DNA from: Coriobacteriia bacterium
GTDB lineage: Bacteria > Actinomycetota > Coriobacteriia > Anaerosomatales > Anaerosomataceae
Length of the DNA stretch: 64,000 nt
Assembly: GCA_030652115.1 (NCBI GenBank)
Contig: JAUSBK010000010.1
Span: forward strand, 186,001-250,000
Direction: 5' to 3'
Shown: one piece after another, positions 1-64,000 of the stretch
How positions within the stretch are numbered: the first letter of the stretch is position 1
Layout of the letters: each line of letters starts with the position of its first letter
Program-made: the position numbers and the translations under genes
Notes under the pieces: model-generated
Databases searched by the model: none
Told to the model about the DNA's origin: nothing
Seen by the model: the letters and a program-made list of their open reading frames with translations, nothing else

Positions 1-334
1 GCCCCAAGGATTCAGCACTCGCGTAAGCACCAAGCCGAGTGTCTCCCAGCTCCCGCAGCAGGGCGTATCCGGAACGCGCTAGCTGGACCTCAATCAGACG
101 GACGGCCTCGTCAGGGCGGAGACCGAGCCCCGAGCTCCAGTACGAGGCATCGAGCTCAGATAGGTAGAGATAATGCTTGGACGGGTCGAGACCGGCGCAA
201 GGAAGCATGCATTCGGCGTCTGTCAGGAATGGTGCCAAGGCGTAGGGTGCAAGCGGATACCCTCGTCGGGGGAAGTCGGCAACTCGAACACCTACCGGCA
301 TCAGGGGAAGAATGTCGAGTACGTTCGGGCACAT
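1..334 (-). CDS. Unknown protein, N-terminal part only (runs off the left edge)
   Basis: An open minus-strand frame starts at ATG 334 and reaches base 1 without a stop, giving 111 N-terminal residues. It begins MCPNVLDILPLMPVG and includes YPLAPYALAPFL and SKHYLYLSELDASYW. The start lies only 3 nt after the radical-SAM stop codon, with an AGGAAG ribosome-binding site inside the end of that gene, so it is translated as the last visible gene of the operon. I recognise no family in the visible part; no signal peptide or membrane segment is seen. Its place makes it a probable functional partner of the helicase/ATPase/radical-SAM genes upstream. The C-terminal part lies outside the window. Confidence 0.7.
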   Translation of the reverse strand, partial: MCPNVLDILPLMPVGVRVADFPRRGYPLAPYALAPFLTDAECMLPCAGLDPSKHYLYLSELDASYWSSGLGLRPDEAVRLIEVQLARSGYALLRELGDTRLGAYASAESLG

Positions 335-337
335 CCT

Positions 338-1537
338 CTACTTCTTCCTGCCACCTAGTAGTGTCGTGTTGATTGCCCTAATCTCGTCCTCTTCATGAGA
401 CGACGCGTCAAGGCCAAGGCTTGCCGCTGCGGCACTTCTCGCGGCCCGCGGAATGCGCTCGAGCTGGGAGCTATACCGTTCTCGTGGGATGCCATATCGA
501 ATGCAGATGTTGTTGAGCCTGACCGTGCGCCTTAGTCCCCTAACCTGCTCATCTCGCCACCCATCCGCCAAGAAGTACTCGTCCCGGGTCTGGCTCTTGG
601 CGCGTGGGTCGTAGCCATCCACGTACCTATCCAGCGGCCGATACCGGCAATCGGACACCTGTACGCCCCACTCAGAGCATTGCTCGACCTTTGCAAAGAC
701 CTCCTCTGGAGCTCGGTCATGGTTGTACAGCATGAACACCTGCAGTTGGCGGTTTGAGTAACCGGCATCTCGCAGAATGTCGAGCTGGGTGAGGATGTTC
801 TCATCATCCGCCAAGGGGCCATCCCAAGCGATGCGGGCATTGCGGAACCTCGCAGCCTTCAACAGGGCCGCTAGGTGAGGCTTCTCCTGTAGTATCCGGC
901 CGTCAAGCCCGCTCTGGCTCTCGCAACTTATGACCCTCCCGTCCAGCCGGAAATCCGCAAGTTCCTCAAGGATGTTCTCGATGTGGGGATTCGCAAGGAG
1001 GTTGTTGTCATAGAACACCACCTTGGGCTTAACAATCTCGTTCTTGATGGTCTTCTTCGCCTTGTACTTTGGCTCGATTCGATAAGTGCCGCAGAAGTCA
1101 CACCGACGAACACAGCCACGAGATGCGTGGACTATCTGGTAGTCAGTCTCCACCAGGTCAAAAGCAGGTGCCTCGGCCTCTGCCTCCGGGTGTATGCCTT
1201 CATGAACCTCGTCAGATCCCGTGAACTCCTTGCACTCCTTCGGCGCCAGCGATGCGTAGATTCCTCCAACCCTAATCAACGCACCTGGGAACAAGCTCCG
1301 AGCGCCTTGGACGGCCTCGCGCACGTACTCAGACCAGAATGTGAACAGTGATGTGACGTACACCTCATCCGGTGTGAATCCGTCAAGCGGGTCACCCCAG
1401 ACGACAAGTTTCACGTCGTCGCCTAGGCTTCTGCGCCAGGCGCCAATCTTCAGGAGCCCGACTGGCAGATAGTCTCTGTGGAAGTGGCTCTTCCTGGGAA
1501 CCGGAAAACGGGGCTGGACCAGAAGTACCTGCGCCAC
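338..1537 (-). CDS. Radical SAM protein with B12-binding-like N-terminus
   Basis: This 399-aa protein has a CxxxCxxC cluster motif (CVRRCDFC, Cys142/146/149) that binds the 4Fe-4S cluster of radical-SAM enzymes. The motif is preceded by a Rossmann-like stretch (VLLVQPRFPVP, VYVTSLFTFW, IRVGGIYASL) resembling the cobalamin-binding domain of B12-dependent radical-SAM proteins, although I see no clear DxHxxG motif. The C-terminal half includes VVFYDNNLLANP. The start chosen is GTG 1537, which shares one base with the stop of the upstream gene and has GGGAGAG before it; a longer upstream frame looks non-coding. The substrate is unknown. Linkage to a helicase and an SMC-like ATPase suggests a nucleic-acid or nucleotide chemistry, but this is inference. 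Confidence 0.8.
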   Translation of the reverse strand: MAQVLLVQPRFPVPRKSHFHRDYLPVGLLKIGAWRRSLGDDVKLVVWGDPLDGFTPDEVYVTSLFTFWSEYVREAVQGARSLFPGALIRVGGIYASLAPKECKEFTGSDEVHEGIHPEAEAEAPAFDLVETDYQIVHASRGCVRRCDFCGTYRIEPKYKAKKTIKNEIVKPKVVFYDNNLLANPHIENILEELADFRLDGRVISCESQSGLDGRILQEKPHLAALLKAARFRNARIAWDGPLADDENILTQLDILRDAGYSNRQLQVFMLYNHDRAPEEVFAKVEQCSEWGVQVSDCRYRPLDRYVDGYDPRAKSQTRDEYFLADGWRDEQVRGLRRTVRLNNICIRYGIPRERYSSQLERIPRAARSAAAASLGLDASSHEEDEIRAINTTLLGGRKK

Positions 1538-1983
1538 TACTCTCCCTGCCCGTCCTGCCGGGCGAACGGCCACTGAACTTCTGACTCGCTCGCGGCCGTG
1601 AAGACCTGCGCGTTGAGCCAGAAGCGGAAGACGTCCATGTCCGCGAGCTTCTCCTCCAGCATGTCGATACCTGCATTGGCGTAGGTCTCCGCAATCGCAT
1701 AGCACTCATTCATGCTGGGCGGAGAGCTCGAGGGTTGACTAGCGAGTCCAATCGCCGCCATCAGTCCGCGGTCGGCTGCGCTCAAGCCGCTTGTCTTGAT
1801 GTAGCTATCCTTGCGACCCAGAGGCTTGGAGGTCGACATTCTGAAACCGTACGAGGCGGCCAGTAGGAAGGCCTCCTTGTTTTCGGCTCTCGACTTTTCT
1901 GTAGACAAGGCCTGGACCAGGATGCCGAAGAGCGCCTTCTTGTCGGTTTCCACGTACAGGTTGGTTGCTTCGTTGCTCTCCAT
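1537..1983 (-). CDS. Unknown 148-aa protein of the helicase/ATPase/radical-SAM operon
   Basis: This small soluble protein starts at ATG 1983, one base after the ATPase stop, and its stop codon overlaps the radical-SAM start. It contains KEAFLLAASYGFR, a Ser/Pro-rich linker (SQPSSSPPS) and a helical C-terminal half (CYAIAETYANAGIDMLEEK). No catalytic motif, metal ligand set or membrane segment is visible. Small DndE-like or adaptor proteins often accompany DndD-like ATPases, but I do not see DndE sequence features here and do not claim homology. Its tight coupling on both sides argues that its product is needed in proportion to its neighbours. Confidence 0.65.
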   Translation of the reverse strand: MESNEATNLYVETDKKALFGILVQALSTEKSRAENKEAFLLAASYGFRMSTSKPLGRKDSYIKTSGLSAADRGLMAAIGLASQPSSSPPSMNECYAIAETYANAGIDMLEEKLADMDVFRFWLNAQVFTAASESEVQWPFARQDGQGE

Positions 1984-1984
1984 C

Positions 1985-3979
1985 TCAGCGCTCCGTCACA
2001 CTCGTGGACTGTTCTCGTTGGTCGAAGGCCATGTCCATGACCTTCAGGGCAGGTAGTGAAGCCCTCAGTGCTGTGATGACAGCATCATCGAATTCGCCGG
2101 GCTTCATAAGCAGGGCGAGCTGCCGGTCCTTCAGGTTTTCCCCAATGCTCTCTGCAACGCTGACTCGTGTTGACGGGTCCAGGTTCACGAGCGGACTATC
2201 GAAGATGAGCGGAGGGCTATCGAAACCGGATACCTCCCCCAGCGCCTGGCCGAACGCTATGGCGAGGCACACATTCTCTCCACCACTCAGGCTGCCAGTA
2301 GCTTCCCATCCATCCGACGTGTCCACGGATACGTGATAGTCGTCATCCACCGTCGCCGCGGTGTAAGTCTCGCCCTTCCATACCATCATGTGCTTGAAGG
2401 CCGTGTCTAGAGCCCCAGAGACCCTCGCCCGAGCGGTTCCGAGCAGGTCCTCATAGACCTGCTCGGCGGCATCCAGGCACCTTTCGGTGAATTCCAGGGA
2501 TGCAGCAGTCTTCTGTCTTGAAGCGTCCTTCCTTAACTCAAGCTTGTAAGCCTTTTCGGTCTTCTCAAGCTGTGCCTGCGCGCTGTCTCTGTCCTTCTTG
2601 TCGGAGGTTATGGCCTTGTCAGCGTCCGACAGCAGGTGCTGGGCCTTCGCCCTCTGGTCCTTGACAAGGCCCACCTCGGGGTTGACTCCGCCCAGCGCAT
2701 CGAGAGTGTTGCCGTGCTCCACTACAGCGTTTTGGCACCTCGCAATTTCCGAGTCCAGGGTGGACATCTGTTCTCGGACTTGCGAGGTCTGACGCTGGAA
2801 GGTCGCGGCTCGGTCTCGCCCAACCGCTATCCCGCTCTCATGCTCCATCAGGAACTGTCCGAGCTCCCCAACACGCATCTTCTCGGGCAAGAGCGATTCG
2901 ACCTCGGCGTACTCTGTGGTGCCTGGTGTCAGCGGCCTGCGGCAGATGCACGACTGCCTTGATGGAGACAGTAGCTCTCTTAGATACTCCGCATCGATTG
3001 GGGGAGGATACCTGTGCGCGGCCTTCTCGGTCGCCACCAACCGCTCGGCTTTGACCAGCGCATCCTGCGCCAACACGAATCCGGCGGAGGCAGCTACTGT
3101 CGTCCTGAGCTGCTCCTCTAGAGCGACGTAGTTGCGCTCTGCTTCAGCCAGACCAGACCGGGCCGCCTTCAGCTTCAGGTCCGCCTCGTAGGCGTCCTGA
3201 TGCACTTCGAGCTTGGCATCAAGCTCCGCGATTTCTGCAGCCAGAGAGTCGACTGCATCAGTCTTCTTGGCGATTGCCTCGTCGAGGTTCTGAACTCTAT
3301 CCGTGTAGTCACTCACATCTTTGGCCAGGCGTTCCAAGTGTTCGCCCGCCCCGCCGCCAGAGACGCTGAACCAGTCTCGTCTCACGTCCCCCAGCCGCTT
3401 GATGAGCCGCTCGAGCACGTCAATCTGTGCGATGGACAAGACAGCCTGCTGGACCTTGTCTGATTCGGTGTCATGAATGAACTGCTGCATGCGCTCAAGG
3501 TTCAGCATGTAGTAAGGGCGGATGCGATTGGGGAGGTATCTCTCGACCCACTCCCTGGCCTCGTCCTGCCCGAGGGTTGTCCAGTCGGAGTTCGGTTGAC
3601 TCAACTGAACCGTCAACTCCGACTTGCCTTTCGGCTCCACGTGAGTGGGACCCACAACCCTGAACGCCCGCTTCCGGGTAATACGCACCGAAGTTCGGTC
3701 GTCTAGCATGAAGAGAAGCTGGACCGAAGCCTCCGGCTCCTCTCCCGGTTGCAGACCCTCCCCTAACCTCCCCTTGTTCACGAAGGGCAGGCTCCTATTG
3801 CCGTCGACGGCGTAGAGCTCCTCATCGTAGAGGCACCAGTTGATTGCGTTGAGCAGGTTTGTCTTCCCCGCTCCCACGTGGGCCACCAGGAGCGTAGCTT
3901 GACTCAGCTCACCGTCCTTCGGCAGCTCCAGGTCGCGATACTGGCGATAGTTCCGTATGCGAATCTTGGCCAACCTCAT
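1985..3979 (-). CDS. SMC/Rad50/DndD-like AAA ATPase with Cys hook
   Basis: This 664-aa P-loop ATPase is built like Rad50 and DndD. The N-terminus is MRLAKIRIRNYRQYRDLEL, with Walker A AHVGAGKT at residues 33-40. Long coiled-coil arms run from about 215 to 320 and 375 to 500 on either side of a central C-x-C hook (CICRRPL, Cys344/346). The ABC signature LSGGEN is near 564 and Walker B LIFDSPLVNLD near 591. Such ATPases use dimerisation to sense or load onto DNA. The ATG at 3979 overlaps the upstream stop (ATGA), so a longer frame was rejected. The hook is C-x-C rather than the classic CxxC of Rad50. It is unlike housekeeping SMC, RecF or RecN in length and context, and a defence or DNA-modification role is likely. 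Confidence 0.8.
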   Translation of the reverse strand: MRLAKIRIRNYRQYRDLELPKDGELSQATLLVAHVGAGKTNLLNAINWCLYDEELYAVDGNRSLPFVNKGRLGEGLQPGEEPEASVQLLFMLDDRTSVRITRKRAFRVVGPTHVEPKGKSELTVQLSQPNSDWTTLGQDEAREWVERYLPNRIRPYYMLNLERMQQFIHDTESDKVQQAVLSIAQIDVLERLIKRLGDVRRDWFSVSGGGAGEHLERLAKDVSDYTDRVQNLDEAIAKKTDAVDSLAAEIAELDAKLEVHQDAYEADLKLKAARSGLAEAERNYVALEEQLRTTVAASAGFVLAQDALVKAERLVATEKAAHRYPPPIDAEYLRELLSPSRQSCICRRPLTPGTTEYAEVESLLPEKMRVGELGQFLMEHESGIAVGRDRAATFQRQTSQVREQMSTLDSEIARCQNAVVEHGNTLDALGGVNPEVGLVKDQRAKAQHLLSDADKAITSDKKDRDSAQAQLEKTEKAYKLELRKDASRQKTAASLEFTERCLDAAEQVYEDLLGTARARVSGALDTAFKHMMVWKGETYTAATVDDDYHVSVDTSDGWEATGSLSGGENVCLAIAFGQALGEVSGFDSPPLIFDSPLVNLDPSTRVSVAESIGENLKDRQLALLMKPGEFDDAVITALRASLPALKVMDMAFDQREQSTSVTER

Positions 3980-4167
3980 TGCGCGCCTCCGCTCGCAGAG
4001 GACTGTCCGCTGGGGAGGTGCTTCTGCAAGAGCATCTTGTACTCGCTCTTGAACGAGCGACCGCTCTCGGACCCCTGCTCGAAATCCACTAGCTCGAGCA
4101 GACACTCCTTGACGCCAGGGTCAGTAGCAAGCTGCTCAATCTTCTCGATTATCGACTTGTCGCTCAT
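3976..4167 (-). CDS. Small 63-aa acidic protein between helicase and ATPase
   Basis: A short gene starts at MSDKSIIEKIEQL (ATG 4167), 16 nt after the helicase stop, and ends in an ATGA overlap with the ATPase start. The product is predicted to be helical (KECLLELVDFEQ), has a polar Ser-rich tail (LPSGQSSASGGAQ) and no recognisable domain. An upstream ATG at 4203 would overlap the helicase gene and is less likely. Its tight placement suggests a small subunit or adaptor for the ATPase or helicase. The family is not recognised. Confidence 0.6.
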   Translation of the reverse strand: MSDKSIIEKIEQLATDPGVKECLLELVDFEQGSESGRSFKSEYKMLLQKHLPSGQSSASGGAQ

Positions 4168-4183
4168 CCCATCCTCACAGTCA

Positions 4184-6298
4184 CTAGTCCAACAGTTGCC
4201 CAAGCTCGCCTAGCACTCTGGCGTGCACTTCTGCGCCGTTCTCCGCAGTGGATGCGAACTCATTCAGTCGCTCCAACTCCTTCCTGAACAGTCTGATTTC
4301 CACGTCTCGCAGTTGGGCATCGCCAGACTCACCAAGCCCCGGCCTGACGAGCACGTCATAGATGACGGCTCTATGCTTTCCAGGAGCTCTTCGAAGTAGG
4401 CGTCCTCTCCGCTGGATGAACTCCGTTGGGTTGGTCGAACTTGCGAGAATCAACCCAACACGCGCTGACGGCACATCAACGCCAGCGTCGAGACACTTCA
4501 TGGCAATCAGCACGGGAATGTCGCCGCTCCCGAACTTCTCCAGCAAGAACTCCCTTTCGCTCATCCCACCATATCGAGCTTCGGGCTTGGTGCCCTCCGC
4601 ACCCGTAAACTCGGAGAACACCAAACAACGACCAGCCAAGACTTGCTCCACCGCCAGCATCTGTTGCCTGTCAAAACAGTAGATGATGAGCCGAGTCACA
4701 TCGGGACCCAGCTCCTGAAGCACATCGTCCAGAGCATTCAGCTTCTGCCGCGCGCACTTCACCACACTCGCCCTCATGAAGAGGAACCTCTCGTCGAACG
4801 ACTTATCGCCGTCGGACCCACCCGAAGCCCAGCCCGCCTGCGCCGCCTTCTTCGTCAGCGCCACGTAGTCGTCAAGCTCGTCATCCTCTAGTGATACAAA
4901 CAGCGGCTTGTAGGTGTAGGGGGTCAAGATGGTCAAGGACGTACCGGGGATGACAGTCCTCAGAGCCTCCTCAATCATGAAGGAGTATGGCTCGTGCCCG
5001 AAGTAGTCCTCGAGAACCGCCGTGCCTTCGTCGTCGAACCACCTGTACGGCGTCGCGCTTAGCCCCAGTCGAGCGGTGTAACTGCTCGACAACGCCGCGC
5101 GTAATCTCGAGGCGCCGAGTCCATGAACCTCATCGCCTATCAGCATTGCTTCGGCAATCGGCGACCTTCCCACCAACTCCACGGCAGACAGGAAATCGTC
5201 GCCAGCAGCGGTATTCTGGACGGCGACGACCACCCCGACCCTCCGGGTCCCGGAGGCGACGCGTGAGGCGCACTCCAATACCGAGCTTCTCCACTTGGCG
5301 TTTCCGCCGTGAGCAACGACAGTTGGCACGCCCGGGAAGAACCTGGTCACATCCCGCATCCATTGCGTTGCCAAGTGCTGATACGGAACAGAGATAACGA
5401 GGAGAGTGTGGGGATTGGCTTCGGAGTAGCGCCTCGCGCACTCTAGGGCGGTGACTGTCTTGCCCGTCCCGGTCGCCATTTGGAGTAGTTTGCGACACCC
5501 GCTCTCAAGCCATGCGTCTACCGCCCGAAGTTGGTGCTCCCACAGTCCAACCGGGCAAGAGGAGACTGCCGACGCTGGAGAATAGGCCTCGAGGCGCAGC
5601 TCGCTTAGGGAATCCGGTGCGTACTCGAGAAGTTTGCGGGACACAGCTTCCGGGACGCTCATGACCCGTGCACCGGGGACATCATCGTTCCAGTAGCGTT
5701 CGAACAGGCTGACATCGTCGGCCACGTATGCAGCCTCTACCGCTTCCCAGCTGCGGAAGACCTTGAAGTGCTCAAGGTTGTCCAACCACCCAGAAGCAGT
5801 CTCATTCATCGAGCCGCTGAACGACACTTCATTACCCGAGGCGTCTCTGAGGATGCCAATCTTCTGATGGAAGAGCCCCGAGCCATCAGCGGCTGCGGGT
5901 ACCGCTACTCTCATCTCGAGCGTGCCGTTCCTGAGCATCCAGCACATGGCACGGACGTGGTCACGAGCAAGAATGTCTCCCAGGGTGTCGAAGTCGAGTG
6001 CTTGGAGCATGAACTCGCCAAGTCGCTCGCCAAGCGATTCCCGCGACAACTCCGCTAGTGCGACAGCATCAGCGCTGCTCAAGCGTGGCGAACAAATCAG
6101 CCTGATGCGACCTCCATTCTCGAGCAACCCCGAGATGCCCCGCGCGGCCACAGCTAGTGAAGTCGATGAGAAGAACCCGGCAATCCGGTCGTAGCTCAGT
6201 GAGGCAGACAGTGCCGGGACGTAGAAGGAGGTCAGCACCGACCGGCCCATCTCTCCGGAATCGTAGCTGCGGAGAAGGTCCAAACCCTGCAATCCCAT
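4184..6298 (-). CDS. PLD-family nuclease fused to SF2 (DEAD/DEAH-type) helicase
   Basis: This is a two-part protein of about 704 aa. The N-terminal 230 residues form a phospholipase-D-like nuclease domain: YDRIAGFFSSTSLAVAARG, then FHQKIGILRD (~143) and FSGSMNET (~160), the H-x-K and GSxN parts of the PLD active site. The rest is a superfamily-2 helicase with a Q-motif-like LWEHQLRAVDAW, Walker A MATGTGKT (~275-281), DEVH box (GDEVHGLG), motif III LSATP and motif VI QRRGRLLR. Start 6298 was chosen over 6310 and 6397 because GGGAG lies 5 nt upstream; 6310 is possible. This architecture is frequent in phage-defence and restriction-like cassettes. It is the first gene of the operon. Confidence 0.82.
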   Translation of the reverse strand: MGLQGLDLLRSYDSGEMGRSVLTSFYVPALSASLSYDRIAGFFSSTSLAVAARGISGLLENGGRIRLICSPRLSSADAVALAELSRESLGERLGEFMLQALDFDTLGDILARDHVRAMCWMLRNGTLEMRVAVPAAADGSGLFHQKIGILRDASGNEVSFSGSMNETASGWLDNLEHFKVFRSWEAVEAAYVADDVSLFERYWNDDVPGARVMSVPEAVSRKLLEYAPDSLSELRLEAYSPASAVSSCPVGLWEHQLRAVDAWLESGCRKLLQMATGTGKTVTALECARRYSEANPHTLLVISVPYQHLATQWMRDVTRFFPGVPTVVAHGGNAKWRSSVLECASRVASGTRRVGVVVAVQNTAAGDDFLSAVELVGRSPIAEAMLIGDEVHGLGASRLRAALSSSYTARLGLSATPYRWFDDEGTAVLEDYFGHEPYSFMIEEALRTVIPGTSLTILTPYTYKPLFVSLEDDELDDYVALTKKAAQAGWASGGSDGDKSFDERFLFMRASVVKCARQKLNALDDVLQELGPDVTRLIIYCFDRQQMLAVEQVLAGRCLVFSEFTGAEGTKPEARYGGMSEREFLLEKFGSGDIPVLIAMKCLDAGVDVPSARVGLILASSTNPTEFIQRRGRLLRRAPGKHRAVIYDVLVRPGLGESGDAQLRDVEIRLFRKELERLNEFASTAENGAEVHARVLGELGQLLD

Positions 6299-6465
6299 CC
6301 GAGCTCCCATCCCGCATGGTGGGGCGAGTTGCGTTGCGGGCGAGTCGTGTCCCACCCACATCGTCCCTACGATACCAGTCCGCACCGACACGGCCATCGA
6401 TACGGGAGTCCCCTTCGCGAAATGTTACGCGCACGCGAAAACGCCTTCGAATACAAATCACCCTC

Positions 6466-6483
6466 GGGGGGGCCTGGGGGGGG
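6466..6483. repeat. Two poly-G tracts (G7 and G8) upstream of the helicase operon
   Basis: A run of seven G (6466-6472) is followed after CCT by a run of eight G (6476-6483), about 170 bases upstream of the helicase start. Such tracts are prone to slipped-strand length change and can form G-quadruplexes. They lie in the otherwise gene-free stretch 6299-6633, in which I see no other convincing element except an imperfect TTCGCG/CGCGAA inverted repeat near 6415-6445. Confidence 0.6.
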
Positions 6484-6570
6484 TCGTTCCAGGCGATTCT
6501 TGGGGCTGTACAGGGGAAGTGATGTACGCCACAGCCAGTTGAAGAAAGGGAGGGCGTGGACCGAGAGGGC

Positions 6571-6615
6571 AAAACAAAGCCCTGGCAGATGGCATCTCTG
6601 CCTGTCTGCCAGGGC
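6571..6615 (-). terminator. Intrinsic terminator downstream of the tRNA-Pro remnant
   Basis: A perfect 11-bp stem (arms 6579-6589 and 6605-6615, core CCCTGGCAGA / TCTGCCAGGG) with a 15-nt loop is followed on the minus strand by TTTGTTTT. The order and orientation fit the terminator of a tRNA transcript reading leftwards. It also insulates the island operon from upstream transcription. Confidence 0.75.
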
Positions 6616-6633
6616 GTTCCCGTCTGGACGACT

Positions 6634-6677
<44 letters not shown>

Positions 6678-6760
6678 AATCTGCGCCACCCGAGGGCAGC
6701 GAAGCATCATAGTACGGCTCGCGCGACGTCACATCAAGCGCCGGACCGCACGCTGTCGCA

Positions 6761-7588
6761 CTAACGCACCATCAGCTGCAGTTCGGAATAGGGGTTCACG
6801 GCACTCGGCCGATGGATTTCGAAGTGAAGGTGCGGCGCGCTCGCGCTCGCGTTCCCGGTGCTGCCGACGTACCCGATGACCTGCCCGGCCACGACGCGCC
6901 CTGAGCCGACCTCGATCGACTGCAGATGCGCGTAGTAGTAGCGCGTGCCGTCGTCGGTCTCGAGCCACAGCGTGATCCCGCCGAGGCTGCTGCCACCCGA
7001 GGTCACCGTGCCGTCTTTGACCGCCACGAGCGGTGTGCCAGCGGTGGCCATGATGTCGGTACCTTTGTGCCTGCGGCCGCCGCTGCGCGGGAAGCCCCAG
7101 CTGTCGATGTACTCGTTCGGTCCGGCCACCGGGAAGAGGCCGCAAGCGGCGATCTGCTCGGCGCGTACACGTGCAGCCTCCGCAGCCTGCGCCTCGGCAA
7201 GGGCGGCCTGCGCCTCGGCGAGGGCGGCCTGCGCCTCGTCGGCTTCGCGACGCGCGTCGGTGACCTCGGCCACGAGCTCAGCCCGATCAGCCACGAGAGT
7301 CGAGACTTCGTTTGCGATGGCGTTGCGGATCCGCCGGGCCTCGGCCCCGGCAAGTCGATCGCGCGCGGAATCGAGCCGCGCGTCGTGCCACTCCAGGGAG
7401 TTGACCGCCCGCGACTCCGCAATACACGCGGTCGTTGACTCAGCGGTCAGCGAAGCGACGGTCGGGGTGGGAGTGGTTGTTGCGCTCTCGGGAGGCAGCA
7501 CGGCGGCTTGAGCGGCTGCCGGCGCCAGGAGCGCGGTCATGATCAGTGCGGTGAACGCCGTAAGCGCGGTTCTACGCTGGTAACTCAT
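6761..7588 (-). CDS. Secreted M23 (lysostaphin/LytM-type) peptidase
   Basis: This 275-aa precursor has a signal peptide (ALIMTALLAPAAAQA), a central Ala/Glu-rich coiled coil (residues ~75-145) with duplicated AALAEAQ heptads, and a C-terminal M23 metallopeptidase domain. The zinc ligands are visible as HKGTD (HxxxD) and HLHFEIH (HxH). Such proteins cut peptidoglycan cross-bridges or, coiled-coil linked like EnvC and RipA-type partners, take part in daughter-cell separation. The gene is monocistronic. The repeated coil may vary in length between strains. Confidence 0.88.
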   Translation of the reverse strand: MSYQRRTALTAFTALIMTALLAPAAAQAAVLPPESATTTPTPTVASLTAESTTACIAESRAVNSLEWHDARLDSARDRLAGAEARRIRNAIANEVSTLVADRAELVAEVTDARREADEAQAALAEAQAALAEAQAAEAARVRAEQIAACGLFPVAGPNEYIDSWGFPRSGGRRHKGTDIMATAGTPLVAVKDGTVTSGGSSLGGITLWLETDDGTRYYYAHLQSIEVGSGRVVAGQVIGYVGSTGNASASAPHLHFEIHRPSAVNPYSELQLMVR

Positions 7589-7757
7589 GGGCCTCCAAAG
7601 GCCGGGAACAGGTCCCTGCCGAAGGCGGGAATACGCCTGCGACAGCCGTGTACCCTACGCAAGCCCGATGCCAAGCCGGCCTGGTGAGGCTTTGAGCGGG
7701 CGGAATCCACACGAACTCCACACGGGAGATGCGCGCGGCTGCCATGCAGGGGCCTGA

Positions 7758-8348
7758 TCAGCCCGCTTCGGCCTTCCTGCGCCGCCGCCGACGCCAAATC
7801 GGCTGCACGAGGCGCAGAAGCGCATAGCCGAGAAGCGCCCCCGCTGCGTTGAGGATGACATCGTCGATGTCCACCGAACGTGTCCGCCCGAGCACGTCCA
7901 CGAACCACTTCGCCAACTGAAGGCCCTCGATGGCGAGCGAGATGGCCAGTCCAGCGGCCAGGACGCGCTTCCAGCCGTCGAGCTTGCGCCACGCCACCGG
8001 GCCGAGCGCGCCCAGCGGCACGAGCAGGAGGAGATTCCCGAGGAGGTTTTCCCACGCGATTCGGCCAAGATCGCTCGCCAGATAGAGCTGGATCGTCTCG
8101 AACGGCACGAGGTTGATCGAATTGCGCCAGTGGGGATCGAGCTCCACTCCCGATCCGGGCGGACCGATCTCGACGGGCAGCAGCGTCATCGAGATGACCA
8201 GCGCTGCGTAGAAGACGCCAAAGAGGCGCGAGAGGATCGTGCGACGCGCGGCACCCGTGAGCCAGCCGTGGATGGCGAGCACCGCCGCGAGCGCAGCCGC
8301 GGCGAGGAACGCAGTCCCTGAGTGGATGTACAGCTGCGACCCGGTCAC
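7758..8348 (-). CDS. VanZ-family membrane protein
   Basis: This 196-aa protein has four to five hydrophobic segments and the family hallmarks NLVPFETIQLY, ENLLGNLLLLVPLG, EGLQL and DIDDVILNAAGALLGY. VanZ proteins are membrane proteins of uncertain function, first met beside glycopeptide-resistance genes, where VanZ gives low-level teicoplanin resistance; most chromosomal copies are uncharacterised. The GTG start (8348) overlaps the coaBC stop (GTGA), so it is translated after coaBC. A poly-Arg stretch (RRRRRRK) near the C-terminus is probably cytoplasmic. Confidence 0.85.
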   Translation of the reverse strand: MTGSQLYIHSGTAFLAAAALAAVLAIHGWLTGAARRTILSRLFGVFYAALVISMTLLPVEIGPPGSGVELDPHWRNSINLVPFETIQLYLASDLGRIAWENLLGNLLLLVPLGALGPVAWRKLDGWKRVLAAGLAISLAIEGLQLAKWFVDVLGRTRSVDIDDVILNAAGALLGYALLRLVQPIWRRRRRRKAEAG

Positions 8349-9553
8349 TCGGCGCGCCGGCCCCCGAGCAACGTCGCCACCCGGTCCACGATCGCACGAG
8401 CGATCGCGCGCTTCGGCAAAACGCCGAGGGGCTCCACGCCATCTGCGCTCACGACCACGACGCTGTTGTCGTCGGTGCCGAAGCCGAGCGCCGGGTCGCT
8501 CACGTCGTTCGCGACGATGAGGTCGCAGCCCTTCGCGACGAGCTTCGCCTTCGCATTGGCTTCAACATCGGACGTTTCGGCCGCAAAACCCACGAGCACG
8601 GCCCTCCCGCCGCGCGCGCCAAGTTCGGCAAGGATGTCGGGGTTGCGCTCGAGCTCGATCGCGCCGGGCGCGTCGGTCTTCTTGATCTTGTCGACGGCCG
8701 CCGTCGCCGGCCGGAAGTCGGCCACTGCCGCCGACATCACGATCGCGTCGGCCGCATCCGCACGCGCGAGCACTGCGGCGCGCATCTGCAGCGCCGTCTG
8801 GACCCGCACGACCTCACAGCCGAACGGATCGGGCAGGTGCGACGGGCCGGTCACGAGGAAGACGCGGGCGCCGCGCCGCGCGGCCTCTTCGGCGATGGCA
8901 AAACCGGTCTTGCCCGAGGAGTGGTTGCCAATGTAGCGCACCGGGTCGATGGGCTCGTGCGTGCCACCGGCGGTCACGAGGACGTGCTTCCCCACCAGGT
9001 CGCGCGAGCGGCCGAGTTCGGCCTCGATCGCCGCCAGGATGGTCTCGACCGGTGCGAGTCTCCCCTCGCCCACGTCGCCGCAGGCGAGCTCGCCGCGCTC
9101 GGGATCCACGATCACGGCGCCGCGTGCCACAAGCGCGGCCACGTTGCGCTTCGTGACGTCCTTGCGCCACATGTGGACGTTCATGGCTGGCGCGATAACG
9201 AGCGGCGCCTCAGTCGCGAGTGCGGTCGTTGTGAGCATGTCGTCGGCACGCCCGTGCGCAAGCTTGGCCATCACGTTGGCGGTGCAGGGCGCGACCACCA
9301 TCACGTCGGCCTCCTCGGCGAGCGAGATGTGATGTACCTTTGCGTCCGGTTCGTCCGCCCACATCGATACCGTGACGGGCTCCGCCGAGAGCGTGCGGAA
9401 CGTGAGCGGCGAGACGAAGCGCGTTGCTGCCTCGGTCATCACGACCTTCACACGATGGCCGCGCTTCACGAGCGCACGCACGAGCTCGCACGTCTTGTAC
9501 GCGGCGATGCCGCCGGTCACGCCCACGACGACGGTCTTCTTCTCGGCTGACAC
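8345..9553 (-). CDS. coaBC: Phosphopantothenoylcysteine decarboxylase / phosphopantothenate-cysteine ligase
   Basis: This bifunctional coenzyme A enzyme (402 aa) first joins 4'-phosphopantothenate to cysteine (CoaB) and then decarboxylates the product (CoaC). The flavodoxin-like CoaC half is N-terminal: GVTGGIAAYKTCELVR, APAMNVHMW (conserved Asn) and ACGDVGEGRL with the active-site Cys. The CoaB half follows: TAGGTHEPIDPVRYIGNHSS, SAAVADFRP, NPDILAELG and the KKG..LIVANDV region. The GTG start at 9553 has GGAGG upstream. It is divergent from korA. Confidence 0.95.
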   Translation of the reverse strand: MSAEKKTVVVGVTGGIAAYKTCELVRALVKRGHRVKVVMTEAATRFVSPLTFRTLSAEPVTVSMWADEPDAKVHHISLAEEADVMVVAPCTANVMAKLAHGRADDMLTTTALATEAPLVIAPAMNVHMWRKDVTKRNVAALVARGAVIVDPERGELACGDVGEGRLAPVETILAAIEAELGRSRDLVGKHVLVTAGGTHEPIDPVRYIGNHSSGKTGFAIAEEAARRGARVFLVTGPSHLPDPFGCEVVRVQTALQMRAAVLARADAADAIVMSAAVADFRPATAAVDKIKKTDAPGAIELERNPDILAELGARGGRAVLVGFAAETSDVEANAKAKLVAKGCDLIVANDVSDPALGFGTDDNSVVVVSADGVEPLGVLPKRAIARAIVDRVATLLGGRRAE

Positions 9554-9599
9554 TGCGGCACCTCCTCCCGACCCCCGCAGTATGCGACAGTAGCAGCGC

Positions 9600-9642
9600 G
9601 GGGCACAAACTCGCCGCCCGGGGTACAAACCGTTTCGTACCC
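9600..9642. promoter_or_regulatory. Candidate operator between coaBC and korAB
   Basis: The divergent coaBC/korA gap contains an 11-base direct repeat, GGGGCACAAAC (9600-9610) and GGGGTACAAAC (9620-9630), offset by 20 bases or two helical turns. The second copy is also the left arm of an imperfect palindrome (9621-9642, GGGTAC...GTACCC). It lies just upstream of the korA ribosome-binding site. The regulator is unknown. Confidence 0.35.
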
Positions 9643-9669
9643 GCTCCCGAACTGCAAGGAGGCGTCACC

Positions 9670-11457
9670 GTGCCACTTCCGCCCAAAGGAAGCGAGCTTC
9701 GCATCAAGATCGGCGGCGAGGCGGGCTTTGGCATCAAGGCCGCCGGACAGATGCTCGCCCGATCGTTCGTAGACGCCGGGCTCGAGGTCTTCGACCTCAC
9801 CGAGTATCCGTCGCTCATCCGCGGTGGGCACAACACGTACACCTTGAGGGTCAGCCCGACGGCCATCTCAAGCCACGTCGAGACTGTGGACGTGCTGATA
9901 GCGCTCAACCGCGAGACCGTGGACCGTCACCTCGACGAGATGATCGAGGGCGGCGCGGTGATCTTCGATCCCGAGAGCACCTCAACCGAGGGATGGCTGC
10001 CGAACTCGAAGGTCCGCCCGGTGCCGGTACCGCTCGCGAAGTTCGCCAAGGAAGCCGGCGGGCCGATCATGGCGAACACCGTCGCCCTTGGCGCGGCGCT
10101 CGCGCTCGTACACTTCCCGCTCGAGTTTCTGGTGGACTCGCTGCGCGCGCAGTTCGCGCACAAGGCACCCGAGATCGCCGAACAGAACGTGGCGGCCGCA
10201 ACCGTCGGATACGGCTACGTAGCCAAGCTCGCCGGGGACTTCTGGATGGGCGTGGAGCCCAATCCGGACGCACCAAAGCGGCTCCTGGTGGACGGCAACG
10301 AGGCGGTGGGGCTCGGCGCGCTCGCAGCGGGCATCGGCTTCTACGCCGCCTACCCGATGACCCCCGCCTCGTCGCTGCTGCACTTCATGGCGGCGCACGA
10401 GCGCGACGCAGGTGTGGTCGTGAAGCATACCGAAGACGAGATCGCCGCGATGAACATGGTCGTGGGCGCGGCCTTCACCGGCACCCGAACGATGTGCGCG
10501 AGCGCAGGCGGCGGCTTCGCACTCATGGTGGAGGCGTTCGGCATGGCGGCGGTGAGCGAGAGTGCCGTCGTCGTGGGCGTGTTCACCCGCCCCGGACCGG
10601 CGACCGGTCTTCCCACCTGGACCGAGCAGTCCGACCTGCGTTACGTGCTCCACGCCGCGCAGGGCGAGTTCCCTCGTGTGGTGCTCGCCCCCGGCGACCG
10701 CACCGACGCCTTCGAACTAACCTGGAGGGCGTTCAACCTCGCCGACCAGCTCCAGACGCCTGTCGTCATCCTCGGCGACAGCTACCTGTCTGACAACCGG
10801 GAGACGGTGCCGTACTTCGACCTTGAGGCGGTTGCAGTCGACCGAGGGAAGCTCGTGGCCGAAGGTGACGTCGCGGACCACCCTGACGCTCTAGATGAGG
10901 CTGGACGTTACCTCAGGTACAAGCTCACGGATTACGGCGTCTCGACGCGCGTCCTGCCAGGTGTGACCGGAGCAATCCAGCTCGGCAACTCGTACGAGCA
11001 TGATGAGTACGGCTACGGCTCCGCGGGCGAGTCGGCCGACATGCGCGAAGCCCAGAACGACAAGCGTATGCGCAAGCTCGAACTCGCTCGCACGCTCGTG
11101 CCGAGACCGGCGTTGTTTGGCGCGGATACCGCGGAGGCTGATGTCGCGGTGCTCTTCTTTGGAACCACCAAGGGTCCCGTGCTCGAGGCGATGCGCTGGA
11201 TCGAACCCGATGGCGTGAAGGTGGCCGCCATGCAGGTCGTGACGCTCTGGCCCTTCCCCGCCGATGACGTATCGGTGTTCCTCGGCGCGGCCAAGCGCAC
11301 GCTGATCGTGGAGGGCAACTACACCGGGCAGCTGCAGGGGCTCGTGCGTGAACAGTGCCTGCGCGACGTGGAGGACACGCTCCACCGCTACGACGGGCGG
11401 CCGTTCTCGCCCGAGATGGTCTACGAGAAGCTGAAGGAGGTGGCCGAGAATGCCTGA
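9670..11457 (+). CDS. korA: 2-oxoacid:ferredoxin oxidoreductase, fused gamma-alpha subunit
   Basis: This 595-aa subunit of a thiamine-diphosphate/iron-sulfur oxidoreductase oxidises a 2-oxoacid to its acyl-CoA and reduces ferredoxin. The N-terminal gamma-type domain (GGEAGFGIKAAGQMLARSF, residues ~10-190) is fused to the alpha domain (AYPMTPASSLLHFMAAHERD, EDEIAAMNMVVGAAFTG, SAGGGFALMVEAFGMA, ARPGPATGLPTWTEQ-like stretch). The GTG start at 9670 has AGGAGG 7 nt upstream. It overlaps the beta-subunit gene by 8 nt. The two-gene layout fits the 2-oxoglutarate type (KorAB), but the substrate cannot be fixed from sequence alone. Confidence 0.9.
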   Translation: MPLPPKGSELRIKIGGEAGFGIKAAGQMLARSFVDAGLEVFDLTEYPSLIRGGHNTYTLRVSPTAISSHVETVDVLIALNRETVDRHLDEMIEGGAVIFDPESTSTEGWLPNSKVRPVPVPLAKFAKEAGGPIMANTVALGAALALVHFPLEFLVDSLRAQFAHKAPEIAEQNVAAATVGYGYVAKLAGDFWMGVEPNPDAPKRLLVDGNEAVGLGALAAGIGFYAAYPMTPASSLLHFMAAHERDAGVVVKHTEDEIAAMNMVVGAAFTGTRTMCASAGGGFALMVEAFGMAAVSESAVVVGVFTRPGPATGLPTWTEQSDLRYVLHAAQGEFPRVVLAPGDRTDAFELTWRAFNLADQLQTPVVILGDSYLSDNRETVPYFDLEAVAVDRGKLVAEGDVADHPDALDEAGRYLRYKLTDYGVSTRVLPGVTGAIQLGNSYEHDEYGYGSAGESADMREAQNDKRMRKLELARTLVPRPALFGADTAEADVAVLFFGTTKGPVLEAMRWIEPDGVKVAAMQVVTLWPFPADDVSVFLGAAKRTLIVEGNYTGQLQGLVREQCLRDVEDTLHRYDGRPFSPEMVYEKLKEVAENA

Positions 11458-12337
11458 GGTCTCCGAGATCACCGGCGCGCTGGCGCCCACGTGGTGCCCC
11501 GGTTGCGGCAACTTCCAAATGCAGAAGGCGCTTTCCGAGGTGCTCGCCGAAAGCGGCATGCGCTTCGAGGACTACGTGATGGTGTGGGGCATCGGCTGCC
11601 ACGGCAACGGCGCCGACTTCTACCGCTCACAGGGCTTCCATGGCCTGCACGGTCGCGCGCTCCCGCTCGCGACCGGCATCGCGCTCACCAACCCCGACCT
11701 CAAGGTGATCGTGGAGATGGGTGACGGCGACGGCTACGGCATCGGCGGCAACCACTTCATCCACTCGGTACGCCGCAACATCAACATGGTGGCGATCTTC
11801 CACAACAACCAGATATACGGCCTCACGACGGGGCAGGCCTCTCCCACCTCGGACCAGTTCATGAAGACGCCGAGCACCCCGGGCGGCGTGGTGGAGGAGC
11901 CGGTGAACCCCGTTGGCGTAGCGGTGGCGCAGGGCGCGTCCTTCGTGGCACGCGGCTTCGCGGGCGACGTGGAACACCTGAAGGACCTCTACCGGCAGGC
12001 ACTCGCCCATAAGGGCTTCGCCGTGGTGGACGTCTACCAGCCCTGCGTGACCTGGAACAAGATCAACACCTTCAAGTGGTTCCGCGATCGCGTCTACAAG
12101 CTCGAGGAGACCGAAGGCTACGACCCGACGAACCGCACGCAGGCGTTCGACGTATCGATGTCGACCTTCCACGAGCTCACCTGCGCGCCGGACGAGTGTA
12201 AGATCCCGATCGGCGTGTTCTACCGCGAAGAGGACTCGTTCACCTACCAAGACGGCCTGCCGCAACTCGACCGGCCGATGTGGAAGCATGCATCCGAGCC
12301 GAGGGACATCTCGGCGATCCTCGAGAAGTACGAGTAA
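11450..12337 (+). CDS. korB: 2-oxoacid:ferredoxin oxidoreductase, beta subunit
   Basis: This 295-aa thiamine-diphosphate-binding subunit has WCPGCGNF, GIGCHGN and a GDGDGYGIGGNHFIH motif (the GDG...N signature for TPP and Mg). IFHNNQIYGLTTGQASPTS is typical of KorB and PorB proteins, as are the conserved cysteines of the 4Fe-4S site (CxxC near the N-terminus and VYQPCVTWN). It is translationally coupled to korA by overlap. Reduced ferredoxin from this enzyme could feed anaerobic electron carriers such as the polyferredoxin encoded at 16.7 kb. Confidence 0.92.
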   Translation: MPEVSEITGALAPTWCPGCGNFQMQKALSEVLAESGMRFEDYVMVWGIGCHGNGADFYRSQGFHGLHGRALPLATGIALTNPDLKVIVEMGDGDGYGIGGNHFIHSVRRNINMVAIFHNNQIYGLTTGQASPTSDQFMKTPSTPGGVVEEPVNPVGVAVAQGASFVARGFAGDVEHLKDLYRQALAHKGFAVVDVYQPCVTWNKINTFKWFRDRVYKLEETEGYDPTNRTQAFDVSMSTFHELTCAPDECKIPIGVFYREEDSFTYQDGLPQLDRPMWKHASEPRDISAILEKYE

Positions 12338-12348
12338 CCGGCGGGCCC

Positions 12349-12457
12349 GGGTGTCCCGTACTGCGTAGTCCTCGCAGGGGGCCCTCGGCCTTCGCGGCGC
12401 TCGCCCGCGCCGCGTTCGGCCTCCCCCTGCTGCGGAGTGACTCCGTACGGGACACCC
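12349..12457 (-). repeat. Folded intergenic repeat, copy A (inverted relative to copy B)
   Basis: A 109-bp element is bounded by 13-base terminal inverted repeats (12349-12361 and 12445-12457, GTGTCCCGTAC / GTACGGGACAC). Internally it carries CGGAGTCACTCCG (itself a small palindrome) and the reverse of GCGAGGACTACG. The same core motifs recur at 14012-14103 in the opposite orientation. It lies between korB and the vapBC pair and contains no gene. Confidence 0.6.
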
Positions 12458-12505
12458 CGACCCGCGTCCGAGGCCTTCCCAAGCAGTCCCTCGAACCCAC
12501 AAGTA

Positions 12506-12907
12506 CTACTCGATCAGCGTGACGCCGGGGAACGCGGCATGTGCCCGCCTGTCGGCCGAGAAGAGCTCCGCATCCAGCATCGCGGCGATCGCTGGAGCGC
12601 AGGCGTCGTATACGTCGCATCCGAGTGCGGCTGCCTGATCAAGCGTCCTTCGCATCACATGGGCAACCGGCGGAACGGTGACCATCCCGGCCGTGGAGAA
12701 GAGCTCAGCCGCACGGCGAGCCGGCACATCGCCCGCTTTGCGCTTCACGGTGCGAAGGACCTCGTACACGAACAGATCCGGGACGACGAGGGTCACCTCA
12801 CCCTCGGCCGCCGCGTGCAACAGCGCGAGTGCCTCCGCGCGACCGGACTCCAGAGTGAACCACTTCACGCCGACAGATGCGTCAAGCACGACGAGCCGAC
12901 TAGGCAT
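12506..12907 (-). CDS. vapC: VapC-type PIN-domain toxin
   Basis: This 133-aa PIN-domain ribonuclease has its acidic residues in the expected places: LVVLDASVGVKW (first Asp), LFVYEVLR (Glu), DVYDACAPA (Asp) and ELFSADRR (Asp). VapC toxins cleave tRNA or rRNA and are held in check by the co-encoded antitoxin. The start ATG 12907 overlaps the antitoxin stop by 8 nt, the usual antitoxin-toxin arrangement. Confidence 0.88.
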   Translation of the reverse strand: MPSRLVVLDASVGVKWFTLESGRAEALALLHAAAEGEVTLVVPDLFVYEVLRTVKRKAGDVPARRAAELFSTAGMVTVPPVAHVMRRTLDQAAALGCDVYDACAPAIAAMLDAELFSADRRAHAAFPGVTLIE

Positions 12908-13229
12908 CCGAACCGCCCGAACGCTCCTCGATGATCCGCAGAATGACCTCTGCGTCACTTGCGCCGTCAGGGGCGTGGCGCAAACCGATCAGGAACTCGC
13001 TGGCGCTGACCTCGGGCATCATGTCGTTGTCGGCCCACATGGCCGCGACCTCGTCGGCGATGGCGATGGCGCGCTCCACGCCGGCACGCCGTTTGTCACC
13101 AGCGCGCGACGTGACGTACTCGGCCAACGCCTCCTGCACGATGGAGCTGCGGCTCCGTCCGAGTGCCAGCGCGTCGGCGTCCACGTGTTCGAGCAGGTCA
13201 TCGGGTATGTAGACGTTCACTTTGGCCAT
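12900..13229 (-). CDS. vapB: Ribbon-helix-helix antitoxin (VapB-like)
   Basis: This 109-aa protein has an N-terminal ribbon-helix-helix DNA-binding fold (MAKVNVYIPDDLLEHVDADA, RSRSSIVQEALAEYV), with an acidic C-terminal tail that would wrap the PIN toxin. ATG 13229 is chosen because it opens the RHH strand and has GGGAG upstream; a longer frame adds unlikely residues. It probably represses its own promoter through the repeats at 13243-13265. Confidence 0.85.
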   Translation of the reverse strand: MAKVNVYIPDDLLEHVDADALALGRSRSSIVQEALAEYVTSRAGDKRRAGVERAIAIADEVAAMWADNDMMPEVSASEFLIGLRHAPDGASDAEVILRIIEERSGGSDA

Positions 13230-13242
13230 GGCGCGCTCCCAG

Positions 13243-13265
13243 GGTACTACCTTATAGGTACTACC
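13243..13265 (-). promoter_or_regulatory. Promoter/operator of the vapBC pair
   Basis: Two identical 9-base repeats GGTACTACC (13243-13251 and 13257-13265) flank TTATA. On the minus strand this reads as a TATAAG -10 box sitting between the repeats, 15-30 bases before the antitoxin start. Paired short repeats over a -10 box are typical autoregulatory operators for ribbon-helix-helix antitoxins. Confidence 0.55.
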
Positions 13266-13421
13266 TCCCGAGAATACTGCCGCCGCAGTCAAGACGCAAG
13301 CTGAAGACGGCTAGAGATTCGATTCGCGCTTCATCGCGCCCAGGACCGCTATACTCTAGATTACATACGGTTTCAAATACGTTAACCTGTACGTACTAGT
13401 GTGCAATCTTGGAGGTGCCTC

Positions 13422-13703
13422 ATGCCCCAGCTCCGACCTTCCACTGACGTCCGACCCGTGACCGAGTTCCGGGCCAATGCCTCGGCGATCATCGAACACG
13501 TGCGCTCGACGAGACGTCCACTCATCCTCACGCAGCATGGGCGGAGCGCGGCGGTCCTGTTGGATCCTCAGGTCTTTGAGGATCTCGTCGCTGAGAACGA
13601 GCTCCTCCGCCACTTGGCGATCTCTGAGACTCAGCTGGCCGCGGGCGAGGTCATCGCCCACGAAGATGTCGTCCGCCGCATCAGGGAGAAGTACGGGTTG
13701 TGA
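13422..13703 (+). CDS. Phd/YefM-family antitoxin
   Basis: This 93-aa antitoxin has the Phd/YefM pattern: VTEFRANASAIIEHVRST, RPLILTQHGRSAAVLLD and FEDLVAENELLR. Members of the family neutralise and autoregulate RelE, ParE or Doc toxins. ATG 13422 follows GGAGGT at 5-nt spacing. The gene is divergent from the vapBC pair and overlaps the toxin start by 4 nt. Confidence 0.88.
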   Translation: MPQLRPSTDVRPVTEFRANASAIIEHVRSTRRPLILTQHGRSAAVLLDPQVFEDLVAENELLRHLAISETQLAAGEVIAHEDVVRRIREKYGL

Positions 13704-14011
13704 GAGTCGCGTGGACCGAGCATGCGTACGCGCAGCTGGATGAGGCGATGGCCTTCATCGCGCGGGACAAGCCGCAGGTCGCGGCCGAGTGGCTCGATCG
13801 CATACTCGACTCCGCGACAGACCTGGCCGACTTCCCCGATCTGGGCCGCGTTGTCCCAGAAGCGGCACGCAAGGACATCCGCGAGCTGATCATCAGCCCC
13901 TACCGATTGATCTACCGCAGGGATCCCGATTCGGTCACCGTCACAATGGTTCTTCACGAGCGACGAGTGCTGGATGAGGATGCGACAATCGCGCGGGATG
14001 GCCAGACCTAA
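13700..14011 (+). CDS. RelE/ParE-family toxin
   Basis: This 103-aa basic protein has the RelE/ParE fold signature: VAWTEHAYAQLDEAMAFIA, RILDSATDLADFPDLGR, IRELIISPYRLIYRR and VTVTMVLHERR. RelE members cleave mRNA on the ribosome, whereas ParE members poison gyrase; the LADFPxLGR...YRLIYR pattern is closer to ParE-like chromosomal toxins, but the target is not certain. The GTG start overlaps the antitoxin stop (GTGA). Confidence 0.88.
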   Translation: MRVAWTEHAYAQLDEAMAFIARDKPQVAAEWLDRILDSATDLADFPDLGRVVPEAARKDIRELIISPYRLIYRRDPDSVTVTMVLHERRVLDEDATIARDGQT

Positions 14012-14103
14012 GCGGAGTCACTCCGCAGCCGGGGAAGGCGCCGAGGAGGCATGTCCTCCGAACGCGCCGCGGGGGCCCCCGGCGAGGACTACGTAGCACG
14101 GTA
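14012..14103 (+). repeat. Folded intergenic repeat, copy B
   Basis: Immediately after the toxin stop, the sequence repeats the core of copy A in opposite orientation: CGGAGTCACTCCGCAGC followed by GGGG-AGGC, later GGCCCCC-GCGAGGACTACG-AGCACGG. The middle is diverged and contains its own hairpins (GGAGGCATGTCCTCC). The two copies bracket the two toxin-antitoxin pairs. Confidence 0.6.
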
Positions 14104-14122
14104 CTCGGAGGCGCCCAGTCCG

Positions 14123-15364
14123 TCACAGCATGCTCTCCCACCAGGTCGCGAGCCTGTCCGCATGGTGGCCGTAGACGAGCACGATGTGGTTGCCGAGCGG
14201 CGAGGAGAGCAAGTCGCTCACGTCGCCACGTGAGAGCGCGATGCGCACCTGCGTGCGGCACAGGTTCTCGGCGTCACCAGTGGCCACGATCTCCCCTTCG
14301 GCAAGCCAGAGCGCGTCCATCATCGAGCCGCCGATGCGCAGCAACGTGACCGGCCCGAGCGGCAACATCCCCTGGATGCCGATGCCGAGGCCGGATTCGA
14401 AGTGTGAGCGCAGGCGGTACGCGTCCACCATCGTTCGCGGCACGGTGCAGTGCGCGAGCAAGAGCGCGTTGGCCTCCTCGTCGATCCCCGAGGGGTTGGC
14501 CATCCACGGCGTCTGGCCGGTGAGCAGTTGCGCCCACATCAGGCCGACCGTGCTCACGAGATCACCCTCGCAGCCGGCAATCACGCCGGTGTCGGTGAGC
14601 TCCGAGAGCGCGAAGCAGCCGCTCGTGCCGCGCTCAAGCACGATGTCGAAGCAGCGAAGCGTGAGCGCGTCGAGCCGGTGTGTGGCCACGAGCGCGCGCA
14701 GGCCTTCGTAGACGCGCGCAACCGCGGTGAGGTCATCCGCCGAAGGCTCGAGCGTCTCGGTGGCGTCACGCGAAAGCGAAGCCACGCCCGCCTCCACGTC
14801 CGTCTCGGCAGCGGCATCCATCGCGGCGGTCAGGTTGTCGAGCGGGATCGGCACCACCTCGGGGCCCCACACTTCGGCGACCACCGCAGGGTCGGGCGAG
14901 CTTGCCACCAGCCAGTCGGAGGGCGCACCCACAAGCCCGATCCGCGCCGAGTGGAGCGCCGCACGCACACGCAGGTCGTGCAGCGCGCTCTCGAGCGCGG
15001 CGAGACCCTCGGTGTCGTCGGGACCGCGGAGGTAGACGATGCGCCCCTGTGCGCCGTCCTGGTGCAGGCGCGCGAGCACCTCGAGTGACGCCGGCAGCGA
15101 GTTGTTGCCCGGGTGCGCCACGAGCAGCACCGGCTCGCCGGGGTGCGCCGCCTCACGCTGCTCGTGCAGATCGAGGAGCGCGCGCTCGGTGCCGCCGGTG
15201 GCCATCACGAAGCACAGCGGATCCGGATCGCCGAAGTCCCCGGCATGCCACCGCACGCCGCCGAACGATTCGAGCTGCGCCATGTACATGGCCACGACGG
15301 CCTCTTCCTGACCGGCGCCGGCAAACGGCGGGACGACCGGAACGAACCCGAAACGTGCGGACAT
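14123..15364 (-). CDS. L-fucose/L-arabinose isomerase-like protein
   Basis: This 413-aa protein resembles the distant fucose-isomerase-like family. It has an N-terminal Rossmann-like part (MSARFGFVPVVPPFAG, VLLVAHPGNNSLPAS, IGLVGAPSDWLV) and a C-terminal part with CFALSELTDTGVIAGCEGD, ANPSGIDEEANALLLAHCTVP and HFESGLGIGIQG, matching the metal-binding Glu/Asp/His region of fucose-isomerase C-terminal domains. ATG 15364 has GAGGAG upstream; an in-frame ATG at 15412 is less likely. The neighbours give no sugar pathway, so the substrate is unknown. Confidence 0.72.
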   Translation of the reverse strand: MSARFGFVPVVPPFAGAGQEEAVVAMYMAQLESFGGVRWHAGDFGDPDPLCFVMATGGTERALLDLHEQREAAHPGEPVLLVAHPGNNSLPASLEVLARLHQDGAQGRIVYLRGPDDTEGLAALESALHDLRVRAALHSARIGLVGAPSDWLVASSPDPAVVAEVWGPEVVPIPLDNLTAAMDAAAETDVEAGVASLSRDATETLEPSADDLTAVARVYEGLRALVATHRLDALTLRCFDIVLERGTSGCFALSELTDTGVIAGCEGDLVSTVGLMWAQLLTGQTPWMANPSGIDEEANALLLAHCTVPRTMVDAYRLRSHFESGLGIGIQGMLPLGPVTLLRIGGSMMDALWLAEGEIVATGDAENLCRTQVRIALSRGDVSDLLSSPLGNHIVLVYGHHADRLATWWESML

Positions 15365-15490
15365 AGCGCGGCTCCTCGCGACGACGACCGGACAGAAGTG
15401 AAGGTACCCCATCGCGAGTAGCTCGCGTTCGGGTATGCTCGGCATCGGTGTTGCTGCACGCACTCTCATCCGCTCCGATGGAGGCCCTCT

Positions 15491-16582
15491 GTGCGCCGAA
15501 CGCTCGTGATCGCGCTGCTGCTGCCCGCCCTGCTCGCGGGCTGCTCGGTCGGGTTGCCTAAAGGCGTCATCTACCCGTCCATAACCCTCGACCAGACGGT
15601 CACCGACGACATCCCCGTGACCCACTCGTTCGTCTTCGAGGGACAACAGGTGACGCTCAACGTGACCGTGGACGGCAGCCTGTACGCGGGTGCGGTGGCC
15701 GCCGAGAAGACCGTCACTCGCTTCGGCAATGCGCGCGAGAACGACTGGATCGAGGACTACTGGCCGGCGTTCATCAACGAAGAGCACCAGGAGGAATTCT
15801 ACGCCTCGCTGCTCGCAGCGCTCAGGCAGGTGCGCGACAACGCGGGACTCGATGCCGACCGGTATGGCGAGCTCATGACCGTGTACGTGCAGTCGCTCGC
15901 CTACCAGACCGACCCGGTCGACCTCGAGCCCAAGTTCCCGGTGGAGACGTTCGTGGACGGAGCCGGCGACTGCGACGACAAGACGCTCCTGCTCGCGGGG
16001 CTGCTCTCGCGCGAGGGGTACGACGTGGCGATCCTCATGTTCGAGCCCGAACAGCACGTGGCGCTCGGCATCCGCTCGGAGGACATCGGCTACCTCGACA
16101 CCGGCTACGCGTTCGTGGAGACGACCGCCGAAGGATTCATCGGCATGGTGCCGGACAGCTTTGGCAGCGGGGTGACGCTCACCAGCGAGCCACGCGTGTT
16201 CGGCGTGGACGGCGGCACGCTTGCCTACACCGCCGGTGACGACGTGCGGGGCATCCTCGACGGCCGCACCGAAGCGATTGCGCGCGCAGCGGATCTGGCG
16301 TCGCAGATCGATGCGGCTGATGCCGAACTCGCCAGCCTGCAGGCGGAACTCGCAGCCGCACAGGCCGAACTCAACTCGCTCAGGTCGAGTGGACGCACCG
16401 CCGAGTACAATGCCGCGGTGCCCGAGTACAACGCACTCGTGGACGAGTTCAACACAGCGGCCGATCGGCGCAACGACCTCGCCAACCAGCACAACGCTCT
16501 CGCCGCCCTCGACCGGCTCGTGGTGGAGGGCCTGCACGACCGCGCGGGTACGTACGCGGCGATCACGACCGCGCTGCAGTAG
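15491..16582 (+). CDS. Lipoprotein with transglutaminase-like domain
   Basis: This 363-aa exported lipoprotein has the signal ALLLPALLAGC with lipobox LLAGC. A transglutaminase/cysteine-protease-like core includes GAGDCDDKTLLLAGLL (Cys), EPEQHVALGI (His) and YAFVETTAEGFIG, the Cys-His-Asp/Glu order of that fold. The C-terminal ~110 residues are a coiled coil (DAADAELASLQAELAAAQ) with an AEYNAAVPEYNALVDEFN repeat. The GTG start has GGAGG upstream. The function is unknown; an envelope-associated role is implied. Confidence 0.75.
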   Translation: MRRTLVIALLLPALLAGCSVGLPKGVIYPSITLDQTVTDDIPVTHSFVFEGQQVTLNVTVDGSLYAGAVAAEKTVTRFGNARENDWIEDYWPAFINEEHQEEFYASLLAALRQVRDNAGLDADRYGELMTVYVQSLAYQTDPVDLEPKFPVETFVDGAGDCDDKTLLLAGLLSREGYDVAILMFEPEQHVALGIRSEDIGYLDTGYAFVETTAEGFIGMVPDSFGSGVTLTSEPRVFGVDGGTLAYTAGDDVRGILDGRTEAIARAADLASQIDAADAELASLQAELAAAQAELNSLRSSGRTAEYNAAVPEYNALVDEFNTAADRRNDLANQHNALAALDRLVVEGLHDRAGTYAAITTALQ

Positions 16583-16665
16583 CGTTACCGCGCTGCGGCG
16601 ACGGGCCGCCCCCATCTCCATCTGACGCACACAACTTCGGCATGTTCACTACACGATGATGCTGC

Positions 16666-16681
16666 ATACCTAGTAGGGTAT
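16666..16681. promoter_or_regulatory. Possible operator upstream of the polyferredoxin gene
   Basis: A short inverted repeat ATACC (16666-16670) ... GGTAT (16677-16681) lies in the 149-bp gap before the polyferredoxin gene and overlaps a -10-like GGGTATAC. No regulator is identified. Confidence 0.25.
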
Positions 16682-16731
16682 ACGCACGCCGACGCCTGGC
16701 ACGGAGCCGGGCAGCCGACACAGGAGGCAGA

Positions 16732-17988
16732 ATGGCCGTCGAGAAGGCCCCTAAGGGCCCCCGCGCCACGGCACGCATTGTCCGTTGGACCGTGCTTGCG
16801 GCCGTGCTCGTACTCGTGACCGTGCTCGGGTACCTGCACCAGGTCGTGGGTGTTGGCAAGCCCGTTGGCGTGGACGCGCTGTGCCCCTTCGGTGGGCTCG
16901 AGACGCTGTTCTCACTCATCGCTGGCACCGGGCTCATCAAGAAGATCGCCGCCTCCAGCGTGGCGCTGCTCGTTGCGGCCGTGGTGACCGCGCTCGTCTT
17001 CCGACGCGCGTTCTGCGGGCGCATCTGCCCGCTTGGCTACCTGCAAGAGCTCTTCGGCGGGATCGGGCGCAAGCTCTTCAAGCGGCGTCTCGAGATGCCC
17101 AAGGTGCTTGACCGCCCCGCGCGCTACCTCAAGTACGTGGTGCTCGCCGCCGTCCTGCTGCTCACCTGGAACGCCGGTGAGCTCGTGATCCGCTCCTACG
17201 ACCCGTGGGTGGCGTACAACCACCTCACGTCGGCCGAGCTGCTCACCGAGAACGGCATCGGCCTCGCCGTGCTCGTGATCGCGCTCGCCGGATCGCTCGT
17301 CTACGACCGCTTCTTCTGCAAGTACGCGTGCCCGATGGGTGCGTTCCTCGGCCTCATCTCGAAGGTGAGTATCTTCAAGGTCCGGCGTAACACCGAGACC
17401 TGCATCGACTGCAAGGCGTGCGACAAGGCGTGCCCCGTGAACGTGATCGTCTCCGAGGTGGAGACCGTCACCAGCCCCGAGTGCATCGACTGCGGCGAAT
17501 GCGTGAGCGCATGCCCTGTGGCGGACACGCTCGCGGTGAGCGCACGCGGCAAGAAGGGCCTCTCCCCCGTCACCGCAGGTGTGCTCGCCGTGGGGACGTT
17601 CGCGGTGCTCGTAGCGGGTGCCACCGTGACCGACAACTTCGACTGGAAGGTCGCCTCACTGCGCGACCAGATCGAAAGCGGTCAGGGCTCCGGCGAAGGT
17701 GAGGGCACCGGCGGCAGCATCGAAGGCCTGCCGTTCGACACCGCTCTCATCAAGGGCAGCACGCCGCTGTCCGAGGTCGTCGAGGCGAGCGGCATCCCGG
17801 CAAGCGTGTTCACGCAGGTCTACGGCGTGCCTGAGAGTGAGATGGACTCGGCACTCAAGGACCTCAAGGACGCGTACGGCTGCTCGCCGGGCGAGGTGCG
17901 CGCGTTCATCGCGGCCTACTACGAGGACCCCGCGGTCGTCGACACCTGGGAAGTCGGCGCGTTCGAGGAAGCAGAGGGGAACGAGTAG
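16732..17988 (+). CDS. Membrane-bound polyferredoxin (NapH/YccM-like)
   Basis: This 418-aa protein has several transmembrane helices with two CxxxCP-type loops (FCGRICPLGYLQELFG and FCKYACPMGAFLGL) and two 4Fe-4S ferredoxin motifs (CIDCKACDKACPVNV and CIDCGECVSACPVADT). NapH/YccM-type proteins pass electrons from quinol or ferredoxin to periplasmic acceptors. After another membrane helix, the C-terminal ~100 residues hold a Gly-rich linker and a helical module (LPFDTALIKGSTPLSEVVEA, then GVPESEMDSALKDLKDAYG), like the small repeats appended to some such proteins. No reductase gene adjoins, so the partner is unknown. Confidence 0.85.
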   Translation: MAVEKAPKGPRATARIVRWTVLAAVLVLVTVLGYLHQVVGVGKPVGVDALCPFGGLETLFSLIAGTGLIKKIAASSVALLVAAVVTALVFRRAFCGRICPLGYLQELFGGIGRKLFKRRLEMPKVLDRPARYLKYVVLAAVLLLTWNAGELVIRSYDPWVAYNHLTSAELLTENGIGLAVLVIALAGSLVYDRFFCKYACPMGAFLGLISKVSIFKVRRNTETCIDCKACDKACPVNVIVSEVETVTSPECIDCGECVSACPVADTLAVSARGKKGLSPVTAGVLAVGTFAVLVAGATVTDNFDWKVASLRDQIESGQGSGEGEGTGGSIEGLPFDTALIKGSTPLSEVVEASGIPASVFTQVYGVPESEMDSALKDLKDAYGCSPGEVRAFIAAYYEDPAVVDTWEVGAFEEAEGNE

Positions 17989-18143
17989 GACGGATGCTAC
18001 GGCTGGCTGAGGTTCTGGCCGAATGCAAAGTCGTTGGAGTCCACTTCGGTTGAGCCGCTCACTCTAGGGTCCTGCCATTAGACTGGACGCAGAGGAAGAT
18101 GCGGTGGGCTCTGCCTACCGCTCACCCGGCGAGGTGCGCGCGT

Positions 18144-20345
18144 TCAGCGAAGCGCACTCTGCGGATCCGGGCCCGCTGCAGCGTGCGGCATGCGTGATGA
18201 TCGCCTATCGCTCCGACGGGTCCCGCTGACCATCCGTATGAACACGTCGGCCAGTGCGGGGTCGAACTGGGTACCGATGCACAGATCCAGCTCCTGGATC
18301 GCGGCGTCGGTCGAGAGCGCGTTGCGATACGGCCGCTCGGAGGTCATCGCGTCGTAGGCGTCGCATAGGGCGAGGATGCGAGCCTCAAGAGGGATGTCCT
18401 CCCCGGCGAGGCCGTCGGGGTAACCCGCGCCATCCCACCGCTCGTGATGGCCCCGCACCCACGGCAGTATCTCGTCGAACCGGTTCGAGGCGAGGATCTT
18501 CTCTCCGAGTGCCGGATGCTCCTCAATGTCACGTCGCTCCGCGGCGGTGAGGGCGCCCTTCTTCCGAAGAATCGCATCGGCCACGGCGATCTTGCCCACG
18601 TCGTGGAGGAGCGCAGCCACCTCGAGCAGCCGGGTGGTGTCGTGCGAGAGCTCGAGGGACTGGGCAACGCGCACGGCAAGCGCGGCAACATTGCGGGAGT
18701 GGTACTGCGTCGCGGAATCGCGGGCGTCAACAGCGGCGGCCAACGCCCGCACCGCCGCAAGCTCCGACTGCTCCTCCAACTTGCGGATGCGCTCGTCGGC
18801 ATCAAGGGCCTCCACGACCTCGCTGTCGTAGAACACCACCGCGTTCTTGCCGTGATACTTGGCCCAGTACTGCGCGCCATCCGCGCGTCTCAGCAGCTCG
18901 GCCACCACCGTGGCATCTCGCGGGTACAGCGCAACTCCCATCGATGCTGTTGCCGGTCGTCCATCGGGCGTCTTCACGCCGCCGAGGCGATTGCGAATGC
19001 GCTCGCAGACCTCGAGCACGCCTCGCTCCCCCGCGTCCGGTAGGATCATGCCGAACTCGTCTCCGCCAAGACGACACACGGTATCCGAGGCTCTGCAACA
19101 CGCGGCGAACTCACTGGCGAGCGCCCGCAGCAATGTGTCTCCGCCCGCATGGCCGCACACGCTGTTCACCCGGCTGAAGTCGTCGATGTCGATGACCACC
19201 ACGCCGAGTTCCTCACGGTGTCGCTCGGCCAGGTCGAGCTCGCAGGCCAATCGCTCGTGGAAGTACCGGTGACCGAGCAGCTGCGTCACGGGGTCGCTCA
19301 CCGCGCGACTGAACAGGTGACCGTTCTCGATGGCCGTGAGCGCCGAGCGAGCGGCAAGAACGATCGCGAAGGTGACGCCGACTCCGAGGTAGACGGATGC
19401 TTCCTGCCCGCCCTCGGGTCGGCTGAACGCGAGCCAGAAGAAGAGGGGGATGAGCGCCGTGTAGACGACCGGAACGATGATGCCCGGGACCATATGCGAG
19501 CGCGGGCGCATCCGCGGCATTCCGGCGAGGTCGCGCCCGTCGGCAGGAGCAGCCAGCCGCTCGCGCCCCGCAACGAACAGCGCGTAGGCGCCGGCCATCC
19601 AGAACAACTGCACTGCGTCGTCGTACACCAGCGCCGGTCTCACGACCGCACCGAGATACCACAGCGGCCAGAAGAACAGAGCCCCGCCCGCAAGCCCCAG
19701 CCCGACAGCGATGAACGAACCCCACCGGGAACGCTTCCGCAACTTGCGTCCGGCGTAGTTGACGAGCATGCCCGCGAGCATGCCGAGCCCGAGTACCGAG
19801 AACAGCGGACCGACCACAGTGACCTCGGCCGGAACCGACGGAGGATACAGCGCGGCCAGGTGCCGCCACACGAAGGCATAGCCGGCAACGTACGCCAGCA
19901 CGCCAACCGCCACGAAATCCACCACATGGCGCACCACAACCGCCCACGAACCCACGCGGAACCCGCTGATACTCAGGGTCGCAACCAGCGTCACGAACGC
20001 CCCACCCAGGATCCCGAGGGCGGAAAGCCATGGCCACGGCGGAACCACACCACCGATCACCTCGGAAGATGCCGCGAGCGTCGAGAGCGCGAACCCGCCG
20101 GCGCCGACGGCGATGCCAAGCCAGACACGACGCTCCGAGGACCGCAGTCGCCTTGCCACTCGAAGCGACATGACGAGCGCGAGAACGGCGGGCAGAACAT
20201 ACGCAGCCAGTCGCACCGCCGCCCCGACGGACGGGACGGGAGCGACCGAGGGGGCCAGCACGAAGCACGCCGCGAGCGTCACGAAGCCGGCGACCACCAT
20301 TGGACTGACGGGGCGTTCCGCTACCGAAAGTGGCGCCTGTGTCAC
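18144..20345 (-). CDS. Membrane GGDEF and HD-GYP protein (cyclic-di-GMP turnover)
   Basis: This 733-aa signalling protein begins with eight or so hydrophobic segments (residues ~15-320), followed by a GGDEF diguanylate cyclase domain (CRLGGDEFGMI, motif at ~427) and a C-terminal HD-GYP phosphodiesterase domain (LLHDVGK at ~581, HHERWDGAGYPDG at ~638). The cyclase motif is intact, and RASD five residues before it matches the RxxD product-inhibition site. Both enzymes in one chain suggest a switch in cyclic-di-GMP level set by the membrane sensor part. GTG 20345 has AGGAG at good spacing. It is convergent with the polyferredoxin gene. Confidence 0.9.
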   Translation of the reverse strand: MTQAPLSVAERPVSPMVVAGFVTLAACFVLAPSVAPVPSVGAAVRLAAYVLPAVLALVMSLRVARRLRSSERRVWLGIAVGAGGFALSTLAASSEVIGGVVPPWPWLSALGILGGAFVTLVATLSISGFRVGSWAVVVRHVVDFVAVGVLAYVAGYAFVWRHLAALYPPSVPAEVTVVGPLFSVLGLGMLAGMLVNYAGRKLRKRSRWGSFIAVGLGLAGGALFFWPLWYLGAVVRPALVYDDAVQLFWMAGAYALFVAGRERLAAPADGRDLAGMPRMRPRSHMVPGIIVPVVYTALIPLFFWLAFSRPEGGQEASVYLGVGVTFAIVLAARSALTAIENGHLFSRAVSDPVTQLLGHRYFHERLACELDLAERHREELGVVVIDIDDFSRVNSVCGHAGGDTLLRALASEFAACCRASDTVCRLGGDEFGMILPDAGERGVLEVCERIRNRLGGVKTPDGRPATASMGVALYPRDATVVAELLRRADGAQYWAKYHGKNAVVFYDSEVVEALDADERIRKLEEQSELAAVRALAAAVDARDSATQYHSRNVAALAVRVAQSLELSHDTTRLLEVAALLHDVGKIAVADAILRKKGALTAAERRDIEEHPALGEKILASNRFDEILPWVRGHHERWDGAGYPDGLAGEDIPLEARILALCDAYDAMTSERPYRNALSTDAAIQELDLCIGTQFDPALADVFIRMVSGTRRSDRRSSRMPHAAAGPDPQSALR

Positions 20346-20576
20346 ACGCTCTCCTGTGCCGCGGTGCGATACCCGAACAGGACCACGACGGCATGTATCG
20401 CGCGGACCCTCTTCGTATGGCCGAAGTATAGGCGGGGGGCGGTGCGCTGTCATGCCCACCCGGACGTTCACGTGGCATGTGCGCGGGACTCCCGCACGCC
20501 CGCCCTCACCCACGCCTGCGTGTCACCCGCTACGGGTATCATCGGAGGTGACCGCTTCCCACGGAGGTGACCTCCT

Positions 20577-21089
20577 TTGGCACGCGTACTGATGGTGATC
20601 GCGCCCGCGATCTTCCGGGACGAGGAGTACTCCCAGCCCAAAGCCGTGCTCGAAGCGCGCGGCGCCGAGGTGATCACTGCCAGCCGCACACCGGGCATCT
20701 GCCACGGCAAGCTCGGCATGACCGCCGAAGCAACGGTGGCGATCGCCGAAGTGGAAGCCGCCGACTACGATGCGGTCGTGTTCGTGGGCGGCGGCGGCGC
20801 CGAGGTCTTCTTCGACGACCCGGCCGCCCATCGGCTCGCGCGGCGGGCCCTTGAGGCGGACCGCGTCCTCGGCGCAATCTGCATCGCGCCCTCGATCCTC
20901 GCCCGCGCCGGACTGCTCCAGGGCGTGCGAGCTACCGCGTTCGGCAGCCAGCGCGCGGACCTGGTTGCCCACGGCGCCATCTGGACCGGCAGGCCGGTCG
21001 AGGTGGACGGCGCCATCGTTACCGCCAATGGCCCCGACGCGGCCCGCGACTTCGGCATGGAGATCGCCGATACGCTCGGCCTGCCCTGA
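20577..21089 (+). CDS. DJ-1/PfpI-family protein
   Basis: This 170-aa protein of the DJ-1/PfpI superfamily has VLMVIAPAIFRDEEY, the nucleophile elbow GAICIAPSILARAGLL (Cys) and DAVVFVGGGGAEVFF. Family members act as deglycases, chaperones or proteases; the exact activity is not shown by sequence. The start is TTG 20577. The ribosome-binding GGAGG is part of a GGAGG-TGA-CCTCC stem that could mask it, so translation may be weak or regulated. It is followed 24 nt later by a rubrerythrin, which fits a stress-protection unit. Confidence 0.85.
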   Translation: MARVLMVIAPAIFRDEEYSQPKAVLEARGAEVITASRTPGICHGKLGMTAEATVAIAEVEAADYDAVVFVGGGGAEVFFDDPAAHRLARRALEADRVLGAICIAPSILARAGLLQGVRATAFGSQRADLVAHGAIWTGRPVEVDGAIVTANGPDAARDFGMEIADTLGLP

Positions 21090-21113
21090 TACGCTCGACG
21101 AAAGGACGCGACC

Positions 21114-21650
21114 ATGCAGCTTCACATCTACCGCTGCCGCATCTGCGGTGAGGTCTACCTTGGCTACGAAGCGCCTCAGAACTGCCCGTTCTGCGGCGTG
21201 AAGGCCGAGTTCCTCGAGGCGCCGGAGAAATACCCTGAGGACATCAACGACATCACGGTCACCGAGACCGAGCGCGCCGACCTCGAGAGCTCGATCGAGA
21301 TCGAGCGTTCGAACACCCGGTTCTACCTCGGCATGACCGGGCGCAAGGATAACGACACGTTGCGGGCCACGTACAAGCGTCTGGCAAAAGTGGAGGCCGA
21401 GCACTGCAGCGTGTTCTGCAAGCTCGCGAAGGTGCACAAGCCGACTGACCTGCTCGCCCCGAGCGAGACCACCGACTCCTGGAAGACCGACATCGAGGAG
21501 TCGCTCAAGCGCGAGAACCGCGCCACGGCGCTCTACGCCGAGTTTGCACAGCGGGCTACCAACCCGCGACTGCGGGAGGTGTGGCGGGCGATCTCGGAGG
21601 TCGAGGCCGACCACGTCACACTCGACGACCTCGCGCTGACGTACATCTGA
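21114..21650 (+). CDS. Rubrerythrin-type protein with N-terminal rubredoxin-like zinc/iron ribbon
   Basis: This 178-aa protein has an N-terminal rubredoxin-like CxxC pair (CRICGEVYLG, NCPFCGVKAEF) and a four-helix ferritin-like domain with ExxH-type di-iron ligands (IEIERSNTRFYLG, KVEAEHCSVFC, RENRATALYAEF, SEVEADHVTLDD). Rubrerythrins reduce hydrogen peroxide in anaerobes. Here the ribbon is at the N-terminus, as in reverse rubrerythrins, instead of the classic C-terminal place. It probably shares a transcript with the PfpI gene. Confidence 0.88.
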   Translation: MQLHIYRCRICGEVYLGYEAPQNCPFCGVKAEFLEAPEKYPEDINDITVTETERADLESSIEIERSNTRFYLGMTGRKDNDTLRATYKRLAKVEAEHCSVFCKLAKVHKPTDLLAPSETTDSWKTDIEESLKRENRATALYAEFAQRATNPRLREVWRAISEVEADHVTLDDLALTYI

Positions 21651-21655
21651 TGCTC

Positions 21656-21680
21656 CGGGCGGGGCATCACGCCCCGCCCG
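21656..21680. terminator. Hairpin terminator between convergent genes
   Basis: A perfect 10-bp GC-rich stem (CGGGCGGGGC / GCCCCGCCCG) with loop ATCAC lies in the 41-base gap between the convergent rubrerythrin and ABC-permease genes. There is no clear T-run on either side. Confidence 0.5.
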
Positions 21681-21691
21681 CGAGTAAGCCT

Positions 21692-22459
21692 CTAGAGTTC
21701 CCTTCGGCGGAACACGAGCACTGCGACGCCCACACAGAGCGCCATCACCGCGACTGTGGTCACGATCGGCCACCCGAGCGATGCGGCCTCGCCCATCACG
21801 AGGTTCGACGGCGCGCCCACCAGCCCGGCCGGCGAGTAGTCGAGCATCGGCGCCCACAGCGTTGCCAGGCTGAGAAGGATGTAGGCGCCAAAGCCGATTC
21901 CCGCTGCTCCCGCCTGCGAGTCGAGCGCCGCCGAAAGCAGCTCCATCAGCGCCACGAACATGAGGGCGAACAGGAGCCACACCCCGGTGGCCTCGGCAAG
22001 CGGGCCAAGCGGCGCCTCGGCGAAGATGGCGTAGGTGATCCCCCAGGTGGCGAGCGCACCGACGATGACCGGCACCGCCACGAGCGCGGCCTGCGACACG
22101 AACTTGGCGAGCACGAACGCCGTGCGCGAGAGCGGCTTGGTGAGCACGAGCGCCGCGGTGCCCGACTTCGTCTCGGAGGAGATGATGCCGCCGAACATGA
22201 TGATCACCGCGAAGAGCACCATCTGCGACAGGTTCTTGGTCCACTGCATGTACGCGTCCACGTATGTCGGGTCCGGGAGCTGGATGACCACGCCCGGCTG
22301 CTGGTCGGTCATGAGCGAGCCGAGGAGCTCGGGGGTGATCTTGGCGAGCGGCGGACCGGAGATCGCGAAGAAGAGCACGATACCGGGCAGCACCCAGATG
22401 CGCCACGTGCGGAGGATCTCGCGGAGCTCCTTGCCGAGGAAGGCCGTGAATCCGTTCAT
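21692..22459 (-). CDS. ABC-2 type transporter permease
   Basis: This 255-aa membrane protein has six hydrophobic segments, starting MNGFTAFLGKELREILRTWR, with MVLFAVIIMFGGIISSETKSG-like spacing and KPLSRTAFVLAKF, the typical ABC-2 permease of the NatB/YhaP type. The start ATG 22459 lies one base after the ATPase stop, so the two form an exporter. The substrate is unknown. It is the last gene of the PadR-led operon. Confidence 0.85.
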   Translation of the reverse strand: MNGFTAFLGKELREILRTWRIWVLPGIVLFFAISGPPLAKITPELLGSLMTDQQPGVVIQLPDPTYVDAYMQWTKNLSQMVLFAVIIMFGGIISSETKSGTAALVLTKPLSRTAFVLAKFVSQAALVAVPVIVGALATWGITYAIFAEAPLGPLAEATGVWLLFALMFVALMELLSAALDSQAGAAGIGFGAYILLSLATLWAPMLDYSPAGLVGAPSNLVMGEAASLGWPIVTTVAVMALCVGVAVLVFRRREL

Positions 22460-22460
22460 C

Positions 22461-23387
22461 TCACGCCTCACCTCCCACAAGGTCCACGAAGACCTCTTCG
22501 AGCGAGACCTCGCCCGCCTCGAGCCGCACGAGACCCACGCCCCGCTCGGCAACCGCCGCGGGGATCGCCACACGCGCGGCCTCGAGATCGCTCACCGAGA
22601 TCGAGAGCGCGCCGCCATTCACACGGGTGACCTCGCCCGCCCACGCTTCGGCGGCGAATCGCTCGGCGAACTCGTGGGCGCCCTCGGTGACCTCAACGAG
22701 CAACCGCGAGGCGCCGTAGCGCGCTTTGAGCTCGTCGATCGGCGACTGTGTGACCACGCGGCCCTCGTGCAGGATCGCGACCGTGTCACACACGCGCTCC
22801 ACGTCGGCGAGGATGTGCGTGGAGAAGAACACGGTGGTTCTCCCGCCGAGCGACCCGATCATCTCGAGCACCTCTTTGCGCCCGATCGGATCGAGCGCGG
22901 AGGTCGGCTCGTCGAGCATCAGCAGCTTGGGCGCATTGATGAGCGCCTGCGCCACGCCGAGCCGCTGCTTCATGCCCCGCGAGTAGCCGCCGATCTTGGC
23001 GTGCACGTCCGCAAGGCCGGCTAGGTCGAGCAGTGCCTCCACGCGCGCGTCGAGCGTCTTGGCATCGATGCCGAAGAGCCTCCCCGCGAAGCGCAGGAAC
23101 TCGGGCGCGGTCATCCACCCGTAGTAGCCGGGGACGTCGGGCAGATAGCCGATGTCGGCACGGACCGCATTGGTGGCGCTCACCACGTCGCGGCCGAACA
23201 CGCGGGCCTCACCCGACGTGGGCCGCGCAAGCCCGGTCAGGATGCGCAGTGTGGTGGTCTTGCCCGCGCCGTTGGGGCCGAGGAACCCGAAGACCGACCC
23301 TTCGGCCACCGTGAGGTCCACCGAATCGAGCGCGCGCTTCTCGCCGTAGGCCTTCGTGAGGCCGCGTATCTCGATTGCAGCGCTCAC
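22461..23387 (-). CDS. ABC transporter ATP-binding protein
   Basis: This 308-aa ATPase of the CcmA/NatA class has Walker A GPNGAGKTTT, signature YSRGMKQRLGVAQAL (a YSRGM variant of LSGGQ), Walker B LLMLDEPTSALD and switch His in FFSTHIL. The C-terminal extension (~90 aa) is common in this class. The GTG start overlaps the upstream stop (GTGA). It works with the permease encoded just downstream. Confidence 0.92.
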   Translation of the reverse strand: MSAAIEIRGLTKAYGEKRALDSVDLTVAEGSVFGFLGPNGAGKTTTLRILTGLARPTSGEARVFGRDVVSATNAVRADIGYLPDVPGYYGWMTAPEFLRFAGRLFGIDAKTLDARVEALLDLAGLADVHAKIGGYSRGMKQRLGVAQALINAPKLLMLDEPTSALDPIGRKEVLEMIGSLGGRTTVFFSTHILADVERVCDTVAILHEGRVVTQSPIDELKARYGASRLLVEVTEGAHEFAERFAAEAWAGEVTRVNGGALSISVSDLEAARVAIPAAVAERGVGLVRLEAGEVSLEEVFVDLVGGEA

Positions 23388-23719
23388 TCGGCGTCACTTC
23401 CACTGCCGTAGAGCACGTCGGCCGCACGCGCGGCGCGGTCACCGGCGGCAGGTGCGCCTTCGGCAGCCGTAGACAGCGGGTCCACCGCAGCCGCGGGCTT
23501 GCGACCGGCCGCGAGGAACGCGATCGCGCCGACGAGGTTCACGAACAGGATGATGATCACCCATGGCCACTTCTTGCCGAAGACGAGCTGCTCATCCGGC
23601 GTCCGGAACAGCTTGAACAGCGCGAAGACCTCCACGCCGATCTGCACCACGGCAAGCGCGATAAGCCCGATCTGCAGCCCCGCCGGAATGTCGCCCCATG
23701 CGATTTGCGTACCCATCAT
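23384..23719 (-). CDS. Small membrane protein with PLDc_N-like domain
   Basis: This 111-aa protein has two transmembrane helices (IGLIALAVVQIGVEVFALF and WPWVIIILFVNLVGAIAFL) separated by FRTPDEQLVFGKK, the pattern of the phospholipase-D-nuclease N-terminal (PLDc_N) family, which despite the name carries no nuclease. The C-terminal tail is Ala-rich. Such short proteins often lie beside ABC-2 exporters; their role is unknown. It overlaps or touches both neighbours, so it belongs to the PadR-led operon. Confidence 0.75.
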   Translation of the reverse strand: MMGTQIAWGDIPAGLQIGLIALAVVQIGVEVFALFKLFRTPDEQLVFGKKWPWVIIILFVNLVGAIAFLAAGRKPAAAVDPLSTAAEGAPAAGDRAARAADVLYGSGSDAE

Positions 23720-24630
23720 CAGTTCCCTTCTCGATCATCGTTGAGGCTCGCACGCCAGTCGGCGCGCAGCCCCAAACGAACAGGCACGTACAGAAGCAGG
23801 AACGAGAGCGCGAGTCCTACGAGGATCGGCACCACGATGAGGTTGCCACTGGCACCGCCGTCCGCATCGGCCACGGTGATGATCGTGAGGCCGAGGCCGA
23901 GCGGCGCGATCAGGCCGAGTGCGGCCGACGAGAGCACGAGGCTACGCGCGGGAACGCGCCGCCACAGCGCGCGGACGTCGGTGATCGCAACGGGAAGCAC
24001 GGTGAGCACCGCCACGAGCCCGAACGAGAACGCCTTCGACGCCCAGTCGTCCGGTGCTCCGGAGAGGCCCCAGTGCACCGGCACCTCGGCGGGAAGCGAG
24101 CTCCACGACACCGCCATGAGCACCGCGGTCGCGGTGGCGATCACCGCAGGGATCGCGAACGCTATCCACACGGCGGCCGACGGGATGCGCTCGAACAGCT
24201 CATCGCCCACGTCGTCCGGCCGAAGCAAGCCAAGCTTCACCGCGAGCGCGCCGAAGTTGATGGTCCAGCCCAGGCCGAAGAGGCGCGGCGTGAAGATGTG
24301 GGGATCTGCCGGATTCCACATGCGGCTGCTGATCCGGTCGACCGAGGCGCCACGGAAGTCGTACGGCATCCCGAGCAGCCGGCCCTGCGGCTGCGATGAA
24401 GCGTCGTCCAGCTCCCCGCCCGACCCGCCGAGCGCCTCGCGGATACTCCGCGCGTACTCATGCGGGTCGCCGAGCGCGTACACCGCGGCCGCCTCGCCCA
24501 CGCGCGCCGCATCGTCGGCAAGCAGCGACTGGAGTTCGGCGAGCGCCTCGTCACGGTCGCGGCTCCGGAGCCCGGCCAGATCTGCGCCGACGGCGGTCAC
24601 GAATCCTGCTATCGTGCTCGGCTCAGTCAT
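23719..24630 (-). CDS. Membrane protein with DUF1700-like N-terminus, DUF5808 and DUF1648 domains
   Basis: This 303-aa protein has an N-terminal cytoplasmic helical part (residues 1-65, ALAELQSLLADDAARV) of the sort that follows PadR regulators. It is followed by WNPADPHIFTPRLFGLGW (DUF5808-like) and, after membrane helices, LPAEVPVHWGLSGAPDDWAS (DUF1648-like), then more helices. DUF1648 is shared with SdpI-type immunity proteins. It overlaps the PadR gene by 8 nt. The pairing of a PadR regulator with such a membrane protein is a recurring module, probably sensing envelope stress. Confidence 0.72.
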   Translation of the reverse strand: MTEPSTIAGFVTAVGADLAGLRSRDRDEALAELQSLLADDAARVGEAAAVYALGDPHEYARSIREALGGSGGELDDASSQPQGRLLGMPYDFRGASVDRISSRMWNPADPHIFTPRLFGLGWTINFGALAVKLGLLRPDDVGDELFERIPSAAVWIAFAIPAVIATATAVLMAVSWSSLPAEVPVHWGLSGAPDDWASKAFSFGLVAVLTVLPVAITDVRALWRRVPARSLVLSSAALGLIAPLGLGLTIITVADADGGASGNLIVVPILVGLALSFLLLYVPVRLGLRADWRASLNDDREGN

Positions 24631-24973
24631 CGCCCTCGGCCCTCGTGAGCAGCCGTTCGACCGTCTCGGACAGATCGCGCCATGAGGCGCTCATCTCCGC
24701 CAGCTCGCCTTTGCCCTGCGCGGAGAGCCGATAGTACTTGCGCGGCGGCCCCACCGGCGATTCGCGCCAGGTGGTTTCGACCGACCCCGCCTTCTTGAGG
24801 CGTGAGAGCAGCGGGTACACCGTGCCCGCGCTCGCCTCCAGCCCCGCGTGCTCGCCGAGGCGGTCCACGATCTCCACGCCGTACAGCTCGCCGGAGTCCA
24901 GCAGCGCAAGGATGACGAGCTCGAGCGCGCCCTTTCGGAACTGCGAGACCCGACTGTCGCGCTCGGCGGCCAT
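24623..24973 (-). CDS. PadR-family transcriptional regulator
   Basis: This 116-aa winged-helix regulator has FRKGALELVILALLDSGELY, GTVYPLLSRLKKAGSVE and GPPRKYYRLSAQGKGELAEM, the PadR core. PadR proteins repress envelope, detoxification or transporter operons and dissociate on ligand binding. It leads a five-gene operon (PadR, DUF1648 protein, PLDc_N protein, ABC ATPase, permease). The ATG at 24973 was preferred over 25030, which would begin inside the operator-like region. Confidence 0.9.
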   Translation of the reverse strand: MAAERDSRVSQFRKGALELVILALLDSGELYGVEIVDRLGEHAGLEASAGTVYPLLSRLKKAGSVETTWRESPVGPPRKYYRLSAQGKGELAEMSASWRDLSETVERLLTRAEGDD

Positions 24974-25012
24974 GTGGCGTTCTCGTCCGTCCTGCCGAAG
25001 TGATTGGTACTG

Positions 25013-25041
25013 CCAACTACCTTGTATCACATGCTAGTTGG
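25013..25041 (-). promoter_or_regulatory. Candidate PadR operator
   Basis: An inverted repeat CCAACTA (25013-25019) ... TAGTTGG (25035-25041) with a 15-base AT-richer spacer (CTTGTATCACATGC) lies 40-70 bases upstream of the padR-like gene. PadR regulators typically bind such an interrupted palindrome at their own promoter. The assignment is inferred from position. Confidence 0.5.
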
Positions 25042-25109
25042 TGATGCAAGATAGCGTTCGAATCGGACGTGCAAGGGTTCGGAGCTCACCGCGCCGGCGC
25101 GCCGGGCGA

Positions 25110-25658
25110 TCAGCGGAGATCGTTAAGCGCGGCACGGTACGCGCTATACGTTCGCTCGTCGAAGAGCACGAACGTTACCTCACGCACCGAACGCGCCTCG
25201 TCGCGCAGGAAGCGCTTCACTTCGGCCAGCGCGACTTCCGCGGCTTCGGCGAGCGGATAGCCGTACGCGCCGGTCGAGATCGACGGGAACGCGATCGTGC
25301 GCAGACTGTAGCTCTCGGCCACGCGCAGGCTCTCGCGGTACGCGCTCGCGAGCGTGACGGCCTCCCCTGCCCCGCCGCCGTGCCACACGGGGCCCACGGT
25401 ATGTATGAGGTGCTTCGCCGGCAGATGGCCGCCACCGGACTTCACGGCCTGCCCCGGCGACAGCGAGCCCCGCTGGGCCACGATCGCCTTGCACTCGTTG
25501 TAGATGGCGGAGCCACCGGCGCGATGGATGGCGCCGTCCACGCCGCCGCCGCCGAGCAGCCCGGGGTTCGCGGCGTTCACGATCGCGTCCACGTGCTGGC
25601 GCGTGATGTCGTCGATTACGAGGCGGAGTGTGCGTGTGCCGATGGTGAGTTCGTCCAT
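25110..25658 (-). CDS. Macrodomain ADP-ribose-processing protein
   Basis: This 182-aa protein is a stand-alone macrodomain with IVNAANPGLLGGGGVDGAIH (the substrate loop NAAN...GGGGVDGAI), HLIHTVGPVW, and FPSISTGAYGYP. The set matches MacroD/YmdB-type enzymes that hydrolyse O-acetyl-ADP-ribose or remove mono-ADP-ribose from proteins or nucleic acids. It starts 9 nt after the PIN-toxin stop, so the three genes form one unit. Confidence 0.92.
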   Translation of the reverse strand: MDELTIGTRTLRLVIDDITRQHVDAIVNAANPGLLGGGGVDGAIHRAGGSAIYNECKAIVAQRGSLSPGQAVKSGGGHLPAKHLIHTVGPVWHGGGAGEAVTLASAYRESLRVAESYSLRTIAFPSISTGAYGYPLAEAAEVALAEVKRFLRDEARSVREVTFVLFDERTYSAYRAALNDLR

Positions 25659-25667
25659 GTGCGGTTC

Positions 25668-26060
25668 CTACCCGATGATCAGGCTGGACACGCGGACGAT
25701 CGGCACACCTTCGTATTCGCCGAGGTCGAGCAGATGGTGGTCGCCCGAGACGATCATCTCGGCGCCACCCTCCACCGCGCACTCCAGCACGCGATTGTCG
25801 GCCTCATCGGCAATGACATGCAGCGTCACCTCGGGACGGATCATCTCCGCGAGCCGCGCGAGCTGCTGGAGCGCCGCGCGCACGCGATCGTCATCGTAGC
25901 CGAGCACGTCGTAGAGCTTGTCCGCGAACTCCGTCAGTAGCGCCGGTGAGGTGATCAGCCCGTGCTGGCCGTCGATGATCGCACGCATCAACTCGGCGGG
26001 CTTGCCGCCGAATCCGTACGCTGAGATAAGCACGTTGGTATCGAGAACGAGCCTAGACAC
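25668..26060 (-). CDS. PIN-domain toxin (VapC-like/PRORP-unrelated ribonuclease)
   Basis: This 130-aa PIN protein has RLVLDTNVLISAYGF (first Asp), PALLTEFADKL (Glu), DEADNRVLECAVEGGA (Asp) and IVSGDHHLLDL (Asp). The first-strand DTNVLISA form is that of the COG1569-type putative toxins. GTG 26060 is favoured by a GAGG element; ATG 26072 is in frame and possible. It overlaps the antitoxin stop. Confidence 0.85.
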   Translation of the reverse strand: MSRLVLDTNVLISAYGFGGKPAELMRAIIDGQHGLITSPALLTEFADKLYDVLGYDDDRVRAALQQLARLAEMIRPEVTLHVIADEADNRVLECAVEGGAEMIVSGDHHLLDLGEYEGVPIVRVSSLIIG

Positions 26061-26304
26061 CGCGCGCCTCATGGATCAGTCGCTCCACGTCTGCCTCGGT
26101 GCGCACCGCCCGCACACGCGCGCGCTCACGCCCATATGCGGCGAGGTCCTCAAAGGCCACAAGCTCCCGGTCGCGCTTGTACACGCGCACCATCTCGCGA
26201 AAGAGCTCACTGCGGGTGCGCCCCTCGGCGGCGGCGATCCTCTCGACGTCCTCGATGACCTCGGGTGGAACGGAGAACCCGATCGTCTTTGCGATGCGTG
26301 GCAT
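26053..26304 (-). CDS. Ribbon-helix-helix antitoxin
   Basis: This 83-aa protein has an N-terminal RHH motif (AKTIGFSVPPEVIEDVERIA, TRSELFREMVRVYKRD) and a charged C-terminal tail. It precedes and overlaps the PIN gene, as expected for an autoregulatory antitoxin. The AT-rich stretch upstream (26305-26335, with TTTACAACCATGC on the plus strand) probably holds the promoter. Confidence 0.83.
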   Translation of the reverse strand: MPRIAKTIGFSVPPEVIEDVERIAAAEGRTRSELFREMVRVYKRDRELVAFEDLAAYGRERARVRAVRTEADVERLIHEARGV

Positions 26305-26395
26305 GATCGCTCCGTTTCTAACGGTTTACAACCATGCAGAGTGTAGGGCGAGCTGCAGAGCCGGGTCAAGCACGGGTGACGCTGCTGACCGTGCC

Positions 26396-27544
26396 CTAAC
26401 CTCGCACGACAGCCTCGAACACCTCGGCGTAGCGCGGTACGAGCGCATCGAACGTGAACGGCTCCGCGAGCGCGCGGTATCCGCCCGGCTCCGTGCGGTG
26501 GGTGATCGCACCCCGCAGCCGGGCCACGAGCTCGCCCGGCGACGCGTAGCGGCACTCGGCGGGGTAGAGCTCCGGATACGCCAGACCGTCGGGCACGACC
26601 GGTGTGCAACCCGCGTAGCACGCCTCGAGCATCGCCAGGCCGAAGAACTCGTTGCGCGCAGTGGAGACCGCCACGTCCGCGCTCGCCAGCAGGCGTGCGT
26701 ACGCCTCACGCGACTCGGGCTCGCCGAGGTGCACCAGCCGGTCGCCGAGCGCCGCGGCCGCCTCGGCCATCAGCGGCTCGGTCTCGCGGAACGACTGGCC
26801 GGCCACGGCCACCTCGAAGTCGAGGCCTTCGGCGGCGAGCGTCCCTGCGGCTGCGAAGAACGCCTCCGGGTCCTTGTCGTGCTCCCAGCGGTGCGGCCAG
26901 ATGATGCGCGGGCGGGCGCCGCGCTCTGGCAGTGCGGCATCGAAGACGGCAGGGTCGAACGGCGGCGGAAGCACCTCTGCGTGCCCGGCGATGCGCGCCG
27001 GGACGCCCTTCGGTTGGTGATCGGGGAACTCGCGCAGGAAGCCGGGAATCTCGGCGAGGAAGCCGTCGAGGTTGTACCGCGTGTTGAAGAGGCAGCGGTC
27101 CGCGGTGAGCGCGCTCGTGATGTTGGTGAGCGCGAACTGGTAGTCCCACTCGGCAGTGTGGCGGTTCGGATAGAGCAGCTGGTTCTCGTGGAAGTACACG
27201 ATGCGCGGAACGCCTGCCACCGCTTCTCCCGCGAGCGCCACGAACTCGGCGAGGTTCACGAAGGTGCTGGCGTAGATGAGGTCCCACGCGCGATCGGGAC
27301 GCCGACGCCCCGGCTCGCCGACGGGGTGCGCCTCGCACCAGGTGCCGGCGAGCGAGCGCACCTCCTCGGCCATGGTGATCGCCGAGCCGCGCATGCGCCA
27401 CTTCCACTTGCGCGCAGGCAGCGTGAGCAGGTCGAATGTGAAGCCGAGCGGCGTGAGGCACTCAACGAGCCCGTCCAGCACGGCGCGGTGCGAGCCGCCG
27501 TAGTACGGCTCGAGCGCGAGTACGCGCAGCGGCCCCGTGCTCAT
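26396..27544 (-). CDS. tRNA-queuosine alpha-mannosyltransferase-like glycosyltransferase (DUF3524)
   Basis: This 382-aa GT4-type glycosyltransferase has the DUF3524 N-terminal signature LALEPYYGGSHRAVLDG, LPARKWKWRMRGSA and FHENQLLYP with LTNITSALTADRCLFN, and a C-terminal half with RWEHDKDPEAFF and NEFFGLAMLEACYAGCTPV (nucleotide-sugar binding). The same N-terminal domain marks GTDC1/QTMAN, which adds mannose to queuosine at tRNA-Asp position 34. It overlaps thiI (ATGA), another tRNA-modification gene. No queuosine biosynthesis gene is in the window, so the activity is inferred. Confidence 0.8.
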   Translation of the reverse strand: MSTGPLRVLALEPYYGGSHRAVLDGLVECLTPLGFTFDLLTLPARKWKWRMRGSAITMAEEVRSLAGTWCEAHPVGEPGRRRPDRAWDLIYASTFVNLAEFVALAGEAVAGVPRIVYFHENQLLYPNRHTAEWDYQFALTNITSALTADRCLFNTRYNLDGFLAEIPGFLREFPDHQPKGVPARIAGHAEVLPPPFDPAVFDAALPERGARPRIIWPHRWEHDKDPEAFFAAAGTLAAEGLDFEVAVAGQSFRETEPLMAEAAAALGDRLVHLGEPESREAYARLLASADVAVSTARNEFFGLAMLEACYAGCTPVVPDGLAYPELYPAECRYASPGELVARLRGAITHRTEPGGYRALAEPFTFDALVPRYAEVFEAVVRG

Positions 27545-28767
27545 CGCTGCCCCATGCGCGGCGCGCGGTACGACACCGACGGGAAGTCCACATGCGTGGC
27601 GCCAGCGAGCGCCTGGGCGACGAGAGCGGGGATGTCGAGACCGGCCTCGCCCTCGGCGATCTCCTCGTGTCGCGCATGCGTCTGCGGCCGACGCGGCATG
27701 AAGAGCGTGCAGCAGTCGTCATCGGTTGCGATCGAGAGCTCGTAGGTGCCGAGCGCGCGGGCCTCAGCCACGATCTCCTGCTTGTCACTGCCGATGAGCG
27801 GCCGGAAGACCGGGAGCGTGGCGACTGCATCCACGACCGCGATGTTCTCGAGCGTCTGCGATGCAACCTGTCCCAGACTCTCCCCCGTTACGAGCGCCCT
27901 GGCACCCTCGACTCGCGCCAGAGCCTCGGCGACTCTAACCATCAACCTGCGGTAGAGAAGCACCCTGATATCCGGCGGCGCGTCGAGTGAGATCGTCCGC
28001 TGCACGGCGCCGAACGGGATCACGAAGAGGCGGCCCATCCCCCCGCCCGGCACCAGCACGCGCGCCAGATCCTCCACCGCGCGCTCCGACGTGCCCACCG
28101 TCTGGGGCCGCCCCGAGAAGTGCACGCCCACGATCGTCGCCCCGCGCCTCATGACGCGCCATGCCGCCACCGGAGAATCGATGCCGGCGGAGAGCAGCGC
28201 CATCACCTTGCCCGACGTGCCCACGGGCAGGCCACCCGGGCCGTCCACGCGCTCGGCATGGACGTACGCGGCACCCTGGACCACCGCGATGCGCACCATG
28301 AGGTCCGGCGCTGAGAGGTCGACCGCAAGCCCGGTGCCCTCACGCACAACGTCGCCGACCCTGCGGTTCATATCCATGCTGCATTCCGGGTAGTCGGTGG
28401 CCGAGCGGCGCGCCTCGATCCCGAAGGTGCGGATCGCCCCGCCCCGGCGAGCGATCTCGGCACGGGCGAGCTCAAGTGCGGCCGACGCGATAGCCTCGGG
28501 TGTCTGCTCGACCTCCATGCCGATTGCCGCGTAGGAAATGCCGGGCGTACGGGCGAGCGCGGCGGCCACGTCCGGAGCCGAGGAGTCGTCGTTGATGCGC
28601 ACGAGCACCCTGCTCGCGATGCGCCCGACCTCGGCCGAGGGGATGTCGCGGAGTGCCCACTTGATGTTCGTCTCGAGGCGGCGCTCGAACGAGCCGCGGT
28701 TCAGGCCCTTGAGACCGATCTCGTGGTAGTGAACGAGCGCGACACGCACCTGACGATCACCCCTCAT
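27541..28767 (-). CDS. thiI: tRNA 4-thiouridine synthase ThiI
   Basis: This 408-aa enzyme makes 4-thiouridine at tRNA position 8 and may also supply sulfur for thiamine. It has an N-terminal ferredoxin-like and THUMP region (HYHEIGLKGLNRGSFERRL ...) and a PP-loop adenylation domain with LLSAGIDSPVAAWRVM, GESLGQVASQTLENI and the conserved C-terminal CCTLFMPRRPQTHA. There is no rhodanese domain, as in many bacteria, so a separate sulfur carrier is needed. ATG 28767 is chosen; GTG 28749 has a slightly better ribosome-binding site and is possible. Confidence 0.92.
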   Translation of the reverse strand: MRGDRQVRVALVHYHEIGLKGLNRGSFERRLETNIKWALRDIPSAEVGRIASRVLVRINDDSSAPDVAAALARTPGISYAAIGMEVEQTPEAIASAALELARAEIARRGGAIRTFGIEARRSATDYPECSMDMNRRVGDVVREGTGLAVDLSAPDLMVRIAVVQGAAYVHAERVDGPGGLPVGTSGKVMALLSAGIDSPVAAWRVMRRGATIVGVHFSGRPQTVGTSERAVEDLARVLVPGGGMGRLFVIPFGAVQRTISLDAPPDIRVLLYRRLMVRVAEALARVEGARALVTGESLGQVASQTLENIAVVDAVATLPVFRPLIGSDKQEIVAEARALGTYELSIATDDDCCTLFMPRRPQTHARHEEIAEGEAGLDIPALVAQALAGATHVDFPSVSYRAPRMGQR

Positions 28768-28774
28768 CAGCAAC

Positions 28775-28808
28775 GATGCCCCGGTTCCGCGCATGCGGCC
28801 GGGGCATC
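28775..28808. terminator. Hairpin between rpoZ and thiI
   Basis: A 10-bp stem GATGCCCCGG (28775-28784) / CCGGGGCATC (28799-28808) with a GCGC-containing loop sits in the 68-base gap between rpoZ and thiI on the minus strand. It probably ends the pyr-mihF-gmk-rpoZ transcript. It has no strong T-run. Confidence 0.55.
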
Positions 28809-28835
28809 ATGTTCGCAGAGCAGAGGGCGGTGGGG

Positions 28836-29084
28836 CTACTTGTAGCTCTCCTTGACCCGCTCGTAGCTCACGTCACCGCTCGCGATCTCATCGAGCGCGA
28901 GGGTGAGCGGCTTGGTGCTCGTGATCTGGGCGATCTGCGGGGCCTGCATGGTGAGCAGTGCCTGGTCGCGAACACCGTGGATCATGTCGTTGATCTGGCG
29001 CGCACGCTTGGCGGCCACGATGCAGAGCGTGTACTTGGAGTCGACCTTCTCGAGCAAGAGATCGATCTCAGGCTTGATGACCAT
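28836..29084 (-). CDS. rpoZ: RNA polymerase omega subunit
   Basis: This 82-aa protein helps assemble and stabilise RNA polymerase by folding beta-prime. It shows the omega pattern MVIKPEIDLLLEKVDSKYTL, IVAAKRARQINDM and KPLTLALDEIASG. It begins 3 nt after the gmk stop, in the common gmk-rpoZ pair. Confidence 0.93.
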   Translation of the reverse strand: MVIKPEIDLLLEKVDSKYTLCIVAAKRARQINDMIHGVRDQALLTMQAPQIAQITSTKPLTLALDEIASGDVSYERVKESYK

Positions 29085-29087
29085 GGT

Positions 29088-29663
29088 TTATGAACATCCT
29101 TCGCCGCTTCGGAGGGATTCGATGATGCCGACCAGTTGATCGGTGGCCCGGGCAACATCATCGTTTTCTACCACATGATCGTATGTCTCCACAAGCTGGA
29201 GCTCCCGAACGGCGGTCGCGAGACGCGTCTTGATCTGCTCGTCGTTCTCGGCGCCACGCGCCCTGATCCGGCGCTCGAGCTCCTCGATCGACGGTGCGAT
29301 GATGAACACGAGCACGGCATCCGGCATGAGCTCCTTGACCTGCATGGCACCCTGCGGGTCGATCTCCAGAATCACATCCAGCCCGCGATCGCAGTGCTCG
29401 CGCACGGTGGAAGCGAGCGTGCCGTAGCGGTTCCCGTGGACCTCGGCCCACTCCAGGAACTCGCCGGCCTCGATCCTGTCGGCGAACTCCTCGGCCGAGA
29501 GGAAGTAGTAGTCCTCGCCCTCCACCTCGTGCGGGCGCGGCGAACGCGTGGTGGCGGACACGGACACCCACAGACCCGGAACCCTGGCGACCAGCCGGTC
29601 CACCAGGGTCCCTTTTCCGGCGCCCGAAGGACCGGAGATGATGACGAGTGAGCCTTTCGGCAT
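29088..29663 (-). CDS. gmk: Guanylate kinase
   Basis: This 191-aa kinase phosphorylates GMP to GDP with ATP. P-loop SGPSGAGKGTLV is at residues ~9-20; the GMP-binding signature TTRSPRPHEVEGEDYYFLS and DVILEIDPQGAMQV are also present. ATG 29663 matches the family N-terminus (MPKGSLVIISGPSG); a 19-residue longer frame has Ser/Ala-rich residues that overlap mihF and is rejected. No strong ribosome-binding site is seen, consistent with coupling to mihF 13 nt upstream. Confidence 0.95.
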   Translation of the reverse strand: MPKGSLVIISGPSGAGKGTLVDRLVARVPGLWVSVSATTRSPRPHEVEGEDYYFLSAEEFADRIEAGEFLEWAEVHGNRYGTLASTVREHCDRGLDVILEIDPQGAMQVKELMPDAVLVFIIAPSIEELERRIRARGAENDEQIKTRLATAVRELQLVETYDHVVENDDVARATDQLVGIIESLRSGEGCS

Positions 29664-29676
29664 AGAGGCAGACGCT

Positions 29677-29985
29677 CTAGCCGAGGCGCTGCATGAGCAG
29701 CTCGCGCTGACGGGCGCCAAGGCCCTGGACGCGGCGGCTGTCGGAGATCTCGAACTCGGCCATGATCTTGGCTGCCTTGGCCTTGCCGTAGCCCGGGAGG
29801 CTCTCGAGCAGCGTGGCGACCTTCATGCGCGCGACGACGGGATCGTCCGACTTCTTCATGACGTCAGCAAACGACGTCTTCCCGCTCTTGATCTTCTGGC
29901 GGAGATCAGCGCGTGCCTGGCGCGCCTGGGCGGCCTTCTCGAGGGCCTTCTTGCGGTCCTCCGGAGACAAGTTCGGCAGAGCCAT
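29677..29985 (-). CDS. mihF: Actinobacterial integration host factor (mIHF)
   Basis: This 102-aa nucleoid-associated DNA-binding protein is of the actinobacterial type, not related to enterobacterial IHF. It carries MALPNLSPEDRKKALEKAA, the helical lysine-rich middle and VATLLESLPGYGKAKAAKIM with the helix-two-turns-helix that binds DNA. It ends EISDSRRVQGLGARQRELL. GGAGGAAC precedes ATG 29985. Its presence, next to gmk and rpoZ, is strong taxonomic evidence for Actinomycetota. Confidence 0.94.
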   Translation of the reverse strand: MALPNLSPEDRKKALEKAAQARQARADLRQKIKSGKTSFADVMKKSDDPVVARMKVATLLESLPGYGKAKAAKIMAEFEISDSRRVQGLGARQRELLMQRLG

Positions 29986-30108
29986 TGTTCCTCCTCGCGG
30001 GTTCGTGCACATGCACACGGTCGGTTCCACCATCGCCGCGGCGAACGGGAACCGTTGCGTCACAGCGGGTTGATGATACCCCTGACCTGCGAGGATGCCA
30101 ACCCTGTG

Positions 30109-30687
30109 TTACGCAAGACGGCGGCTTCCGGGCGAATCGATGGGCGTTCCAGCCGCACATTGGGGGCAGTTCTGCGGCTCCATAGACTCAACCTCAAGTT
30201 TAAGGAGAGGGCGGTACTCGGCGTTGAACGCCTTGTCTCCGCCGCGGTCGATGATCGACGTTACCGCAGCGACGACTCCCCCGCCCTCGCGCACCAGCTC
30301 GATGACCTCGGCCACGCTCCCACCTGTCGTGACCACGTCTTCCACGACCAGCACGCGCTCGCCGGGACGCACGGCAAAGCTGCGACGGAACGTCATCACG
30401 CCCTGCTGGCGCTCGCTGAAGATGAACTTGACGCCGAGTGCCTGAGCCACGGCGAAGCCGATGATGATGCCGCCGACCGCCGGAGCGGCCACAAGATCGA
30501 TCTGCCGGTCAGCAACGGATGCGGCCATCGCCCGGGCGAGTCGCGTAGTGAGCGCCGGATCCTCGAGCACGCGCGCGCACTGGACGTAGGTGTCCGAGTG
30601 CCGCCCGCTCGTGAGCTGGAAGTGCCCGTGCAGGATGGCTCCCGCTTCCTTGAGCGCCGCGAGGACGTCTGCGTCGGTCATCGTCAT
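30109..30687 (-). CDS. pyrE: Orotate phosphoribosyltransferase
   Basis: This 192-aa enzyme converts orotate and PRPP to OMP. It has LTSGRHSDTYVQCARVLEDP, VAAPAVGGIIIGFAVAQALG, and the PRPP loop VLVVEDVVTTGGS with FRRSF before it. The C-terminus has a CPQCAAG zinc-ribbon-like end, as in the PyrE variant of many Gram-positive anaerobes. ATGA overlap with pyrF. It is the last pyr gene of the operon. Confidence 0.93.
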   Translation of the reverse strand: MTMTDADVLAALKEAGAILHGHFQLTSGRHSDTYVQCARVLEDPALTTRLARAMAASVADRQIDLVAAPAVGGIIIGFAVAQALGVKFIFSERQQGVMTFRRSFAVRPGERVLVVEDVVTTGGSVAEVIELVREGGGVVAAVTSIIDRGGDKAFNAEYRPLLKLEVESMEPQNCPQCAAGTPIDSPGSRRLA

Positions 30688-31391
30688 GAGGCCATCTCCT
30701 TCACGATCGCTTCGGCTGCTGCCGCCGGATCCGCGGCGCCGGTGACGGGCCGCCCGACGACCAGATGCGACGCACCCGCAGCGATCGCCTCGGCCGGGGT
30801 CGCAGTCCGGGCCTGGTCTCCCGCGTCCTCGTCGGCGGGACGCACGCCCGGTGTCACCACAAGCGCGTCTGTGCCGAGGAGCGTGCGCATCGCTTCGGCC
30901 TCCACGGGCGAGCAGACCACGCCGTCGCAGCCCGTGTCGCGCGCAAGCGTCGCCAGCGCGGCGACCTGCTCGGCCGAGGTGGTCGAGACGCCGATCTCGG
31001 CAAGCGCGGCGTCATCGAGGCTGGTGAGCACGGTGACGGCGAGGATGTTCGGTCGTGGCGCCTTGAACTTCTCGGCGGCCGCCGTTGTGGCGCCCACAGC
31101 GGCCTCGAGCATCGCGCGCCCGCCCGAGGCGTGCACCGTGAACATGTCGGCGCCCGCGCGGGTGAGCGTACGGCACGCGCCCTCGACCTGGTGCGGGATG
31201 TCGTGGAGCTTGAGGTCCACGAACACCTTGAAGCCCATCGCGCGCAGGTCCCGCACGATCTGCGGGCCCTCGGCGTAGTAGAGCGTCATGCCGACTTTCA
31301 CCCAGCCCACGCGACCGCGCAACGTGCGCGCCATCGCGAGCGCGCGCTCGGCGTCGGGCAGGTCCAGTGCGACGATGATCCGGTCTCTCAT
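30684..31391 (-). CDS. pyrF: Orotidine 5'-phosphate decarboxylase
   Basis: This 235-aa TIM-barrel decarboxylates OMP to UMP. It has IIVALDLPDAERAL, VKVGMTLYYAEGPQIV, the catalytic FVDLKLHDIPHQVEGA and the phosphate-binding end ASHLVVGRPVTGA. ATG 31391 is preceded by AAGGGGAC. It lies 58 nt after pyrD. Confidence 0.95.
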   Translation of the reverse strand: MRDRIIVALDLPDAERALAMARTLRGRVGWVKVGMTLYYAEGPQIVRDLRAMGFKVFVDLKLHDIPHQVEGACRTLTRAGADMFTVHASGGRAMLEAAVGATTAAAEKFKAPRPNILAVTVLTSLDDAALAEIGVSTTSAEQVAALATLARDTGCDGVVCSPVEAEAMRTLLGTDALVVTPGVRPADEDAGDQARTATPAEAIAAGASHLVVGRPVTGAADPAAAAEAIVKEMAS

Positions 31392-31449
31392 AGTGTCCCC
31401 TTGCACTCGCACGCGGCATCCGGCCGCCTCGCCGGTCGCCGCGACTCTG

Positions 31450-32382
31450 TCAGGCCTGGCGTTCGGGCCAGGCTGCACCGGTCAGGTCGCTCACGCGGGC
31501 GATCCCGCGCTCCTCGCAGAAGTGCCGCAAGCCCTCGGCAACCGCAGCAGATGCCGTCGGGTCGACGAAGTTCGCCGTACCCACGGCCACGGCCGTCGCG
31601 CCCGCGAGCATGAACTCGGCCGCATCGGCAGCCGACATGATTCCGCCCATCCCGATCACCGGCACGGCCACCGCGCGCGCGACCTGCCAGACCATCCGAA
31701 CAGCCACCGGCCGGATCGCCGGCCCCGAGAGGCCGCCCACGCCGCGTGCGAGCTTCGGCCGGAAGGTGCGCGTGTCGATCGCCATGCCCAGTAGCGTGTT
31801 GATGAGGCTCACGGCATCTGCACCTTCGGCCTCAACTGCACGCGCGATCTCTGCGATGTCGGTGACGTTCGGGCTTAGCTTCACGATGAGCGTCTTGGTG
31901 GTGGCTGCCCGCACCGCCCTCACGACCTCGGCGGCGGCCGGGCACGACGTACCGAAGGCCATGCCGCCGGCGTCCACGTTCGGGCACGAGATGTTGAGCT
32001 CGAAGGCCGCGATGTCCGGTTCCGCATCCAGCCGTTCGGTCACGGCCACGTACTCGGCCACGCTGTGACCCACGAGGTTCACGATCACCGGCACGTTCTG
32101 GGTAGCGAGCCAGGCCAGGTCATTCGCGCAGAAGGCCGCAACACCGGGGTTCTGCAGGCCGATGGAGTTGAGCATGCCCGAAGGCGTCTCGGCGATGCGG
32201 GGGCTGTCGTTGCCCGCCCAGGGCTCGAGCGACACGCCTTTGGTGACCACGGCGCCGAGCTGCGCGAGCTCCATGAAGTCCGCGTACTCGCGCCCCGAGC
32301 CGAAGGTGCCCGAGGCGGTCATCACCGGGTTGCGAAGCTCGAGCTCGCCAATCCGCACGCGCATGTCCACGGTGCCGGTCAC
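31450..32382 (-). CDS. pyrD: Dihydroorotate dehydrogenase B, catalytic subunit
   Basis: This 310-aa FMN subunit of the class 1B enzyme pairs with PyrK so that NAD is the electron acceptor. It has NPVMTASGTFGSGREY, PRIAETPSGMLNSIGLQNPG, NISCPNVDAGGMAFG (active-site Cys in SCPN) and VIGMGGIMSAADA. The GTG start overlaps the pyrK stop (GTGA); upstream frame residues are unlike the family. NAD-linked 1B enzymes do not need a quinone pool. Confidence 0.94.
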   Translation of the reverse strand: MTGTVDMRVRIGELELRNPVMTASGTFGSGREYADFMELAQLGAVVTKGVSLEPWAGNDSPRIAETPSGMLNSIGLQNPGVAAFCANDLAWLATQNVPVIVNLVGHSVAEYVAVTERLDAEPDIAAFELNISCPNVDAGGMAFGTSCPAAAEVVRAVRAATTKTLIVKLSPNVTDIAEIARAVEAEGADAVSLINTLLGMAIDTRTFRPKLARGVGGLSGPAIRPVAVRMVWQVARAVAVPVIGMGGIMSAADAAEFMLAGATAVAVGTANFVDPTASAAVAEGLRHFCEERGIARVSDLTGAAWPERQA

Positions 32383-33190
32383 TCCCCTGCCTCCGGGTCC
32401 TCGGACGGGTCCCACAGCACTTCGGCGGCGTCGAACACCGGGCCGTCCACGCACGCGCGCTTGCGGCCGTTCACCGTCGTTACCACGCACGACAGGCACG
32501 CGCCTACGCCGCACGCCATGAGGCGCTCGAGCGATACCTGACATGGGATGCCCGCCGCGGCCGCCTGAGCCACCACGATGCGCTGCATCGGTTCCGGGCC
32601 GCACACGTACACGACATCAGGCCGGGCTTTGCGCATGAGGCCGTCGGTGAGTGCAGTCACGAACCCGCACGTGCCCGCCGAACCGTCGTCAGTGGCTACC
32701 TCGGTCCGCCGACACGTGGCCTCGAAGAGGTCGCGCGCGAGCAGGCGATCGGCTGTGGGCGCACCGTGTGCGAGCGTCGTCGCCACGCCCAGGCGAGCGA
32801 GTTCCTCCACCAGCATGCCCATGGGAGCTGCACCCAGGCCGCCGGCCACGACGAGCGCGTGTGCGACGCCCTCGGGCACCCACCACCCGCGTCCGAGCGG
32901 GCCGATGAGGTCCATGACCACGCCGGGCGCAGCCTCGGCGAGCACACGCGTGCCGCGCCCGACCACCTGGTAGAGGATCTCGAGGCGGCCCGCCTCGGCG
33001 CGGTAGACCGAGAACGGGCGGCGCAGGATGAAGTCGGCACCCTCGGCTATGCGCAGATGCACGAACTGCCCCGGAGCGATCGCGGCCGCCGTGCGCGGTG
33101 CGTCCAGCACCACCATCCCGACGCCCTCGGCGACGCGCTCGTTCGCAACGATCGTGGCGTGCTCGGTCGCCGGTCGCTGGCGCGTGTCGC

Positions 33191-33194
<4 letters not shown>
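32379..33194 (-). CDS. pyrK: Dihydroorotate dehydrogenase B, electron-transfer subunit
   Basis: This 271-aa flavin/2Fe-2S subunit passes electrons from PyrD to NAD. FAD-binding [18 protein letters not shown]-binding [18 protein letters not shown] and a C-terminal 2Fe-2S cysteine set in [13 protein letters not shown] and [11 protein letters not shown] are present. GTG 33194 overlaps the carB stop (GTGA), and it overlaps pyrD at its own end. Confidence 0.94.
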
Positions 33195-36409
<3,215 letters not shown>

Positions 36410-36445
36410 GGGTTCCTTGACGGTCGAGGGCTGGCGGGACCTGCC

Positions 36446-37291
36446 TTACGGCACGATGAGAACGGGGCAGCTCGCCTGCCGCAGCAGCGTCATCGAGACA
36501 CTGCCGAGCAGCACTTCCTGCACGGCGTTGCGGCCACGCGTTCCGACGATCACGCCGGTCGCGCGACGTTCGTCGATCTCCTTCAGAATCCCGGGGATCG
36601 GGGCCTCCTGCGTGGTCGTGGGACTCGACGTGATCCCCTGCTGACTGCACATCGCCTGCAGGTTCTTGAGCTGGAACTCGGCCCCTTCCGAAGCGCGCCG
36701 CAGCTTCTCGCCGGTGAGCGCCGGATCAATCGCATGGACGAGGAACAGGTGCTTGATGACGCCCTTGGGCAGGTCGATCGCAACCGTGAACGCACGTGCG
36801 GCCGACAGCGAGAAGTCCGTGGGGAGCACGATCTTCTCTCCGAAGTGCCGAAGCAGCGATTCGGGCGAACTCTGGTTGCGGAGCAGGTCGAAGCGCACCA
36901 CGAGGTGCGGGATCGTCGCGTCGCGCAGCAGGCGCTCGGATACCGAGCCTGCGAGCAGCTGGTCCATCACCGTCTTGGCGTGCGAGCCGTAGACGACGCC
37001 GTCTACCTGGCTCTCGATCGCGAGCGCACCGATCTCCTCGACCGTGTCGCCGGTGGCGACCCGGACCTCGACGAGCAGTCCCGCCGCCTCCAGTTCGGGA
37101 GCGAATGCGCGGATCGCCTCGAGCGCCTCGTCCACACGCTGTGCGATGAGATGCCCTTCCACGCCCGGGACCTCGACCACGTGAGCGAGGATGACCCGCC
37201 GGACCCCGATAGAGGGCAGTCCCTTGGCGAACGCCAGTATGAGCGCGTTGTCTTCGGTGAAGTCGACCGGCAGGAGTACTGTTCGCAGCAT
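36446..37291 (-). CDS. Tandem universal stress protein (UspA domains)
   Basis: This 281-aa protein is made of two UspA domains: residues ~1-135 (MLRTVLLPVDFTEDNALILA, DGVVYGSHAKTVMDQLLAGS) and ~150-281 (KIVLPTDFSLSAARAFTVAI, ATGVIVGTRGRNAVQEVLLG). The second domain keeps the ATP-binding G-x2-G-x9-GS-like loop (GTRGRNAVQEVLLGSVS), suggesting nucleotide binding. It starts 2 nt after carA and lies between carA and carB, an unusual place. A role tied to nucleotide or energy status is inferred from position only. Confidence 0.88.
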   Translation of the reverse strand: MLRTVLLPVDFTEDNALILAFAKGLPSIGVRRVILAHVVEVPGVEGHLIAQRVDEALEAIRAFAPELEAAGLLVEVRVATGDTVEEIGALAIESQVDGVVYGSHAKTVMDQLLAGSVSERLLRDATIPHLVVRFDLLRNQSSPESLLRHFGEKIVLPTDFSLSAARAFTVAIDLPKGVIKHLFLVHAIDPALTGEKLRRASEGAEFQLKNLQAMCSQQGITSSPTTTQEAPIPGILKEIDERRATGVIVGTRGRNAVQEVLLGSVSMTLLRQASCPVLIVP

Positions 37292-37293
37292 CT

Positions 37294-38574
<1,281 letters not shown>

Positions 38575-39864
38575 CTAACCGACCACCTTCCCGTTGCGGA
38601 GCGCCCATTTCCCGCCCACGAGCACGTCGCTCGCCTTACCGAGCAGGCTGCTGCCCACAAACGCCGAGTTGCGCGACTTGGAGACGAACCAGTCGGCCGT
38701 GACCTCAACGCGCGCTTCGGGATCTACGATCGTGATGTCGGCCGGAAAGCCGGCTTCGAGGCGGACCTCGGGCAGGCCGAGCGCCAGCCGCGGCCCGTGG
38801 CACATGAGGTTCGTGACCTCGGTCCAGCCGAGCGTGCCGGCAGCCACGAGGTTCGTGATCACCAGCGGAAGCGCGGTCTCCAGGCCGGTGGTGCCGAACG
38901 GCGCGAGCTCGAACTCAAGCTCCTTCTCATGCGGCGCGTGCGGCGCATGGTCCGTGGCGATGCAGTCCACCGTACCGTCTAGGAGGCCTGCCACGAGCGC
39001 CTGGCGGTCTTCTGCCGTGCGCAGCGGCGGGTTCATCTTGAGGTTTGTGTCGTAGGTCGCAAGCGCGTCCTCGTCGAGGAACAGGTGGTGCGGCGTGACC
39101 TCACAGGTCACGCGCACGCCGCGCGCCTTCGCTTCCCGCACGAGCGCGACCGAGCCCGCAGTCGAGAGGTGCGCGAGATGCAACCTGCAGCCCGTGAGCT
39201 CGGCAAGCGCGATGTCGCGCGCGACCATCGTCTCCTCGGCAGCAGCCGGGATGCCCGGCAGCCCCATGCGCGTGGAGACGACGCCCTCGTTCACCACGCC
39301 GTGTCCTGCAAGCGACTCGTCCTCGCAGTGTGCGATGAGCGTGGCGCCAAAGCGCTTGATGTAGTCCATCGCGATGCGGGTCATGCCTGCCGACTGGATC
39401 CCCTTGCCATCGTCGGAGAAGGCAACCGCACCCTCGGCGATCATGTCGCCGATCTCGGCGAGCTGCTCGCCGGCCTGCCCTTTGGTGATCGCGCCAACGG
39501 GATAGACGCGCACCGCTCCGTTCGCGGCCGCGCGCTCCACGATGAAGCGGACCTTGGAGCCGTTGTCGCAGATGGGGTCGGTGTTCGGCATGCAGGCTAC
39601 CGCGGCGAAACCGCCGTGCGCCGCAGCGCGGGTACCGCTCTCGATCGTCTCCTTGTACTCACGACCCGGCTCGCGCAGATGCACGTGCACGTCCGCGAGG
39701 CCCGGCAGCACGACCTTCTCGGCGCAGTCGACCGTCTCGCCACGCTCGAGCTTGAGGTCCGTGCCCACGCCGACGATGTGGCCGTCCTTCACGATGATGT
39801 CGAGCACCGCATCGAGCCCGATGGCGGCGTCGACCACCCGCCCTCCTTTAAGCAGCAGCGCCAC
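38575..39864 (-). CDS. pyrC: Dihydroorotase
   Basis: This 429-aa amidohydrolase closes carbamoyl aspartate to dihydroorotate. It has the zinc-binding GLADVHVHLREPG, MPNTDP, AHCEDESLAG, LHLAHLST and CIATDHAPH motifs of the type I bacterial dihydroorotase. GTG 39864 has GGGAGG upstream and overlaps pyrB by 17 nt; a longer frame is not family-like. Confidence 0.95.
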   Translation of the reverse strand: MALLLKGGRVVDAAIGLDAVLDIIVKDGHIVGVGTDLKLERGETVDCAEKVVLPGLADVHVHLREPGREYKETIESGTRAAAHGGFAAVACMPNTDPICDNGSKVRFIVERAAANGAVRVYPVGAITKGQAGEQLAEIGDMIAEGAVAFSDDGKGIQSAGMTRIAMDYIKRFGATLIAHCEDESLAGHGVVNEGVVSTRMGLPGIPAAAEETMVARDIALAELTGCRLHLAHLSTAGSVALVREAKARGVRVTCEVTPHHLFLDEDALATYDTNLKMNPPLRTAEDRQALVAGLLDGTVDCIATDHAPHAPHEKELEFELAPFGTTGLETALPLVITNLVAAGTLGWTEVTNLMCHGPRLALGLPEVRLEAGFPADITIVDPEARVEVTADWFVSKSRNSAFVGSSLLGKASDVLVGGKWALRNGKVVG

Positions 39865-40783
39865 TGTCGGCACCTCCCAGCAGCAGGTACATGACGGCCA
39901 TGCGGACCGCCACTCCGGACTCGACCTGGCCGAGGATGACGCTGCGCGAGGAGTCGGCCACATCGGCCGAGATCTCCACGCCGCGGTTCATCGGACCCGG
40001 GTGCATCACGATCGCGTGCGAGGGCAGCTTGGCCATCCGCGCCATGTTCATGCCGTAGAGCGTCGCGTACTCGCGGTTGCTCGGGAATGGCATCACCTCG
40101 GCGCGCTCGAACTGCACGCGCAGCAGGTAGCACACGTCGAGCGTGGGCAGTACCTCATCGAGGTCCCACGCCACCTCGGCGCCGAGCACGTCCGGCCTGG
40201 CCGGCATGAGCGTGGGTGGGCCGATCACGATCGGCGTCGCCCCCATCTTGCGGAGCGCGGGGACGAGCGAGCCGGCCACCCGCGAGTGGCAGATGTCGCC
40301 CACGATGCCCACACGCAGTCCAGCAAGCTTCCCGAGCGCCTGGCGCATCGTGTAAAGATCGAGCAGCGCCTGCGTGGGGTGCTCGTGCACGCCGTCGCCG
40401 CCGTTGACGATCGAGCAGCCCATCACCTCGGCAAGCATCTGCGGCGCGCCCGCGTACTTGTGGCGCACAACCACCAAGTCGCAGCTCATCGCCGCGAGCG
40501 TCTTGGCGGTGTCGAGCAGCGTCTCGCCCTTGACGGTCGCCGAAGCCGATGCCGAGAAGTTGATGCCGTCGGCCGAGAGGCGCTTGGCCGCGATCTCGAA
40601 GGAGGTGCGCGTCCGCGTGGACGGCTCGAAGAAGAGGTTCACGATGGTGCGGCCGCGAAGCGTCGGGAGCTTCTTGATGCGGCGCTGGTTCACTTCGGCG
40701 AAGGATTCCGCGGTGTCGAGGATGAGTGCGATCTCCTCGGCTGAGACATCGTCCATCGTCATGATGTGCCTGCCTGAGAGCAC
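39848..40783 (-). CDS. pyrB: Aspartate carbamoyltransferase, catalytic subunit
   Basis: This 311-aa enzyme joins aspartate and carbamoyl phosphate. It has the carbamoyl-phosphate loop FFEPSTRTRTSFEIA, VVVRHKYAGAP, GDGVHEHPTQALLDLYT and MHPGPMNRGVEI. No pyrI regulatory gene is near, so it is of the unregulated trimer type. GTG 40783 follows the pyrR stop closely; an in-frame ATG lies a few codons in. Confidence 0.96.
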   Translation of the reverse strand: MLSGRHIMTMDDVSAEEIALILDTAESFAEVNQRRIKKLPTLRGRTIVNLFFEPSTRTRTSFEIAAKRLSADGINFSASASATVKGETLLDTAKTLAAMSCDLVVVRHKYAGAPQMLAEVMGCSIVNGGDGVHEHPTQALLDLYTMRQALGKLAGLRVGIVGDICHSRVAGSLVPALRKMGATPIVIGPPTLMPARPDVLGAEVAWDLDEVLPTLDVCYLLRVQFERAEVMPFPSNREYATLYGMNMARMAKLPSHAIVMHPGPMNRGVEISADVADSSRSVILGQVESGVAVRMAVMYLLLGGADSGAAA

Positions 40784-40784
40784 G

Positions 40785-41510
<726 letters not shown>

Positions 41511-41608
41511 GGTCTGTCAGAGGGTACCAGGACAGCGGCCGCCTCACAACCCACGCGTGGGAGCCTCCCGACGAGCGGACAACAGGCGTGGGATCCCCCG
41601 GCCGCGCG

Positions 41609-42979
41609 TCAGCGACGGTCCTGCGCGACGGGGATGCGGATCACGAACGAGGCGCCGCCGAGGTCCGAGCGGTGGACCCCGACCCTCCCGCCGTGACGAT
41701 CGACAACCTCGCGCACGACCGCCAGGCCGATCCCCAACCCGCCGCTCGTGCGGGCGCGGGCGGGATCCGCGCGCCAGAAGCGCGTGAACACCCGCTCGCG
41801 GTCCTCGTCGGCCACGCCGATGCCCGAGTCGGCGACCTCGATGACCGCTTCGTCGCCGTCGCGCAGCAGCCGCAGCCGCACGCTCCCCCCTTCGGGCGTG
41901 TAGCGCGCCGCGTTCGAGAGCAAGTTGCCCACGGCCTGTCTGAGGCGGTCCGCGTTGCCCATCACCACGATCCCGCGCTCAACCGCGTCCTCGAGCGTGT
42001 GTCCGGTCGACTCCATCAGCGCGCGCGAGGTCTCGAGCGCAGCCGTCACCGGCTCGGCCAGGTCGATCGGCACGAGCGGCATCGGGGCAGACCCGTTCTC
42101 GAGACGCGAGAGCTCGAGGATCGAACCGGTCAGCCTGCCGAGGCGAACCGTCTCATCGTGGATGAGCGCGAGGCGCTCCTCATCGGTGGGCAGCACGCCG
42201 TCCTGCATCGCCTCGACCGTCGCTTGGATCGCCTGCAGCGGTGTCCGGAGCTCGTGTGCTACATCGGCGGTGAGCTGCTGCTCGAAGGCACGCTCGGCTT
42301 CCACCGCATCCGCCATCTCGTCGAACGTCGCCCCGAGGTCGGCGATCGGGTCGCCGCCGGTCATACCGGTGCGCGCCGAGCGGTCTCCGTGCCGAAGCGC
42401 CTCGGCTGCGCGGGTCACCGCCGCGATCGGCCGCACGATTCCCCGCGAGAAGAGGACGCCTGCAAGCGAGGCGAGCGCGACCGCGATGAACGCCGCCAGC
42501 GCCAGGCCGCGCAGTGATGCTGCCCGGAACCAGACGTCGCGCTCGGTCAGCAGGCCGCCGGGCGTGATGCGCACGACGAGCGCCTCCCCGACCACCTCAC
42601 CATCCACCACGATGTCCGCGCGCGCCGTGACCTCGGCATTGTCGGCGGGCGTGCCGCCGGTCATCATGCGGCCCATCCGGTCTTGCGTGTAGGCCACCAG
42701 ATCACCGTCGGCGTCGAGCACCTGCACGCTGTAGTCGCCCGTGAGTCCGAGATGCGCGATGTTGACGAACGCAACCGAGTCCCAGCTGCCGGCCTCTCCG
42801 TACGCCTCCGAGAACACCTCGGCCACCGCGTCCGCGCGCTCCTGCACGCCCCGCTGCACGTAGACCTCGAACTGGCGCTGCCAGGTCACCGTGATCACGA
42901 TCGCGGAGATGGCCGCGGTGGCGATCGCCACGAACGCGAACGCGAGCGCCAGCCGGAAGGTGAGGTCTTTTCGCCTCAC
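41609..42979 (-). CDS. Sensor histidine kinase
   Basis: This 456-aa kinase has TM1 (residues ~10-32), an extracytoplasmic sensor region (~33-155), TM2 (~156-178), a HAMP domain (GIVRPIAAVTRAAEALRHGD), HisKA dimerisation box ADVAHELRTPLQ with phospho-His242, and the ATPase boxes NLLSNAARYTPEGG, VADSGIGVADED, and GGLGIGLAVVREVVDRHGG. The GTG start overlaps the response-regulator stop (GTGA). The signal is unknown. Confidence 0.94.
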   Translation of the reverse strand: MRRKDLTFRLALAFAFVAIATAAISAIVITVTWQRQFEVYVQRGVQERADAVAEVFSEAYGEAGSWDSVAFVNIAHLGLTGDYSVQVLDADGDLVAYTQDRMGRMMTGGTPADNAEVTARADIVVDGEVVGEALVVRITPGGLLTERDVWFRAASLRGLALAAFIAVALASLAGVLFSRGIVRPIAAVTRAAEALRHGDRSARTGMTGGDPIADLGATFDEMADAVEAERAFEQQLTADVAHELRTPLQAIQATVEAMQDGVLPTDEERLALIHDETVRLGRLTGSILELSRLENGSAPMPLVPIDLAEPVTAALETSRALMESTGHTLEDAVERGIVVMGNADRLRQAVGNLLSNAARYTPEGGSVRLRLLRDGDEAVIEVADSGIGVADEDRERVFTRFWRADPARARTSGGLGIGLAVVREVVDRHGGRVGVHRSDLGGASFVIRIPVAQDRR

Positions 42980-43674
42980 GAAGTCTCCGGCGATTCGAAG
43001 CGATACCCCACGCCGAAGACCGTGTGGATGAAGCGCGGCACCTTCGGGTCGTCATCGAGCTTGGCGCGCAGGTTCTTCACGTGGGAGTCGACTGCGCGCT
43101 CGTAGCCTTCGAAGTCGTACCCGAGGACCTTCTCCACGAGCTCCATGCGCGAGTACACGCGGCCGGGATAGCGCGAGAGTGTCGTGAGCAGCTTGTACTC
43201 ACTTGCGGTCAGCTCGATCTCCTGGCCGTCGACGTAGACCCGGTGGCCTGCGAGATCGATCTCAAGCGGGCCATACGCCACGCGCGAGCGCTGCGGCTCG
43301 GTCTCAGTGCGCGCACGGCGCAGGAGCGCCCTTACGCGCGCCACGAGCTCGCGCGGAGAGAAGGGCTTCACCAGGTAGTCGTCCGCGCCGAGGTCGAGTC
43401 CGGCGATGCGCTCCTCTTCGGCACCCTTGGCCGTGAGCATGATGATCGGCACGTCGGAGGTGTCGCGGATACGCTTGCAGACCTCCTCGCCCGACACTTC
43501 GGGGAGGTTGAGATCGAGCACCACGGCATCGTACTGATGTGTGCCGAAGGCCTCCAGAGCCCGCGCGCCGTCACCGACGGCCGTGACCCAGTATCCGTCG
43601 CGCTCCAGGTACGCCTCGACCACCGAGCGCGTCTGTGCCTCGTCCTCGACCAGCAGGATCCTGCGCGTCTCCAC
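42976..43674 (-). CDS. OmpR/PhoB-family response regulator
   Basis: This 232-aa regulator has a receiver domain (ILLVEDEAQTRSVV, phospho-acceptor Asp54 in VVLDLNLPEVSG, LVKPFSPRELVARVRA) and a winged-helix output domain (ELTASEYKLLTTLSRYPGRV, HVKNLRAKLDDD, FGVGYRF). GTG 43674 has GAGGAAGG upstream; the longer frame is out of family. It pairs with the histidine kinase just downstream. Confidence 0.95.
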   Translation of the reverse strand: METRRILLVEDEAQTRSVVEAYLERDGYWVTAVGDGARALEAFGTHQYDAVVLDLNLPEVSGEEVCKRIRDTSDVPIIMLTAKGAEEERIAGLDLGADDYLVKPFSPRELVARVRALLRRARTETEPQRSRVAYGPLEIDLAGHRVYVDGQEIELTASEYKLLTTLSRYPGRVYSRMELVEKVLGYDFEGYERAVDSHVKNLRAKLDDDPKVPRFIHTVFGVGYRFESPETS

Positions 43675-43783
43675 AGGCGGCCCTTCCTCTCGTGTACCTC
43701 CTGACGAGGATAGTACCGCCGTCTGGCGGCCCCGCGCACGAGATGTGGAGGTTGTGTGGAGCCTGAGAACGGCTACCGGAATG

Positions 43784-44788
43784 CTACGCGCCCTGCGGCA
43801 GCACGATCGGGAGCACCTCGTCGCCCGCCTCGGTCCGCCCCATCGAGTCCGGTATGAGCGCCCGCAGGCGCTTCGCCAACTCCTCGGGCAGAGCGTCGAC
43901 AAGGTCGATCCGCTCGCCGGTGATCGGATGGTCGAACCCGATCCGGTACGCGTGGAGGTACTGCCTGTCGAGCCCGAGGTCCGCCTTGGGATGGTTGCGC
44001 CCGTAGAGCGCGTCACCCACGACCGGGTGCTTGATGTAGTTCATGTGCACGCGGATCTGATGCGTGCGCCCGGTGTAGAGCTTGCACTCGACCAGTGTGT
44101 AGCCGTCGTCGTACCTGCCGGCCATGAAACGCTCGAGCACGCGGAAGGTCGTGACCGACTGCTTCGCGTCCGGGTGATCGCTGACCGCCATTCGCATCCG
44201 GTCCTTCGAGTTGCGCGCGAGCGGCGCGTCGATGATGCCGGTGTCTGGCGCGATATAACCGTGGACGAGCGCCACGTACCTGCGTTCGATAGTGCGTATC
44301 TTGAGCGCCTCCGAGAGCGCCACCTGCGTCTCGTCGTCCTTGGCCACCATCATGAGTCCCGAGGTGTCCTTGTCGAGGCGGTGCACGATGCCCGGACGTT
44401 CGTCGCCCTGCTGCGTGCCGAGGTCGGCGGTGTGTCCCAGGAGCGCATGCACGAGCGTACCGGTCGAGTGACCGCGCGCAGGGTGCACGACGAGTCCGGC
44501 CGGCTTCGAGAGCACGATCAGGTGCGGGTCCTCGAACCGGATGTCGAGCGGGATGTCCTCGGCCTCGAGGGTCGCTTCCTCGGAAGGCGCCGGAAAGACC
44601 TCGATCCGCTCGCCCGCCCGCGTGATGTGTCGCTTCTGCGCGATCTCGCCGTTCACGCGCACGTACCCGCCCTCGAGCAGTCGTTGCGCTGCTGAGCGGC
44701 TCGGCAACTCCTCAAGCTGGCCGAGGAGGACGTCAAGGCGCATCCCCGCCTCTTCGCCACGCACGTTGTGGGTGAACGCCTCACGCAT
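43784..44788 (-). CDS. rluD: RluD-family 23S rRNA pseudouridine synthase
   Basis: This 334-aa enzyme has an N-terminal S4 RNA-binding domain (RLDVLLGQLEELPSRSAAQR, GYVRVNGEIAQKR) and the RluA/RluD catalytic core with VHRLDKDTSGLMMVAK (catalytic Asp) and LYTGRTHQIRVHM. Members modify U1911/1915/1917 of 23S rRNA. ATG 44788 is 2 nt after lspA, the common lspA-rluD pair. Exact target sites are not proven by sequence. Confidence 0.9.
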   Translation of the reverse strand: MREAFTHNVRGEEAGMRLDVLLGQLEELPSRSAAQRLLEGGYVRVNGEIAQKRHITRAGERIEVFPAPSEEATLEAEDIPLDIRFEDPHLIVLSKPAGLVVHPARGHSTGTLVHALLGHTADLGTQQGDERPGIVHRLDKDTSGLMMVAKDDETQVALSEALKIRTIERRYVALVHGYIAPDTGIIDAPLARNSKDRMRMAVSDHPDAKQSVTTFRVLERFMAGRYDDGYTLVECKLYTGRTHQIRVHMNYIKHPVVGDALYGRNHPKADLGLDRQYLHAYRIGFDHPITGERIDLVDALPEELAKRLRALIPDSMGRTEAGDEVLPIVLPQGA

Positions 44789-44790
44789 CT

Positions 44791-45333
44791 TCACTCGACC
44801 TCCGCCGAGGTCTGCCCCTCGGCCGGGTCCGGCTCCTCCGGAGAGGCTACCACCGCAGCAGCAACGCCCGCGTCCTTGGCGTGCTCGGAACTGAACAGCA
44901 GCCACCACACCAGAAGCGCTACGCCCACGTCGAGGGAGATGTCCGCCACGTTGAAGACCGGAAACCAACCCAGATCCAGGAAGTCGGTGACACCGCCCGA
45001 CACCGCGCGGTCAACGAGGTTGCCGAGCGTGCCGGCTGCGATCATCGCAAGCGCCGTGCGCGCGAGCGGACTCTCGAGTCTGACGCGCACGGCGGTCCAC
45101 CCGATGGCGGCAAGGACCGCAATCGCCACGCCGATCAGGAACCACTGCTGCCCGCGGAACATGCCGAAGGCAGCGCCGGTGTTGTGCACGTGCGTCAGCC
45201 ACAGTACGCCTGAGACGACCGGATGCGACTCGCCGATCTCGAAGGAGGCTCGCACGAGCGCCTTGGTGATCTGGTCTGCCGCCAGGATGCACAGCACCGT
45301 CCCCGCGAGGACCGCCACGCGACGCTTGGTCAC
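44791..45333 (-). CDS. lspA: Lipoprotein signal peptidase
   Basis: This 180-aa four-helix membrane aspartic protease removes lipoprotein signal peptides after lipid attachment. It has LAADQITKALVRASFEIGE, HVHNTGAAFGMFRG, and the two catalytic Asp in GNLVDRAVSGGVTDFL and FNVADISLDVG. The C-terminal ~25 residues are an acidic tail. GTG 45333 shares a base with the DksA-like stop codon (TAGTG). Confidence 0.94.
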   Translation of the reverse strand: MTKRRVAVLAGTVLCILAADQITKALVRASFEIGESHPVVSGVLWLTHVHNTGAAFGMFRGQQWFLIGVAIAVLAAIGWTAVRVRLESPLARTALAMIAAGTLGNLVDRAVSGGVTDFLDLGWFPVFNVADISLDVGVALLVWWLLFSSEHAKDAGVAAAVVASPEEPDPAEGQTSAEVE

Positions 45334-45698
45334 TAAACGCTCTCCTCGCGTTCCTTGCACGAAACACACAGCTCGGCCTCGGGCATGGCCTCCAGCCGCT
45401 CCGGCGGAATCACGTTCCCGCAGCGAGCGCAGACGCCGTACGTGCCGTCGTCCATCCGCGCCAGCGCGCGCTCGATCTGCGCGAGGTTCTCACGCGCCTG
45501 CCCCTCGAGCGTCATGTCGAGCTCACGGGAGAAAGTCGCCGAGCCCTGGTCGGCCATGTGGTCGCGGTAGTTGTTCTCGCCCGAAACGTCGGAGAGCGTC
45601 TCCTGATCCTCGCGCTCGTAATCCTCGATCTCGCCCACAAGCCGGTCACGCTCTGCCTCGAGCGCCGTTCTGAGTTTCTTCATGGTCGCCGCGTCCAT
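45333..45698 (-). CDS. DksA/TraR-family zinc-finger protein
   Basis: This 121-aa protein has an N-terminal coiled coil (KKLRTALEAERDRLVGEIED) and the C-terminal four-Cys zinc finger CARCGNVIPPERLEAMPEAE ... CVSCK typical of TraR/DksA proteins. In place of DksA's DxxDxA tip it has residues GSATFSRELD. Such proteins bind the RNA polymerase secondary channel or have unknown roles in Gram-positive bacteria, where it commonly adjoins ileS and lspA. ATG 45698 has GGGAGGA upstream. Confidence 0.88.
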   Translation of the reverse strand: MDAATMKKLRTALEAERDRLVGEIEDYEREDQETLSDVSGENNYRDHMADQGSATFSRELDMTLEGQARENLAQIERALARMDDGTYGVCARCGNVIPPERLEAMPEAELCVSCKEREESV

Positions 45699-45731
45699 CG
45701 CGGGTCCTCCCTCGCACTTGGGGGATGTATG

Positions 45732-45756
45732 GCAAAGCGCCCCGCCGAGGGGGCGC
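45732..45756 (-). terminator. Terminator after ileS
   Basis: On the minus strand a GC-rich stem GGGGCGC/GCGCCCC type (arms 45737-45743 and 45750-45756) with a short loop is followed by TTTGC. It lies in the 130-base gap between ileS and the DksA-like gene and likely ends or attenuates ileS transcription. A TATACT box on the minus strand near 45785-45790 could start the next transcript. Confidence 0.5.
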
Positions 45757-45828
45757 CAGAGCTCTGCACGTCACGTGCTGCGTTGAGTATACCACCCGAC
45801 GCGCGAAGCTCTCCTTGAGCAGCCGTTC

Positions 45829-48603
45829 TCAGCGGAGCGAAGCGACGACCTCCGAGCACCGTGCGCACAGGCTGTCATCGCGGAGCGGACGCAGGTTCCA
45901 GCACCTCGGGCACTTCTCGCCACTTGCGCGCTCGACCCGGACGCCGACCACGTCATCCGAGGCGGGAAGCAGTTCCACTTCCGAGACGATGAACATCTCC
46001 GCGAGGGACTCCCGCCCGCGAGCCTCGAGTACGCCGAGTGCTCGCTCGGGGACGGAGAGGACGAGCCGGGCTTCCTGGCTCTTCCCGACGATCCCGCTGT
46101 TGCGGGCCTCTTCGAGAGCCTTCGTGGCAGTCTCGCGCGCCTCCAGCACGACCGTGTAGGCGTCGCGAAGCTCTCTGGCCTCCTCGGCAGGCACGTCGAG
46201 TGTCGGCCAGCCTGCGAGATGCACGCTTACGACATCTCCGCGGAGCGCTGCGGGCATGAACTGCCAGACCTCTTCGGTGGTGAACGAGAGCACCGGCGCC
46301 ATGAGGCGCACGAGCGTCAGCAGCACCTGCGAGAGCACCGTCTGCGCGCTCCGCCGGCCCGCCGAACGGGCGCCGTCCGCGTAGAGGCGGTCCTTCAGCA
46401 CGTCGAGATAGAACGACGAGAGCTCGGTCACGCAGTAGCCGTGAACGGCGTGGAAGACCTGGTGGAACTTCCAGTCGTCGTACGACGCCGTCACTCGCTC
46501 GGTGAGATCGGCGAGCTGCACGAGCGCGAAACGGTCGAGTTCGGGCATGTCGGCCCACGCCACCGAATCTGCCGGATCGAAGTCGGCGAGATTCGAGAGC
46601 AGGAAGCGGAACGTGTTGCGGATGCGGCGGTACGCCTCGCCCATGCGGTCGAGGATCTCATCCGAGACCGACACGTCCTGCGAGTAGTCCGACGCGGCGA
46701 CCCACAGACGGATGATGTCAGCGCCCGACCTGGCGATCACGTCGAGCGGCGAGATCACGTTGCCGAGCGACTTGGACATCTTGCGCCCGTCGCCGTCCAC
46801 GATGAACCCGTGCGTGAGCACGGCCTTGAACGGCGCGGCGTCGTACGCGCCCACGCTCGTAAGAAGGCTCGACTGGAACCAGCCGCGGTGCTGATCAGAA
46901 CCCTCAACGTAAAGTTCAGCTGGACGGTGTAGCTCCACACGCTTCTCGAGAACGCTCGTGTGGGATACGCCGGACTCCCACCACACGTCGACGATGTCGT
47001 CTTCCGGCTTGAGATCGGAGACGCCGCCGCCACAACGACCACAGGCAGTGTCGGCGGGCAGATACTCACTCGGGCGCTTCGTGAACCACGCGTCTGCGCC
47101 GTCTGTCTCGAACAGACGGATGACCGCATCGAAGGTCGCCTCGGTAGCCACCGTCTCCCCGCACTTGGTGCAGGTGAACACGGGTACCGGAACGCCCCAT
47201 GCACGCTGCCGGCTGATGCACCAGTCGGGACGGTCACCCACCATCGCCGAGATGCGGTTCACGCTCCAGCCGGGGATCCACTGCACCTCGCCGATGGCCC
47301 GCATCGCGTGATCCCTGAGGCCGGTGCGTTCCATGGATACGAACCACTGCTCGGTGGCGCGGAAGATGACCGGCTGCTTGCAGCGCCAGCAGTGAGGGTA
47401 GCTGTGCAGGATGTTTCCCGTAGCCACGAGCGATCCTCGCTCGGAAAGCCACTCGATGATCTTCGGATTGGCGTCCCAGACGTTCATGCCTGTGAAGGGG
47501 CCACCACCTGCATCGAACCTTCCATCGTCGAGTACCGGCATCGGCATCGGCAGGCCGTACTTCACGCCCACGAGGTAGTCCTCATCGCCATGTCCGGGTG
47601 CGGTGTGCACGGCGCCGGTACCGGTCGAGAGCTCCACGTGGTCGCCGGTGATGATGACGCCCTGCACGCCCTCGTGGATCGGCTGCGCGTAGTGAAGACC
47701 GGAGAGGGCACTTCCCTTGACGCGGGGCCCGACCACCTCGTGACCTTCCCATCCGGCGTGCGCTACCACTTGCTCGACCAGGTCTTCGGCCATCACGAAC
47801 ACACGGCCCCCGACGACTCTCACGCCCACGTAGTCGGCGTCTTCGGCAAGCGTGACAGCGACGTTGGCAGGCAGCGTCCACGGCGTGGTCGTCCAGATGA
47901 GAACCGACACCGCACCCTCGGCATCCCACGGCGTCGCATCGGCAAACCTGAATGCCACATAGATGGAGTTGGAGGTCTCATCCCCGTACTCGATCTCGGC
48001 CTCGGCAAGCGCCGTGTGGCAGCGGATGCACCAGTGGATCGGCTTCGCGCCTTTGTAGATCGCGCCGTCGGCGTACATCTTCTTGAAGATCTCGACGTTG
48101 CCCGCCTCATACGCCGGCTTGAGCGTCAGATAGGGATCCTCCCACTCGCCGCGCACGCCGAGGCGCTTGAACTCCTCGCGCTGAACGTCCACGAACTTGA
48201 GCGCGTAGTCCCGGCACAGTTCCCGCAGCTTCGCCTGGCCGATCGCGGCCATCTTCTCGGGACCGAGGTTCTTCTCGACCTGGTGCTCGATCGGCTGGCC
48301 GTGGCAGTCCCAGCCCGGCACGTACGGCGCGCAGTACCCGCGCATCGACTTGTACTTGACGATGAGGTCCTTCAGCACCTTGTTGTACGCGGTGCCCATG
48401 TGGATGTGGCCGTTGGCGTACGGAGGGCCGTCGTGGAGCACGAACAGCTCCCCGTCCCTGTTCGCTTCGAGGGTCAGGGCATAGACGTCGATGTCCTGCC
48501 AGAACTTCAGCCACTCCGGCTCGCGCGTGCTCAGATTCGCGCGCATCGGGAAGTCGGTCTCCGGCAGGTTCATCGTGCTCTTGTAGTCGTTCTTCTCGGC
48601 CAT
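45829..48603 (-). CDS. ileS: Isoleucyl-tRNA synthetase
   Basis: This 924-aa class I synthetase charges tRNA-Ile. It has LHDGPPYANGHIHMGTA (HIGH-like HIHMG), the editing domain (LIWTTTPWTLPANVAVTL), WCISRQRAWGVPVP, the KMSKS loop (GRKMSKSLGNVISP) and a C-terminal zinc finger (EKCPRCWNLRPL, LCARCSEV). It is of the bacterial IleS1-type length and order. ATG 48603 is chosen because the family N-terminus MNLPETDFPMRANL follows shortly. It is controlled by the T-box upstream. Confidence 0.96.
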   Translation of the reverse strand: MAEKNDYKSTMNLPETDFPMRANLSTREPEWLKFWQDIDVYALTLEANRDGELFVLHDGPPYANGHIHMGTAYNKVLKDLIVKYKSMRGYCAPYVPGWDCHGQPIEHQVEKNLGPEKMAAIGQAKLRELCRDYALKFVDVQREEFKRLGVRGEWEDPYLTLKPAYEAGNVEIFKKMYADGAIYKGAKPIHWCIRCHTALAEAEIEYGDETSNSIYVAFRFADATPWDAEGAVSVLIWTTTPWTLPANVAVTLAEDADYVGVRVVGGRVFVMAEDLVEQVVAHAGWEGHEVVGPRVKGSALSGLHYAQPIHEGVQGVIITGDHVELSTGTGAVHTAPGHGDEDYLVGVKYGLPMPMPVLDDGRFDAGGGPFTGMNVWDANPKIIEWLSERGSLVATGNILHSYPHCWRCKQPVIFRATEQWFVSMERTGLRDHAMRAIGEVQWIPGWSVNRISAMVGDRPDWCISRQRAWGVPVPVFTCTKCGETVATEATFDAVIRLFETDGADAWFTKRPSEYLPADTACGRCGGGVSDLKPEDDIVDVWWESGVSHTSVLEKRVELHRPAELYVEGSDQHRGWFQSSLLTSVGAYDAAPFKAVLTHGFIVDGDGRKMSKSLGNVISPLDVIARSGADIIRLWVAASDYSQDVSVSDEILDRMGEAYRRIRNTFRFLLSNLADFDPADSVAWADMPELDRFALVQLADLTERVTASYDDWKFHQVFHAVHGYCVTELSSFYLDVLKDRLYADGARSAGRRSAQTVLSQVLLTLVRLMAPVLSFTTEEVWQFMPAALRGDVVSVHLAGWPTLDVPAEEARELRDAYTVVLEARETATKALEEARNSGIVGKSQEARLVLSVPERALGVLEARGRESLAEMFIVSEVELLPASDDVVGVRVERASGEKCPRCWNLRPLRDDSLCARCSEVVASLR

Positions 48604-48689
48604 GGAGCCTGTCCTCTCGCCTACGTGCGGTGCCACACAACAGCAAAGCGCGCCCGTCCGCATCTGGGACGAAGCGCGCCTCGGATGAG

Positions 48690-48778
48690 GTCACTCCGCG
48701 GTACCACCCAGCTTGCGCACCTCAAGACGAGGCTGCGCCACTCGGTAGCCCGGTAACGGGGGCTGATCCGTCGGCGTC
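48690..48778 (-). promoter_or_regulatory. T-box riboswitch (ileS), ultrashort stem I
   Basis: The leader holds the T-box sequence GGGTGGTACCGCG (48697-48709 on the minus strand) and, upstream, a short stem I with the isoleucine specifier ATC in GACGGATCA (ATC at 48767-48765) above an AGCCC/GGGCT hairpin. The long stem I features are missing, as in actinobacterial ileS leaders, where uncharged tRNA-Ile exposes the ribosome-binding site. It begins right at the stop codon of the preceding gene. Confidence 0.85.
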
Positions 48779-49548
48779 TACTTGGCCTTGGGGCCGTTCG
48801 GGCCGAAGCTCGGGGGTGATGTTCGGTGCCGTCGTGCCTCGCGGGCTTTCACTGTCCCCGCTCGCTTGCCGAGGCCGAACTTGGCCCTACTCGTCCCCTT
48901 CATCGCTGGGTCGAACACTCGGCCTTCCGGCCGCGTACGTGCGATGGTAGCGCCAGCATCATCGGGGGTCAACGCGTGTCGCTCCGCCTCATCACGTTCG
49001 AAGAGAGCGTTGATGGTGCTCACGCAGGCGCTCGCCTCCCCCTCATCCAGCGCCGCGCCGAAGCGCACCGCGGACCGCCACGACTTCACCTCGATCCGCG
49101 GATGCGGCTTCCCCGCCCGCATGGGCAGCAGTTCGGCGCGCTCCACGATCGTCCGACGGATGTGCAGCCTGATCGGCACACGGCCGGCCTGCCGCATGAT
49201 CGTGATCCGCTCGGCGTCTATCGTGAGCGTCTCGGTGCCCGTCCGCCCGTACACCGCCGACCATATCGAAAGCAGGGCGAGGGCGTGCAGCGCCACGGTG
49301 AATGCGAGCATGACGATCCACAGCAGCACGCGCGCTACGATGCCGTCGGGGACTCCCCAACCCAGATACCAGATGCTCGCAACGACGACCACAACGAGCC
49401 ACGGAACGCCAAAGAGGGCTGCGGTCCACGTCCAGGCATGATCGTGCGCGGCAGGCCCTCTGATCGCCAAACCATCAGGTGTCATCTCGACCGACAGCCG
49501 GCCGGACGTTCCGAGGGGCAACTCCACCGGCACCTGACGGACGCCCAT
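48778..49548 (-). CDS. Unknown membrane protein with basic C-terminal tail
   Basis: This 256-aa protein has a N-terminal soluble part (VELPLGTSGRLSVEMTPDGL), two transmembrane helices (LFGVPWLVVVVVASIWYLGW and LLWIVMLAFTVALHALALL) and a soluble part with ERITIMRQAGRVPIRLHIRR and RFGAALDEGEAS, ending in a Lys/Arg-rich disordered tail. It resembles PH-like (YdbS/bPH2) arrangement loosely, but I do not assign a family. ATG 49548 lies 2 nt after yggU. Its last codons abut the T-box. Confidence 0.68.
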   Translation of the reverse strand: MGVRQVPVELPLGTSGRLSVEMTPDGLAIRGPAAHDHAWTWTAALFGVPWLVVVVVASIWYLGWGVPDGIVARVLLWIVMLAFTVALHALALLSIWSAVYGRTGTETLTIDAERITIMRQAGRVPIRLHIRRTIVERAELLPMRAGKPHPRIEVKSWRSAVRFGAALDEGEASACVSTINALFERDEAERHALTPDDAGATIARTRPEGRVFDPAMKGTSRAKFGLGKRAGTVKAREARRHRTSPPSFGPNGPKAK

Positions 49549-49550
49549 CG

Positions 49551-49829
49551 CTACCCCCGTACGTCCGCAGGGGGTTCGCCAAACGCCCGCGCTACGTCCT
49601 CGGCGGTAGCATCTGCCACGTCCACCTGCTTGTGTCGCGCTGTCTCGCCACGCACGACACGCACCGTGGACTTGGGGACGTCGAGTGCGCGCGCCAGCAA
49701 TTCGCATGCAGCGGCGTTGGCCTTGCCGCCATCGGGAGCGGCCGTCACCCGCAAAGACAGTTCACCCCCGTGCCAGCCCACGACCTCGTCGCGGCCCGAC
49801 CTGGGGGTGACGTGAACGGCGATCCGCAT
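49551..49829 (-). CDS. yggU: DUF167/YggU-family protein
   Basis: This 92-aa protein has the family pattern IAVHVTPRSGRDEVVGW, LSLRVTAAPDGGKANAA and VRVVRGETARHKQVDV. The function is unknown; it is commonly found near yggT, proC and divIVA in this cluster. It begins 12 nt after divIVA. Confidence 0.9.
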   Translation of the reverse strand: MRIAVHVTPRSGRDEVVGWHGGELSLRVTAAPDGGKANAAACELLARALDVPKSTVRVVRGETARHKQVDVADATAEDVARAFGEPPADVRG

Positions 49830-49841
49830 CGTGCCCCGGAC

Positions 49842-50630
49842 CTAGTCGATCTCCTCGATGTCGACGTCCTCGTCGCGCTCTCCGAACCCGAACTCCGCCA
49901 CATCGAACTCCATGGTGGCGTCGGGCTCAAGATCAGGCGTGCCGAGATCGCCGAGGTGCAGGCTCGCAACCACGGCAGGAGTCGCCGACGGGGGCTCTGC
50001 GACAGGCGCCGCCGCAGGTGCTGCCGCAGGCGGTGCCCCCGGCTGCTCCGCCACCTGGTCGAAGAGCGGCTCGGCGGGCACGTCAAGCGGCTCGGCCGGA
50101 GCGAAGCTGGCGACAGGCTCGAAGACGTCGGCGTCGACGACGGTCTCCTGACCGGCCTGACCCATCATCAGCTTGACGTCCTCGGGCACGGTCAACTCGG
50201 AGAGCGACCGGAGGTGACGCTCGAGCAGTGCCTTGAAGTTGCCGCGGAATTCCTCTTCGGCCTGCTTGATCCGGCCGAGGTCGGCCGTTGCCTTCTGCTT
50301 GCTCGTGAGCGCGTTGTGAATGACCTCCTTGGCCTTCACTTCTGCATCCTTGAGCACGGCATCGGCCTCGCGCTGCGCCTTGTGCATCATCTCGTCCGAC
50401 GAGCGCTGTGCGGACAGCAGCGTGTTGTGCAGCGTGCGCTCCATGTCCTGGTAGTCGCGCACCTTGGCCTCGAGCGCCTCGTTCTTCTCGGAGAGGTCGA
50501 TGTTCTCCTTGAACAGGCGTTCGAGCTCATCGGCCACCTGGTCGAGGAACGCGTCGACCTCGGCCTCGTTGTATCCACGCAGCGCGTGGGTGAACTCCTT
50601 GTGGTGTATATCGAGCGGCGTGAGCTTCAT
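49842..50630 (-). CDS. divIVA: DivIVA/Wag31-like cell-pole protein
   Basis: This 262-aa coiled-coil protein marks curved membrane and organises pole growth and division. It has the membrane-binding head LTPLDIHHKEFTHALRGYNE, DAFLDQVADELERL, a long coiled coil to ~175, and a Pro/Ala-rich acidic tail (EEQPGAPPAAAPAAAP-type). In Actinobacteria DivIVA directs apical growth. GAGGAAGG precedes the ATG at 50630. Confidence 0.92.
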   Translation of the reverse strand: MKLTPLDIHHKEFTHALRGYNEAEVDAFLDQVADELERLFKENIDLSEKNEALEAKVRDYQDMERTLHNTLLSAQRSSDEMMHKAQREADAVLKDAEVKAKEVIHNALTSKQKATADLGRIKQAEEEFRGNFKALLERHLRSLSELTVPEDVKLMMGQAGQETVVDADVFEPVASFAPAEPLDVPAEPLFDQVAEQPGAPPAAAPAAAPVAEPPSATPAVVASLHLGDLGTPDLEPDATMEFDVAEFGFGERDEDVDIEEID

Positions 50631-50684
50631 GAGGGACCCTTCCTCGACCGCATGGACTACTAGGCGATTCTAACCCAACTGGCA

Positions 50685-50939
50685 CTACAGGAGAGACGAT
50701 AGAAGCCTCTGGATGAGCCGCAAGACGAGGATTGCGACGAGCGGCGAGAAGTCGATCATCCCAAAGAGCGGAACGATTCTTCGGAAAATGCCGACCCACG
50801 GCTCAACGACGGTGCCGAGAGCCACGTACGCGTCGTACAGGATCCCCGACGACGGGCGGAACAACGACATCAGCACGTAGACGATGATCAGCATTCCGTA
50901 GAAGTCCATGAGTCCCAGAATGATGTCCTTGACGCTCAC
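50685..50939 (-). CDS. yggT: YggT-family membrane protein
   Basis: This 84-aa protein has two hydrophobic helices and the family motif IFRRIVPLFGMIDFSPLVAI. YggT proteins lie in the division cluster and are linked to osmotic tolerance and pole structure in some bacteria. The GTG start overlaps the proC stop (GTGA). Confidence 0.9.
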   Translation of the reverse strand: MSVKDIILGLMDFYGMLIIVYVLMSLFRPSSGILYDAYVALGTVVEPWVGIFRRIVPLFGMIDFSPLVAILVLRLIQRLLSSLL

Positions 50940-51757
50940 GAGCCCAGCTCCTTTGCGCGCCGCACGGCAGCCGCGACGGCCGCGTCGACAGTCGGCCGGA
51001 AGCCGCCTGCCTCCAGGGCCTCCAGAGCAGCAACCGTCGTGCCGCCGGGGCTCGAGACACCATCGATGAGCTCCTGCGGCTCCATGCCGCTCGCGAGCAG
51101 CAGCTCGGCCGTCCCCTTGAACGTCTGGACCGCGAGACGCAGCGCGACGTCGCGCTCCAGGCCCTGGGCTGCGCCCGCCTCCGCCAGCGCATCGGCGAAC
51201 AGCGCCACGTACGCGGGTCCCGAACCGGAGATCGCGGTCGCCGCGTCCTGGACCGCCTCGTCCACGACGAGGGCATCGCCGACCGCCTCGAACAGCTCGC
51301 GTACCCGCTCCACCTGCGCCGGATCCGCAGCGCGACCGCCGCTTACGACCGCCATGCCGGCCCCCACCATCGCCGGGGTGTTCGGCATGACGCGGACGAC
51401 AGCGGCTCCGCCCCGCAGCAGCGCCTCAAGGCGTGCAGTGGTGATCCCGGCGGCGATCGAGACGACGATCGCACCGGCCTCGATGTCATCAGCCAGATGT
51501 GCGACCACCGCATCGATGACCTGCGGCTTCACCGCAAAGAGCACAATCTCGGCGCCCGCCAGCACATCGTGACCGTCGGCGAACACAGCGATCCCGTGCC
51601 GCTCGAACACGTCCCGTCGCGGCGCCGACGGCTCCACGACAGCGATGCTGCTCGCCTCGAGCGCGGCGGACGATACGAGACCGGCTGCGATGGCCTCGCC
51701 CATGCGGCCGCCGCCGATGATGACGAGCGTGTACGGAGCGCTCACAGCCGCGCTCAC
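50936..51757 (-). CDS. proC: Pyrroline-5-carboxylate reductase
   Basis: This 273-aa enzyme reduces pyrroline-5-carboxylate to proline with NADPH. The Rossmann motif is IIGGGRMGEAIAAGLV, with FAVKPQVID, RVMPNTPAMVGAGM, SGSGPAYVALFADALAEAG and SPGGTTVAALEALE. GTG start; overlaps sepF. proC within the sepF-yggT cluster is common. Confidence 0.95.
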   Translation of the reverse strand: MSAAVSAPYTLVIIGGGRMGEAIAAGLVSSAALEASSIAVVEPSAPRRDVFERHGIAVFADGHDVLAGAEIVLFAVKPQVIDAVVAHLADDIEAGAIVVSIAAGITTARLEALLRGGAAVVRVMPNTPAMVGAGMAVVSGGRAADPAQVERVRELFEAVGDALVVDEAVQDAATAISGSGPAYVALFADALAEAGAAQGLERDVALRLAVQTFKGTAELLLASGMEPQELIDGVSSPGGTTVAALEALEAGGFRPTVDAAVAAAVRRAKELGS

Positions 51758-52272
51758 CGATCCATGCCGAAGAGGCCCCTGTCGCGCATCGCGGCGCGCT
51801 GGGCGTCGCTCACGTCCACGTTGGCAGGTGTGAGCATGAAGACCTTGTCGGAGACCTTCTGGAGGCCGCCATTGAGGCCATACGTGAGGCCCGATGCGAA
51901 ATCAAGCAGCCGCTTCGCCAGGTCCTGGTCGGTCATCGTGAGGTTCATGATCACCGGAATGCCCTGCTTGAACTTGTCGGCGATCGCCTGCGCCTCGGAG
52001 TACGTCCGTGGCTCGACGATCTGCATCTTCACCTGCGGAACCTGCTGCACACCGGGGCCCGCGACCACCGACCCTTGCCGCGCCGCCTCGCGCGCCCTGT
52101 CGAGGTCCGGCTCACGCGTCACGCGACGAATCGACTGCGGCTCGCCCTCGTACGGGCTGCGCGGAAGGTCGCGCGCCTCCGTGCCGTCGTCTTCGTCGTC
52201 GTACTCGTCGTACTCGTCGTACTCGTCATCGCCGAGGCCGAGTCTCGCTTTGATGTCATGGATGAAGCCCAC
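51754..52272 (-). CDS. sepF: Cell-division protein SepF
   Basis: This 172-aa FtsZ-ring membrane anchor replaces FtsA in Actinobacteria. An N-terminal amphipathic helix (MGFIHDIKARLGLG) is followed by an acidic linker in which EYD is repeated (a 9-base tandem repeat of GTACTCGTC units at ~52200-52227), then the SepF core (IVEPRTYSEAQAIADKFKQG, VIMNLTMTDQDLAKRLLDFA, FMLTPANVDVS). GAGGAG precedes the GTG at 52272. Confidence 0.94.
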   Translation of the reverse strand: MGFIHDIKARLGLGDDEYDEYDEYDDEDDGTEARDLPRSPYEGEPQSIRRVTREPDLDRAREAARQGSVVAGPGVQQVPQVKMQIVEPRTYSEAQAIADKFKQGIPVIMNLTMTDQDLAKRLLDFASGLTYGLNGGLQKVSDKVFMLTPANVDVSDAQRAAMRDRGLFGMDR

Positions 52273-52304
52273 GGTTCGCTCCTCGCCTCGCTTGGCCTAT
52301 CGTG

Positions 52305-52982
52305 TCACCGGCCGAAGATAGCTCTGCCGATGCGCACGATGGTAGCACCCTCCTCGATGGCCACGCCGAAATCATTCGTCATGCCCATGGAGAGCTCGGT
52401 TAGTTCAACCCCATTGAAACGCATAGCCGAAAGGGATTCAAACAGGTCGTGCAGGTCGCGGAAGACCCAACGCACCGACTCCGGTCGCGCATAGGGGGCG
52501 ATGGTCATCAGACCGCGCACGGCAACGCCGGGCAGTTCGAGCGAGGCACGCACGAGTTCCTCGGCCTCCCCTGGATCCATGCCGTGCTTCGACGCCTCGC
52601 GCGACACGTTCATCTCGAGCAGTACCGGCTGCACGACCCCCAGCGCACCCGCAACCCGGTCGATGCGCTCGAGCAGCTTGAGCGAGTCCACCGAGTGGAT
52701 GAGGAACGCCTTGCCGACCACGTGCTGCACCTTGTTCGACTGCAGTGTGCCGATGAAGTGCCAGCGCGCTTGCGGGAACAACCCGTGCTTGGCCTCGAAC
52801 TCCTGCACACGGTTCTCGCCGAAGTCCGTCACGCCTGCAGCGATCGCGTCGCGGACCTCGGGCGGACCAACCGTCTTGGCAACCGCGACGATCGTGATGT
52901 CATCGGCGTCGCGACCGACAGCGTCCGCGGCATCGCACACCCGCGTCCGGACCGACTCGTATCGCTCGGCTACCTGGCTCAC
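52305..52982 (-). CDS. yggS: YggS/PLPBP pyridoxal-phosphate homeostasis protein
   Basis: This 225-aa PLP-binding protein keeps free PLP low. It has ITIVAVAKTV (PLP Lys), DFGENRVQEFEAKH, WHFIGTLQSNKVQHVV, and GLMTIAP with ELSMGMTNDFGVAI (phosphate binding). It overlaps the phoU stop by 4 nt (GTGA) and continues to sepF, in the usual yggS-sepF order. Confidence 0.94.
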   Translation of the reverse strand: MSQVAERYESVRTRVCDAADAVGRDADDITIVAVAKTVGPPEVRDAIAAGVTDFGENRVQEFEAKHGLFPQARWHFIGTLQSNKVQHVVGKAFLIHSVDSLKLLERIDRVAGALGVVQPVLLEMNVSREASKHGMDPGEAEELVRASLELPGVAVRGLMTIAPYARPESVRWVFRDLHDLFESLSAMRFNGVELTELSMGMTNDFGVAIEEGATIVRIGRAIFGR

Positions 52983-53659
52983 GCGCCCTGCGGCTCCTGA
53001 CCCTCGGCCGACTCATCGAACGCCTCGAACGCACCGGTCACCATGTAGACGAGCCGCTCGCCGATGTCGACCGCGTGATCGGCGATGCGCTCGAGATAGC
53101 GTGACGCGAGCACCATGCTGCTCGCCCACTCGATGTCGTCCTCGTCCTGCAACCTGCTGAGCTCGCGGAAGAACTGCTTGAAGAGGTGGTCTATTGGCTC
53201 GTCCATCTCCTTCAGCTTGTACGCGAGCTCGAGGTCGTTCGTCTCGAATGCCTCGAGCATGGCCTCGAGCACGCGGTGCACGAGATTGCCCTGCGCGCGG
53301 ATGAGGTCGTAGAGCGTGCGCGGCCCCCGGCGTGCAGCGGTGCGACGCGCCGCCTTGGCGATGTTCACGCCGAGATCGGCCATGCGCTCCATATGCATCG
53401 AGACGTGCGCCAGCGAGTACAGCAGGCGCAGGTCGCGTGCTACCGGGAACTGAGTGGCGATGATCTCGAGCGTGCGCTCCTCGAGCGCCAGACAGCGCGT
53501 GTCGATCACGTCATCGCTGGCTATGACCTGCTCGGCCAAGTCGACGTCGCCCTCGACGAGCGAGGTAATGGCGTCGCGCGTCATCTCGATGACCAGGCGC
53601 CCGATCTCGACGACCTCGGCCTTGGTGGCCTTGAGTTCCTTGCGATAGCCTTCGCGCAT
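52979..53659 (-). CDS. phoU: Phosphate-transport regulator PhoU
   Basis: This 226-aa helical protein links the Pst transporter to the phosphate two-component system and prevents excess uptake. It has two PhoU repeats (RLVIEMTRDAITSLVEGDVD and MLEAFETNDLELAYKL), with metal-site-like EDDIEWAS and ERIADHAVDIGERLVY. It is the last gene of the pst operon, 90 nt after pstB, and overlaps yggS. Confidence 0.94.
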   Translation of the reverse strand: MREGYRKELKATKAEVVEIGRLVIEMTRDAITSLVEGDVDLAEQVIASDDVIDTRCLALEERTLEIIATQFPVARDLRLLYSLAHVSMHMERMADLGVNIAKAARRTAARRGPRTLYDLIRAQGNLVHRVLEAMLEAFETNDLELAYKLKEMDEPIDHLFKQFFRELSRLQDEDDIEWASSMVLASRYLERIADHAVDIGERLVYMVTGAFEAFDESAEGQEPQGA

Positions 53660-53749
53660 GATGTGGATCTCCTCAGTCGGGTGACTTCTGCAAAACCCGA
53701 TTATAGTCAGCGCCGGCGCCTACGAGGTTGCACGCCCGTTACACTCTCC

Positions 53750-54565
53750 CTACCCGAACCGACCGGTGATGTAGTCCTCTGTCCGCCGATCGTGCGGACT
53801 AGTGAAGATCTCGGCCGTCCGGCCGAACTCGATCAGCTCGGCCGCTTCGCCCTGGCGTTCTTGCAGGAAGAACGCCGTTTCATCGGAGACGCGCGCCGCT
53901 TGCTGCATGTTATGCGTGACGATGATGATCGTGACCGAGTTCTTCAGTTCGGCCATCAGGTCCTCGACCTTTTGCACGCTCGTGGGGTCGATCGCCGAAC
54001 ACGGTTCGTCCATCAGGAGCACGTCCGGCTGCACGGCCAGCACGCGAGCGATGCAGAGGCGCTGCTGCTGACCGCCGGAGAGCGTCAGCCCACCCCGGGC
54101 CATGATGTCCTTGACCTCTTTCCAGACGTTCGCGCGGACGAGGGCCTTCTCGACGATCTCGTCGAGCTCGGCCTTCTTGGTCACACCGTGCAGGCGCGGC
54201 CCGAACGCCACGTTGTCATAGATCGACATCGGGAACGGGTTCGGCTGCTGGAAGATCATCCCCACCCGCCGGCGGAGGTCCACCGGATCGACGCCCGGCC
54301 CGTAGATATCGGCCTCGTCGAGGGTGATCGTGCCTTCGAGGCGCGTGCCGGGGATGAGGTCGTTCATCCGGTTCAGGCACCGCAGGAAGGTCGACTTGCC
54401 ACAGCCGGACGGACCGATGAACGCCGTGACCGAGTTCTCCCGGACATCGATGTTGATGCCGGTGAGCGCGTGGAAGTCGCCGTAGTAGAACTCAAGGTTC
54501 CGAACCGCGAACTTGGCGGCGCCGGTGAGCGCCTCGGCCTTGGGCGCCGAGAATGGCGGTGTCAT
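53750..54565 (-). CDS. pstB: Phosphate ABC transporter ATP-binding protein
   Basis: This 271-aa ATPase powers phosphate import. Walker [15 protein letters not shown]-loop [15 protein letters not shown] (typical of PstB), signature [13 protein letters not shown], Walker [14 protein letters not shown] and [21 protein letters not shown] ending. ATG 54565 overlaps pstA (ATGA). Upstream frame residues would not fit the family. Confidence 0.96.
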
Positions 54566-55395
54566 GATTCCGTGACCCTTCTGTTCCGGGCGGCAAGCCA
54601 CCGGGCCGACAGGTTGAAGAAGAGGATCATCACCATGAGGAGCAGCGCGGTACCGTACGCCGCATCCATGTTGATGCCGTCCATCGCGAGCCGGTACAGA
54701 TGCACCGTCATCGAACGGCCGGGGTCGAGCGGTGAAATCGGGGTGTTGATCGCTTCGCCCATCGTGAAGATGACGACGGCCGTCTCGCCCACCGCGCGCC
54801 CCATCGCGAGGATGACTCCGGTGAGGATACGCGGCATCGCCGAAGGCAACACGATCCGGCTCACCGTCTGCCACTTGCTCGCGCCGAGCCCGTAGCTGCC
54901 CCACCTGATGAAGCGCGGGACAGAGCGGATAGCCTCCTCCGTGGCGCGCATGACGATCGGCAGCATGAGAAACGAGAGCGCAAGCGCACCCGAGAGCACC
55001 GAGAACCCAAGACCCATGGCCTCGGTGAAGAAGGCGAAGCCGAAGAGGCCCATGACGATCGACGGCACGCTTGCCAGTGTGTCAGCAGCGAACCGGATCG
55101 TGTTCACGAGACGACCCTGTACCGCATACTCGGCCAGATAGACCGCCGCAAGCACGGCGATCGGCGTGACGATGAGCATCGCAAGCCCGGTCACGTACAT
55201 GGTCGCGACGATGGTCGGGCCGATGCCTCCCTCGGCGTTCACGCCGTGCGGCCGCGTGAAGATGAACTCCGGCGTGATCTGGCCGATGCCCCGCACGACG
55301 ACGTACACGATGACCGCGCCAAGCACCGCGACGGTGGTGATGCCGCAGAGCCACAGTGTCCCGACCGCGATTCGGTTCGCCCAGCGCTTGTCCAT
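54562..55395 (-). CDS. pstA: Phosphate ABC transporter permease PstA
   Basis: This 277-aa six-helix permease has the PstA loop [35 protein letters not shown], and [17 protein letters not shown]. The EAA loop contacts PstB. It starts 3 nt after the pstC stop. It works with PstC as the phosphate channel. Confidence 0.95.
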
Positions 55396-55398
55396 CGC

Positions 55399-56319
55399 CT
55401 ACGCCCTCTTCTCGTTCAGTCGCGAGAGCGCGCGAACGAGCGCGACGAGTCCCATCGAGATGAGGAACAAGATGATCGCCATGCCAAAGAGCGCGGTCCG
55501 ATGTGTGCCCGAGGCATAGCTCATGTCGATCACGATCTGGCTCGTGATGGTCGCGATCGGCTCGCCGAGACCCTTGAAGAACTGCGGCGCGTTGCCGGCG
55601 ACCATGACGACTGCCATGGTCTCCCCTATTGCGCGGCCCATGCCGAGGATTGTGGCGTCGATGATCCCGATCCTGGCGGCCGGCAGGAGCACCTTGTGGA
55701 TGGTCTGCCATGTGGTGGCGCCCATCGCGTAGCTCGCCTCACGGATGCCGGGCGGCACGGAACCGAGCGCGTCCTCGGTCAGCGTCGCGATCGTGGGAAC
55801 GATCATCACCGCGAGGATCAATGATGCCGTGAGCGTGCCGAAACCCATCCCGCCGGTCATCTCCGCGACGATCGGTCGCACGATCACCAGCCCGAAGAAG
55901 CCGTACACGACCGAAGGAACGCCCGCGAGCATCTCCACCGCCGGGCGCACGATCCTGCGCATCTGCGGTGAAGCGATCTCGGAAAGGAACACCGCCGTAC
56001 CGATCGCAAGCGGCGCTCCGAGAAGCAGCGCGCCAAGCGTGATGACAAGCGTGCCGCTCACAAGGGGAAGGATGCCGTAGAGGTCGAGGCTTGAGGAAAA
56101 CTCGGTTCCCCCGAGAAAATCCGCCAGTCCCGGCTCCTGCACGACGGGCCATCCACGCCACATGGTGAAGACGAAGATGAGCGCCACGGCCGCAACGGCG
56201 ACGATAGCGCAGACCAGGAAGGTGTTCTTGAGCAGCGCCTCTCTGATGTACGTGGCGCGGGACATCATCTTCAGCGTGCCGGACCGGGCGGGCTGCGGCA
56301 TCTGCTCCTGCTCAGCCAC
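55399..56319 (-). CDS. pstC: Phosphate ABC transporter permease PstC
   Basis: This 306-aa permease has AGVPSVVYGFFGLVIVRPIV, the EAA loop EDALGSVPPGIREASYAMGA, and MGRAIGETMAVVMVAG. GTG 56319 is favoured by AAGGAGG at 6 nt and overlaps the pstS stop by 8 nt; ATG 56301 is the alternative. Confidence 0.94.
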   Translation of the reverse strand: MAEQEQMPQPARSGTLKMMSRATYIREALLKNTFLVCAIVAVAAVALIFVFTMWRGWPVVQEPGLADFLGGTEFSSSLDLYGILPLVSGTLVITLGALLLGAPLAIGTAVFLSEIASPQMRRIVRPAVEMLAGVPSVVYGFFGLVIVRPIVAEMTGGMGFGTLTASLILAVMIVPTIATLTEDALGSVPPGIREASYAMGATTWQTIHKVLLPAARIGIIDATILGMGRAIGETMAVVMVAGNAPQFFKGLGEPIATITSQIVIDMSYASGTHRTALFGMAIILFLISMGLVALVRALSRLNEKRA

Positions 56320-57235
56320 CGAGGCCCTCCTTGGCGGTGATCGGGATGAAGCCGGCGTCCCGCACGATCGCATCCTGAACGTCAGGCGACAGGACATACT
56401 CGATGTAGTCGGCCGTGGCGTCACTCATCTCGCCCTCGGTGAAGAAATGCAACACCCGCTGCACCGGATACTCACCCGAGACCACAGTGGCCTCCGAAGG
56501 CTCGATGCCATCGATCGCGATCGCCCTGACCTCCTCGTTCACGAAGCCGAGCGAGATGTAGCCGATTGCCCCCTCGACCTGTGCCACGACTGCGCGGACC
56601 TGACCGGTGCCGGGCAGCACCACGGCACCACGATCGAACAGCGAATCCCCCATCACGATCTTGTGGAACGCCTCTCTCGTGCCGGAGGCCTCGTCGCGGT
56701 TCACCAGGCCGATCTCCATGTCCGGGCCACCGACCTCACGCCAGTTCGTGATCTCGCCCGCGAAGATCGCCCGGACCTCTTCGGTGGTGAGCCCGGTCAC
56801 GGGGTTGTCGGGATTCACGATGACCGCGATCGCGTCGAACGCAACGGGCGTGTCGTCCAGGCCGAGGTCGAACTCCTCTTCCTTGAGCTCGCGGGACGAG
56901 GTGCCGATGTCCGAGGATCCCTTCGAGACGCTCTCGATGCCTGCCGAGGAACCCAGGCCCGAAACGAGGATCGACGTGCCCTCGTGTCCTTCGGCGTACA
57001 TCTCACCGGCGACCTCGGCGATCGGCAGGAGCGTGGTCGACCCCGTCACGATCACTTCCTGGTGCGTGATGCCGCCGTCGGAGCAGCCGGACAGCAGCGC
57101 TGTCGCGACAACAGGAACGAGCGCGAGGGCGATCAGAGAATAACGACGAGCGCGCCGTGCCGTCCGGTTCGGCCCTCGGCGCGGTGCGAGTAGAAGCGAT
57201 CGGTGTTGTGCGCGGTACAGATACCGAGGTGACAC
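56312..57235 (-). CDS. pstS: Phosphate-binding lipoprotein PstS
   Basis: This ~307-aa substrate-binding lipoprotein has the signal ALALVPVVATALLSGC (lipobox LLSGC), VTGSTTLLPIAEVAGEMY, SGLGSSAGIESVSKGSSDIG, VNRDEASGTREAFHKIV and IGYISLGFVNEEV. The first visible start in frame, GTG 57235, gives a long basic N-region and overlaps pgeF by 103 nt; no ATG or GTG lies nearer the hydrophobic core, so a CTG start near 57136 is possible. It opens the pst genes. No separate promoter gap exists in front. Confidence 0.88.
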   Translation of the reverse strand: MSPRYLYRAQHRSLLLAPRRGPNRTARRARRYSLIALALVPVVATALLSGCSDGGITHQEVIVTGSTTLLPIAEVAGEMYAEGHEGTSILVSGLGSSAGIESVSKGSSDIGTSSRELKEEEFDLGLDDTPVAFDAIAVIVNPDNPVTGLTTEEVRAIFAGEITNWREVGGPDMEIGLVNRDEASGTREAFHKIVMGDSLFDRGAVVLPGTGQVRAVVAQVEGAIGYISLGFVNEEVRAIAIDGIEPSEATVVSGEYPVQRVLHFFTEGEMSDATADYIEYVLSPDVQDAIVRDAGFIPITAKEGLGG

Positions 57236-57927
57236 TGGCGACCTTCCGGGACTCCCGATCGCTTTAGGTCTGCGCCTACGACCGCGCCAAGATCCAGATG
57301 GGACGAGGCCGCGGTAATCGTAACAAAGCGGTTATCGAAATGCGACACGCATTCCGGTCCCACCTCGTAACAGCACGATCCGATGTGCGGGCCGACGAAG
57401 GCGATCAGATCGTCATCGCCGGGAAGTGCACGCAGCAGTGTCGCGGCGTGTCCGACGATGCCGGCTGCGGCTCCGCGCCATCCCGCGTGCACGACTGCCA
57501 CAGCCGGGATTCCCGGCCTCACCAGCACCACCGGGACGCAGTCGGCGAACATCAGCATGAGCGGAATCCCCCGCTCGCGCGTCCAGAGCGCATCCGCGTC
57601 TGGGATCGGAGGCCGTCCACCCGTGACGCGGGCCCCCGAGCCCGCTGTCGCCACGGTCACCTCGGCAATACTGGTGCCGTGCACCTGCTCGCCCGTCGTG
57701 AGGCGGTCGGCAAGCGCCGCGATGCCGATACTCTCGAGCAACAGCGCTCTGTTGCGGTCCACAGCGCCCGGGCCGTCTTCCACATGCCCGGCCAGGTTCA
57801 GGGACTCGAACGGAGTCGCACTCGTCCCGCCGCCGCGCTCCGAGAAGGCGATGCCGACGCCTGCGGTCTCGAAGAGCGATGGCGCCGTGTGAATCGCGAT
57901 CCCGTCGCGCTCGACCCGCTCGAACAT
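57133..57927 (-). CDS. pgeF: Purine-nucleoside-processing laccase-domain protein
   Basis: This 264-aa protein (YfiH/PgeF family; older name polyphenol oxidase) has LTTGEQVHGTSI, MFADCVPVVLVRP, VHAGWRGAAAGIV and CCYEVGPECV, with the His-Cys-His zinc ligands of the family. It acts on purine nucleosides and edits peptidoglycan precursors in E. coli. It often follows ftsZ, as here, 0.9 kb upstream on the same strand with one opposite-strand gene between. ATG 57927 has GAGGAGGAG. Confidence 0.92.
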   Translation of the reverse strand: MFERVERDGIAIHTAPSLFETAGVGIAFSERGGGTSATPFESLNLAGHVEDGPGAVDRNRALLLESIGIAALADRLTTGEQVHGTSIAEVTVATAGSGARVTGGRPPIPDADALWTRERGIPLMLMFADCVPVVLVRPGIPAVAVVHAGWRGAAAGIVGHAATLLRALPGDDDLIAFVGPHIGSCCYEVGPECVSHFDNRFVTITAASSHLDLGAVVGADLKRSGVPEGRQCHLGICTAHNTDRFYSHRAEGRTGRHGALVVIL

Positions 57928-58108
57928 GCCGCTCCTCCTCAGCGAACGTCCGCTCATACCGCCCGAAGCCCCCGCTGGACGCAAGCTGCCGTGCACCGCT
58001 AGTCAACCAGCGCCGCATACGTCACACTCGATGAACAGCAGCGGTCTGATGGGGACCCGTTGCTCAGATGATGCCATATGGCTGCTCACCGAAGGGGGGT
58101 GACGCGTA

Positions 58109-58630
58109 ATGAAGCGGTCATTCTCGTTTACCACCGCCCTCGCCACCGGCGCCATGAGTCTTTTGTGGGCCGTACCCGCCTGGGCACAGGACTACACCTA
58201 CGACTACTCGTACGACGCCGGCAGTGAGGCTGCCGCCGGTGTGGTGTGCGCAGTCTACGGCTGCCTTGGCGTGTTCGGCCTGCTCAGCCTGGTGTTCTGG
58301 GTCTGGATGATCATCGATGTGTTCGCCCGCCAGGAGCACGAATTCCCGAACTCCACGGGCAACAGCAAGACCACCTGGATGATCATCATGTTCGCCTCGT
58401 GGATACTGGGCGCAGCACTCATTGCGGCCATCGTCTACTACTTCATGGTCTACAAGAAGATCAAGCGCGGCAAGGGAGGCCAGCCTCCAATGGCAGGTCC
58501 TGGCGGCTACCAGCCGGCAGCGGCTCCGCCTATGGCTCCGCCTCAGATGCCCTCGGCTCCCCCGGTGGCACCGTACTCGCCACCCGCACCGCCGGCTCCT
58601 CCGGCACCACCCGCGCCGCCGATCGGTTAG
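58109..58630 (+). CDS. Exported small membrane protein with PLDc_N-like core and Pro-rich tail
   Basis: This 173-aa protein has a signal peptide (LLWAVPAWA), a YDYSYD stretch, two transmembrane helices (VFGLLSLVFWVWMIIDVFA and MIIMFASWILGAALIAAIVY) separated by RQEHEFPNSTGNSK, a PLDc_N-like pattern, and a C-terminal tail of PPAPPAPP repeats. GGGGGGTGA precedes ATG 58109. The function is unknown. It sits head-on against ftsZ with strong hairpins between them, and is the only plus-strand gene in the right half. Confidence 0.72.
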   Translation: MKRSFSFTTALATGAMSLLWAVPAWAQDYTYDYSYDAGSEAAAGVVCAVYGCLGVFGLLSLVFWVWMIIDVFARQEHEFPNSTGNSKTTWMIIMFASWILGAALIAAIVYYFMVYKKIKRGKGGQPPMAGPGGYQPAAAPPMAPPQMPSAPPVAPYSPPAPPAPPAPPAPPIG

Positions 58631-58650
58631 GCACGCACTGCACGTCACGA

Positions 58651-58683
58651 AGAAGGCCCGCTGCAGCACGCAGCGGGCCTTCT
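58651..58683 (+). terminator. Terminator of the plus-strand membrane protein gene
   Basis: A 14-bp perfect stem (AGAAGGCCCGCTGC, 58651-58664, and its complement, 58670-58683) with loop AGCAC is followed by TGTT. It sits 20 bases after the stop codon at 58630 and could work in both directions. Confidence 0.75.
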
Positions 58684-58741
58684 GTTACTCGCTCGAGAAC
58701 CGCTCCTAGCCTGCCGCGACCCTTGCACCCACGACGCACTG

Positions 58742-58779
58742 CTGCCGTGTGACGAGCTCCCTGACTCGTCACACGGCAG
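58742..58779. terminator. Hairpin downstream of ftsZ
   Basis: A perfect 15-bp inverted repeat (CTGCCGTGTGACGAG, 58742-58756, and its complement, 58765-58779) with an 8-base loop lies 40 bases past the ftsZ stop on the minus strand. There is no T-run, so it may be a terminator aided by Rho or an mRNA 3'-end stabiliser. Confidence 0.6.
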
Positions 58780-58818
58780 CATATCTCTAAGCGGCGTGGT
58801 GCCGCTTGCTCGCGGTAC

Positions 58819-59907
58819 CTACATGTTGCGGCGCTTCAGAAACGCGGGGATGTCCAGATCGTCCTCGGCCACACTGGCCGGCATGTCAAAGGTCGGGATC
58901 CGCGGACCCTCGTCCTCGGCATCCGTCGTCTCGAACTCGATAGTCTCCTGGCGCCGCTTCCCGCCGAAGCCTGTGGCGATCACGGTGACCCGGATCTGAT
59001 CCATCATGGAGTCATCGATGACCGCTCCGAAGATGATGTTCGCATCCGGGTGGGCGGCCGCCTGTACGACCTCCGCGGCCTCGTTGACCTCGAACAGACC
59101 AAGATCGCTACCGCCGGAGATGGAGAGCAGAACGCCGTTGGCGCCCTCGATGCTGGATTCGAGCAGCGGACTTGCGATCGCGGCCTTCGCGGCTTCGTGC
59201 GCCCGGTTGTCGCCGGTGGCAACGCCGATGCCCATGAGCGCGGTTCCGGCGTCCTTCATGATCGTGCGCACGTCGGCGAAGTCCAGGTTGATGAGGCCCG
59301 GTACGGTGATGAGGTCCGTGATGCCCTGGCAGCCCTGGCGCAGCACATCGTCGGCGATGCGGAACGCGTCCAGAATGGACGTCTTCTTCTCGGCAACCTG
59401 CAGCAGACGGTCGTTCGGGATGATGATGAGCGTATCAACGTGCTCCTTCAGGCGCTTGATGCCTTCCTCGGCCTGAATGGCGCGCTTGCGCCCCTCGAAC
59501 GCGAACGGCCGCGTGACAACCGCGACCGTGAGTGCCCCGATCTCTTCCTTGGCGATCTCCGCGATGACCGGTGCAGCACCTGTGCCGGTGCCGCCGCCCT
59601 GGCCTGCCGTGATGAAGACCATGTCAGCGCCCTGGAGCGCCTCCTTGATCTCGGCCTTGTTCTCCTCCGCCGCCTGGAAACCGACGTCGGGGTCGGCGCC
59701 CGCCCCGAGACCCTTCGTGAGTCCTACGCCGATATGCACCTTGTAGTCGGCATCCGACATCAGAAGCGCCTGGGCATCGGTGTTCACCGCGATGAACTCC
59801 ACACCCTTCACACCCGCCTCTACCATGCGATTGACAGCGTTCGTGCCGCCGCCCCCCACGCCCACCACCTTGATGACTGCGAGGTAGTTAGCTCCAGTTT
59901 CCAGCAT
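58819..59907 (-). CDS. ftsZ: Cell-division GTPase FtsZ
   Basis: This 362-aa tubulin homologue forms the Z-ring. It has [27 protein letters not shown], the tubulin signature [15 protein letters not shown], and [20 protein letters not shown]. The C-terminal peptide [14 protein letters not shown] is the SepF-binding tail. It is full length with a short linker. It lies after ftsQ in the leftward dcw operon, and FtsA is missing, in keeping with SepF use. Confidence 0.97.
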
Positions 59908-60077
59908 CGCACGCCTCCTGAGCTGCCCGTTTGTAATGTAGTCTCAACCTCTACTTGATGTCTACTGTGCTTGGGCAAAGGTCAATCTTCACACGAACCT
60001 TATACTAATTGCAAGGGGTTTGCAACGCCAATTCGCACGACACCATGCATGGCGCTGGTCGTGACTCTGTCGGCAGC

Positions 60078-61076
60078 TCAGTCGCCAAGCTTCCGCGAGA
60101 TCGGCCTCTCGATGGACCGCACGTCGATGAACACCACGCGATCGCCTTCGGCAGCAAGGATGTCGCCCACGATGACGGACTTCTCCTTCATGTTCACTGC
60201 CTCGCCCACCATGATCTCCACGCCCGTCGTGGTGAGAAGCGTCGTCTTGTCTATCGATGGCGCCGTGATCGATCGGACTGTCGAGCGCAGTTCCTCCGAG
60301 AGACCGGACAGCACGTCGAGGGCGTTCAGAAGTGTGGCCGACTCGCTCGTCACGCCCGGCTCCGCAACGAAGTCCGGGATGTCGCGTATCACCGGGACGA
60401 CAGTGGCGCTGCTCGGCACGGACTCCGTCAGCACACGCCCCTGGCTCTCCACGAACCAGAATGAAACGCCGGTGTCCACAACCGCGGCGGGTACCCGCTC
60501 CGTGATCTCGATCCGGAGCGTCGAAGGAGGCCGTCTTTGCACGGACGCCTCTTTGATCCACGGGTCCTCAAGGAGCCGGGCCGCGATCGCATCGCCGTCC
60601 ACTCGGAGGAGCGTCTCTCCTTCCCCGAGAGCAGCGCGCGCTATAACAGCCTCCGACGAGATTGACGAGACGCCGACGACATCCACGCGCTCGATCTCGA
60701 AGAGCTGAGAGCCTGAGACCGCCACCCAGAGCACCAACACGCCAGCAACAGCAGCGACAACCAGGGCGGCGCGCACCATGAGTGTGCGCCTCTGCTCCGC
60801 TCGCTTCTGCCGACGCTCCAGCTGTTTAGGGCTCGGCACTCGTGCGTTCTTCCGCTCAGGCTTGCCGGGTCCTGGGCGCGACGTCTTCGGCTCGGCGCCG
60901 GTCGTGCGCGGCGACCTGCGGCCAGATTCTGTCGCAGGCTCCCGAGCGCTGCCGTCCATAGAGGCGTGCGGATGTGCGGATGCCTTGCGGCTGTTCGTCC
61001 CGTGACCGACGTGGACCGTCTTACGCTGGGACGAACGAGCCGAGGAGCCTGATTTCCGGTGTGAGCTCGATGCCAT
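60078..61076 (-). CDS. ftsQ: Cell-division protein FtsQ/DivIB
   Basis: This 332-aa protein has a Ser/Lys/Pro-rich cytoplasmic N-terminus (~1-105), one transmembrane helix (VVAAVAGVLVLWVAVSGS), a POTRA domain (IERVDVVGVSSISSEAVIA) and a beta domain (LRIEITERVPAAVVDTGVS). It bridges early and late divisome proteins. ATG 61076 has AAGGA upstream and overlaps murB by 56 nt. The long N-terminus is typical of actinobacterial FtsQ. Confidence 0.9.
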   Translation of the reverse strand: MASSSHRKSGSSARSSQRKTVHVGHGTNSRKASAHPHASMDGSAREPATESGRRSPRTTGAEPKTSRPGPGKPERKNARVPSPKQLERRQKRAEQRRTLMVRAALVVAAVAGVLVLWVAVSGSQLFEIERVDVVGVSSISSEAVIARAALGEGETLLRVDGDAIAARLLEDPWIKEASVQRRPPSTLRIEITERVPAAVVDTGVSFWFVESQGRVLTESVPSSATVVPVIRDIPDFVAEPGVTSESATLLNALDVLSGLSEELRSTVRSITAPSIDKTTLLTTTGVEIMVGEAVNMKEKSVIVGDILAAEGDRVVFIDVRSIERPISRKLGD

Positions 61077-61938
61077 ACATGTCCTTGACTGTCATCTGTA
61101 TCTTCTGGATGAGACCCACGACATCAGATGCCGTCGCTCCGCCCTCGTTCACAATGAAGTTCGCGTGAAGCTCCGACACCCGCGCGCCGCCGAGGCGGGT
61201 GCCCTTCAGCCCCGCCGCCTCGATGAGCCGCCCGGCCGAATCGCCCTCGGGGTTGCGGAACACACTGCCCGCGCTGGGGACCCCAAGGGGCTGCGTGGCC
61301 TTGCGGCGGTCGAGACTCCGCTCCATCTCGTGACGGATGCGGTTCTTCTCGGCCTGTTCGAGCTGCAGCACGGTCTCGACGATCACCCCGCGCGCCTGCA
61401 GCCCGCTCGTCCGGTACCCCCACGCGACCTCCGCGCCTCTCAGCCGGTCCAGGCCCTTCCCCGGCACGTAGAGTGTCACCGACTCCACGATCGACTGCAT
61501 CCACACGCCACGAGTGCCCGCATTCATCGCCAACGCGCCGCCTACGGTCCCCGGGATGCCTACCGCGAACTCGATGCCGGCGAGCGCCTTTGAGAACGCA
61601 TCGCGCACGACGTAGGCAAGGATGCACGCCGCGCCCGCTTTGATCTCGGCGCCGTCGACGGAGTGCGCCTTGAACTCCTTACCGAGGACGATCGCCGCGC
61701 CCCGGTAGCCCTCGTCGGCGACAAGCAGATTCGACCCCTTGCCAACCACCGTCCAGGGCACGTCGGCCGCACCGCAGATGTCGAGCGCCTCCGACAGGTC
61801 GGAGAGCGTGTCGCACGTCACCAGGAGGTCCGCAGGACCGCCGATCCGAAACGTCGTGTGCCGCGCCATCGGCTCGTTCGCCCGGACGTCGCCGGAGAGC
61901 CGCTCCCGCAGCAACCCGTATGTCTCGGTCAGACTCAC
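61021..61938 (-). CDS. murB: UDP-N-acetylenolpyruvoylglucosamine reductase
   Basis: This 305-aa flavoenzyme makes UDP-MurNAc. FAD-binding ARHTTFRIGGPADLLV and GKGSNLLVADEGYRG, AGIEFAVGIPGTVGGALAMN and the SAGSVFRNPEG catalytic region with HANFIVNEGGATASD are present. The GTG start overlaps the murC stop (4 nt). It is within the dcw order murG-murC-murB-ftsQ-ftsZ. Confidence 0.95.
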   Translation of the reverse strand: MSLTETYGLLRERLSGDVRANEPMARHTTFRIGGPADLLVTCDTLSDLSEALDICGAADVPWTVVGKGSNLLVADEGYRGAAIVLGKEFKAHSVDGAEIKAGAACILAYVVRDAFSKALAGIEFAVGIPGTVGGALAMNAGTRGVWMQSIVESVTLYVPGKGLDRLRGAEVAWGYRTSGLQARGVIVETVLQLEQAEKNRIRHEMERSLDRRKATQPLGVPSAGSVFRNPEGDSAGRLIEAAGLKGTRLGGARVSELHANFIVNEGGATASDVVGLIQKIQMTVKDMYGIELTPEIRLLGSFVPA

Positions 61939-63326
61939 GGCGTCACTCCGGCACGTGCATCCAGTGCCCGAACGATCTCCGGACCGATGGTCGTGACGTC
62001 ACCCGCGCCCATCGTCATGACCAGGTCGCCCGGGCGGGTCCGCGACACCACGTACTCCTCGATGTCTGCCCGATGCGGGAAGTACGCCGCCTGTGCTCGC
62101 GAATCGACAAGCAGAAGCGCGTCGAGCACCGTCTTGCCGGACACGCCGGGAATCGGCGTCTCACCGGCGCTGTACACGTCCATAAGCACCACGCGGTCGG
62201 CATCGCCGAACGCCGACCCGAAGTCGGCCCCCAGCACCTCCGTGCGCGAATACCGATGTGGCTGGAAGACCACCCAGATCCGCTCGTATCCGGCCTCACG
62301 CGCGCCGGCGAGAGTCGCCCGCACTTCGGTCGGATGATGCGCGTAGTCGTCCACGACGCTCACGCCTCCGACCTCCCCCACACGGTCGAAGCGTCGCCGG
62401 ACGCCGCTGAAGCGACCGAGAGCCTCCGCGGCGCCCGCCACGTCGAGTCCAAGCGACCACGCGGCCGCAAGCACGCCAGTCGCATTCACGACCATGTGTC
62501 GTCCGGGCACGGCTATGCGCACCGGGACACCCGACCCATCGGGGAATGTCACCGAGAAACGATGACCCCGACCGTCGCGCTCGAGGTTCTCGCACCGAAC
62601 ATCGGCGACCTCGGAGAGACCGTACGTCAACACTCGTGCGGGCGAGTGCGTGCGCGCGAGTTCGGCAAGGCGCTCATCGTCCGCACACGCTATCACGACG
62701 CCGTCTGCTGCCGTGCGGCTGATGAACTCGGCGAACGTGTCGACGATCGCCTCGAACGAGCCGTAGTGGTCCAGGTGATCGGCTTCCATGTTCGTGATGA
62801 GTGACACCTTCGGACTCATGTACAGGAACGAGCCGTCGCTCTCGTCGGCCTCCACGACGTAGTAGCCGCCGCTTCCGCAGCGTGCGTTGGCGCCCATGTC
62901 GTTCAGCTCGCCGCCGATGAGGAACGTCGGGTCCAGTCCGATGGAGTCGAGCGCCATCGCCAGCATCGAGCTCGTGGTGGTCTTGCCATGCGTACCGGCG
63001 ACGGTAAGCGCGACATCATCGCCCGCCAGGTGCGCGAGCATCCTTGCGCGAGGCCACACGGGTATGCCGCGCTGCCGCGCTGCCGCAAGTTCCGGATTGC
63101 TCTCGGGGATCGCCGAGGAGACCACGACCACTTCCGGGTCGCCCAGGTTCTCGGCGCGATGACCTATCATCACCTTCACGCCGGCCTCCTGCAGCGCAGT
63201 CGCATAGCGGGAAGCCTTGAGGTCCGAGCCGGTCACCACGAGCCCACGGTCATGCAAGACGCGGGCAAGTCCGCTCACGCCCGCCCCGCCGATGCCGATG
63301 AAATGCGCGTACGCGGTGGGTTCCAC
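61935..63326 (-). CDS. murC: UDP-N-acetylmuramate-L-alanine ligase
   Basis: This 463-aa ATP-dependent Mur ligase adds the first L-Ala to UDP-MurNAc. It has HFIGIGGAGVSGLARVL, the P-loop AGTHGKTTTSSMLA, YVVEADESDGSFL, and DDYAHHPTEVRATL. GTG 63326 has GAGGAG upstream; the longer frame adds five residues only. Confidence 0.96.
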   Translation of the reverse strand: MEPTAYAHFIGIGGAGVSGLARVLHDRGLVVTGSDLKASRYATALQEAGVKVMIGHRAENLGDPEVVVVSSAIPESNPELAAARQRGIPVWPRARMLAHLAGDDVALTVAGTHGKTTTSSMLAMALDSIGLDPTFLIGGELNDMGANARCGSGGYYVVEADESDGSFLYMSPKVSLITNMEADHLDHYGSFEAIVDTFAEFISRTAADGVVIACADDERLAELARTHSPARVLTYGLSEVADVRCENLERDGRGHRFSVTFPDGSGVPVRIAVPGRHMVVNATGVLAAAWSLGLDVAGAAEALGRFSGVRRRFDRVGEVGGVSVVDDYAHHPTEVRATLAGAREAGYERIWVVFQPHRYSRTEVLGADFGSAFGDADRVVLMDVYSAGETPIPGVSGKTVLDALLLVDSRAQAAYFPHRADIEEYVVSRTRPGDLVMTMGAGDVTTIGPEIVRALDARAGVTP

Positions 63327-63349
63327 CGCAGCTCCTCTCACTTGTGTGA

Positions 63350-64000
63350 CTACCCGTCCAGCAGAGCGACGACTCGCTCCGTCGCATCACGCCGGCCGAG
63401 TGCTGCCGATGCCGCCGCCATTGCGCTGCGCCGCCCGGCGTCCTGTACGATTCCAAGCACAACCTCTCGGAACCGCTCGCTTCCCAGCTCATCGTCGGGC
63501 ACGAGTTCGGCACCACCCGCTTCGGCAACAGCACGCGCATTCAGCGTCTGGTGATCGTCCGTCGCGTACGGATACGGCACGAGGACCGCTGCGCGCCCGA
63601 TCGCCGTGATCTCGGCGATCGATGTAGCGCCTGCGCGCGAGATGACGACATCAGCCGCCGCGATCGCGTCGCCCATGGCATCGATGTAGTCGACGACCCT
63701 GTAACGGCGCTGGTCACGGCCGAGCGCGTCTGCAACGCGCGACGCCACCGAAGCGGCCTCAATCCTACCTGCCGAGTGGAGCACCTGCAACGACGGCTCC
63801 CCCATCAGTTGGGGCGCCAGGCCGACGAACGTGTCATTGATGTGGCGGGCGCCTCTGCTCCCGCCGAATACCAGCAGCACGGTGGCCTCGGCATCCAGGT
63901 CGAATGCGGCCCTGCCGCGGAGCCTGTCCGCGCCCAGCACAGCCTCGCGCACGGGGTTGCCCGTCACCACGCCGCGCTCGGGATGAGCCAGGTGCTGCAG
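63350..64000 (-). CDS. murG: UDP-GlcNAc:undecaprenyl-PP-MurNAc-pentapeptide transferase (C-terminal part)
   Basis: This frame is open to the right edge, so only the C-terminal ~216 residues of MurG are seen: VVTGNPVREAV, VLLVFGGSRGARHINDTF, VVDYIDAMGDAIAAADVVIS, and RAGATSIAEITAIGRAAVLVP, the UDP-GlcNAc-binding motif of lipid II synthesis. It is 23 nt from murC. The N-terminus lies outside the window. Confidence 0.93.
   Translation of the reverse strand: MQHLAHPERGVVTGNPVREAVLGADRLRGRAAFDLDAEATVLLVFGGSRGARHINDTFVGLAPQLMGEPSLQVLHSAGRIEAASVASRVADALGRDQRRYRVVDYIDAMGDAIAAADVVISRAGATSIAEITAIGRAAVLVPYPYATDDHQTLNARAVAEAGGAELVPDDELGSERFREVVLGIVQDAGRRSAMAAASAALGRRDATERVVALLDG

What the first reader, a model, noticed from the sequence alone, without database searches (positions are those of the whole stretch)
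1..6298. Uncharacterised defence-like operon: PLD-helicase, SMC/DndD-like ATPase, radical SAM enzyme and three unknown proteins
Six minus-strand genes (one cut by the window edge) are packed with 1-16 nt gaps or ATGA/TAGTG overlaps. They combine a PLD nuclease-helicase, a coiled-coil hook ATPase and a radical SAM protein with a B12-binding-like part. Known families: PLD-helicases and SMC-like ATPases recur in phage-defence cassettes, and radical SAM enzymes occur as antiviral viperins. I know of no named system with exactly this gene set; the Dnd core gene dndC is absent from the visible part. The function as a defence or DNA-modification system is inference.
Basis: partly seen in the sequence, partly recalled or inferred. 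Interest (0 to 1): 0.85.

Follow-up and report, generated by a model that had tools for sequence, protein, structure and literature searches.

The report
Pbe defence operon with radical-SAM gene
This is a mobile antiviral gene cluster (the known PbeABCD system) whose usual DNA-sulphur "self-mark" enzymes are missing and whose place is taken by a radical-SAM enzyme; relatives of that enzyme are attached to several unrelated restriction systems and to viruses, which points to an undescribed way of chemically marking DNA as self.

Summary
In detail: six packed minus-strand genes. The cut gene continues outside the window as a 728-aa protein. Four of the six are a named system, PbeABCD (PADLOC PbeA 6e-203, PbeC 6e-67; the small PbeB and the DndE-like PbeD by position and weak profile match). 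They lie with a radical-SAM gene and a sigma/HTH-type gene on a 12.5-kb integrative element in tRNA-Pro(GGG). DndC, the sulphur-modifying partner usual for Pbe, is absent from the genome. What is new is the fifth gene. A sequence-only search found 24 further loci with close relatives (42-59% identity) in archaea and bacteria. In all 23 classifiable loci, counting the window, it lies with a restriction-type cassette: Pbe (8), DISARM (10), HATPase-c9 (2), ParB with or without a REase domain (2), BrxC/HerA-like (1). Most lack a DNA methyltransferase on the contig. The tree needs at least 8 partner switches. One member is fused to a PAPS-reductase domain. Viruses carry it without restriction genes, some beside DNA methyltransferases. 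Best reading: a portable radical-SAM DNA self-marking enzyme in the slot of DndC or methyltransferase. The chemistry is unknown and nothing has been shown biochemically.

The parts
4184..6298 (-). pbeA: PLD (HxKx5D) nuclease domain + SF2 helicase
   Evidence: PADLOC PbeA 6e-203; NCBIfam TIGR04095 dnd_restrict_1 8.8e-114, 381 bits, below its 600-bit cut-off; Pfam ResIII, Helicase_C, PLDc_2
3976..4167 (-). pbeB: small protein, about 63 aa from the inner ATG (75 aa from TTG 4203)
   Evidence: position and size; PbeB is 66 aa in H. jeotgali (PMC6459918); no profile match
1985..3979 (-). pbeC: DndD-like ABC ATPase with CIC (CxC) hook
   Evidence: PADLOC PbeC 5.8e-67; AAA_23 7.9e-12; CxC seen in the translation
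1537..1983 (-). pbeD: DndE-cognate position, 148 aa
   Evidence: NCBIfam TIGR04062 dnd_assoc_4 2.8e-5, below cut-off; position; PbeD is 152 aa in H. jeotgali
338..1537 (-). radical SAM enzyme with N-terminal B12-like Rossmann domain; candidate DNA self-marking enzyme
   Evidence: CxxxCxxC at C142/C146/C149, invariant C287 and C297 in the close family; AlphaFold2 pLDDT 91; VIA-align AprD4 Z 25.5, MgmA 23.0, TsrM 22.0; family-wide restriction contexts
1..334 (-). 5' part of gene 6 (728 aa; the rest lies outside the window, contig C10:184148-186000): sigma-70 region-4-like HTH and winged-helix-like parts, likely accessory/regulator
   Evidence: L002:16148-18334; Sigma70_r4 5.2e-4; 832-aa homologue in the same place in L016; low-confidence model
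6635..6678 (.). att repeat: 44 bp identical to the 3' part of tRNA-Pro(GGG) region at L002:12207-12250; right end of the integrative element
   Evidence: integrase L002:12347-13435 inside the other end, Phage_integrase 4.6e-24

Best explanation
A 12.5-kb integrative element carries a PbeABCD antiviral module whose self-recognition mark is made not by DndCDEA phosphorothioation or a methyltransferase but by the radical SAM enzyme encoded directly downstream. Proposed working: the PbeC (CxC ABC ATPase)-PbeD (DndE-like) pair scans host DNA; the radical SAM enzyme, using a [4Fe-4S] cluster and SAM, places a small covalent mark on it; PbeA/B with PbeC/D acts on incoming DNA without the mark and blocks its replication. 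The same enzyme serves as interchangeable modification subunit of DISARM and other restriction cassettes, and viruses carry it to mask their DNA. Shown here: the gene content, the Pbe identity, the missing DndC, the repeated re-pairing with unrelated restriction modules, the viral copies. Inferred: that the substrate is DNA and that the mark protects. Unknown: the chemistry; a C-methyl or a sulphur-containing mark are my leading guesses, from the fold neighbours (MgmA, TsrM; MiaB/RimO) and the PAPS-reductase fusion.
For: Pbe identity. Same six-gene order in an independent genome. A search by radical SAM sequence alone gave 24 further close loci; with the window, all 23 classifiable loci hold a restriction-type cassette: Pbe 8, DISARM drmABC+drmE or an 1100-aa gene 10 (two of them truncated, showing only the 1100-aa gene), HATPase-c9 2, ParB +/- DpnII/MboI REase 2, BrxC/HerA-like 1. 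Partner switches: at least 8 on the tree; sister pairs L030 Pbe/L038 DISARM and L034 HATPase/L036 ParB at 100/100 support. No PF00145 or PF07669 methyltransferase on any of 21 radical SAM contigs and PF01555 on only 2. DndC is found in the two Dnd-Pbe genomes (7.9e-201, 7.6e-192) and in none of seven Pbe/DGQHR radical SAM genomes; the close radical SAM family is in none of six other Pbe genomes. Natural fusion to PAPS_reduct (1.8e-24) in L036. Viral copies without restriction genes, beside a terminase, or beside DNA methyltransferases. PMC10853773 suggests that DndC-less systems may use an alternative modification.
Against: No biochemical evidence; DNA as substrate is guilt by association. Three cassettes (L030, L037, L022) also have a methyltransferase-like gene nearby, and some viral copies sit beside methyltransferases, so the enzyme does not always replace one. 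The genome has PF01555 and PF00145 methyltransferases on other contigs that could in principle mark DNA. No radical SAM enzyme is known to me to make a restriction self-mark. 320 of 553 Pbe sets lack nearby dndCD (PMC6459918), so a Pbe without Dnd is not rare. Two of the 10 DISARM assignments rest only on a gene shared with full DISARM loci.
Confidence: 0.62

Rival explanations
1. The radical SAM enzyme is an effector: it makes a toxic or chain-terminating nucleotide or signal on infection, as viperins do, and Pbe/DISARM are its partners or sensors.
For: Radical SAM viperins are antiviral (established knowledge); Rossmann + radical SAM enzymes act on small molecules, e.g. AprD4, the best fold match.
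Against: No PADLOC model matches; the fold is B12-class-like with an N-terminal Rossmann domain; viruses carry it without restriction genes, also beside DNA methyltransferases; it swaps among modules that normally carry a modification enzyme; PAPS-reductase fusion.
Confidence: 0.15
2. Pbe here is marked by a housekeeping or orphan methyltransferase elsewhere in the genome, and the radical SAM gene is an accessory that repairs, removes or further alters a modification (for example as spore photoproduct lyase acts on DNA).
For: Own genome holds PF01555 and PF00145 genes on other contigs; L030, L037 and L022 have a methyltransferase-like gene close by; spore photoproduct lyase is a more distant fold match (Z about 10).
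Against: Such genes are usually not on the radical SAM contig; the link of the radical SAM gene to restriction cassettes is much tighter than that of any methyltransferase.
Confidence: 0.13
3. The radical SAM protein marks a protein or RNA component of the defence machinery (methylthiolation or methylation of a subunit), not DNA.
For: Fold neighbours MiaB, RimO and MgmA modify tRNA or protein.
Against: No subunit is shared by Pbe, DISARM and ParB/REase modules to serve as a common substrate; viral copies lack all of them.
Confidence: 0.08
4. Plain PbeABCD defence operon; the two extra genes are unrelated cargo.
For: Defence islands collect cargo; gene 6 is not universal.
Against: The radical SAM gene overlaps pbeD by TAGTG and keeps the same place in 8 Pbe loci across phyla and domains.
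Confidence: 0.02

Closest known systems
DndCDEA-PbeABCD of Haloterrigena jeotgali (PMC6459918) / CxC ABC-ATPase systems (PMC10853773)
   Same: pbeA-B-C-D order, sizes and domains; CxC hook in PbeC
   Different: no dndC in the genome; a radical SAM gene and a 728-aa sigma/HTH gene follow pbeD; integrative element in tRNA-Pro
DISARM (drmABC + drmMI/drmMII; PMC9142583)
   Same: relatives of this radical SAM gene are the last gene of, or lie beside, drmA-drmB-drmC-drmE-like cassettes
   Different: the window locus has no drm genes; in the radical SAM DISARM loci no C5 or Eco57I-type methyltransferase is on the contig
Class-B-like Rossmann + radical SAM enzymes (AprD4, MgmA, TsrM, MiaB/RimO)
   Same: whole-chain fold, CxxxCxxC motif
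   Different: 12-20% identity; no conserved N-terminal cysteines for a second cluster; no DxHxxG cobalamin histidine; own invariant C287/C297
phrog_9298 'radical SAM domain protein'
   Same: sequence family (7.3e-32)
   Different: PHROGs gives no function

Membership tests
PbeABCD | PbeA: PLD domain fused to SF2 helicase | tested here: met
   PADLOC PbeA 6e-203; Pfam ResIII/Helicase_C; PLDc_2 just under cut-off
PbeABCD | PbeC: DndD-like ABC ATPase with CxC hook | tested here: met
   PADLOC PbeC 5.8e-67, CIC in the coiled-coil middle
PbeABCD | small PbeB and PbeD in the order A-B-C-D | tested here: met
   order and sizes met; PbeD profile match weak (TIGR04062 2.8e-5)
PbeABCD | PbeD has the DndE (double RHH) fold | not tested
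DndCDEA-PbeABCD (PT-based) | dndC with the Pbe module | tested here: not met
   no TIGR03183 match in the genome; the same search finds it in two Dnd-Pbe genomes
PbeABCD | antiviral activity | not testable with these tools
   needs a plaque or transformation assay
DISARM | drmA, drmB at the locus | tested here: not met
   window locus has none; relatives of the radical SAM gene do
Prokaryotic viperin | match to viperin models | tested here: not met
   no PADLOC hit for the radical SAM protein
Methylthiotransferases (MiaB/RimO) | N-terminal three-cysteine second cluster | tested here: not met
   no conserved N-terminal Cys in A3/A4
B12-dependent class B radical SAM | Rossmann domain + radical SAM core | tested here: met
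   AlphaFold2/VIA-align; B12-binding Pfam in 15 of 28 members
B12-dependent class B radical SAM | cobalamin bound | not testable with these tools
   DxHxxG histidine absent, which some cobalamin enzymes of this class also lack (own knowledge)

The most novel reading that the evidence does not exclude
A radical SAM enzyme family makes a previously undescribed DNA self-mark and is the interchangeable modification subunit of Pbe, DISARM and at least two further restriction cassettes in anaerobic archaea and bacteria, with viral copies as counter-defence.
Probability: 0.55. Interest if true: 0.93.

Novelty: new variant of a known kind. Interest (0 to 1): 0.8.

Why it matters
PMC6459918 and PMC10853773 leave open what marks self DNA in the many Pbe/CxC systems that lack DndC. 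This family gives a concrete, testable candidate, and it recurs in DISARM and other cassettes. If confirmed it adds a radical-chemistry class of epigenetic mark to restriction-modification, predicts unseen modified nucleotides in anaerobes and their viruses, and gives a marker gene for finding them.

Tried and rejected
Viperin-like or other PADLOC-listed radical SAM: no hit. Methylthiotransferase membership: second-cluster cysteines missing. DndC elsewhere in the genome: none. PDB sequence search with the family profile: only sub-threshold hits, among them RimO and 9ccb. First viral scan with the single sequence found nothing; the profile scan did. Methyltransferase motif scan by regular expression proved insensitive (its first form missed a known THPPY enzyme) and was replaced by profile searches. 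Gene 6 structure: mean pLDDT 55, not used for fold search. Gene 6 as a specific partner of the radical SAM gene: rejected, since a similar RNAP-alpha-CTD-like (HhH) protein precedes pbeA in the Dnd-Pbe genome G538 (L052) and a relative lies in a different cassette of G075. TIGR04095 census at a loose cut-off hits almost all genomes; only matches under 1e-90 were used. No paper linking radical SAM with DISARM or Pbe was found in the held library; subscription papers and preprints are not held, so prior description is not excluded.
Full report
Observation. The six minus-strand genes are real, with the tight junctions described. The window lies at contig C10:186001-250000 of a 2.38-Mb, 14-contig genome. 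The cut gene continues to C10:184148 as a 728-aa protein (L002:16148-18334).

Setting. A 44-bp identical repeat (window 6635-6678; L002:12207-12250) overlaps tRNA-Pro(GGG), found by ARAGORN at L002:12173-12249; a tyrosine integrase (Phage_integrase 4.6e-24) lies just inside one end and an HTH_17 excisionase-like gene further in. The element is 12,472 bp at 60% G+C, against 63% and 67% in the flanks. The set is therefore a mobile element's cargo.

Known part. PADLOC names the 737-aa protein PbeA (6e-203) and the ATPase PbeC (5.8e-67); NCBIfam gives TIGR04095 dnd_restrict_1 (8.8e-114, below its cut-off) and, weakly, TIGR04062 dnd_assoc_4 for the 148-aa protein. Order and sizes agree with PbeABCD of H. 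jeotgali (A, B 66 aa, C, D 152 aa), which blocks viral DNA replication in a phosphorothioate-dependent way (PMC6459918). PMC10853773 identifies PbeC as a CxC ABC ATPase and PbeD as a DndE cognate, and says that DndC-less systems may use other modifications. PbeC here has the CIC motif.

What is missing. No DndC match exists in this genome or in six others with a radical SAM gene linked to Pbe or to a ParB/DGQHR-type cassette, while the same search finds it strongly in the two Dnd-Pbe genomes G653 and G538. In a sample of 396 genomes of the phylum, seven had strong PbeA matches. By reading their neighbourhoods: G653 and G538 have Dnd genes; G346 and G630 a PAPS-reductase-like gene with a large ATPase gene; G042 and G080 a divergent radical SAM gene upstream of pbeA; and the window the present one. 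The close radical SAM family is absent from those six other genomes.

The fifth gene. It has CxxxCxxC at C142/C146/C149 and two more invariant cysteines, C287 and C297, in the close family. AlphaFold2 gives pLDDT 91. The whole chain matches Rossmann + radical SAM enzymes: AprD4 Z 25.5, MgmA 23.0, TsrM 22.0, MiaB 21.4. Pfam Radical_SAM matches 27 of 28 family members and B12-binding 15. No N-terminal cysteine set is conserved, so it is not a methylthiotransferase.

Context across genomes. One scan of 84,980 species by radical SAM sequence alone found 35 loci, 24 of them close (42-59%). They come from Actinomycetota, Planctomycetota, Chloroflexota, Bacillota, Bacteroidota, Nitrospirota and several archaeal groups, largely anaerobic lineages (record titles and own knowledge). 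Clustering of neighbours with Pfam/PADLOC naming of representatives gives, with the window: Pbe in 8 loci; DISARM in 10 (eight with drmA-B-C, two cut at the contig end and showing only the fourth gene of that cassette); HATPase-c9 in 2; ParB_N genes in 2, one with a DpnII/MboI REase domain; BrxC/HerA-like genes in 1 (L022, with two tandem copies). L019 and L039 are cut and unclassified. So 23 of 23 classifiable loci are restriction-type cassettes, although the search did not use context. In L030 and L037 the HATPase-c9 pair stands directly before pbeA and shares the one radical SAM gene.

Switching. On a maximum-likelihood tree the four partner types need at least 8 changes over 22 labelled rows. 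L030 (Pbe, Nanoarchaeota) is sister to L038 (DISARM, Euryarchaeota) and L034 (HATPase) to L036 (ParB), both at 100/100. The enzyme therefore moves among restriction modules rather than descending with one.

Methyltransferases. On the 21 radical SAM contigs examined, no C5 (PF00145) or Eco57I (PF07669) match occurs and PF01555 occurs on two (L030, L037); L022 has a mad2-like gene. DISARM normally carries DrmMI and/or DrmMII (PMC9142583).

Two special cases. In L036 the radical SAM enzyme is fused to a PAPS_reduct domain (1.8e-24), the superfamily of DndC, hinting at sulphur chemistry. In IMG/VR, eight contigs encode relatives (30-51%), and the five close ones checked keep the invariant cysteines. 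No restriction-cassette gene of the kinds above was found on the stretches read; neighbours are a terminase (L071), primase and exonuclease (L070), or DNA methyltransferases (L073, L074); in virus vir520 a methyltransferase gene is near it.

More distant radical SAM relatives sit with DGQHR/ParB proteins, a helicase and an ATPase on rhizobial and Roseomonas plasmids and in G079, extending the link to DNA-modification-type contexts.

Gene 6. It has a sigma-70 region-4-like HTH (5.2e-4); an 832-aa homologue is in the same place in L016. A protein with RNAP-alpha-CTD-like domains precedes pbeA in the Dnd-Pbe genome G538 (L052), and a gene-6 relative is in an unrelated cassette of G075. I take it as an accessory DNA-binding or regulatory protein of such cassettes. 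Its model is too poor to use.

Interpretation. Shown: PbeABCD without DndC, a co-operonic radical SAM gene, its repeated re-pairing with unrelated restriction modules, and viral copies. Inferred: DNA is the substrate and the mark is the self-signal. The chemistry is open. I put 0.62 on the self-mark reading. The decisive test is mass spectrometry of DNA from a host that expresses the gene.

Noticed in passing
L036:5126-7219: Radical SAM enzyme of this family fused to a C-terminal PAPS-reductase (DndC-superfamily) domain in a Planctomycetota MAG.
   Followed up: partly
L070-L074 (IMG/VR), L078 and L079 (phage records): Viral copies of the radical SAM family without restriction genes, several beside DNA methyltransferases or a terminase.
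   Followed up: partly
L053:1-1944 and L054:6229-7767: A divergent radical SAM gene (RGCxxxCxxC, no Pfam hit) directly upstream of pbeA in two genomes of the same class.
   Followed up: partly
L055:3622-8023 and L056:3898-8326: Pbe modules paired with a PAPS-reductase-like gene and a large (about 1180 aa) AAA ATPase gene instead of Dnd.
   Followed up: no
L009:10935-15212, L010:10944-15185, L015:4243-9491: DGQHR/ParB-type proteins with helicase, distant radical SAM and (in L009, L010) ATP-binding protein: a possible separate modification/defence cassette on rhizobial and Roseomonas plasmids.
   Followed up: partly
L033:6644-9982 and cluster c7 relatives: An 1100-aa protein of no known family stands between drmC and the radical SAM gene, in the place of drmE, in archaeal DISARM loci.
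   Followed up: no
L022:9980-12639: Two tandem radical SAM paralogues beside HerA, BrxC-like and apparently PglZ-like genes in a Thorarchaeota MAG.
   Followed up: partly
window 6635-6678; L002:12173-13435: tRNA-Pro(GGG) integration site with a 44-bp att repeat and tyrosine integrase: the defence genes ride on a 12.5-kb integrative element.
   Followed up: yes

Follow-up and report, generated by a model that had tools for sequence, protein, structure and literature searches.

A radical-SAM gene within a PbeABCD-type defence cassette of a Coriobacteriia bacterium and its possible role in DNA modification

The stretch of Coriobacteriia DNA analysed here (the window; 64,000 nucleotides, positions 186,001 to 250,000 of contig JAUSBK010000010.1) carries an intact radical-SAM gene in one operon with the genes of a PbeABCD-type anti-invader cassette. 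The evidence leans towards this enzyme being the DNA-modification component of the cassette, and its position there suggests an undescribed way in which a cell may chemically mark its own DNA. The radical-SAM partner is thus presented as a new variant within a known defence system, with a new DNA modification as a possibility. The family recurs beside Pbe genes in bacteria and archaea, where it and the known modification enzymes replace each other. Locus designations (L002, L018 and so on) refer to the loci compared.

The Pbe operon and the radical-SAM gene

Six genes were identified on the minus strand, given here in the order of transcription:

4184..6397, minus strand: PbeA, a PLD/HKD nuclease-like domain fused to an SF2 helicase (padloc PbeA, E 6e-203)
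3976..4167, minus strand: small protein of 63 amino acids in the PbeB position, an open reading frame between PbeA and PbeC that overlaps the start of PbeC
1985..3979, minus strand: PbeC, a CxC-type ABC ATPase of 664 amino acids (padloc PbeC, E 4.7e-67)
1537..1983, minus strand: probable PbeD/DndE-like protein of 148 amino acids (TIGR04062 dnd_assoc_4, E 2.8e-5, below the cut-off; position; homologues)
338..1537, minus strand: radical-SAM enzyme of 399 amino acids with a GTG start (Rossmann domain, residues 1 to about 120, and barrel with C142, C146 and C149; PHROG 9298 family)
1..334, minus strand, continuing outside the window (L002:14148-16334): sigma-70-region-4-like protein of 728 amino acids (MzaA-like, E 2e-11)

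Based on these matches the "helicase/ATPase operon" of the initial annotation is, as judged from sequence, a PbeABCD (CxC ABC-ATPase/DndE) defence cassette, a known kind (Xiong et al. 2019, PMC6459918; Rakesh et al. 2024, PMC10853773) which that annotation had not named. Its helicase was rightly recognised and is PbeA, which also matched TIGR04095 (E 8.8e-114) and the Pfam families ResIII, Helicase_C and PLDc_2; the length of 737 amino acids is that of the longest open reading frame, and the real start may lie about 100 bases downstream. The "SMC-like" protein is indeed an ATPase of the operon and is more exactly described as a PbeC-type CxC ABC ATPase, since its sequence contains Walker A, the LSGGE signature, Walker B and a CIC hook, as expected for the CxC clade. 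The 63-residue protein resembles a small open reading frame of L018 (E 1e-4) and matched no library family. The "small unknown protein" is coupled to the radical-SAM gene by a shared base, as had been noticed, the G of its TAG stop being the first base of the GTG start; it is probably a PbeD/DndE-like protein, having the size and place of one and a dnd_assoc_4 match that scores 24 bits, below the cut-off of 74 bits. The sigma-70-region-4-like gene begins 3 bases after the radical-SAM gene. Sigma-factor-like genes also adjoin Pbe cassettes without a radical-SAM gene in Ruegeria, Pontibrevibacter and Aurantiacibacter, and this gene is therefore regarded as a usual Pbe partner.

The radical-SAM reading frame itself was recovered where the initial annotation had placed it. 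Its CVRRCDFC cluster is intact, and the CX3CX2C motif was kept in all 103 non-identical relatives, which indicates that it is under selection rather than a product of chance. PHROG 9298, a phage family described as "radical SAM domain protein", matched the protein (E 7e-32) and also its relatives; this family has no assigned function, and most of the radical-SAM loci collected here are from cellular genomes, in conflict systems. The Pfam Radical_SAM match was weak (E 0.0013, below the cut-off). Among the 103 relatives no cysteine column was conserved other than the three of the motif, which excludes two classes of enzyme: methylthiotransferases of the MiaB/RimO type, which hold a second cluster by three N-terminal cysteines that the family does not conserve, and SPASM/Twitch enzymes, whose C-terminal auxiliary-cluster cysteines are not conserved either. 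Membership of a known biosynthetic radical-SAM subgroup would have spoken against a role in the system, and none fits, every match to a curated family model being far below its cut-off.

Integrative element at tRNA-Pro

Three features of a mobile element accompany the cassette:

6635..6678, plus strand: attachment repeat of 44 bp, identical and in direct orientation to the 5' half of the tRNA-Pro gene (L002:10207-10250)
L002:10173-10249: tRNA-Pro gene, beside a tyrosine integrase gene
L002:10347-11435: tyrosine integrase, adjoining tRNA-Pro

The two attachment copies are about 12.4 kb apart, that of the window lying just before PbeA. The G+C content between them is about 0.59-0.62, compared with 0.64-0.70 in the remaining window. 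By these sequence features the cassette is an integrative element of about 12.4 kb at tRNA-Pro, made up of the integrase, a few small genes, a gene for a 288-residue protein and the six-gene operon. No DndC-like gene, DNA methyltransferase or DpdA-like transglycosylase was found in the element. As neither of the first two was found, the radical-SAM protein is the only candidate observed for a modification enzyme, should the element encode one.

Fold and relation to B12-type enzymes

Sequence-profile searches of solved structures gave marginal matches (best E 0.02), and the fold was compared instead. A confident structure model built from a 29-sequence alignment (pLDDT 92.5, pTM 0.88) shows a Rossmann domain like those that bind cobalamin, followed by a radical-SAM barrel. 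The closest structural match was AprD4 (Z 26.8 across 327 residues), and the other near-full-length matches were MgmA (Z 23.5), TsrM (Z 22), MiaB (Z 21.7) and OxsB (Z 20). The first 120 residues or so, taken alone, aligned with the cobalamin-binding protein AerR (Z 12.1) and with other corrinoid-binding proteins. This agrees with the Rossmann-like, B12-binding-like N-terminal part proposed in the initial annotation, for which the Pfam B12-binding match was weak (E 0.0044, below the cut-off).

The B12-type radical-SAM enzymes AprD4, MgmA, TsrM and OxsB thus share the two-domain fold of the window protein (Z 20-27) at sequence identities of 13-20%. The substrate of AprD4 is a sugar antibiotic precursor, and we know of no DNA substrate among the four; the fold gives no information on the substrate of the window enzyme. 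The DxHxxG motif is absent from the window protein, as had been observed. Cobalamin-dependent radical-SAM methylases often do without it, so its absence is by itself no argument against cobalamin. To our knowledge AprD4 does not use cobalamin although it has the same fold. Signs of B12 use by the host (riboswitches, proteins with B12 domains) were present in the genome of the window and in one other (G516), and no B12 riboswitch was detected in the four other hosts examined. Based on the model and the conserved cysteines, the window protein is predicted to be a single-cluster, B12-type radical-SAM enzyme, which may or may not use cobalamin.

Recurrence of the family

A family search of genomes and viral contigs was combined with loci already obtained in earlier searches; 108 loci in all contained the radical-SAM gene, and the neighbouring genes were clustered. 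The viral contigs yielded no relative when the single radical-SAM protein was the query, and relatives were found with the family alignment. The hosts include actinobacteria, Omnitrophota, Patescibacteria, Planctomycetota, Desulfobacterota and several archaea. Pbe genes lay near the radical-SAM gene in 20 of the 108 loci. Other neighbours were GHKL ATPases (49 loci), ParB-like proteins (32), SNF2-type helicases (22), DndB-like proteins (14) and HerA/NurA (9). The neighbours were identified with Pfam, NCBIfam and padloc, and HerA/NurA through the annotated Marinitoga camini virus 1. In 91 of the 108 loci one or more of these or of related neighbour clusters were present, a figure which describes the set and is no test, the clusters having been picked afterwards.

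The association with the same ATPase that the initial annotation suggested looking for does therefore recur, across bacteria and archaea. In the window and in L018, L027, L056, L089 and L179, PbeD is followed by the radical-SAM gene with ends that overlap or lie a few bases apart. One of the radical-SAM-Pbe loci (L037) belongs to an isolate, Methanohalophilus euhalobius WG-1MB. On the family tree, where loci with identical contigs were entered once, the Pbe-linked label needs 11 changes (16.8 in shuffles). Well-supported branches make 9 of these unavoidable, so that one ancestral association is not enough; the tree does not distinguish gains from losses of the link.

Mere co-residence in defence islands, with the enzyme belonging to an independent system, would fit the tendency of defence genes to cluster and the opposite strand of the radical-SAM gene in L038, L060 and L074, but it is very unlikely given the same-strand overlap or abutment with PbeD in distant lineages and a minimal 12.4-kb mobile element that holds little else.

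Replacement of known DNA-modification genes

Pbe cassettes were also collected through PbeA or PbeC alone and followed over about 8-10 kb as far as the contigs reached, which gave 44 loci of at least 9 kb. Generic ABC ATPases (many of the PbeC-family matches in the phylum search) and other PLD helicases (L180, L181) were left out. Annotated partners of the cassettes were DndBCDE, SspABCD-like sets and methyltransferases. Four of the 44 loci carried the radical-SAM gene. Among the other 40, a PP-loop gene (DndC-/SspD-like) or a DNA methyltransferase was present in 31, and no modification gene was recognised in the remaining nine; a Pbe cassette may thus not strictly need one nearby. When the four were joined by 13 found through the radical-SAM gene, a known modification gene was present in one of 17.

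The pooled comparison (31/40 against 1/17; 57 loci) gave a Fisher p of 5e-7, and is fair for the question of whether another modification gene is present given the enzyme, but the two sets differ in how they were sampled. In the 44 loci not chosen by the radical-SAM enzyme the value was p = 0.056, since only four of them carry the gene. The contigs that carry the enzyme had a slightly lower median length, 15.8 kb compared with 18.8 kb, and the methyltransferases, detected by motif and a few queries, may have been missed in some loci. No DndC match was found in the host genome (98% complete), and DndC was absent from 14 other genomes with a radical-SAM-Pbe locus. One locus, L162, is a counter-case in which a divergent radical-SAM protein accompanies a C5 methylase. 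The main doubts about a role in DNA modification come from this locus, from the small size of the unbiased sample and from the nine cassettes in which no modification gene was recognised.

Two further Pbe cassettes have notable neighbours: in L165 a lone 300-residue PP-loop gene precedes the Pbe cassette (L165:3621-4523) with no obvious full Dnd or Ssp set, and a tRNA-guanine transglycosylase-like gene (L222:1-615), a possible base-exchange partner, lies about 7 kb from the Pbe cassette of a Natrinema plasmid.

Relation to known systems

The window cassette has the same genes in the same order as known PbeABCD (PbeA, the PbeB-position gene, PbeC with its CxC hook, a probable PbeD/DndE-like gene), and differs in that no DndCDEA set or methyltransferase adjoins it and a radical-SAM gene follows PbeD. 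The Pbe partners described are phosphorothioation or methylation (PMC6459918, PMC10853773), and DndC is a PP-loop enzyme outside the radical-SAM superfamily (PMC10853773). "Radical SAM" occurs in PMC10853773 in connection with DndC only and is absent from PMC6459918. The Pbe systems known so far rely on marked DNA, and in the haloarchaeal system a virus with phosphorothioate in its DNA is protected (PMC6459918). No description of a radical-SAM partner of Pbe was found in open-licence PubMed Central papers; a 2020 survey of ABC ATPases, which reportedly first described the CxC clade, lies outside that scope and may mention one.

In the Dnd system a modification module is joined to a scanning pair of ABC ATPase and DndE, an arrangement that the window cassette would share. 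In other genomes Pbe cassettes have Dnd and Ssp phosphorothioation systems beside them; no DndC was found in the host of the window. The Dpd 7-deazaguanine system uses a modifying enzyme together with DpdB, a partner similar to DndB, and the window element has radical-SAM chemistry instead; in L088 a DpdB-like gene (E 6e-14) directly precedes the radical-SAM gene, and DndB/DpdB-like proteins adjoin it directly in some loci.

In the 2019 survey 320 of 553 Pbe proteins had no dnd genes nearby, and the modification partner was left open (PMC6459918). The radical-SAM enzyme is a concrete candidate partner for part of these dnd-less systems and allows the question to be addressed with one gene.

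Proposed role

The replacement pattern and the genomic context suggest that the radical-SAM enzyme acts on DNA. A marking enzyme is the simplest reading because the family recurs in place of a marking enzyme, is coupled to a DndE-like protein and is found elsewhere beside DndB/DpdB-like and ParB proteins. The initial annotation had taken the enzyme to produce or change a nucleotide, a base or a small molecule that serves the system; this is supported in part by the recurrent link to the ATPase, and the evidence narrows it to the DNA-modification slot, the substrate remaining something we infer.

In the proposed mechanism PbeC and PbeD would scan duplex DNA, and the translationally coupled radical-SAM enzyme would be offered a nucleotide. 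The [4Fe-4S] cluster and SAM would yield a 5'-deoxyadenosyl radical, by means of which the enzyme may put a mark on host DNA that would serve as a sign of self. Should cobalamin be bound in the Rossmann domain, the most likely kind of mark would be methylation of phosphorus or of an unactivated carbon. PbeA, PbeB, PbeC and PbeD would then act on DNA without the mark, and the radical-SAM enzyme would take the place that DndABCDE, SspABCD or a DNA methyltransferase occupies in other cassettes.

It is also conceivable, at slightly under an even chance, that this widespread B12-type family writes an undescribed, site-directed DNA mark which unrelated defence designs (Pbe, ParB-SNF2-GHKL, HerA-NurA) and phages use to tell self from non-self. 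If the enzyme marks DNA, radical chemistry would join methylation, phosphorothioation and base exchange as a means of prokaryotic genome labelling, and new, chemically unusual nucleotides would be expected in identifiable species, some of them isolates.

Two other activities appear rather unlikely. The enzyme could make a small antiviral molecule that the Pbe proteins use or release, in the manner of viperins, which are radical-SAM enzymes with an antiviral role and make a chain-terminating nucleotide; phage-encoded members of the family could then be counter-measures. However, the protein matched no padloc family, viperins included, at E values up to 1, the proteins encoded repeatedly beside it bind DNA, scan DNA or are nucleases and are not nucleotide kinases, and the inverse relation with DNA-modification genes would be left unexplained. 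No more probable is that the enzyme modifies an RNA or protein of the system (for example a tRNA, PbeB or the ATPase), thereby setting the threshold of the system or limiting self-harm. The RNA-acting MiaB aligns nearly as well as enzymes unrelated to DNA, and PbeB is small and fast-evolving, but the additional cysteines conserved in methylthiotransferases and SPASM peptide modifiers are missing from the family, which also accompanies PbeB-free systems (the ParB-SNF2 and HerA-NurA loci).

Removal or repair of a DNA lesion or mark, guarding the host from damage by PbeA, seems improbable to a greater degree. Radical-SAM DNA repair exists in spore photoproduct lyase, with which the barrel aligns (Z about 9.8), and MutL-like GHKL ATPases are common neighbours; the whole-length matches to B12-type enzymes are far better, however, and repair does not predict the replacement of DndC, SspD or methyltransferases.

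Other gene neighbourhoods

A C5-cytosine methylase gene lies beside the radical-SAM gene in two loci. On a viral contig (L102:7910-10068) the two genes overlap, and the methylated base might be processed further; in L162 (L162:2030-6267) a MutH-like/C5-methylase fusion is followed by the divergent radical-SAM gene and then by PbeA. 5-Methylcytosine as a required precursor was rejected, six of ten genomes with radical-SAM-Pbe loci having no C5 methylase, which is weak evidence as several of these genomes are incomplete.

A second recurrent layout, free of Pbe genes, was observed in L107, L108, L115 and similar loci, consisting of a ParB-like protein, a possible nuclease of about 140 residues, an SNF2 helicase, a second ParB-like protein, the radical-SAM enzyme and a GHKL ATPase; it looks like an unnamed defence system. 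The radical-SAM gene adjoins HerA/NurA-like genes in L096, L054, L090 and L015, and a GHKL ATPase gene is present at such loci in bacteria and absent from Marinitoga camini virus 1. Near relatives in L020, L021, L022, L025, L028 and L030 are paired with a GHKL ATPase and a protein of 260-340 residues that has no Pfam match.

Identical radical-SAM proteins were filed under different genomes or names in L063/L065, L047/L048 and L007/L080, the first two pairs under different phyla. Such pairs are either one genome entered twice or stray contigs in metagenome-assembled genomes. In L018, a relative of the window cassette, a gene for a Vsr-like mismatch endonuclease (L018:207-644) is located immediately before PbeA.
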